27,953 bases of DNA, taken from NCBI GenBank assembly GCA_043809745.1, contig JBDROU010000093.1, positions 1-27,953 of the forward strand, given 5' to 3'. Made by a program: the position numbers and the translations under genes. Origin of the DNA: JBDROU01 sp043809745 [NCBI: bacterium]. GTDB taxonomy: Bacteria > Elusimicrobiota > JBDRMW01. Of this stretch, positions 1 to 27,953 are shown piece after piece. Every line of letters begins with the position of its first letter. The stretch's first letter is position 1. Below the pieces are notes generated by a model. The model was not told the DNA's origin. It saw only the letters and a list, made by a program, of their open reading frames with translations, and did no database searches.

Positions 1-87
1 GGCTGCCGTTTTTTACCAGCATTAAGAGATGCTATGAAGCGTGAAGTAAATTCAGCAAAATTTAAGCAATTACAATATGCGGCATGA
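1..87 (+). CDS. C-terminal fragment of an unidentified protein (5' end outside window)
   Basis: Frame 1 is open from the first base to a TGA at 85-87 and encodes 28 residues (GCRFLPALRDAMKREV... ending LQYAA). The other two plus frames hit stops within about 45 bases. The segment is basic and helical-looking. I do not recognise the family and assign no function. It could be the tail of a gene upstream of the pseudopilin cluster or simply chance open frame; the short length keeps confidence low. Confidence 0.3.
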   Translation, partial: GCRFLPALRDAMKREVNSAKFKQLQYAA

Positions 88-136
88 GCCTTTTATGCAT
101 ACTAAATTTGATAATTTCAACTAAGAAAGGGATTGA

Positions 137-151
137 CCCCCAAATCGGGGG
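137..151. repeat. Short GC-rich inverted repeat CCCCC-AAATC-GGGGG
   Basis: Five C's (137-141) face five G's (147-151) across a 5-base loop in otherwise AT-rich DNA. No T-run follows, so it is not a canonical intrinsic terminator. It lies between the upstream gene tail and the promoter at 198-225, and could act as a weak transcript-end structure or operator. Apart from this and that promoter I see nothing in 88-276. Confidence 0.35.
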
Positions 152-197
152 AAGATTACTTCCGATAAACTTTACAGAAAATTTACAATTTATTTAC

Positions 198-225
198 TTG
201 AAATATACAAAATGGGGGTTATACT
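198..225 (+). promoter_or_regulatory. Sigma70-type promoter for the pseudopilin cluster
   Basis: TTGAAA (198-203), a 16-base spacer and TATACT (220-225) match the vegetative consensus at 5/6 and 5/6. The predicted start, about 232, gives a leader of roughly 45 bases before the first pseudopilin gene. Confidence 0.6.
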
Positions 226-276
226 TATATAAAGGCATATTGATGCGCTGACTTCTGCTTTAATAAAGTGAATTTT

Positions 277-3063
277 ATGTTAAAAAATAGCGGTTATTGT
301 AAAAATGTCTCGGGATTTAGCCTTATAGAGGTTGTTGTGAGTTTGGTACTATTAGCTATAATAATGTTAGGCTATGTTGTCGTTACAAAGGTTGTATCCG
401 AGAGCTCGGTATTCAATAAAGCGAAGACTAATGCCATGAATATGGCAGAGCGGGAAATAGAGGATTTGATTTCAATCAAGAACTATGCCCTTTTAAAAGT
501 TTCAACCGCAACTCTGACCATCCCGGAATCAGGTTATTCTTCGTATATCTATGATCCAAGCCTAGCAAAGATATCGTATTCATACGGCAAACGATTCAAG
601 ATTTACCCTTTGATAGAAAGGATCGACATGACTACACGCGAACGAGCTGCTGATCAGACTCAAGATACTGGAATCAAGCGATTATCAGCGCACATATTCT
701 GGGAAGACGGGAAAAAATTGAGGCATTATTTCTCAAGTGTTATAGTGGAAAATCCGCACAATGTGACATGCGGGACAATAAACGGCAATATAGTGGATAC
801 CGTTACAACTAATCCGGTGGCCGGCGTACGCGTATCTATAAAGAATCAGCCCTTCAGCGAAGCATATTCAGATAACCTGGGTGATTATGTAATAGAATGT
901 GAATCGGGTGAGGTTGACTTGATAGCAGAGCGCAGGGGATATATCAAAAATACAATTGAAAATATTGATGTGCAATCAGCTTCTTCAGTTATCCAGGATA
1001 TCCAGCTTACCCCAATCGGAAGCGGCATTGCTGAAGGCCCTTCTCCGTATATACCTGTGCCTGATCATCTTGTAATATCCGCAATATACTATGAGGTTTA
1101 TGAAGATCCAGCAGTGGACGACAAACCCATAAAATACAATATAGACGTTGTCGAGCTTTTTAATCCTACACCTGACCCGGTACAGCTTTATAGCGCTGGA
1201 ACGCCTCTTTTCACACTAAATGCATTTTATGACGATGGCGCTGGCACTGTAATTAATTATGATTACGTGCTTTCAGGACTTCCTTCAGGTGATGTATTCA
1301 TAGACCCAATGCATTATTTCCTTTTCATGGAAGGACGGAATCCTAGTTTTAATCCTGTTGAGTGGGATAAGAATGTGAGTCCTCCTGTTGCTATTCCTGA
1401 GGCTACTATGGTGTATCATCCACGTGATGAGACAATATCTGAATATTTTTTTCTACCTAACCAAATAGTTGACTTCAGATTCATTTATGATATTGACGGG
1501 AATGGCACAATGGATGAGGTTATTGATTCCGTATTTTTTGATGCAACCTTTTCTTCCTGGCCGGATGATAACTATGATTTCAGGTGGGAGCATTACTTCC
1601 GGAAAGACAGAATCGAAAGAACTGCCCCGCCGTATGGTAGTGTTATTAATGATCCAGATCAAAATCCTATTCCTACAAATTATGCTCGATGTTTAGATGT
1701 TGATGCACCTATAAATTATATTCCTTCACTTGTAAATGATACCACTATAAATTGGACCGGTATGGACTGGCATTCCAGAATTATGCTTAATTACTTTTGG
1801 TTGCATAAGCATTCAGATGGGCCATTTCCCTTCAATTTCATCAATGAAGGAATAACAAAAGGATGGATCAGAATTTTGGACCCGCTGTCAGATCCCGTAA
1901 AAGCAGAGGATTTTCTAACACCAAATTGGAAGATTCCTAATGTTGCTCCTGGAACCTGGAATGTTTATATTATAGGGAGATGCACTACTGATTATTTGTG
2001 GAGGAAAGGGTATTTCAGGAAAAGCACCACCAGCAATTGCAATTTCGAAAATTCGATTATAACAGTGGCTGACGGCCAAACAGACTATGTGCTCAATCCG
2101 GCAGGTAGCGAAGTTGTAGAATATGGGATGGTGGAGCTGTTCGATAGATCTATACTTTGGATAAAAGTAACTGATACGGCCGATGTCCCACTTACGGGGA
2201 TTATAGTCTTGATCCGTTCCAGCGCTGAAGAGCTTCAGGCAAAAACAAGCGCTACCGGAAGGTGCTTTTTCGAAGTTATTAGAGGACAATCATATACTGT
2301 GACAGCAAATCCCGGAAGTTTCGACCCTTTTTACAGTGAAGAAAGCAATACAGTAACATCCGGATCGGCTATAGGTGAAGAGGTAACTGCAAGTACACTG
2401 AAACTGATATGTTCTGATGGATTTTTCGGGTTTGTGAAATCTTATTCAGGCGATCCAATCCCAAATGTAGCTGTAAAGGCATACGATGCAGGAACCACAA
2501 ATGTTCAGGCCACCGCACTAACTGATTCATCAGGCAGATTTGTCATTAAAGGGCTTCCAATCAGCAGTTCATTCGATATTAAGGCAGAGCCGAACTGGAA
2601 CCTTGTGACTGTTATGCCGCAAGTACAAACAGTTCAGTCGCAGTCGAGTATGATAGGTCAAATGCCGAAGGATTTTATCATTCGGGATGCAAGAATTACT
2701 TTCACAGGCAGAATTACCAATGCATCGGGAACGCCGCTCGATACCGGTGTTTTAATAACTGCTTCTTTGGTAAATATCTCGCTTCCCCCTGAAATAAACC
2801 AGGGTGAGTTGGAGTATCTCGGTATACCACAGCCAAATATGGTATATTATCCCACATGTGCCGATGGTGAAGGCAGATTCGAGATCAAGGTAGTATATGA
2901 TCCAGCGCTGGAAGTTGCTGGCTCCATACCTTTTTTTCTTTATGCTTGGCCGATTCCTATTGTAACAGGGGCTAATAACCGGATAGATCCTGATAATCTA
3001 TCAAATCCTTTACAGATTTCTAACAGTGCCAGCGCCATTGAAGTAAATTTTGTGGCAAACTAG
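277..3063 (+). CDS. Very large prepilin-type protein with carboxypeptidase-regulatory-like repeats
   Basis: The N-terminus is a classic type IV prepilin/pseudopilin leader: a basic start, then G13|FSLIE with Glu at +5 of the mature chain, then a hydrophobic helix (VVVSLVLLAIIMLGYVVV). Prepilin peptidase should cleave after G13 and the protein should enter a type II secretion or type IV pilus machine. At about 928 residues it is far larger than usual minor pseudopilins. Beta-rich segments resembling CarboxypepD_reg/CNA-B folds appear near residues 165-245, 627-685, 715-775 and 807 onward (pattern G-x-V...P-x-x-G-V-x-V...T-D-x-x-G-x-F/Y). Residues about 285-400 (VVELFNPTPDPVQLYSAG) resemble a lamin-tail domain. 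I chose ATG 277, preceded by AAAGTGA; GTG 268 in the same frame is an alternative. It is followed by two more pilin-like genes, so it is probably a minor or tip subunit. Confidence 0.75.
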   Translation: MLKNSGYCKNVSGFSLIEVVVSLVLLAIIMLGYVVVTKVVSESSVFNKAKTNAMNMAEREIEDLISIKNYALLKVSTATLTIPESGYSSYIYDPSLAKISYSYGKRFKIYPLIERIDMTTRERAADQTQDTGIKRLSAHIFWEDGKKLRHYFSSVIVENPHNVTCGTINGNIVDTVTTNPVAGVRVSIKNQPFSEAYSDNLGDYVIECESGEVDLIAERRGYIKNTIENIDVQSASSVIQDIQLTPIGSGIAEGPSPYIPVPDHLVISAIYYEVYEDPAVDDKPIKYNIDVVELFNPTPDPVQLYSAGTPLFTLNAFYDDGAGTVINYDYVLSGLPSGDVFIDPMHYFLFMEGRNPSFNPVEWDKNVSPPVAIPEATMVYHPRDETISEYFFLPNQIVDFRFIYDIDGNGTMDEVIDSVFFDATFSSWPDDNYDFRWEHYFRKDRIERTAPPYGSVINDPDQNPIPTNYARCLDVDAPINYIPSLVNDTTINWTGMDWHSRIMLNYFWLHKHSDGPFPFNFINEGITKGWIRILDPLSDPVKAEDFLTPNWKIPNVAPGTWNVYIIGRCTTDYLWRKGYFRKSTTSNCNFENSIITVADGQTDYVLNPAGSEVVEYGMVELFDRSILWIKVTDTADVPLTGIIVLIRSSAEELQAKTSATGRCFFEVIRGQSYTVTANPGSFDPFYSEESNTVTSGSAIGEEVTASTLKLICSDGFFGFVKSYSGDPIPNVAVKAYDAGTTNVQATALTDSSGRFVIKGLPISSSFDIKAEPNWNLVTVMPQVQTVQSQSSMIGQMPKDFIIRDARITFTGRITNASGTPLDTGVLITASLVNISLPPEINQGELEYLGIPQPNMVYYPTCADGEGRFEIKVVYDPALEVAGSIPFFLYAWPIPIVTGANNRIDPDNLSNPLQISNSASAIEVNFVAN

Positions 3064-3076
3064 GAGAGTGATTGTT

Positions 3077-4807
3077 TTGGTAATAAAAAAATCATTTAAG
3101 CGGACCAGAGGGTTTTCACTCATGACGACAATGATGATAGCTTTGATTGTAGTTACGCTTACTTTTGCCCTGGTATACCGTTCTTCTTATACATCCAAGC
3201 AAGTGTCACGGGCGAAACTCAAAAATAATTTATCGCGGGCATGCCAGATAGCAGAGGAATATGCTATCCAAATGCTTAATTCACCCACAAATCCAAGCGC
3301 TATGGGTGTGGCAGCATTGGACGGGTGGACAAAAGCATATTATAACGAGGTTGTGACCGGTCTTAACGGTGATATGTTTGAGGTGCCCGAGCTTAAAGCA
3401 GTCTGTAAGCTTAAAGCATATGCTATGGTCGTGAAGGATCAACTGGGCAGGGATACGCGAGCTGCAGCGATAGGCGTTCTCGCAAGATCAACTTACGGAT
3501 CGGAGATGAAGGGAAGTTTGAGCGTTTTCTGGCCGGAATGCTTATCAGGTTTTGCATCCAGTACATCCGAGATATATCAGCTACCTGTTTTTTGCGCTGC
3601 CATATATGCTCAAAATCCTAATGGTATTTTTCTGCCTGACGGTGCCGAAGTTAACTGGGGTCCCGTTATAAACTGCGCCGGTAATATCTCACTTGCTCCT
3701 GCAGTTGGGGGGAACGGCATGAATGTAAAGACTTGGCCGAGAAAATTTGCTATTGGCCGAATTCTCGATTACTACAATGATCCTGTTACAGGATTGGGTC
3801 TTTTAAGGCCAGATATTGGCGCTTATCAATACACCAAGGTTGATCAAGATTGGAGCGAATATGATTTTGTTCAGTTAAGGTCTATTCAATACGGAAGCGA
3901 TCTTGATCAAATATTCAAAAGATTAGATTTTGACGAGTTGTATAGAAAATCTACGGATAACAGTAATAAGCTATCAAACGCAAATAACAAGTATACACAA
4001 GCCGACAAAAATCTCAAGGATTTGGAAAACGATGTTAATGTGCAGACCAAACAATGGATGTGGTGTAATCTTGAGAATTCCGGGACCTGGAATAAACGCG
4101 GATATCTAGAATTAAAGGATTATGCGGTCAGAGACCATCCAACTATGGTATTCAACAACTGGAATACAAACAAGAGTGATATATTCTATATCAGTAAAGG
4201 CACGCCGCACATTTTAATACGCGGAAAAAGTTTTATAGGAACATTAAATAAACCCGTATTGTTTTGCACTACCGATGGGCCGGTAACGATAGAGTTGGAC
4301 AATGATCCAAATAATCCTTGCAATTTTTTTAATGCAGGAATATCAATCCCAACTAATGCAAGGCAGGAATATAACTGCAGTGAAGATTACGGAAAGAGTT
4401 ATGTTTATAAAGCCAATGATTATTGGATTAACGAATTTGATACCGCATTTAACAACGGAACTGATTACACGTGTACTAATGTATTTTTCTGCGGAGTGTT
4501 TATACATACCGGAAGGGGGGCATTAAAGATAATAAACAGAACGGGAACCCCAGTCTCATTCCTGGGCGTACTGGCTGCGAGGGAAATTGAGATAGAGGAC
4601 AATGGGAACCCTATAAATTTCTATTATCATCCGCAAATTGAGGCAGCAGTTGGATTTTCCAGTAATACGGACGATTTTGTAAGGGGATTGGATGTAATAC
4701 GAAGAGTGATTGACAGGGATACTACAATCGCATGGAGGATGAAGTGGAAGGAATTTCAGGTAAGTGAAGATAATTTCAATGCTGGGAATTTCCCTAACTC
4801 GTGGTAA
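3077..4807 (+). CDS. GspK/PilX-like pseudopilin-type protein
   Basis: A short basic leader ends in RTRG|FSLM, followed by a hydrophobic helix (TTMMIALIVVTLTFALVYRSS), as in proteins cleaved by prepilin peptidase. Mature position +5 is Thr rather than Glu. GspK/PilX-type subunits also lack Glu+5 and cap the pseudopilus tip, so that is the likeliest class. The remaining ~540 residues are polar, with a Lys/Asn/Asp-rich stretch near residues 295-325 that is probably coiled coil, and no catalytic motif I recognise. The start is uncertain. TTG 3077 sits 10 bases after AGGAG (3062-3066); GTG 3068 is too close to that site, and TTG 3050 overlaps the previous gene. Translation is probably coupled to the upstream pseudopilin. 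Confidence 0.7.
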   Translation: MVIKKSFKRTRGFSLMTTMMIALIVVTLTFALVYRSSYTSKQVSRAKLKNNLSRACQIAEEYAIQMLNSPTNPSAMGVAALDGWTKAYYNEVVTGLNGDMFEVPELKAVCKLKAYAMVVKDQLGRDTRAAAIGVLARSTYGSEMKGSLSVFWPECLSGFASSTSEIYQLPVFCAAIYAQNPNGIFLPDGAEVNWGPVINCAGNISLAPAVGGNGMNVKTWPRKFAIGRILDYYNDPVTGLGLLRPDIGAYQYTKVDQDWSEYDFVQLRSIQYGSDLDQIFKRLDFDELYRKSTDNSNKLSNANNKYTQADKNLKDLENDVNVQTKQWMWCNLENSGTWNKRGYLELKDYAVRDHPTMVFNNWNTNKSDIFYISKGTPHILIRGKSFIGTLNKPVLFCTTDGPVTIELDNDPNNPCNFFNAGISIPTNARQEYNCSEDYGKSYVYKANDYWINEFDTAFNNGTDYTCTNVFFCGVFIHTGRGALKIINRTGTPVSFLGVLAAREIEIEDNGNPINFYYHPQIEAAVGFSSNTDDFVRGLDVIRRVIDRDTTIAWRMKWKEFQVSEDNFNAGNFPNSW

Positions 4808-4816
4808 AATAAAACA

Positions 4817-5377
4817 ATGCTGAAAAAGACATGCAAGCAATTATTTAATATTTGTAATAGTAATTCTAAAAAAGGGTTCACTTTATTAGAGATTCTAATC
4901 GCGACTGCAATTTTTACGATCAGCGCTCTTGCTGTATATAAGGTAATCATTCCGAGTGTGTCAGTTGCCAATGTGGTAGATAAGAAATTTGAAGTTACCG
5001 AAGAGATGCAGTCCGTAATGAATTTTGTGATTACATCAATAAAAAGATGCGAATATAAAACATTGGTTGTTTCAAATGAGTCCGGACAGCCTTATTCCAG
5101 TTTAGTCGAGTATAGTCTTGCCAATGATCCGGCAAGACGCCACAGAATATATCAAGAAGGAAATAACCTCGTTTTTCAGGATATCAAAAGTGGGAGCACA
5201 AACACTAAAATATTGAGTAAAAATCTTTATTCTTCAGTATTCTCTTGCACAGGCATGAATTATCAAAACTTTCCTCTTGTAATGGTAATGATATCATTTG
5301 AATTTGATAAAAATATTCTTAAGCAAAGAGAACGTCTGATAACTCTCAGGAATAAAATTGAAATCAGAAATTTCTAA
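4817..5377 (+). CDS. PulJ/GspJ-like minor pseudopilin
   Basis: A 186-residue protein with a 20-residue leader ending KKG|FTLLE, with Glu at mature +5, followed by the hydrophobic helix ILIATAIFTISALAVYKVII. This is the standard type IV prepilin/type II pseudopilin N-terminus. The ~140-residue globular part has the size of GspI/GspJ-type minor pseudopilins. It begins 9 bases after the preceding GspK/PilX-like gene, so the three genes form one transcript; together they look like a minor pseudopilin tip complex. No good Shine-Dalgarno precedes the ATG, which suggests translational coupling. The gene ends 40 bases before a convergent gene on the other strand. The assignment to J rather than V, I or H is tentative. 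Confidence 0.75.
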   Translation: MLKKTCKQLFNICNSNSKKGFTLLEILIATAIFTISALAVYKVIIPSVSVANVVDKKFEVTEEMQSVMNFVITSIKRCEYKTLVVSNESGQPYSSLVEYSLANDPARRHRIYQEGNNLVFQDIKSGSTNTKILSKNLYSSVFSCTGMNYQNFPLVMVMISFEFDKNILKQRERLITLRNKIEIRNF

Positions 5378-5417
5378 TCTGAAGAAACTTTCCTGCTAAA
5401 GCTGTGCCGGCATTATT

Positions 5418-6650
5418 TTAAGCGGTTACAGGAACTTTAATATTCTTAATTTGTGTAGGCAGGCCTACCCTGTTAAGTATCTCTATAAAAGGATCCGGAT
5501 CAAGTTCTTCAACATTCACCATGGTTTTTGAGTCCCATTTGCCTTGCGCCACTAAAACAGCTGCCGCTGCGGGCGGAACGCCTGCCGTGTAGCTGATAGC
5601 CTGGGATTCAACTTCTCTGTAACACTCAGCATGATCGCATGTGTTGTAAATGAAAATTTCTTTATACTGGCCGTCTTTTTCTCCTTTAATAAGGTTGCCT
5701 ATGCAGGTATTGCCGGTATAATTAGGAGCTAATGATGGAGGATCCGGCAAGCATGCCTTGACTACCTTAAGCGGGACTACTTCCAGTCCTTCAGCTGTTT
5801 TCACGGGCTTTTCGGATAAGAGGCCTATGTTCTTCAATACATTAAAGCAGTTTATATAATGATCGCTGAACCCCATCCAGAACCTTATGCTGTTTGCATC
5901 TATGTTCTTAGATAAAGAATGCAATTCATCATGTCCGGTTAAATATACGGGTTGTTTGCCTACAACAGGAAAATCGTATATCCATTTATCCTGGTGGACA
6001 CTTTTTTCAACCCATTTTCTGTCTATCCAGGTCCATACTTTGGAAAACTCTCTGAAGTTAATTTCAGGATCAAAGTTAGTGGCAAAAAATTTGCCATGAT
6101 TGCCCGCGTTTACATCCATAATATCTATGGTGTCTATCTTGTCAAAATGATGCTTTACCGCCAGAGCGCAGTAAGCATTTACTACACCGGGGTCAAAACC
6201 GACGCCGAGAATTGCGGTTATACCTTTTTGTTTGCATTTATCGCGGCGTTTCCATTCATAGTTGCCGTACCAGGGCGGGTCTTCGCAAACCTTATCCGGT
6301 TCCTCATGTATTGCTGTGTCCAGGTACACCGCGCCCGCTTCTATACAGGCTTCCAGTACAGACATATTTATATATGCTGTTCCGAGATTAATGACAATAG
6401 AGGAATTTGTATCTTTTATAAGCTTAACTGTGTCAGATATTTTAAGGGCATCCAATTTTCTTGAGAATACCTTTTTTGATTTATCCTTTATACTTCCTTT
6501 TCTTTTAATACTTTCAATAATTTTATCGCATTTCTCCTGTTTTCTTGAAGCGATGAAAATATCTCCAAGTATATCATTGTTTTGCGCGCACTTATGCGCG
6601 GTGACATGCGCTACTCCTCCAGCGCCAACTATTAATACATTTTTTTTCAC
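5418..6650 (-). CDS. Carboxynorspermidine/carboxyspermidine synthase (saccharopine dehydrogenase family)
   Basis: A 410-residue protein with an N-terminal NAD(P)-binding Rossmann motif (VLIVGAGGVAHVTAHKCAQ, residues ~5-23) and the saccharopine-dehydrogenase-like body (LGVGFDPGVVNAY; AGVPPAAAAVLVAQGKW near the C-terminus) typical of the polyamine branch. The enzyme reductively condenses L-aspartate semialdehyde with putrescine or diaminopropane to carboxyspermidine or carboxynorspermidine in the cytoplasm. It starts at GTG, with a strong GGGGGA Shine-Dalgarno about 7 bases upstream on the minus strand, and lies 11 bases after the nspC stop. The two genes therefore form an operon encoding both steps of the S-adenosylmethionine-decarboxylase-independent spermidine pathway. 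Substrate preference between the C3 and C4 diamine cannot be read from the sequence. Confidence 0.9.
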   Translation of the reverse strand: MKKNVLIVGAGGVAHVTAHKCAQNNDILGDIFIASRKQEKCDKIIESIKRKGSIKDKSKKVFSRKLDALKISDTVKLIKDTNSSIVINLGTAYINMSVLEACIEAGAVYLDTAIHEEPDKVCEDPPWYGNYEWKRRDKCKQKGITAILGVGFDPGVVNAYCALAVKHHFDKIDTIDIMDVNAGNHGKFFATNFDPEINFREFSKVWTWIDRKWVEKSVHQDKWIYDFPVVGKQPVYLTGHDELHSLSKNIDANSIRFWMGFSDHYINCFNVLKNIGLLSEKPVKTAEGLEVVPLKVVKACLPDPPSLAPNYTGNTCIGNLIKGEKDGQYKEIFIYNTCDHAECYREVESQAISYTAGVPPAAAAVLVAQGKWDSKTMVNVEELDPDPFIEILNRVGLPTQIKNIKVPVTA

Positions 6651-6661
6651 CGGCGTCCCCC

Positions 6662-7765
6662 TTATGATAGGCTGTTTATGTAGTCCTTATAAGTAAATTC
6701 TTTTATTATTTCCAATGAATCATCAAGCCTTTTTACAACAATTGACGGCATATTGATTCCGTTGAACCAGTTTTTCTTTACCATTGTATATCCTGCCGCA
6801 TCTGCGATATATATTATGCTACCAATTTGCAATTTAGATTTAAAGTTAAAAATACCAAAAATATCACCGGCAAGACATGATTTGCCGGCAATCATGTAAC
6901 TATTCTTTCCTTTGGAGTCGTTTTTCATCTTAGCCGGAGTTCTGTAAATCAGCAAATCAAGCATATGCGCTTCTATAGAACTGTCTACAATAGCTATGTC
7001 CATTTCGTTATGAACAATGTCAAGTACTTTTGTAACTAAATATGAAGAAGATGTTACAGCTGTTTCGCCCGGTTCAAGATATACCTGAACGTCGAATCTA
7101 TCAGAAAACTCTTTTAATTTATTGGCGAGTTTATCTAATGGAAAACCATCCTTTGTAAAGTAAATCCCGCCGCCCAAACTTACCCATTCCAGTTTTCTTA
7201 ATAATGGGCCGTATTTGCCGGCGATTCTGTCTATGTACGAAAATACCTTTTCTAAATTATCATTCTCGCAATTACAATGGAACATCACGCCGCTTATTTT
7301 ATCCGCAATTTTAAGAACTGCTTTATAATCTTTTTCGCCGAGCCTGGAGTATTTTCTTGCCGGATCCGCTAAATCAAAATCGGAATAACTTATCTGCGGG
7401 TTTATTCTTAATCCGATTTTCTTGCTTTTAACTTTGCTGTAAAATAACTCCAGCTGGGATATAGAGTTGAATATAATCTTTGTCGCAAAACCCTTTAACT
7501 CATCAATATCCTTTCTAGAAAAAGCTACACTGTACGCATGCACTTCTTTGCCGAATTTCTCAAAACCCAGTTTTGCCTCATAAAGTGAGCTGCTTGTAGT
7601 GCCGTCCAGGTACTGTTTCATCAAGTTAAAAACGCTCCAGCTTGAAAAGCATTTAAGCGCAAGCACAGACTTTGCTCCCGAGCAATCCCTTAAATATTTT
7701 ATTCTTTTAAGGTTCTTCAGCAGCAATTTTTCATCTATCAGATAATAAGGTGTTTGCAGTTTCAT
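6662..7765 (-). CDS. nspC: Carboxynorspermidine decarboxylase
   Basis: A 367-residue PLP-dependent fold-III decarboxylase of the alanine-racemase/ornithine-decarboxylase superfamily. Visible residues are the PLP lysine K38 in LALKCFS, His163 in MFHCNCEN, the phosphate-binding LGGG (197-200), EPGE (231-234), Cys297 in IAGKSCLAGD (contributed across the dimer in this family) and the C-terminal ADAAGYTMVKKNWFNG. It decarboxylates carboxynorspermidine or carboxyspermidine to the polyamine. The start ATG MKLQTPYYLI is typical of the family; no strong Shine-Dalgarno is seen. It is the first gene of a minus-strand operon, with a good promoter at 7806-7834. Length and motifs are complete, so it should be active. 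Confidence 0.92.
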   Translation of the reverse strand: MKLQTPYYLIDEKLLLKNLKRIKYLRDCSGAKSVLALKCFSSWSVFNLMKQYLDGTTSSSLYEAKLGFEKFGKEVHAYSVAFSRKDIDELKGFATKIIFNSISQLELFYSKVKSKKIGLRINPQISYSDFDLADPARKYSRLGEKDYKAVLKIADKISGVMFHCNCENDNLEKVFSYIDRIAGKYGPLLRKLEWVSLGGGIYFTKDGFPLDKLANKLKEFSDRFDVQVYLEPGETAVTSSSYLVTKVLDIVHNEMDIAIVDSSIEAHMLDLLIYRTPAKMKNDSKGKNSYMIAGKSCLAGDIFGIFNFKSKLQIGSIIYIADAAGYTMVKKNWFNGINMPSIVVKRLDDSLEIIKEFTYKDYINSLS

Positions 7766-7805
7766 AATAATTTGTTAATCTAATGAATAAATATTTAGAG
7801 AAGAA

Positions 7806-7834
7806 GTATAGCAAAATATTAATTATATGTCGAC
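7806..7834 (-). promoter_or_regulatory. Sigma70-type promoter for the nspC operon (minus strand)
   Basis: Read on the minus strand: TCGACA (7834-7829), exactly 17 bases, TATACT (7811-7806), 5/6 matches at each element. The start is predicted near 7799, giving a leader of about 34 bases to the nspC ATG. It sits in the 74-base gap after the isoaspartate methyltransferase gene, so the polyamine operon need not depend on read-through. Confidence 0.6.
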
Positions 7835-7839
7835 GGTAT

Positions 7840-8550
7840 TTATTTGCTTTCTATTATACCCTTCATGGGCACAAAGCTCACAGGAAGTATATCAAGAGTA
7901 ATTATCTTTCCATTCTTTTTTTGAAGAAGTTGTAATTCCTGGAACCATTTGCCGACCGGAACCACTAATCTGCCTCCTTCAGCCAGTTGATCAATTAATG
8001 GTTCAGGTATGCGGCTGGGAGCGCAGGTTATAATAATTGCATCAAAGGGGAATTGATCCGGCCAGCCGAGATAACCATCACCGGCCCTAATGCTCACATT
8101 TTTATATTTGAGTGATTTCAAAAGTTTTTCAGCGCGTTTTGCAAGAGGCTCTAACAGTTCAATTGAATATACTTCCTTGGCTAATTCGCAAAGTATTGCG
8201 GTTTGATATCCTGAGCCGGTTCCTATCTCGAGGACTTTTTCCGTACCGTCTAATTGGAGGAGTTCTGTCATGAGCGCAACTATATATGGTTGAGAGATTG
8301 TTTGATTTTCGCCTATCGGCAGGGGGTAATCTTCATAAGCAAATTGCTGCATATTTTCAAGTACAAATTTGTGGCGTTCAACCTTTATAATCGCGCTGAG
8401 CACGCGTTCATCTTTGATCCCTCTTAGTCTTATTTGTTTTTGTACCATCTCCCTCCTGAGTTTTAGGAAAGTATCTTCAACTGCATTAACAGGCAAACCG
8501 CATGTTGTTATTACCGCAGAAACAAGCAGAGAGATTATAAATCTATACAT
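7840..8550 (-). CDS. pcm: Protein-L-isoaspartate O-methyltransferase with N-terminal signal peptide
   Basis: A 236-residue protein. Residues ~28-236 are a complete PIMT: the family signature YPLPIGENQTISQPYIVA (75-92), the SAM-binding motif VLEIGTGSGYQ (106-116), the acidic E131 after strand 2, GDGYLGW (157-163) and GGRLVVPVG (192-200). The enzyme methylates isoaspartyl residues in damaged proteins so they can revert to aspartate. The first 23 residues (MYRFIISLLVSAVITTCGLPVNA) look like a Sec signal peptide with a plausible cleavage after VNA. The start is secure: AAGGAGGT lies 5 bases upstream on the minus strand (8563-8556) and no closer in-frame start is needed. Export is odd for a SAM-dependent enzyme. 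An uncleaved membrane anchor is the alternative. Confidence 0.9.
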   Translation of the reverse strand: MYRFIISLLVSAVITTCGLPVNAVEDTFLKLRREMVQKQIRLRGIKDERVLSAIIKVERHKFVLENMQQFAYEDYPLPIGENQTISQPYIVALMTELLQLDGTEKVLEIGTGSGYQTAILCELAKEVYSIELLEPLAKRAEKLLKSLKYKNVSIRAGDGYLGWPDQFPFDAIIITCAPSRIPEPLIDQLAEGGRLVVPVGKWFQELQLLQKKNGKIITLDILPVSFVPMKGIIESK

Positions 8551-8624
8551 TTTTTACCTCCTTTTAATGCAGTATCCTTTATTAGTAACATTCCAGGGGT
8601 GAAATATGCTTGCTCACCACCTGC

Positions 8625-8655
8625 ATTATACAACCTTTATGATGAAATTAAAAGA
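8625..8655 (-). promoter_or_regulatory. Possible promoter for pcm (minus strand)
   Basis: A perfect TATAAT on the minus strand (8630-8625) lies about 75 bases upstream of the pcm start. The -35 region is poor (TTTTAA-like). Between it and the gene is an imperfect inverted repeat (CAGGGGTGA ... TCACCACCTG, about 8594-8623) that could be an operator or leader hairpin. Confidence 0.4.
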
Positions 8656-8661
8656 AGTGAG

Positions 8662-8690
8662 TTGAATGTTTAAGGTATATTATATATAGT
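8662..8690 (+). promoter_or_regulatory. Sigma70-type promoter for the CYTH gene
   Basis: TTGAAT (8662-8667), 17 bases, TATAGT (8685-8690), 30 bases upstream of the CYTH ATG. It diverges from the minus-strand promoter of pcm. Confidence 0.5.
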
Positions 8691-8720
8691 TTTAAAAACA
8701 AAAGTGTTATTGGAAATGCT

Positions 8721-9245
8721 ATGAAAGAAATTGAAGTGAAAATTTTAGAAATTGATAAAGACAAAGTTATTCGGCAGCTTAAGGATTTGGGTGCAAAGAA
8801 AGTATTTGACGGCACACTTTCGGACAGTCATTTTGATTTTAGCGATAAAACTTTAAGGAAAGAAGGTAAACTGTTAAGAATAAGAGTAAAGGGAGATAAG
8901 TTATTTCTAACATATAAAGAGCCTGTTGATAAATCCAAAGCAAAAATCATGGAAGAACATGAGATCTCTTTACAAGCGGGCCATTATGATAAATTAAAAT
9001 CTTTAATTATTAAGACAGGGCTTAAAGAAAAAAAGCAAGTTCCAAAAAAAAGAATCTCATTTCGTTTAGAAGATGTCATCTTTGAAATTGACACTTTTGA
9101 AGGTATACCGCCGTTTCTTGAAATAGAAGCTCCAAGCATTGAAAGAATAAAAGAGTATGTTGAAAAACTTTCTTTTTCAATGGATGATGTAAAACCGTGG
9201 AATACTTTTGATGTATTTAAATATTACAAAAAAATTATTCCATAA
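8721..9245 (+). CDS. CYTH-domain protein (class IV adenylate cyclase-like / triphosphatase family)
   Basis: The 174-residue protein opens with the diagnostic CYTH motif ExExK (E3-I-E5-V-K7). Other conserved tunnel strands follow: LLRIRVKGDKLFLTYKEP (~51-68), EEHEIS (~80-85), KKRISF (~110-115) and FEIDTFEG...FLEIEAPS (~121-138). CYTH enzymes bind triphosphates with a metal ion and include class IV adenylate cyclases, thiamine triphosphatases and inorganic triphosphatases. The order and length match the CyaB/class IV cyclase-like subgroup, but the sequence alone does not separate cyclase from triphosphatase activity. It is a monocistronic gene with its own promoter. No strong Shine-Dalgarno is seen. 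It is followed by a 270-base gap before nrdR. Confidence 0.85.
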   Translation: MKEIEVKILEIDKDKVIRQLKDLGAKKVFDGTLSDSHFDFSDKTLRKEGKLLRIRVKGDKLFLTYKEPVDKSKAKIMEEHEISLQAGHYDKLKSLIIKTGLKEKKQVPKKRISFRLEDVIFEIDTFEGIPPFLEIEAPSIERIKEYVEKLSFSMDDVKPWNTFDVFKYYKKIIP

Positions 9246-9332
9246 AACAAAAATCTTATTACGCATTCTTTTCTTTTTTCACTCAATAGATAGGCAAATT
9301 TTTTTGATTTTAGCGACAATCCCTCCAACTAC

Positions 9333-9361
9333 TTGACATACAAAATATAGTATGGTATAGT
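9333..9361 (+). promoter_or_regulatory. Strong sigma70-type promoter upstream of nrdR
   Basis: Perfect TTGACA (9333-9338), 17 bases, TATAGT (9356-9361). The predicted start is near 9368, giving an nrdR leader of about 150 bases that contains the two candidate NrdR boxes. An imperfect NrdR-box-like sequence (9340-9355) also overlaps the spacer. Confidence 0.65.
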
Positions 9362-9411
9362 TGTTGATGCCTCATATATAGTAGTTGATCAACTGGTTGA
9401 AAATTTCGAAT

Positions 9412-9427
9412 ATACAACATGTTGTGT
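9412..9427 (+). promoter_or_regulatory. Candidate NrdR box 1
   Basis: ATACAACATGTTGTGT matches the NrdR-box consensus acaCwAtATaTwGtgt at 13 of 16 positions by eye, including the whole conserved core C-w-A..A-T..T-w-G. It has a 12-base perfect palindrome (ACAACATGTTGT) at its centre. It lies about 90 bases upstream of nrdR. Confidence 0.55.
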
Positions 9428-9441
9428 TTTTGAAAAGTGAT

Positions 9442-9457
9442 ATACAATATATCGTCG
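9442..9457 (+). promoter_or_regulatory. Candidate NrdR box 2
   Basis: ATACAATATATCGTCG matches the same consensus at about 12 of 16 positions, with nearly all of the core CAATATAT.G. It starts exactly 30 bases after box 1, which agrees with the roughly three-helical-turn spacing known for paired NrdR boxes and so strengthens both calls. Confidence 0.55.
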
Positions 9458-9517
9458 CAGGATTTTTGCTGGTTATTTTAGCTGTTTGTGTGTCCTTATA
9501 ATTTTGGAGGAAGTTTA

Positions 9518-9988
9518 ATGAAGTGTCCGTATTGCAGTAGTGAAGAAGATAAAGTAATCAATTCCCGTCCCCAAGAATATCAAGCAGTAATACGAAGAAG
9601 ACGCGAGTGTATGAAGTGCCATCGCAGGTTTACAACTTACGAGCGTTTTGAAGTTACTCACCTGATGGTGATCAAATCTGATAATAGGTTGGATCCGTTT
9701 GATAAAGAGAAGGTAAGAAGAGGAATAGTTAGGGCTTGTCAGAAAAGGCCGGTTTCAAGCGAAACAATAGAAAAAATTATTGTTGAAATAGAATATGAAC
9801 TGCAGGAATACGTTATGGAAGTGCCATCGAGTGTTATTGGCGAAAAGGTATTAAAGAAATTATATGATGTGGATTCAGTAGCATATATAAGATTTGCGTC
9901 TGTGTATAGAAAATTTAATGATGTCAATACTTTTATGAATGAGCTTGAAAAATTAAAAAGTAAAAAAGATTCTGTTATTGCTAAATAG
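9518..9988 (+). CDS. nrdR: Transcriptional repressor NrdR
   Basis: A 156-residue protein with the standard NrdR layout. The N-terminal zinc ribbon is MKCPYC (C3, C6) and CMKCHRRF (C31, C34), with the RRRREC DNA-binding stretch between; an ATP-cone follows at ~49-139 (VIKSDNRLDPFDKEKVRRGI...YIRFASVYRKF). NrdR senses the ATP/dATP balance and represses ribonucleotide reductase genes through paired NrdR boxes. I chose ATG 9518 because GGAGG (9506-9510) lies 7 bases upstream and MKCPYC is the universal NrdR start; an in-frame ATG at 9488 adds ten residues with no support. Two candidate NrdR boxes upstream suggest autoregulation. The reductase gene nrdJ follows 142 bases downstream. Confidence 0.95.
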   Translation: MKCPYCSSEEDKVINSRPQEYQAVIRRRRECMKCHRRFTTYERFEVTHLMVIKSDNRLDPFDKEKVRRGIVRACQKRPVSSETIEKIIVEIEYELQEYVMEVPSSVIGEKVLKKLYDVDSVAYIRFASVYRKFNDVNTFMNELEKLKSKKDSVIAK

Positions 9989-10130
9989 ATACTATAATTT
10001 ACGCTATTAGCAATTACTAATGATTTAAAATAATTATTTCCGGTTAATCTGCTGGATTCAATTATGCTTTTTTGTTAGCAATCAGAAACTCATTTTATTA
10101 AATAATAACAAATTACTTCAGGGGGATTGC

Positions 10131-12431
10131 ATGGCGACAACATTGCAAAAAGAAAAAATTACTGAAAGAGCGAAACTTCAACTCTCACCGAACGCCAAGG
10201 TTGTATTAAATAAACGTTATCTAGTGAAAAATCAGTCGGGCGAGGTAATAGAAGAACCAGAAGATATGTTCTGGAGGGTGTGCAGGAATGTCGCTCAGGC
10301 GGATTTGCTGTATAACCCGGAAGTGGATGTGGAAAAAGTTGCTGAGGAGTTTTATTTGCTGCTTTCAAGTTTGCAGTTTATGCCGAATTCACCCACATTG
10401 ATGAATGCTGGAAGAGAATTGCAGCAGCTTTCTGCTTGTTTTGTTCTTCCTATAGAAGACTCTATGGATTCAATTTTTGAAACCCTTAAGGAAACGGCTA
10501 TGATACACAAATCCGGCGGCGGTACGGGATTTTCCTTTAATAGGTTAAGACCCCGTAACGATATGGTTCAATCGACTAAGGGTGTTTCTTCAGGCCCTGT
10601 GTCATTTATGCAGGTTTTTAATGCAGCAACAGAAGCTATAAAACAAGGCGGCACCAGGCGCGGTGCAAATATGGGGATTTTGAGCGTTGATCATCCCAAT
10701 ATAATTGAATTTATTAAGTGTAAGGATAATAATTCTGCGATTACAAATTTTAATATTTCGGTTGGGATAACAAGCGAGTTTATGAATGCTGTCGCGGAAG
10801 ACCGTGAATATGCGCTTCGCAACCCCCGCACAAAGGAACCGGTTGGGAAATTGAAAGCTTCAGAGGTATTTGATCTTATTGTTGATCAGGCATGGAAAAA
10901 CGGTGAACCGGGGATTATATTCTTTGATAATTTAAATAAAGATAATCCAACGCCTAAACTTGGAGAGATAGAATCAACAAACCCGTGCGGTGAACAGCCG
11001 CTTCTCCCATATGAAAGCTGCAATTTAGGTTCAATAAATTTAGGCAAGATGGTAGTAGGTATCAACGGGTCCGCTGATGTTGATTGGGAGCATCTGGCTT
11101 ATGTTGCGAAAACTGCGGTGCATTTTTTAGATAATATTATTGATGTCAATAAATTCCCAATAAAAAAGATTGAGAAAATGACAAAGTCCAACCGGAAAAT
11201 CGGACTGGGTGTTATGGGTTGGGCTGATATGCTGGCCCAGCTTCGCATCCCTTACGCTTCAGAAAGGGCATTAGCTTTAAGTGAGAAGATTATGAATTTT
11301 ATCAGAGAGAATGCGCGCGCTAAATCTAAAGAATTATCTGACCAAAGGGGTCCATTCCCGAATTTTAAGGATAGTATTTATTCACAAGGATCCGGTATGA
11401 GAAATGCTACCGTTACCACAATAGCGCCGACCGGGACAATAGGTATTATATCCAACGCTTCAGGCGGGGTGGAGCCTTTCTTCTCATTAGTTTATACAAG
11501 GGCTAATGTGCTGGATAACGATGAATTGCTTGAGGTCAATCCTTATTTCGAGCAGGTCTGTAAAGAAAAGGGGATATATTCCAAAGAGTTGATGAAAGAG
11601 GTTTCTAAACACGGCAGTATACAGAATATAGATTCGATACCGCAGGATATTAAGGATGCATTTCAAGTTTCGCATGATATTAGTCCGGAGTGGCATGTAA
11701 AGATGCAGGCTGCTTTTCAGAAATATACGGATAACGCGGTTTCCAAAACTGTTAATTTTCCAAATAGCGCGACTAAGGAAGATATTGCTAAAGTATATAA
11801 GATGGCTCACAGGACCGGATGTAAGGGAGTTACCGTTTATCGCGACGGAAGCCGCGAACAGCAGGTCCTTAATGTTGGAATAGGTGTTAAAAATAAAAAG
11901 GAAGAGGAAGAAGAAGCAAAAAAATTATCCAGAAGGGTAAGGCCTAAGATTACATTAGGATCGACGCTTAAGATGGTAACCGGATGCGGCAATATGTATG
12001 TTACCATAAATGAAGATGAGAACGGTCCTTGTGAATTATTTACACAATTAGGGAAATCCGGGGGTTGTATAGCTTCGCAAGCAGAAGCGGTTGGAAGGCT
12101 TGTTTCGCTGGCTCTAAGAAGTAATATAAAGTTCGAGCAGATAATAGGTCAGTTAAAAGGGATTAGATGTCCTTCTCCTACGCTTGGGGAGGGCGGCGCT
12201 GTGCTTTCTTGCGCGGATGCTATAGCAAAAGCGATAGAGGCGTATTTAAAAGAAAAAGATAATCCGGGGCTTTTTACTGCAAAGACTGCTTCAAATAAAA
12301 ATCCGGGCGCTGCTAAAGTTAAAAAAGAGTATGTTGGGACTTGTCCTGAATGTCCCGAATGCGGCGGAATGCTTGAATTCTGCGAAGGTTGCGTGACCTG
12401 CAGATCCTGCGGATTCTCCAGATGCTATTAA
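10131..12431 (+). CDS. nrdJ: Adenosylcobalamin-dependent (class II) ribonucleoside reductase
   Basis: A 766-residue class II reductase that turns ribonucleotides into deoxyribonucleotides using a radical generated from coenzyme B12. Visible active-site residues are Cys103 (QLSACFVLP) and Cys297 (ESCNLGS) as the redox pair, Asn284 and Glu288, and the thiyl-radical Cys286 in STNPCGEQPL; the 11-residue spacing from Cys286 to Cys297 is typical. HKSGGGTGFSFNRLRP (126-141) and QGGTRRGANMG (172-182) form the substrate region, and IAPTGTIGIISNASGG binds phosphate. The C-terminus is a Cys-rich tail (CPECPECGG...CRSCGFSRCY) resembling a zinc ribbon with the swinging thiols. AGGGGG precedes ATG 10131. 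It follows nrdR and is followed 20 bases later by a dCTP deaminase-like gene. There is no AdoCbl riboswitch in the 142-base gap upstream. Confidence 0.95.
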   Translation: MATTLQKEKITERAKLQLSPNAKVVLNKRYLVKNQSGEVIEEPEDMFWRVCRNVAQADLLYNPEVDVEKVAEEFYLLLSSLQFMPNSPTLMNAGRELQQLSACFVLPIEDSMDSIFETLKETAMIHKSGGGTGFSFNRLRPRNDMVQSTKGVSSGPVSFMQVFNAATEAIKQGGTRRGANMGILSVDHPNIIEFIKCKDNNSAITNFNISVGITSEFMNAVAEDREYALRNPRTKEPVGKLKASEVFDLIVDQAWKNGEPGIIFFDNLNKDNPTPKLGEIESTNPCGEQPLLPYESCNLGSINLGKMVVGINGSADVDWEHLAYVAKTAVHFLDNIIDVNKFPIKKIEKMTKSNRKIGLGVMGWADMLAQLRIPYASERALALSEKIMNFIRENARAKSKELSDQRGPFPNFKDSIYSQGSGMRNATVTTIAPTGTIGIISNASGGVEPFFSLVYTRANVLDNDELLEVNPYFEQVCKEKGIYSKELMKEVSKHGSIQNIDSIPQDIKDAFQVSHDISPEWHVKMQAAFQKYTDNAVSKTVNFPNSATKEDIAKVYKMAHRTGCKGVTVYRDGSREQQVLNVGIGVKNKKEEEEEAKKLSRRVRPKITLGSTLKMVTGCGNMYVTINEDENGPCELFTQLGKSGGCIASQAEAVGRLVSLALRSNIKFEQIIGQLKGIRCPSPTLGEGGAVLSCADAIAKAIEAYLKEKDNPGLFTAKTASNKNPGAAKVKKEYVGTCPECPECGGMLEFCEGCVTCRSCGFSRCY

Positions 12432-12451
12432 TTTGGGAATAAGGAATATTT

Positions 12452-13009
12452 ATGCCAATTAAAGCTGATTCATGGATAACAGCTTCCGCTAAAAAGAAGA
12501 AAATTATAGAACCGTTTAATGAAGGACTTAATAATAAAGGTGTTATATCTTACGGGGTTTCATCGTACGGATATGATTTCAGATTGGGATTCAAGTTTAA
12601 AGAACCTGTTGATGAGAAATCCAAAGCGGTTGATCCAAAAGATATGGCTGCTTTTAAGTTTAAGTCATTTGAGAGCAAAGAGCCCTTTTATATAAAGGAA
12701 AACAGCATCATTATTGCGCAGAGCCTTGAATTCTTCAGAATACCAAAAAAAGTTCTGGGTATTTGTTTTGGGAAATCTACTTATTCCAGATGCGGCCTTC
12801 TGGTAAACATTACGCCGCTTGAACCGGAATGGGAGGGAATAATTACTTTCCCGCTTATAAATAATTCTTCCCATCCAATTAAAGTATATCCGGGTGAGGG
12901 TATAGCTCAGGTAATCTTTATTGAGAGCGATACTGTTTGCAGCACATCTTACGCGGATCGAAAAGGGAAATACCAAAGCCAAAAAGAAATCACACTATCT
13001 AAAGTATAA
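12452..13009 (+). CDS. dcd: dCTP deaminase-like protein (catalytic Glu replaced by Pro)
   Basis: A 185-residue member of the Dcd/dUTPase trimeric fold: GVISYGVSSYGYDFRLG (30-46), ICFGKSTYSRCGLLVNITPL (104-123), EPEWEG (124-129), YPGEGIAQVIF (146-156) and the C-terminal SYADRKGKYQSQ that closes the active site. Dcd deaminates dCTP to dUTP to supply dTTP synthesis. Ser109 and Arg113 match E. coli Ser111 and Arg115. However, the strand after WEG reads IITFPLINN where homologues have a TLEF/VLEF-type stretch, so the position of E. coli catalytic Glu138 is Pro134. Either chemistry is shifted, another residue replaces it, or activity is lost. The gene starts 20 bases after nrdJ with AAGGA in front of ATG, so it is co-transcribed with the reductase. 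Confidence 0.85.
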   Translation: MPIKADSWITASAKKKKIIEPFNEGLNNKGVISYGVSSYGYDFRLGFKFKEPVDEKSKAVDPKDMAAFKFKSFESKEPFYIKENSIIIAQSLEFFRIPKKVLGICFGKSTYSRCGLLVNITPLEPEWEGIITFPLINNSSHPIKVYPGEGIAQVIFIESDTVCSTSYADRKGKYQSQKEITLSKV

Positions 13010-13052
13010 AAAAAGGCGTTGAAAAGTGCCTAGCCCTTTTTATTAGAAATCC

Positions 13053-13114
13053 TAATTCTGCAAATCAGCAAAAATATTATTTTGTGCTGTTTTGGTATAG
13101 GCTTTGCAGAGTTA
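13053..13114. repeat. Long inverted repeat between dcd and guaB3
   Basis: TAATTCTGCAAA (13053-13064) pairs with TTTGCAGAGTTA (13103-13114) over 12 base pairs with one G-T wobble. The 38-base interior contains a second hairpin, CAGCA (13066-13070) with TGCTG (13085-13089). No T-run follows on either strand. It lies upstream of the guaB3 promoter, so it would be in the 3' end of the nrdJ-dcd transcript or act as DNA. Besides this and the promoter, 13010-13226 shows only a weak terminator-like AGGC...GCCT just after dcd. Confidence 0.5.
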
Positions 13115-13149
13115 AAAAGTAAAACAGGCGAACTCTATAAATTTATTTA

Positions 13150-13178
13150 TTGATTAATTTGAAAAATTTTCTTATAAT
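13150..13178 (+). promoter_or_regulatory. Sigma70-type promoter for guaB3
   Basis: TTGATT (13150-13155), 17 bases, perfect TATAAT (13173-13178). The predicted start near 13185 gives a leader of about 42 bases. Confidence 0.6.
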
Positions 13179-13226
13179 TCTTGTTTATAAATCAATTATT
13201 ATTGAATTACTTTTGGGGGATTTTAT

Positions 13227-14387
13227 ATGGCTTTTTTCATTGGAAGAGACAGGGAAGCAAGGAGAAGTTACGGATTTGATGAGGTGGCATTAGTTCCTGG
13301 AAAATTAACAATTAATCCAAAGGAGGTTGATGTTACCGCGAAAATTGGAGGTATTAAATTAGATATACCAATTATAGCTTCAGCAATGGATGGTGTTGTT
13401 GATACAAATTTTGCTAAAGAAATGGGGAAACTCGGCGGTCTTGCTGTGCTTCATTTAGAAGGGGTTCAAACCAGGTATGAGAAACCCGAAGAGGTTATAA
13501 ATCAATTAGTTAAAGCTAAGCCTGAGGAAGCTACAAAATTGATCCAAGAAATATACAGTGAAGATATAAAAGAGCATTTAATAGAAAAGAGAATAAAAGA
13601 AATAAAAAAATCAGGCGCGCTGGCTGCCGTATCAGTGATCCCTAAAAGAGCTGAACAATTTGGAGACATATCCGTGCGAGCAGGGGTTGATGTTCTTTTT
13701 ATTCAATCAACGGTTACCACCGTTCAGCATGTATCTTCAGAGTATGAGATGGTGGATTTTTCAAGGATATGCAAAAAGTTGAAAGTCCCTGTTGTTATAG
13801 GTAATTGCGTAAATTATGACGCAGCGTTAGATTTAATGGGAACGGGTTGCGCAGGTATATTAGTGGGGATAGGCCCCGGTGCGGCATGTACAACAAGGGG
13901 TGTTCTAGGCATGGGAGTTCCTCAAGTCACAGCAACAATTGATTGCGCGGCTGCCAGAGATTATTATCACAAAAAAACAGGTAAATATGTTTCAGTTATT
14001 ACTGATGGAGGAATGGCCGTTTCAGGAGATATATGCAAAGCCTTTGCAAGCGGAGCGGATTTAGTAATGATAGGTTCAGGATTGGCCAGAGCTGAAGAGG
14101 CGCCAGGCAAGGGTTACCATTGGGGGATGGCGACACCTGACAGAAATCTCCCCAGAGGTACCAGGATATTTGTTGGGACTATGGCTAAGCTGAAAGAAAT
14201 TTTGTTAGGACCTGCTATTGTTGATGACGGTTCGCAAAACTTGGTTGGAGCTCTTAGAATTAGCATGGGATCGTTGGGAGCAAAGAATATTAAAGAGATG
14301 CAGCTTGTAGAGATAATCATCGCCCCGGATATAAAAACCGAAGGCAAGGTTTACCAGAAGGCCCAAAAACTAGGCATGGGGAAATAA
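13227..14387 (+). CDS. guaB3: GuaB3-family IMP dehydrogenase
   Basis: A 386-residue IMPDH/GMPR-type TIM barrel. Recognisable elements are the N-terminal YGFDEVALVPG (15-25), IIASAMDGVVD (49-59), the catalytic loop GIGPGAACTTRGVLG (214-228) with Cys221 as nucleophile, and DGGMAVSGDICKA (260-272) for phosphate binding. There are no CBS/Bateman domains between barrel strands; instead a ~40-residue helical insert rich in Lys/Glu (about 90-130). This matches the GuaB3 subfamily known from actinobacteria and cyanobacteria, where NAD-dependent IMP to XMP activity has been reported. It would feed GTP synthesis. GGGGGA lies 6 bases before the ATG, and the gene has its own promoter. The nucleotide-supply theme matches the preceding nrd genes. 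Confidence 0.85.
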   Translation: MAFFIGRDREARRSYGFDEVALVPGKLTINPKEVDVTAKIGGIKLDIPIIASAMDGVVDTNFAKEMGKLGGLAVLHLEGVQTRYEKPEEVINQLVKAKPEEATKLIQEIYSEDIKEHLIEKRIKEIKKSGALAAVSVIPKRAEQFGDISVRAGVDVLFIQSTVTTVQHVSSEYEMVDFSRICKKLKVPVVIGNCVNYDAALDLMGTGCAGILVGIGPGAACTTRGVLGMGVPQVTATIDCAAARDYYHKKTGKYVSVITDGGMAVSGDICKAFASGADLVMIGSGLARAEEAPGKGYHWGMATPDRNLPRGTRIFVGTMAKLKEILLGPAIVDDGSQNLVGALRISMGSLGAKNIKEMQLVEIIIAPDIKTEGKVYQKAQKLGMGK

Positions 14388-14512
14388 GAGTTTATTATAT
14401 ATTTGAAAAATATTTGGAACTTCTAACCTAAACGACTGTTATAATCATTTCTAATATTGTTGGCGGTTAAAAAATAATCTTGAGCGATCTTATTATATTC
14501 GTTATTTAAATA

Positions 14513-17326
14513 ATGCAAACTGATTCGATCTATATTAAAGGCGCCCGCGCGCACAATCTCAAAAACATAAGCCTTAAGATTCCCAGAAATAAGCTTGTGG
14601 TTATTACCGGGCTTTCCGGCTCCGGGAAATCATCGCTTGCTTTTGATACTATTTATGCTGAAGGTCAGCGTCGGTACGTGGAAAGCCTATCAGCCTATGC
14701 CCGCCAGTTTCTGGAATTGATGGAGAAACCGGATGTTGATTTAATAGAAGGCCTATCTCCTGCAATCTCAATTGAACAAAGGAGTCCTTCTCATAACCCG
14801 CGTTCAACAGTCGGTACTGTAACCGAAATTTATGATTACTTGAGGCTTTTGTATGCGCGTATAGGTAAACCGCATTGCCCGGATTGCGGAAGAGAAATTA
14901 AAACCCAATCCGCGCAGGCAGTAATAAATGATATATTGAAATTTCCACAAGGCACAAAGCTGCAGGTTTATTCACCTATAATAAGAGGCCGTAAGGGTGA
15001 ATTTAAGGATTTATTCGGCAATATCAGGAAGAAAGGGTTTCTTAAGGTAAGGGTAGATGGTAAACTTGCTGAACTTTCTGAAAAGATAATTTTAGCTAAA
15101 TATAAGAATCATACTATCGAGATACTTATTGATAGGTTGACCGTATCTGATAAAGAAAGGGAGAGAATTGCAGATGCTGTTGAACTTGCTTTAAGAGAAA
15201 GCGGCGGTCATGTTTTAGTTGAAGTTATTTATGAAAAGGAGAAAAAGGTAGAGCCTCATTTGTACAGCGAGCATTTCTCATGCGCGCATTGCGGGGTAAG
15301 CTTGCCTGATTTGGAGCCAAGGCTGTTCTCGTTTAATTCGCCATTTGGAGCGTGTCCTGAATGTGATGGCCTGGGCAATAAAGTTGAGGTTGATGAAGAT
15401 CTGATTGTTCCTAATAAGGGCCTATCAATTAGGCACGGCGCGCTTGTGCCATGGTCTAATCCTATAACCACGCGTACACACCGATGGAAAGGCGCCTGGA
15501 GCGGCTGGTATGCAGAATTATTGGATGAAGTAAGCAAAGACCATAAAATAAATCTTGATAAACCATTCAATCAATTAAGCCGTGAAGAAAGAGATATAAT
15601 TTTTTATGGTGATGGTAATTTCGAAGGCGTCATAACTAATATGAAAAGACGCTATAAGGAAACCGAATCTGAGTATGTAAGAAACGAGATTTATAATACC
15701 TATATGCGAAAGCATCTGTGTCCTGCCTGCAAGGGCGGCAGGTTAAGAAAAGAAGCAAGACACGTGCTGATTAAAGATAAATCTATTATCGATTTAACAA
15801 ACCAATCCATTAACCATATACTCGAATTTTTTGAAGGGTTAAAGCTTGGTTCATTGGAACATAAGATTGCCTTCCAAATATTAAAGGAGATTAAGAGCAG
15901 AGTTAAATTTCTAATAAATGTCGGCCTTGATTACCTTACCTTGCATAGGGAGACTATGACTCTTTCCGGAGGCGAAGCGCAGAGGATACATCTGGCAACA
16001 CAGATTGGTTCTGGGCTCGTGGGTGTCCTTTATGTATTGGATGAACCAACTATAGGCCTGCACGAGCGTGATAATAAAAAACTTTTGGATACGCTTATCC
16101 ATCTTAGAGATTTAGGTAATACACTGATAGTCGTAGAGCACGATAGATCTACCATAGAAAGCGCTGATCATATAATCGATTTGGGTCCTGGGGCAGGTAT
16201 ACACGGAGGATCAATAATTGCAAGTGGATCCCCAAAAGAAGTCATAGAGAATCCAAGTTCACTGACCGGGCAGTACCTGAAAGGGGAGTTAACAATCCCG
16301 ATACCGGAGAAAAGAAGAAAACCCAATGGGAAATATTTAGTTATAAAAGGCGCGGCCCAATTTAACTTAAAAAATATTGATGTGGAATTCCCGCTGGGAT
16401 CGTTCATATGTGTAAGCGGCGTATCCGGTTCAGGTAAATCTACATTAATACATGAGATACTTTATAAAGGGGTTGCTAATAAGCTGTATGGATCAAAAGA
16501 ACTGCCGGGGAAACATAAAAGTATAATTGGTTTGCAGCATATTGATAAAATGGTGATTGTGGATCAAACACCTATAGGCAGAACCCCTCGCTCAAATCCT
16601 GCGACATATACCGGTGTTTACAGCCCGATAAGGGATTTATTTGCGCAGCTGCCTGAAGCAAAAAGGCGCGGTTATAAACCGGGAAGATTTTCATTCAATG
16701 TTAAAGGAGGGAGATGCGAGAACTGCCAGGGTGACGGTATCATAAAAATTGAGATGCAGTTTCTCCCGGATGTTTATGTAAGATGCGAGGTTTGCCAGGG
16801 GAAACGCTTCAATGATGAGACGCTTAATGCGCGTTATAAAGGGAAAAATATTGCGGAAGTTTTGGACATGACCGTGGAGACAGCTTTGGATTTTTTTAAG
16901 AATATTCCCAGAGTAAAACATATACTTCAGATGATTAATGATGTAGGTTTAGGTTATATTGCATTAGGGCAGTCCGCAACCACACTTTCGGGCGGGGAAG
17001 CTCAGCGTGTTAAACTTGCAAGTGAGCTCTGCAGAAGGGCGACAGGCAAGACAGTGTATATACTGGATGAACCGACCACAGGACTTCATTTCGCGGATGT
17101 CGGTAAATTGCTGGCTGTTTTGCAGAAGTTGGTAGATATGGGAAATACCGTAATTGTAATAGAACACAATATGGAAGTCTTAAAAATCGCAGATTGGATA
17201 GTGGATTTGGGTCCCGGCGGCGGTGAAGCCGGCGGGAACCTTGTTGCTGAAGGTTCGCCTGAAGAGATTATTAAATCAAAATCCTCTTTTACTGCAAAAT
17301 TCTTGAAAGATTATCTGGTAAAATAA
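14513..17326 (+). CDS. uvrA: UvrABC excinuclease subunit A
   Basis: A 937-residue full-length UvrA, the damage-recognition ATPase of nucleotide excision repair. It carries both ABC ATPase halves: Walker [10 protein letters not shown] (33-41) and GVSGSGKST (~636); signatures [12 protein letters not shown] (~484) and [12 protein letters not shown] (~825); and Walker B regions [13 protein letters not shown] and [10 protein letters not shown]. Zinc-binding cysteines are present (CPDCG ~122; CAHCG and CPECDGLG ~256-285; CPACKGG ~402; CENCQGDG and CEVCQGKRF ~735-763). The UvrB-binding and insertion domains lie in between. ATG 14513 gives the usual [16 protein letters not shown] start, with only a weak Shine-Dalgarno. 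I see no SOS box or convincing promoter in the 125-base gap upstream. Transcription ends at the terminator 17336-17364. Confidence 0.97.
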
Positions 17327-17335
17327 ATTCTGGTG

Positions 17336-17364
17336 CCTAAATACTATTTACTTTTAGGTTTTTT
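17336..17364 (+). terminator. Rho-independent terminator after uvrA
   Basis: CCTAAA (17336-17341) pairs perfectly with TTTAGG (17353-17358) around an 11-base loop and is followed by six T's (17359-17364). It lies 10 bases after the uvrA stop. Confidence 0.7.
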
Positions 17365-17399
17365 AAAGTTAACATCTTAAGTTGTATTATATCGATATT

Positions 17400-17428
17400 G
17401 TGACATTGGTTGCGAATTCTAGTATATT
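17400..17428 (+). promoter_or_regulatory. Upstream promoter of the MerR-receiver gene
   Basis: GTGACA (17400-17405), 17 bases, TATATT (17423-17428). A start near 17435 would give a leader of about 29 bases, but there is no Shine-Dalgarno in it. Confidence 0.45.
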
Positions 17429-17429
17429 A

Positions 17430-17457
17430 TTGACAAATATTTTTATTATTGTAAAAT
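17430..17457 (+). promoter_or_regulatory. Proximal promoter predicting a leaderless mRNA
   Basis: Perfect TTGACA (17430-17435), 16 bases, TAAAAT (17452-17457). The -10 ends only 6 bases before the ATG at 17464, so transcription would start at or within a base or two of the start codon. This agrees with the lack of a Shine-Dalgarno. Confidence 0.55.
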
Positions 17458-17463
17458 CTATTT

Positions 17464-18087
17464 ATGAGCAAAAAGGACAGACTTAGTAAGGGATTGTTAA
17501 AACTTAGCGAATTAGCTGAAAAGGCTAATGTAACACTTGGGACCATCAGGCATTATGTTAATTTAGGACTTATTAAGCCAAGTGGTATAACACCCGGCCG
17601 TTTTAGGCTCTTTGACGAGAAGACAACAGTAGACAGGATTATTTATGTCAGAAAACTCGTAGCTGAAGGTAAAGGTTTGGATGAGATAAAGGAGATGGAT
17701 TTAGAGCACCGGCCAGCAAAAGAGATACTCGTAGTTGATGACGATATAGAAGTCAGGGATTTAATAAAAGATTTATTAAAAGATAAGATAGAAGTGAACA
17801 TAAAAACAGCTTTTGATGGTTTTATCGCAGGCAAACTGCTTGGTGAATACGTGCCCGATCTTGTTATACTTGACTTGCACCTTCCGGGCATGGATGGTTT
17901 TAAGGTATGCGAGAATTTAAGAAAAGATCCTCAATTTACCAGGACTAAAGTGCTTGCGATTACAGGATATGCTTCAGAGGAGAGCGAAGAAAAGATTCTT
18001 TTAGCCGGGGCTAACGCATATCTAACCAAACCATTTAATACTAATGAATTATTGCAGGTAATAAAAGAGTTATTAAATATTCATTAA
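17464..18087 (+). CDS. MerR-type DNA-binding domain fused to a response-regulator receiver domain
   Basis: 207 residues in two domains. Residues ~11-80 are a MerR-like winged helix-turn-helix (LLKLSELAEKANVTLGTIRHYVNLGLI, then GRFRLFDEKT, then IYVRKLVAEGKGLDEIKEM). Residues ~87-205 are a CheY-like receiver: acidic pocket D92-D94 (VVDDD), phospho-acceptor D137 (VILDLHLPGMDG), T167 (AITGYA) and K189 (LTKPF). All receiver residues are intact, so phosphorylation by a histidine kinase is expected to control DNA binding. Typical response regulators carry the receiver first; here the DNA-binding domain is N-terminal and of the MerR class. No cognate kinase is in this window. The ATG has no ribosome site and a promoter only 6 bases away. 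Its targets are unknown; the Tol-Pal genes directly downstream are candidates by position only. Confidence 0.9.
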   Translation: MSKKDRLSKGLLKLSELAEKANVTLGTIRHYVNLGLIKPSGITPGRFRLFDEKTTVDRIIYVRKLVAEGKGLDEIKEMDLEHRPAKEILVVDDDIEVRDLIKDLLKDKIEVNIKTAFDGFIAGKLLGEYVPDLVILDLHLPGMDGFKVCENLRKDPQFTRTKVLAITGYASEESEEKILLAGANAYLTKPFNTNELLQVIKELLNIH

Positions 18088-18096
18088 TATTTGCCC

Positions 18097-18125
18097 TTGA
18101 CATACATCTAGTTTTGGTTCATAAT
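18097..18125 (+). promoter_or_regulatory. Sigma70-type promoter for the pal-cpoB-tolA-tolB operon
   Basis: Perfect TTGACA (18097-18102), 17 bases, CATAAT (18120-18125; 5/6). Its predicted start is about 27 bases before the pal ATG. No other convincing promoter appears before tolQ. Confidence 0.65.
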
Positions 18126-18158
18126 ATATGCTGAAATAAAACGGTATAAGGAGGACGT

Positions 18159-18656
18159 ATGCTTAAGAAGATTATGGTTATAGGACTTATGTTAGTGATA
18201 TCAGGAGCGTTTGTTTCATGCGCCAAGAAACAAATTATTCAAGAACCTGAGATTGAAAAAGCTGAAGAGATAGAAGTAGAGGAACCGGCTGTAAGAGGAA
18301 AAGAATTTCAAAATATAGATGAATTAGCTGTTGTAAATTTTGATTATGACAAGTCCGATCTTAGATCGGATGCGCGGGAAATACTAAAAGCAAATGCAGA
18401 ATTTTTGAAAAAGAATACAAATTTAGAAGTGCTTGTTGAAGGGCATTGCGATGAGAGAGGTTCATTAGAGTATAATCTGGCGCTTGGACAGAGAAGGGCT
18501 GCTGTCGTAAGAACGTATTATATTCAGCTGGGTGTTGCGGCTAACAAAATAACTACAATTTCCTACGGTGAAGAGCGTCCGGTTTCTGCAGGAACCTCTG
18601 AATATGCATACTCAAAAAACAGAAGAGCAGAAACCTTAGCCCGCAGTGGATTATAG
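18159..18656 (+). CDS. pal: Peptidoglycan-associated lipoprotein Pal
   Basis: A 165-residue lipoprotein: the signal peptide ends in AFVSC21, with Ala at +2 so outer-membrane sorting is expected. A Glu-rich linker (~28-50) follows, then an OmpA-like peptidoglycan-binding domain (~56-162). The binding motif is VEGHCDERGSLEYNLALGQRRA, split here as GHCDERG (95-101) and YNLALGQRRA (105-114), with Asp98 and Arg113 in the places that hold diaminopimelate. Pal tethers the outer membrane to the cell wall and is relocated to the division site by the Tol complex. AAGGAGG sits 6 bases before the ATG. It is the first gene of its operon, whereas the classical order has pal near the end. Confidence 0.93.
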   Translation: MLKKIMVIGLMLVISGAFVSCAKKQIIQEPEIEKAEEIEVEEPAVRGKEFQNIDELAVVNFDYDKSDLRSDAREILKANAEFLKKNTNLEVLVEGHCDERGSLEYNLALGQRRAAVVRTYYIQLGVAANKITTISYGEERPVSAGTSEYAYSKNRRAETLARSGL

Positions 18657-18690
18657 TCCCCAAGATATTTGTAGACAAAGAATACTCAAA

Positions 18691-19371
18691 ATGAAAAGCC
18701 TATTTCCTATAGGACTTTCTGTCATCTTCTGTTTTTCTATTTCAGGATGTATTACAACTTCTCAATCATACGGTAATCTCCGTTCAGAAATTTCCTCGTT
18801 AAAAAGAACAATCAATCAGATGCAAACCAATCAGGCGGATCTTGTCATTACAATGCAGGAGCTTAATGGCAGCATGATTTCACTTACTGAGAAATTGGAA
18901 GATAATCAGGATAAGATGTCAACGCTTTCTCAGAAATTGGATGATCTGGATGCGAATTTCTCACAGAGGATGGATGATCTTTCTGTTAGATTAAGCGGCC
19001 AAACCCAAAAACAGAAACCCAAACCTTCGCAAATATATGATATCGCGTATAACGATTATTCGCAGGGCCATTACGAGCTTGCTATAGTAGGATTTAGGAA
19101 TTATATTGAAATTTTCCCTAATGGAGAACTGACAGAACAGTCTTTGTATTATTTGGGTGAAAGTTTAGCCATGGCAAAAAAAAATGAGGAAGCTCTGGAA
19201 ACCTTTGAGAGGTTTATAAGATTTTACCCGCGCAGCGAATTTATTCAGGATGCTCAATCAAAATATGATTCGCTCCTGAAAAGTAAAAATAATTCCAAGA
19301 GTCCCCAAAATAATAGCAAGAATAAATCATCCATTGAAATAGTGCCGCCTAAACCAGCTGATAAGGAGTAA
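18691..19371 (+). CDS. cpoB: CpoB/YbgF-like Tol-Pal system lipoprotein with TPR repeats
   Basis: A 226-residue protein. The start ATG 18691 is chosen because it gives a clean lipoprotein signal peptide (MKSLFPIGLSVIFCFSISGC, lipobox ISGC20); an in-frame GTG at 18646, overlapping the pal stop, would add 15 polar residues ahead of it. Residues ~27-105 form a heptad-rich coiled coil with repeated SEKL/QKLDDL patterns, followed by a linker and TPR-like helices (~120-200; YDIAYNDYSQGHYELAIVGF, NYIEIFPNGE, ESLAMAKKNEEALETFERFI). This is the YbgF/CpoB layout, which in other bacteria links Tol energy to peptidoglycan synthesis. Unlike E. coli CpoB, which is soluble, this one should be lipid-anchored. 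It has a Ser/Asn/Lys-rich tail. It lies 34 bases after pal. Confidence 0.85.
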   Translation: MKSLFPIGLSVIFCFSISGCITTSQSYGNLRSEISSLKRTINQMQTNQADLVITMQELNGSMISLTEKLEDNQDKMSTLSQKLDDLDANFSQRMDDLSVRLSGQTQKQKPKPSQIYDIAYNDYSQGHYELAIVGFRNYIEIFPNGELTEQSLYYLGESLAMAKKNEEALETFERFIRFYPRSEFIQDAQSKYDSLLKSKNNSKSPQNNSKNKSSIEIVPPKPADKE

Positions 19372-19404
19372 ATAATCGGGGTCGGCAGGCGATCCCATAA
19401 AGCA

Positions 19405-19986
19405 ATGGATAAAACCTTTAAGATTTCTCTTCAGATTTCAATCGCATTTCACGCTCTTCTTCTGATCAGTTTTTCGGTAAAGCAAACAAAAATAATAAAA
19501 GTGCCTCTGTATGTTGATCTCGTTCGATACGAACCAAAAGTAGAAAAGAAAGAAAAGAAAAAAAAGGAAGATGTTGCGCTAAAAGAAGTTAAGAAGAAGG
19601 AAAAAGAAGAGGCAATCCCAAAAGAGACCGTAATTGAGGAATCGAAAAAGATACAGCCGGAGCCGATGGCAGCCCAGGCAACTTCAAAAATAATGCTTGA
19701 GGATGAAAACTTCCCGTTTCCTTATTATCTTAAGGTGCTCCAAAACAGGATTGCTGCAAGGTGGAGGTGGCCTGCCAATACAGGGGTATTAAAAGCTGTA
19801 GCGTATTTTAAGGTTTTAAGGGAAGGAAGAATGACGGATATAAAAATACATGAATCCTCTGGTGATTATCTTTTTGATCAAGCAGCCTTAAGGGCAATTA
19901 ACCTATCCCAGCCTATGCCATCTTTGCCGGAAAGATATACTGAGAATCAGCTTGGTGTTTATTTCGAGTTTAACTTTCATGAATAA
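19405..19986 (+). CDS. tolA: TolA/TonB-like energy-transducing protein
   Basis: 193 residues in the TonB/TolA arrangement. A short cytoplasmic start is followed by one membrane helix (~9-26, LQISIAFHALLLISFSV with the conserved His in the helix) and a Lys/Glu-rich periplasmic spacer (~43-85, KVEKKEKKKKEDVALKEV). The C-terminal domain (~105-193) is TonB_C-like (YLKVLQNRIAARWRWP, then LREGRMTDIKIHESSGD, DQAALRAINLSQPMPSLP). It should span inner membrane to outer-membrane partners, taking energy from a TolQ-type motor. I call it TolA by its place between cpoB and tolB; the domain itself is TonB-type, so TonB is the alternative. The spacer is short compared with proteobacterial TolA. Its stop overlaps the tolB start by 8 bases, indicating coupling. 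Confidence 0.8.
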   Translation: MDKTFKISLQISIAFHALLLISFSVKQTKIIKVPLYVDLVRYEPKVEKKEKKKKEDVALKEVKKKEKEEAIPKETVIEESKKIQPEPMAAQATSKIMLEDENFPFPYYLKVLQNRIAARWRWPANTGVLKAVAYFKVLREGRMTDIKIHESSGDYLFDQAALRAINLSQPMPSLPERYTENQLGVYFEFNFHE

Positions 19987-21253
19987 ATTATTCTTTTTAA
20001 TCGTCATTTTCTTGTGTTTTATAGGTATTAATGCTGATTCCGCTGATGTGTATCTCGGTATAGAATCAAGAGGGGAAAAGATTGACCTAGGCATAAGTCA
20101 GATTCAGGCCAGGAATGATCTGGAAATAGAACATACTGTTGGCGAAGAATTAAGGCAGATAATTATGAACGATCTTTTATTCAGCTTATATTTTAATGTT
20201 GTAGAAAGTGATGAACCCTTATTTGTTGAAGGTGTAATAAATTTTGAATCGTGGGTTAAGTCATCATCAGATGTGCTACTGGTTCCATATATTTCTTTGG
20301 AGCATAATTTTATAGGGGTACAGCTTAAAGCTTACGATGTCAGCGGTAAAACGCTGATATGGACAAAAAACTTTTATTCCAGCAAACGGGAGTTAAGAAA
20401 GCTGGCGCATATAGTTTCGGATGAGATTGTACTGCGTTTTACCGGGGAAAAAGGCATTGCCCAAAGTAAAATAGCATTTATAAACGACTCTACGGGTAAT
20501 AAGGAGTTATATATTACAGATTATGACGGTAGGAACATAAAAAGGTTAACTTATAATAAATCAATAGCGCTCTTCCCAAAATGGTCGCCTGATAATGAGA
20601 GTATTTGTTTTACTTCATACCATCATGGCAACCCTGATCTTTTTATTATAAGTTCTGATGGTGTAATCTTAAAATCTATCTCGACGAGGCATGGATTGAA
20701 CGCTGCGGCGCAGTGGGCTCCGGATGGGGAATCACTAGCATTAACACTTTCAATAGGCCGAAGCCCGGACATTTATCAGATAGACCTTCAAGGTAAAATA
20801 ATAAAGCAGCTTACCAGCGGATGGGGAGCAGAGATCTCTCCGTGTTTTTCGCCTGACGGCAAACAGATAGTATTTACATCTGATAAACCGGGATTCCCTC
20901 AGCTTTATACGATTCGTATTGATCAAAATTTGGAACACAGGCTTTTCTCAGGGAAATATTCAGACTCCGCCGCATGGTCTCCCAAAGGGGATTCAATAGC
21001 ATTCTCAATGTTTAATAAGTATGGGAAATTCGATATATTTACCGTTAATACCAACGGCAGGTCTTTAAGACAGCTTACTCAAGATGCTCAAAAGAATGAA
21101 AATCCTTCTTGGTCCCCGGATGGTAGATTTATAGTATTTGCATCAAACAGAAACGGTGAGTACGAACTCTTTATGATGTCGCAGGATGGAAGCAGGCAAA
21201 AGAGAGTATTCAAGGTAAAAGGCAACTGCTTTACACCTGACTGGGGCAACTAG
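19979..21253 (+). CDS. tolB: Tol-Pal system beta-propeller protein TolB
   Basis: 424 residues from ATG 19979, which overlaps the end of tolA by 8 bases and opens a signal peptide (MNKLFFLIVIFLCFIGINA). An in-frame GTG at 19952 would bury the signal peptide. The N-terminal domain (~22-150) matches TolB's (DVYLGIES..., LRQIIMNDLLFSLYFNVVES, YISLEHNFIGVQLKAYDVSG). Then comes a six-bladed propeller of PD40/WD40-like repeats (~155-424) with repeating KWSPDNESICFTS, QWAPDGESLALT, CFSPDGKQIVFTSD, AWSPKGDSIAFS, SWSPDGRFIVFASNRNG. TolB sits in the periplasm, binds Pal and is displaced by TolA. Complete length and all repeats suggest a functional protein. It is the last gene before the separate tolQ promoter. 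Confidence 0.93.
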   Translation: MNKLFFLIVIFLCFIGINADSADVYLGIESRGEKIDLGISQIQARNDLEIEHTVGEELRQIIMNDLLFSLYFNVVESDEPLFVEGVINFESWVKSSSDVLLVPYISLEHNFIGVQLKAYDVSGKTLIWTKNFYSSKRELRKLAHIVSDEIVLRFTGEKGIAQSKIAFINDSTGNKELYITDYDGRNIKRLTYNKSIALFPKWSPDNESICFTSYHHGNPDLFIISSDGVILKSISTRHGLNAAAQWAPDGESLALTLSIGRSPDIYQIDLQGKIIKQLTSGWGAEISPCFSPDGKQIVFTSDKPGFPQLYTIRIDQNLEHRLFSGKYSDSAAWSPKGDSIAFSMFNKYGKFDIFTVNTNGRSLRQLTQDAQKNENPSWSPDGRFIVFASNRNGEYELFMMSQDGSRQKRVFKVKGNCFTPDWGN

Positions 21254-21257
21254 GGGC

Positions 21258-21286
21258 TTGGTTTAAATCTGATATTTTAATATAAT
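21258..21286 (+). promoter_or_regulatory. Sigma70-type promoter for tolQ and downstream genes
   Basis: TTGGTT (21258-21263), 17 bases, perfect TATAAT (21281-21286). It starts 4 bases after the tolB stop and 34 bases before the tolQ ATG, so tolQ can be expressed apart from the pal operon. Confidence 0.6.
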
Positions 21287-21319
21287 AGTTGGATCTTGCA
21301 GTAGTTTTAGGGGGGAACG

Positions 21320-21925
21320 ATGTGGCAGTATTTTCTTAAAGGCGGATTCATGATGTGGCCGCTTTTTGCTTGTTCTGTAATTTCATTGGCAATTATTATT
21401 GAAAGATTTTTCTATTTCCGAAAATTGGCCAGACTTGATCAAGAATTCTTAGAAAGCTTGAGCAAGCATCTGCATGGAGGAGCTATAGCAGAGGCTACGG
21501 CTGCCTGCACCAAGTTTGCTACCCCGCTGGCTTTAGTCCTTCGTTCCGGATTAGAGAAACTTTCGCAGGGGAAAGAAGCAATTAAAATTTCTATAGAAGA
21601 ATCCAGCATGAACCATACAACAAAGTTGGAGAAATATCTGCCGTTTCTGGCTGCTATAGCTTCAGTTTCAACGCTGATGGGTTTTACAGGAACGGTGCTA
21701 GGCATGATTAAAGCATTCGGATCAATTGCCCGGGAAGGTGTATCATCCCCTGCAATAGTGGCTTCCGGTATTGGAGAAGCGTTAATAACCACAGCGACGG
21801 GATTGCTTATAGCTATCCCCACAGTAATTGCATATCACTACTTCAATTATCGCGTAGATAATGAGTACAGGATTATAGAAAGCTACAGCAACGATATAGC
21901 GAATATTAACTATTCTAACCAGTAA
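21320..21925 (+). CDS. tolQ: TolQ/ExbB/MotA-family proton channel protein
   Basis: 201 residues with three membrane helices (~10-30, ~108-132, ~145-172) and the family pattern: YFLKGGFMMWPLFACSVISLAIIIERF at the start (helix 1), LMGFTGTVLGMIKAF (~119-133) and ASGIGEALITTATGLLIAIPTVIAYHYF (~147-174). These helices form the proton-driven stator with TolR or ExbD. TAGGGGGGAAC precedes ATG 21320. The partner gene tolR/exbD, which normally follows, is not here: the next gene, 22 bases on, encodes a HEAT-repeat protein. Position near tolB/tolA suggests TolQ; ExbB with a separate ExbD pair cannot be excluded. Confidence 0.88.
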   Translation: MWQYFLKGGFMMWPLFACSVISLAIIIERFFYFRKLARLDQEFLESLSKHLHGGAIAEATAACTKFATPLALVLRSGLEKLSQGKEAIKISIEESSMNHTTKLEKYLPFLAAIASVSTLMGFTGTVLGMIKAFGSIAREGVSSPAIVASGIGEALITTATGLLIAIPTVIAYHYFNYRVDNEYRIIESYSNDIANINYSNQ

Positions 21926-21947
21926 CACAAGAAATGAGGGGAATAAT

Positions 21948-22757
21948 ATGCGTATCTTAATAGTTTTATTTTCTTTTTTATTCTTTACTTGTCAGGTTGC
22001 CGCTCAAGATGAATTATTAAAAAAAATTAGCACCGATACTGTGAAAATAGAGAAGGTTAAGGAACTTTCTCCAATGGAAAACTTAAAAGATGCGGACCCT
22101 AAAATTCGCAGAATGGCTGTAATGAAATTGGGAAAAATTTATAGCGAGGGTAAAGTGCAGGATAAGGATATAAACAAAAAGAAAGCGGCAGTTAAGGAGC
22201 TTAAAAATCTGTTAAAAGATAAAGACCCGCAAATTCGGAGCGCTTCCGCAAAAGCTTTAAACAAAATTGACCCAAAAGAAACGCTTAAGGATATAATCGC
22301 TGCATTAAAAAGAGAAAAGGACAGGAATCCAAAAGTGGAGTTCATAAGAATTATAGGTGAAAGTAAGGATCATATAAATTCTTCAATAATATCAGATTAT
22401 CTAAAAGATGAAGATCCGATAGTAAGGACCGATGCGGTAGCCGCATTGGGTAAGATAGAAGACCCTGAAACTTATAATGATATTGTTAATATGCTGGATG
22501 ATAAGTCTGAGGGTGTTCGAGTAGTTGCGAGCGGTGTGATCGGTAATCTGAAAATAGAAAGCGCTTCCGATAAATTAATTGAATTGCTGGATGATAAAAA
22601 TAATGAAGTGCGGTATTTTGCGGCAGATGCTCTTTCAAAAGTAGCTAAGATAGAGCACGTAAAAGCTGTAAAAAAACGTTTGAAAGTAGAGGAAGATGAG
22701 AAGGTGAAAAGTGTATTAGAAGATATAATTAAACAATTATCGAAAGAGAAACCATAA
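21948..22757 (+). CDS. Secreted HEAT-repeat protein
   Basis: 269 residues with a Sec signal peptide (MRILIVLFSFLFFTCQVAA|Q) and then about five or six alpha-helical repeats of the HEAT/PBS-lyase type. Repeat starts read LKDADPKIRRMAVMKLGKI, LKDKDPQIRSASAKALNKI, LKDEDPIVRTDAVAALGKI, LDDKSEGVRVVASGVIGNL and LDDKNNEVRYFAADALSKV. Such repeats make curved protein-binding scaffolds with no enzymatic activity of their own. It follows tolQ by 22 bases, in the slot where tolR would be expected, and GAGGGG precedes the ATG. Its TAA overlaps the argF ATG by one base (TAATG), so the two are translationally coupled. A periplasmic role beside the TolQ complex is possible but is positional inference only. 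Confidence 0.8.
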   Translation: MRILIVLFSFLFFTCQVAAQDELLKKISTDTVKIEKVKELSPMENLKDADPKIRRMAVMKLGKIYSEGKVQDKDINKKKAAVKELKNLLKDKDPQIRSASAKALNKIDPKETLKDIIAALKREKDRNPKVEFIRIIGESKDHINSSIISDYLKDEDPIVRTDAVAALGKIEDPETYNDIVNMLDDKSEGVRVVASGVIGNLKIESASDKLIELLDDKNNEVRYFAADALSKVAKIEHVKAVKKRLKVEEDEKVKSVLEDIIKQLSKEKP

Positions 22758-23728
22758 TGAAAAGGGATTTGTTATCAATATCAGATTTGAGCTTTGATGA
22801 AATAGCAGTATTAATTAAAAATACATTTATATTGAAGGAAAAGCAGAAAAAACTTGTTAAATATCAACCTCTTGTTGGCAAATCTCTTGGCATGCTTTTT
22901 CAGAAGCCTTCTACCAGGACTTCTATATCGTTTGCGGTAGGGATGTATCAACTTGGTGGTTTTCCTATAATGCTTAGTTCCAGGGATTTGCAGCTGCAGA
23001 GGGGTGAGAGTATCTCTGATACGGGCAGGGTAGTAGAGAGGTATCTGGATTTATTAATGATAAGAGCCAACAAGCATAGTGAAGCGGTAGGCCTTTCCCA
23101 GAATTCTTCGGTACCTGTGATAAATGGTCTTACGGACAAGGAGCACCCATGTCAGGTATTAGCAGATGTATTTACTTTAATTGAAAAACTAAGCAAATCT
23201 AAAAAGGATTTTAAGGAAAAACTTACCAAAGGGGTATTTAATACTCTGAAGGTTAGCTTCATAGGTGACAGCAACAATGTTGCTAACTCCTGGATACTTG
23301 CTTCAGCTGTACTGGGCATGAATTTTGTTATTGCCTGCCCAATTGGATTTGAGCCGGATAAGCAGATTATCGCTTTAGCGCAAGACCTGTCTGCTAAATC
23401 CGGAGCTAAAATTGATATAACTAATGACCCTAAGGAAGCTGTAAAAGACAGCAATATAGTATATACTGATGTTTGGGTAAGTATGGGTAAAGAAGCTGAA
23501 CAGGAAAAAAGAAAGAGTACCTTTAAGGATTTTCAGGTAAATGAAAAGTTAATGGCTGATGCCTTGCCAGATACATTGGTAATGCATTGTCTCCCGGCAA
23601 AGAGGGGAGAGGAGATAACGGCAGGTGTTATAGACGGCCCTCAATCAGTTATATTTGATCAAGCTGAGAACAGATTGCATATGCAAAAGGCGATCCTCCT
23701 TGCGCTTTCCGGAATCTGGGAGATTTAA
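22757..23728 (+). CDS. argF: Ornithine carbamoyltransferase
   Basis: 323 residues with all the carbamoyltransferase signatures: carbamoyl-phosphate binding KPSTRTSISF (50-59), HPCQ (~130), VSFIGDSNNVANSW (~165-178), the ornithine-binding DVWVSMG (~236-242) and catalytic HCLPAKRGEEI (~277-287). It makes citrulline from ornithine and carbamoyl phosphate in the arginine pathway. SMG rather than the aspartate-transcarbamoylase pattern supports ornithine as substrate. There is a Lys-rich insert of about ten residues at ~145-160 (KLSKSKKDFKEKLTKG) before strand VSFIGD. It starts in a TAATG overlap with the HEAT gene and is followed 25 bases later by a DNA glycosylase; no other arginine genes are in the window. 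Confidence 0.94.
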   Translation: MKRDLLSISDLSFDEIAVLIKNTFILKEKQKKLVKYQPLVGKSLGMLFQKPSTRTSISFAVGMYQLGGFPIMLSSRDLQLQRGESISDTGRVVERYLDLLMIRANKHSEAVGLSQNSSVPVINGLTDKEHPCQVLADVFTLIEKLSKSKKDFKEKLTKGVFNTLKVSFIGDSNNVANSWILASAVLGMNFVIACPIGFEPDKQIIALAQDLSAKSGAKIDITNDPKEAVKDSNIVYTDVWVSMGKEAEQEKRKSTFKDFQVNEKLMADALPDTLVMHCLPAKRGEEITAGVIDGPQSVIFDQAENRLHMQKAILLALSGIWEI

Positions 23729-23753
23729 TCCAAGAACCTTGCAGAGGCCATTA

Positions 23754-24425
23754 GTGCCGTCAATAAAAAGAAAATTAATCAAAAATTATAATATTTTACT
23801 TAAACATTTTGGCCCCCAGTATTGGTGGCCCGGTGATTCGGATTGGGAGATAATGATCGGCGCTGTATTGACGCAAAATACAGCATGGAGCAATGTCAGC
23901 AAAGCAATAGAAAACCTCAAAAAAGCCAGATCCTTAAATTTTAATAAATTCATAAACCTTCCAAAAAAAGAACTTGAAACACTTATCAGACCTGCCGGAT
24001 ACTTTAGACAGAAATCAAAATACCTGAAAATACTGGCTAATCATATTAAATCTAAATATAAAGGCAGTTTAGAGCTATTGTTTAACAAGAATTTGATTGA
24101 TTTAAGAATAGAGTTGCTTAATATCAAGGGTATAGGTGAAGAGACAGCCGACTCAATAATACTTTATGCCGGTAAAAAGCCTATATTTGTAGTAGATGCT
24201 TATACAAAACGTATTTTGCAGAGATGGGGTATAAAAATTAGTAAAAAATATAGCGGGATTCAGCATTTATTCCACAAAAATCTTCCTAAAAATGTTAAGT
24301 TATTTAATGAATATCATGCTCTCTTAGTAGCCCTTGGCAAATTCTTCTGTAAGCCGAAACCCATCTGTAAAGCCTGCCCGATAAAAAGCTGTACATATAT
24401 AAAGCAAAATTTGTATAATAAGTAG
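23754..24425 (+). CDS. Endonuclease III-superfamily DNA glycosylase (MagIII-like)
   Basis: 223 residues from GTG 23754, supported by AGAGG about 7 bases upstream and by lying after the argF stop; longer in-frame starts run into argF. The helix-hairpin-helix LLNIKGIGEETADSIILYAG (121-140) is followed by catalytic Asp148 in VVDAYTKRI. Four cysteines C199, C205, C208 and C213 (C-x5-C-x2-C-x4-C) look like a slightly shortened iron-sulfur loop (E. coli Nth: x6, x2, x5). The lyase lysine of endonuclease III is Glu130 here (GIGEETA), so it is expected to be a monofunctional glycosylase. WWPGDSDWEIMIGAVLTQNT and RPAGYFRQKSK strongly recall Helicobacter MagIII, a 3-methyladenine glycosylase. The substrate is therefore probably alkylated purine, but that is inference. 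Confidence 0.85.
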   Translation: MPSIKRKLIKNYNILLKHFGPQYWWPGDSDWEIMIGAVLTQNTAWSNVSKAIENLKKARSLNFNKFINLPKKELETLIRPAGYFRQKSKYLKILANHIKSKYKGSLELLFNKNLIDLRIELLNIKGIGEETADSIILYAGKKPIFVVDAYTKRILQRWGIKISKKYSGIQHLFHKNLPKNVKLFNEYHALLVALGKFFCKPKPICKACPIKSCTYIKQNLYNK

Positions 24426-24454
24426 TAAGTTTTAGACTTAAGTTATTATTGTAG

Positions 24455-24490
24455 GCCGAGCGGATATTGTATTTGCTTGGCTGTTTTTTT
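24455..24490 (+). terminator. Rho-independent terminator after the DNA glycosylase
   Basis: GCCGAGC (24455-24461) pairs with GCTTGGC (24475-24481) over 7 base pairs including one G-U, with a 13-base loop and then TGTTTTTTT (24482-24490). It ends the tolQ-HEAT-argF-glycosylase unit only 22 bases before the next start codon. Confidence 0.7.
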
Positions 24491-24512
24491 GTACTCTTTG
24501 TACGCATGATCT

Positions 24513-27500
24513 ATGGATAATTCGGAACAAAGGAAACATATTAGGATAGCTTTAGGGGATATAGTTGAATATAACTCCCCTTCAGAATCATTCAAGACCA
24601 GGGTTCTGGATATCAGCTATAAAGGGATGCAGTTGGAATCTACCATTCCATTTGTTTCCGGTAAAGATGCGACAGTAATCTTAAGCCCGCCCCATTTGAA
24701 TTACTCTTTAAGAATTCCCTGCAGATTTCTCCATGGAAGGAAAAACAGTCCTGAAAGCTTAACAGGCGTATTTGCCATAGAGTTCGTTCATCATAACCAG
24801 GAACAAAAGAGGGTAATTGAGAATTTTGTTAAAATGATGAAGGAAAAAGCTATAACCCAGAACTTTGAAACTGAAGAGAGCCGAGAATCCCCACGAATTG
24901 ATTGTATTATAACTCCAAACAAGAAGAGACTTGGGAAACTAACAGTAAAAAGTATTGAGAACATATCCCAAAAAGGTCTTTTCTTAAGATTCGAAGGTAA
25001 TATACTAATCTCATCCAAAATCCCACTAAAATTTTCACTGCCAAATGATAAAAGAGCCATAGATGCAAAAGGAAAGATAGTATATATTACTGATTTAGAA
25101 CATAACGGTAAGGGGGATATCAAAGGCGCAGGAATTAGTTTCGATTCTATTTCGGTAACAGATAAACAGCGAATAGAGAATTTTGTGCTTCGTCAGGTAT
25201 CTAACCTGTCATTCAGAAAATTTCACCAAAGCATTTATCAGAGCGATGATAAAAATGGATTTTCTTTTATTGATAAGGAAAAAATACGTTCTATTGTGTT
25301 AAACGCAGTACAAGATAAGCTTTTTGCAAACATACTGCTTGAAAAAAGCCTGCGCAGCTGCCAGGCGCAATTTGCTGAGCTGCACAGCAGCTTCTTTTCA
25401 GTATACAGGCCGCAAGATTTAGCTGATTGCATAATAATACCAAAGGAAATAGCATATTTTTCCTTTAATTACGGAAGGGGTAGTTTCTATTTTCAATGCC
25501 CGGTAGTTCAATCTACAGATAACTCAATAGTATTCCAAATACCGGAAATTATCAATCATTCCGAAAAGCGCTCAATTGACAGGGATGTATTAAAAAATCC
25601 GGAGCCCATTATTGTTGAGATAGCTGCACTGCAGCAATCCGATGCTCAGATAGTTAAGGGTGAGGTTATTGATGTAAGTTCCACAGGTTTTTCATTTAAG
25701 GTTCAAGAAAGCCCTATAAACAGGCAGATATTCGCCCCCGGAGTTTCAATTCAAAAAATAACTCAAAAACCGATAATTTTGAACGGGATGTATGACTCAG
25801 GCGAGGTCAAACATATATCATCTTTTAAATCAGAAACTAATGGAAATTTCATTAAAGTAGGTGTTGAAACAGGAATAAATAGAAAAGAATGCCTATTTAG
25901 GTCTATTACTGCTCAGGAATGGGAGAGCGAATCGTTCTTTGATTCATCGCTTAGTAAAAATTCAGCAAAAGCGGGACATCTGGATGAGAAATCATTTGTT
26001 AAACAACTAATCAAGTTCAAGAATAAAAAAGGGCAAGATATAGTGGCTTTTATTGATGCCACAAGATTGAGGGTAAAAGCTCCTGTTATAGTTTTGCCGC
26101 CAGCATTCGGTAAAAAGAAGGAAACTGTAAGCCCTTTGGTGCTTACGCTACTGGCAAACTTCAAAGCGGTGGGCAAAGATCTTGTTATTGTCCGATACGA
26201 CGGAATTAACAGGCCCGGGGAAAGTTTTAAAGACGAAAGATACAACCGCAAAGGTTGGGAGATGTTAGACTATACCATGACCCAGGGCACGGAAGACTTA
26301 TTAACTGTACTGGAACACTGCGATAACAATCCTTACTTTAATCCTTCCGATAAAATAATTATCTCATGCAGCCTCTCTTCGTTAAAAGCAAGAAAAATAT
26401 TGAGCAGCGGCAAAGACCTAAAAGTTGGATACTGGCTGAACCTAATGGGTATTGCCGACGGCCAAGCAGCTTTCCGTAATATCTCAGGCGGCCTGGATAT
26501 AGTAGGTAATTACAGAATGGGTGTTTTTAACGGTATCTCAGCTATTTTAGGTCATCTGGTAGACCTGGATAAAATAGCAAAGGATATGGTTGAGCATAAC
26601 TATGCATTTATTTCGGATGCCAGAAAAGAGTTTGCGAAGATCAAGACTCCGCTTTCCTGGATATACGGAAAATATGACAGCTGGATCAACCATCCGGATA
26701 TTAAAGATGTTATGACTATTGATTCTGGAGGTTCGCGGGAGCTCATAGAAATACCTACAGGCCATAATTTAAGGACTAGCAAAGATGCGTTCAAGGCATT
26801 TAGGATAATTACTTATAATATTTACTGTTATTTATTTAACGAACCTATATATCCTCAGGAGCCTAACCAAGATACAATAATCAAGGTGCTTTCCGAGGAA
26901 AGGGAACGAATAGCTCACAAAGAAGAGATAGATTTATACGACTACTGGCGCACATACCTGCTGGGGTCAAACGAACAGAGCTTCGGTTATGATTTTTTGA
27001 AGAATTTACGTGAATTCAGGGATTTTTTAACCTTTCAGGAAAGCTTATTAAATATAAATGATGCTCAGACTGTTGCGGATTTAGGATGCGGTACCGGTAT
27101 TTTTATGGAAAACTACCTGAACAATTTCATTAAGAACCGTAAAAAATTTAAGGTACTGCCAAAATTAGTTTTAGTGGATTTTATTAAAGAAGCGTTAGAT
27201 AAAGCAAACCTCAAATACCTGAACTATAAACGCAGAGTGGCAAACGGCCTGCCGCAGGTGGAATTTAAGAATGTTAATCTGGCTGTTAATAGGCTTCTCC
27301 CTGTTAAAAGATTTATTGACGGTAAATACAGTTCATTTTCAGAGCTTAAGAACAGAATTGAGGGTTTTCCTTGCGTGGTAATCGATAAAATTTGCAAGAA
27401 GTATAATCTTAATTTAGAAAAGATACTTAAGGGTAAGTTAGTTAACAAGAATGATATTGCCCGGTTAAAAAGGCGTTTCAGCCAAAATGAAATTGAATAT

Positions 27501-27953
27501 ATATTGGAATTCAACAGAGCGTCCCGTTTTATCCTTAGAAGGCTCAGAAAAGATGATTTTGAAAAACTTTCTCTTGCACAGCAGTTTAAGAGAAAGAAAT
27601 ACAGAAATGTAAAGACGTCTGATTTAATCTTTAACAAGCTTAAATTTTATGATTCTGATTTATCCATGAAGCTTCCTTTTAAGGATAAAAGCTTTGACAA
27701 AATATTGGCCGGCCTTTTAATCTCCTATCTGTTAAATCCGGATGAAAATCTATCCGAATTCCACCGCATACTTAAGCCGGGAGGGAAAATAGTAGTTTCT
27801 ACTATGAAGCCTGATGCGGATATCTCAACAATTTTCACCCAATATATAGATAAAGTAAAAAGATCGGATTTGGAAGATACGGAGATAAAGGACAAAGAAG
27901 AAAATCTTGCGGGAGCAAGATCTATGCTAAATGAAGTAGCAAGTCTCTTCGAA
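24513..27953 (+). CDS. Triple-PilZ / LuxD-like alpha/beta-hydrolase / SAM-methyltransferase fusion protein (3' end outside window)
   Basis: An uninterrupted frame of 1147 codons still open at the window edge. A TGA at 24507-24509 makes ATG 24513 the first possible start; no Shine-Dalgarno is seen. Three PilZ-type regions each have both c-di-GMP motifs: R7-R11 with D33ISYKG; R124-R128 with N150ISQKG; R353-R357 with D387VSSTG. The stretch before the third (YFSFNYGRGSFYFQCPVV) resembles a YcgR N-domain. Residues ~495-780 are an alpha/beta hydrolase resembling LuxD acyl-transferase/thioesterase: IVLPPAFGK, IVRYDGINRPGES, nucleophile Ser620 in ISCSLSS, Asp722 in YGKYDSW, His751 in TGHNL. Residues ~845 to the end are a class I SAM methyltransferase: VADLGCGTG (854-862), acidic D889, then a ~140-residue basic insert before LPFKDKSFDKIL (1054) and HRILKPGGKIVVST. 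It is probably a cytoplasmic, c-di-GMP-controlled acyl or lipid-modifying enzyme; the substrate is unknown. Confidence 0.85.
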   Translation, partial: MDNSEQRKHIRIALGDIVEYNSPSESFKTRVLDISYKGMQLESTIPFVSGKDATVILSPPHLNYSLRIPCRFLHGRKNSPESLTGVFAIEFVHHNQEQKRVIENFVKMMKEKAITQNFETEESRESPRIDCIITPNKKRLGKLTVKSIENISQKGLFLRFEGNILISSKIPLKFSLPNDKRAIDAKGKIVYITDLEHNGKGDIKGAGISFDSISVTDKQRIENFVLRQVSNLSFRKFHQSIYQSDDKNGFSFIDKEKIRSIVLNAVQDKLFANILLEKSLRSCQAQFAELHSSFFSVYRPQDLADCIIIPKEIAYFSFNYGRGSFYFQCPVVQSTDNSIVFQIPEIINHSEKRSIDRDVLKNPEPIIVEIAALQQSDAQIVKGEVIDVSSTGFSFKVQESPINRQIFAPGVSIQKITQKPIILNGMYDSGEVKHISSFKSETNGNFIKVGVETGINRKECLFRSITAQEWESESFFDSSLSKNSAKAGHLDEKSFVKQLIKFKNKKGQDIVAFIDATRLRVKAPVIVLPPAFGKKKETVSPLVLTLLANFKAVGKDLVIVRYDGINRPGESFKDERYNRKGWEMLDYTMTQGTEDLLTVLEHCDNNPYFNPSDKIIISCSLSSLKARKILSSGKDLKVGYWLNLMGIADGQAAFRNISGGLDIVGNYRMGVFNGISAILGHLVDLDKIAKDMVEHNYAFISDARKEFAKIKTPLSWIYGKYDSWINHPDIKDVMTIDSGGSRELIEIPTGHNLRTSKDAFKAFRIITYNIYCYLFNEPIYPQEPNQDTIIKVLSEERERIAHKEEIDLYDYWRTYLLGSNEQSFGYDFLKNLREFRDFLTFQESLLNINDAQTVADLGCGTGIFMENYLNNFIKNRKKFKVLPKLVLVDFIKEALDKANLKYLNYKRRVANGLPQVEFKNVNLAVNRLLPVKRFIDGKYSSFSELKNRIEGFPCVVIDKICKKYNLNLEKILKGKLVNKNDIARLKRRFSQNEIEYILEFNRASRFILRRLRKDDFEKLSLAQQFKRKKYRNVKTSDLIFNKLKFYDSDLSMKLPFKDKSFDKILAGLLISYLLNPDENLSEFHRILKPGGKIVVSTMKPDADISTIFTQYIDKVKRSDLEDTEIKDKEENLAGARSMLNEVASLFE

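What the first reader, a model, noticed from the sequence alone, without database searches (positions are those of the whole stretch)
24513..27953. Single-chain fusion of three c-di-GMP-type PilZ regions, a LuxD-like acyl hydrolase and a SAM methyltransferase
I know of no described protein with this order. Seen directly: three RxxxR + (D/N)xSxxG pairs (R7/R11+D33-G38; R124/R128+N150-G155; R353/R357+D387-G392), a Ser620-Asp722-His751 triad spaced as in alpha/beta hydrolases, and a SAM motif at 854-862. Known: these PilZ motifs bind c-di-GMP, and LuxD transfers or hydrolyses fatty acyl groups from acyl-ACP through a Ser in an A-x-S-x-S elbow, like the S-C-S-L-S here. Inference: c-di-GMP gates release or transfer of an acyl product that the methyltransferase then modifies, possibly making a lipid signal or surface lipid in step with motility or biofilm state.
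Basis: partly seen in the sequence, partly recalled or inferred. Interest (0 to 1): 0.88.

Follow-up and report, generated by a model that had tools for sequence, protein, structure and literature searches.

The report
c-di-GMP-sensor, acyl-hydrolase, methyltransferase fusion protein
One bacterial gene appears to join a sensor for the signal molecule c-di-GMP to two enzymes, a LuxD-like acyl hydrolase and a methyltransferase, in one protein; sensor-enzyme fusions are known, but I met no other with these two enzymes in the limited data I could search, and its activity is untested.

Summary
One uninterrupted frame of at least 1147 codons (24513 to the window end; 3' end not seen) carries every motif where stated. 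Two PilZ domains are clear (Pfam 38.6 and 47.5 bits). The third is degenerate: below Pfam's cut-off, but supported by its motif pair and by similarity to a Desulfobacterota PilZ family. Residues 486-790 match only LuxD-type entries, all below threshold; Asp722 and His751 fall on LuxD's Asp and His, and Ser620 on its serine in one alignment (Ser623 in others). The methyltransferase is real and carries a large insert. Codon usage supports one gene.

I found no other protein with this order, but reach was thin: the window's genome is not held, and only Desulfobacterota, probably another phylum, could be searched by whole genomes. PilZ domains ahead of an enzyme-sized domain are not unique: 32 of 297 Desulfobacterota genomes match such a protein. 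PilZ control of a methyltransferase between two proteins is published (MapZ-CheR1).

c-di-GMP gating, the substrate and lipid methylation are inference. Structure predictions failed (mean pLDDT 33.4 and 30.9). Verdict: new variant of a known kind, moderately interesting.

The parts
24513..27953 (+). single open frame, at least 1147 codons, running off the window
   Evidence: coding codon usage along its length
24525..24830 (+). PilZ domain 1 (residues 5-106; R7xxxR11, D33xSxxG38)
   Evidence: Pfam PF07238 38.6 bits; motifs
24879..25190 (+). PilZ domain 2 (residues 123-226; R124xxxR128, N150xSxxG155)
   Evidence: Pfam PF07238 47.5 bits; motifs
25569..25865 (+). degenerate PilZ domain 3 (about residues 353-451; R353xxxR357, D387xSxxG392)
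   Evidence: 12.8 bits in Pfam, below cut-off; 28% identity, E 0.005 to the PilZ region of L020; 15.0 bits against a 21-sequence family profile, best of 200 shuffles 4.0 bits
25968..26882 (+). LuxD-like alpha/beta hydrolase region (residues 486-790)
26370..26372 (+). Ser620, likely nucleophile (S-C-S-L-S)
   Evidence: falls on residue 114 of 1tht (counted along the printed alignment); the registers put Ser623 on the LuxD serine instead
26676..26678 (+). Asp722, likely triad acid
   Evidence: falls on residue 211 of 1tht; same column as a LuxD Asp
26763..26765 (+). His751, likely triad base
   Evidence: same column as a LuxD His
27045..27842 (+). class I SAM-dependent methyltransferase (about residues 845-1110)
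   Evidence: Methyltransf_11 48.9 bits and other families; motif I VADLGCGTG 854-862 and later motifs
27225..27617 (+). roughly 130-150 residue insert inside the methyltransferase (about residues 905-1035, limits approximate)
   Evidence: PF13489 profile positions 19-123 are spread over protein residues 847-1102
24454..24492 (+). terminator-like hairpin with T-run between the upstream endonuclease III-like gene and this gene
   Evidence: 1 found, 0.8 expected by chance

Best explanation
A c-di-GMP effector enzyme. An N-terminal array of PilZ domains (two canonical, one degenerate) binds c-di-GMP. The resulting rearrangement or localisation controls two catalytic modules in the same chain: a LuxD-like Ser-Asp-His acyl hydrolase (thioesterase or acyltransferase) and a class I SAM methyltransferase, most likely acting on one small acyl- or lipid-type substrate. 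Shown: the domains, their motifs and the single frame. Inferred: c-di-GMP binding, control in cis, both activities, and the shared substrate.
For: Two PilZ domains above cut-off with both c-di-GMP motifs, a third pair beyond chance. The hydrolase region's only matches in Pfam, NCBIfam and the PDB are LuxD-type; it scores z 6.7 against a plasmid-borne LuxD with 0 of 2,000 shuffles as high, and keeps the Asp and His columns. Methyltransferase significant, with motif I, the acidic end of strand 2 (D889), FDKIL and GGKIVVST all present. One coding frame. [quoted passage not shown] a PilZ-PrsW protease fusion in Leptospira (passage of PMC12943098); the GNAT-family c-di-GMP effector HfsK (passages of PMC5362036); PilZ plus a large C-terminal domain matched in 32 of 297 Desulfobacterota genomes, the query's own included.
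Against: No relative was found, so no conservation of residues or of the fusion supports function. LuxD similarity is below every curated cut-off and only 16% identity. A yardstick against it: long repeat proteins that are not hydrolases by my reading score 81-91 over about 70 residues of the same region, more than LuxD's 67, though they were picked from hundreds of genomes and do not keep Asp722 or His751. The nucleophile register is ambiguous. Structure predictions without homologues were useless (mean pLDDT 33.4 and 30.9). The ten other window proteins scanned include no fatty-acid, lux or c-di-GMP turnover gene. The protein's end is not in the window.
Confidence: 0.42

Rival explanations
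1. The PilZ array mainly positions or multimerises the enzymes, or has lost regulation; the fusion is a constitutive two-enzyme protein whose PilZ domains bind c-di-GMP weakly or not at all.
For: The third PilZ is degenerate. In three members of the Desulfobacterota PilZ family looked at (L020, L053, L054), the PilZ has DxSxxG but no RxxxR 18-45 residues before it, so such proteins can lose half of the motif.
Against: PilZ 1 and 2 keep both halves of the c-di-GMP motif at a spacing of 26 residues, which is hard to explain without selection for binding.
Confidence: 0.25
2. Writer and eraser in one chain: the methyltransferase makes a carboxyl methyl ester and the hydrolase removes it (as BioC/BioH or CheR/CheB do on separate chains), with c-di-GMP choosing the direction.
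For: A class I methyltransferase and a likely serine hydrolase occur in one protein; weak methyltransferase hits include BioC (33.3 bits, cut-off 184.95); c-di-GMP control of a chemoreceptor methyltransferase through PilZ is published. BioC/BioH and CheR/CheB roles are recalled.
Against: The hydrolase's only matches are LuxD-type and no methylesterase family appeared; the methyltransferase is far below the BioC cut-off, and no CheR family is listed.
Confidence: 0.1
3. The two enzyme domains serve unrelated reactions or a natural-product step; PilZ control concerns only one of them.
For: None of the ten other window proteins scanned points to a common pathway. The methyltransferase is generic by sequence.
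Against: Fusion in one chain usually reflects a shared process (general inference).
Confidence: 0.18
4. Assembly or frameshift chimera of separate genes.
For: Only one contig is available and no relative shows the same order.
Against: Coding codon usage stays in the same forward frame in all 20 blocks, across the joins, and there is no stop in 1147 codons (chance about 9e-39 from base composition). An in-frame join of two genes would not be excluded by this.
Confidence: 0.04

Closest known systems
MapZ-CheR1 of Pseudomonas aeruginosa
   Same: A PilZ protein controls a methyltransferase with c-di-GMP (passages of PMC6370697).
   Different: There it acts between two proteins and the methyltransferase modifies chemoreceptors; here the methyltransferase is in the same chain, matches general class I families and is far below the UbiE and BioC cut-offs.
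LuxD (PDB 1tht; PF02273 Acyl_transf_2)
   Same: Collinear over 210 alignment columns; Asp and His columns shared; elbow S-C-S-L-S resembles A-x-S-x-S.
   Different: Below Pfam and NCBIfam cut-offs; the LuxD compared is a stand-alone protein of 307 residues; no luxC or luxE gene among the window proteins scanned.
Desulfobacterota PilZ proteins with an unassigned C-terminal domain (L020, L068 and relatives)
   Same: PilZ followed by a C-terminal domain of some 330 residues; Pfam finds PilZ in the three scanned (L020, L061, L068), in two stretches in L068. P0001 362-451 aligns with the L020 PilZ domain.
   Different: The C-terminal domain is not related to either enzyme here by its profile (P0001 is not among the eight best rows) and has no credible Pfam or PDB match.
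HfsK of Caulobacter crescentus
   Same: An enzyme-family protein reported as a c-di-GMP effector (passages of PMC5362036).
   Different: GNAT family; no PilZ domain is ascribed to it in the passages seen.
PilZ-PrsW fusion LIC_20173 of Leptospira
   Same: PilZ fused to a hydrolytic enzyme (passage of PMC12943098).
   Different: A protease, predicted active by its authors, not an acyl hydrolase.

Membership tests
PilZ domain (PF07238) | profile match over cut-off, RxxxR and [DN]xSxxG | tested here: met
   domains 1 and 2: 38.6 and 47.5 bits against 22.5, both motifs
PilZ domain (PF07238), third copy | profile match over cut-off | tested here: not met
   12.8 bits; other support: motif pair, family profile, E 0.005 to L020 PilZ
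c-di-GMP receptor | binding of c-di-GMP | not testable with these tools
   motifs only
LuxD / Acyl_transf_2 (PF02273) | profile match over cut-off | tested here: not met
   14.1 bits against 20.3; NCBIfam LuxD 12.7 against 420
LuxD / Acyl_transf_2 (PF02273) | Ser-Asp-His triad in order with the A-x-S-x-S-type elbow | tested here: inconclusive
   Asp and His align, Asp and Ser620 align; the Ser shifts by three; no usable structure
Class I SAM methyltransferase (Methyltransf_11 and relatives) | profile match over cut-off and SAM motif I | tested here: met
   48.9 bits against 21.2; VADLGCGTG 854-862
UbiE or BioC methyltransferases | equivalog score over cut-off | tested here: not met
   UbiE model NF001244 40.2 of 216 bits, BioC TIGR02072 33.3 of 184.95 bits

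The most novel reading that the evidence does not exclude
A previously undescribed class of single-chain c-di-GMP effector in which the second messenger directly switches acyl release and methylation of the same substrate, so that a methylated lipid or fatty-acid product is made in step with c-di-GMP level.
Probability: 0.2. Interest if true: 0.75.

Novelty: new variant of a known kind. Interest (0 to 1): 0.5.

Why it matters
A 2025 review (passages of PMC12564702 seen) names PilZ domains linked to uncharacterised or poorly defined domains as attractive candidates for new c-di-GMP receptors; the words hydrolase, thioesterase and acyltransferase have 0 occurrences in its main text. A PilZ array on an acyl hydrolase and a methyltransferase would put lipid or acyl metabolism under direct c-di-GMP control, and can be tested with one purified protein.

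Tried and rejected
Generic alpha/beta hydrolase: PF02273 is the only Pfam family listed for residues 486-790, even at E up to 10 (HMMER's filters drop most weak matches). Relatives: no relative of the fusion by 8-residue patterns in genome contigs (71 stretches matched, 1 kept, a 65-residue methyltransferase match) or viral contigs (10 stretches, none kept); no match in plasmids at E 1e-5. In Desulfobacterota, residues 440-845 gave 1 of 395 genomes, residues 800-1002 gave 0 of 247, and residues 233-790 gave 11 of 297 at E up to 0.05, none over more than 107 residues. Three of these eleven (G177, which is also the hit, G224 and G201) hit the same stretch, residues 700-769, in long repeat proteins related to one another; they have other residues in place of Asp722 and His751, and the one whose frame I read (G177) looks like an extracellular fibronectin-type protein. 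I take them as chance, although their raw scores (81-91) exceed LuxD's 67. A fourth, G181, is a 250-residue frame with a gapped match; the other seven were not looked at. These negatives are weak: the window's UvrA is at most 61% identical to full-length matches in 59 Desulfobacterota genomes, which suggests, without proving, another phylum, and I could not identify or reach it. PF02273 in 395 Desulfobacterota genomes: 10 with a match, 9 over the cut-off, frames of 236-300 residues, not fusions; of these ten only L011 scored against the hydrolase region above all 300 shuffles. LuxD-like neighbours of the PilZ family: none of 649 frames in 21 loci matched the hydrolase region at E 0.5; one matched the methyltransferase part (E 0.0043) and one PilZ 1-2. 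LuxD in viral contigs: none. Structure: hydrolase region alone and the third PilZ with the other two as alignment, both unusable; no fold search was run. Literature: PilZ + LuxD + methyltransferase 0 papers; PilZ + methyltransferase domain + fusion + c-di-GMP + domain architecture 0; PilZ domain + methyltransferase domain + cyclic di-GMP 0; PilZ + hydrolase domain + c-di-GMP + architectures 2, listings only; PilZ + thioesterase + cyclic di-GMP 11, 8 listings seen, no title on such a fusion. The library lacks most subscription papers.
Full report
The frame. The + strand frame from ATG at 24513 is open to the window's last base, 1147 codons. Its end and downstream neighbours lie outside the window, and no genome is held for it. 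In 20 blocks along the frame, codon usage learnt from 13 other genes of the window favours this frame over the two other forward frames every time, and over all five others in 19; the exception is the last block, seven codons. A frameshift chimera is therefore unlikely; an in-frame join by misassembly cannot be ruled out from one contig. A terminator-like hairpin with a T-run lies just upstream, at 24454-24492, but one such site is about what chance gives (1 found, mean 0.8), so an own transcription unit is only suggested.

PilZ domains. Pfam scores PilZ at residues 5-106 and 123-226 with 38.6 and 47.5 bits, cut-off 22.5; the region of the third motif pair scores 12.8 bits. Three motif pairs arise in 0 of 20,000 shuffles of the whole protein; at least one pair in residues 233-485 arises in 80 of 20,000. 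The third region aligns with the PilZ domain (31.9 bits in Pfam) of a Desulfobacterota protein, 28% identity, E 0.005 for that single comparison, and scores 15.0 bits against a profile of that PilZ region made from 21 family members, while the best of 200 shuffles scores 4.0. The profile of the preceding region also scores P0001 best (11.8 bits), but one shuffle reaches 8.6, so that part is weak. I take the third PilZ as real but divergent. By eye residues 310-357 resemble the N-terminal domain of YcgR-type proteins; this is recalled and no library hit supports it.

Hydrolase. Residues 486-790 match PF02273 (E 0.028), two NCBIfam LuxD-type models (E 0.031 and 0.059) and PDB 1tht (E 0.017), and nothing else was listed at E up to 10. 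Neither the Pfam nor the NCBIfam match passes its curated cut-off. I compared it with a stand-alone acyl transferase on an E. coli plasmid record, 61% identical to the 1tht stretch and set between acyl-CoA reductase and ligase genes, hence a LuxD; a Photorhabdus origin is recalled. The local score is 67 against 33.8 +/- 5.0 for shuffles, 0 of 2,000 as high; BLASTP E 0.004, 16% identity over 210 columns. Counting along the printed alignment, Ser620 falls on residue 114 and Asp722 on residue 211 of 1tht; that these are LuxD's catalytic residues, with His241, is recalled. In the MAFFT alignment Asp722 and His751 fall on a LuxD Asp and His, but the serine column shifts so that Ser623 meets LuxD's serine. 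I prefer Ser620, because S-C-S-L-S follows the hydrophobic strand KIII directly and fits the LuxD elbow; Ser623 stays possible. As a caution, long repeat proteins of Desulfobacterota score 81-91 over about 70 residues of this region, higher than LuxD; they are related to one another, do not keep Asp722 or His751, and were the best of hundreds of genomes, so I count them as chance.

Methyltransferase. Several class I families match (best 48.9 bits). Motif I (854-862), an aspartate at the end of the second strand (889), FDKIL (1061-1065) and GGKIVVST are present. A large insert separates the first part from the rest: PF13489 covers about 105 profile positions over 256 residues. Scores for named equivalogs such as UbiE and BioC are far below cut-off, so the substrate cannot be told.

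Structure prediction. One job on the hydrolase region alone and one on the third PilZ with two other rows gave mean pLDDT 33.4 and 30.9; I did not search folds with them, and they bear on nothing.

Relatives. The reachable data were poor. The one genome-contig scan relies on exact 8-residue peptides and found no relative of the fusion. The only phylum I could search by whole genomes was Desulfobacterota, which the window's UvrA (at most 61% identity to full-length matches, 59 genomes) suggests is not its own. There the hydrolase region had no credible relative in 395 genomes, and the first part of the methyltransferase none in 247. That a protein of this order is absent elsewhere is therefore not shown.

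A parallel. In the same phylum I met a family of mostly about 700-residue proteins with PilZ and a C-terminal domain of some 330 residues; a search with one of them (L020) matched 32 of 297 genomes, its own included, some matches being partial or at contig ends. Pfam confirmed PilZ in the three I scanned. One relative, L068, is 966 residues long with two Pfam PilZ stretches and motif pairs at 270/303 and 488-492/524, plus RxxxR at 25 and 29. The C-terminal domain gave no Pfam family for the first of 6 members and one chance-level family (E 0.13) for one member, and at best E 0.19 in the PDB. P0001 was not among the eight best rows for its profile, which were all shuffles. In the PilZ search of 118 genomes, whose listing is cut to the best-scoring rows and so omits this family, the longest listed frame was 822 residues, a chemoreceptor-like protein by my reading, and the others 571 or shorter. 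So PilZ placed before an enzyme-sized domain is a recurring plan; this combination of enzymes is the new part.

How it may work. PilZ domains bind c-di-GMP through the motif pairs found here (established knowledge; not tested). Published precedent for a PilZ protein inhibiting a methyltransferase in the presence of c-di-GMP is MapZ-CheR1 (passages of PMC6370697), so control of the methyltransferase, the hydrolase or both in cis is plausible. That the LuxD-like part cleaves acyl thioesters follows from LuxD's role by analogy. That both enzymes share a substrate is inference from the fusion alone.

Verdict. The mechanism is a reasonable guess with no direct support. It is a new variant of PilZ-enzyme fusions as far as seen, interesting mainly because it can be tested with one protein.

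Noticed in passing
L020:1371-3458 (+), L053-L072, L068:7716-10613 (+): A Desulfobacterota protein family with PilZ and an unassigned C-terminal domain of some 330 residues, matched in 32 of 297 genomes, without credible Pfam or PDB match for that domain; by eye the C-terminal part looks GNAT-like, not confirmed.
   Followed up: partly
L057:6497-8797 (-): A frame of 767 codons next to the PilZ-family gene, by eye HD-GYP with a C-terminal PilZ-like end; it matched residues 1-232 of the window protein at E 0.00038.
   Followed up: no
L006, L074, L078 (loci of G177, G224, G201): Mutually related long repeat proteins that match residues 700-769 of the window protein at about 30% identity without its Asp or His; probably chance, not explained further.
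   Followed up: partly
window 268-3063 (+): A 931-residue protein with a type IV pilin-like N-terminus and carboxypeptidase-regulatory-like domains.
   Followed up: no
window 17464-18087 (+): MerR-type DNA-binding domain fused to a response-regulator receiver domain.
   Followed up: no
window 18159-21925 (+): Gene run OmpA/Pal-like, TPR lipoprotein-like, TonB C-terminal, a TolB-like frame (by eye, not scanned) and ExbB/TolQ-like.
   Followed up: no
window 5418-7765 (-): Saccharopine dehydrogenase-type and PLP decarboxylase-type genes side by side, recalled as the carboxynorspermidine pair.
   Followed up: no
window 24390-24492 (+): A promoter-like site (10 of 12, 24390-24419) and a terminator-like hairpin just upstream of the gene; could be an upstream terminator or a leader. 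Promoter-like sites in the stretch scanned: 7 found, 4.1 expected; terminators 1 found, 0.8 expected. No Rfam family in the window at gathering score.
   Followed up: no
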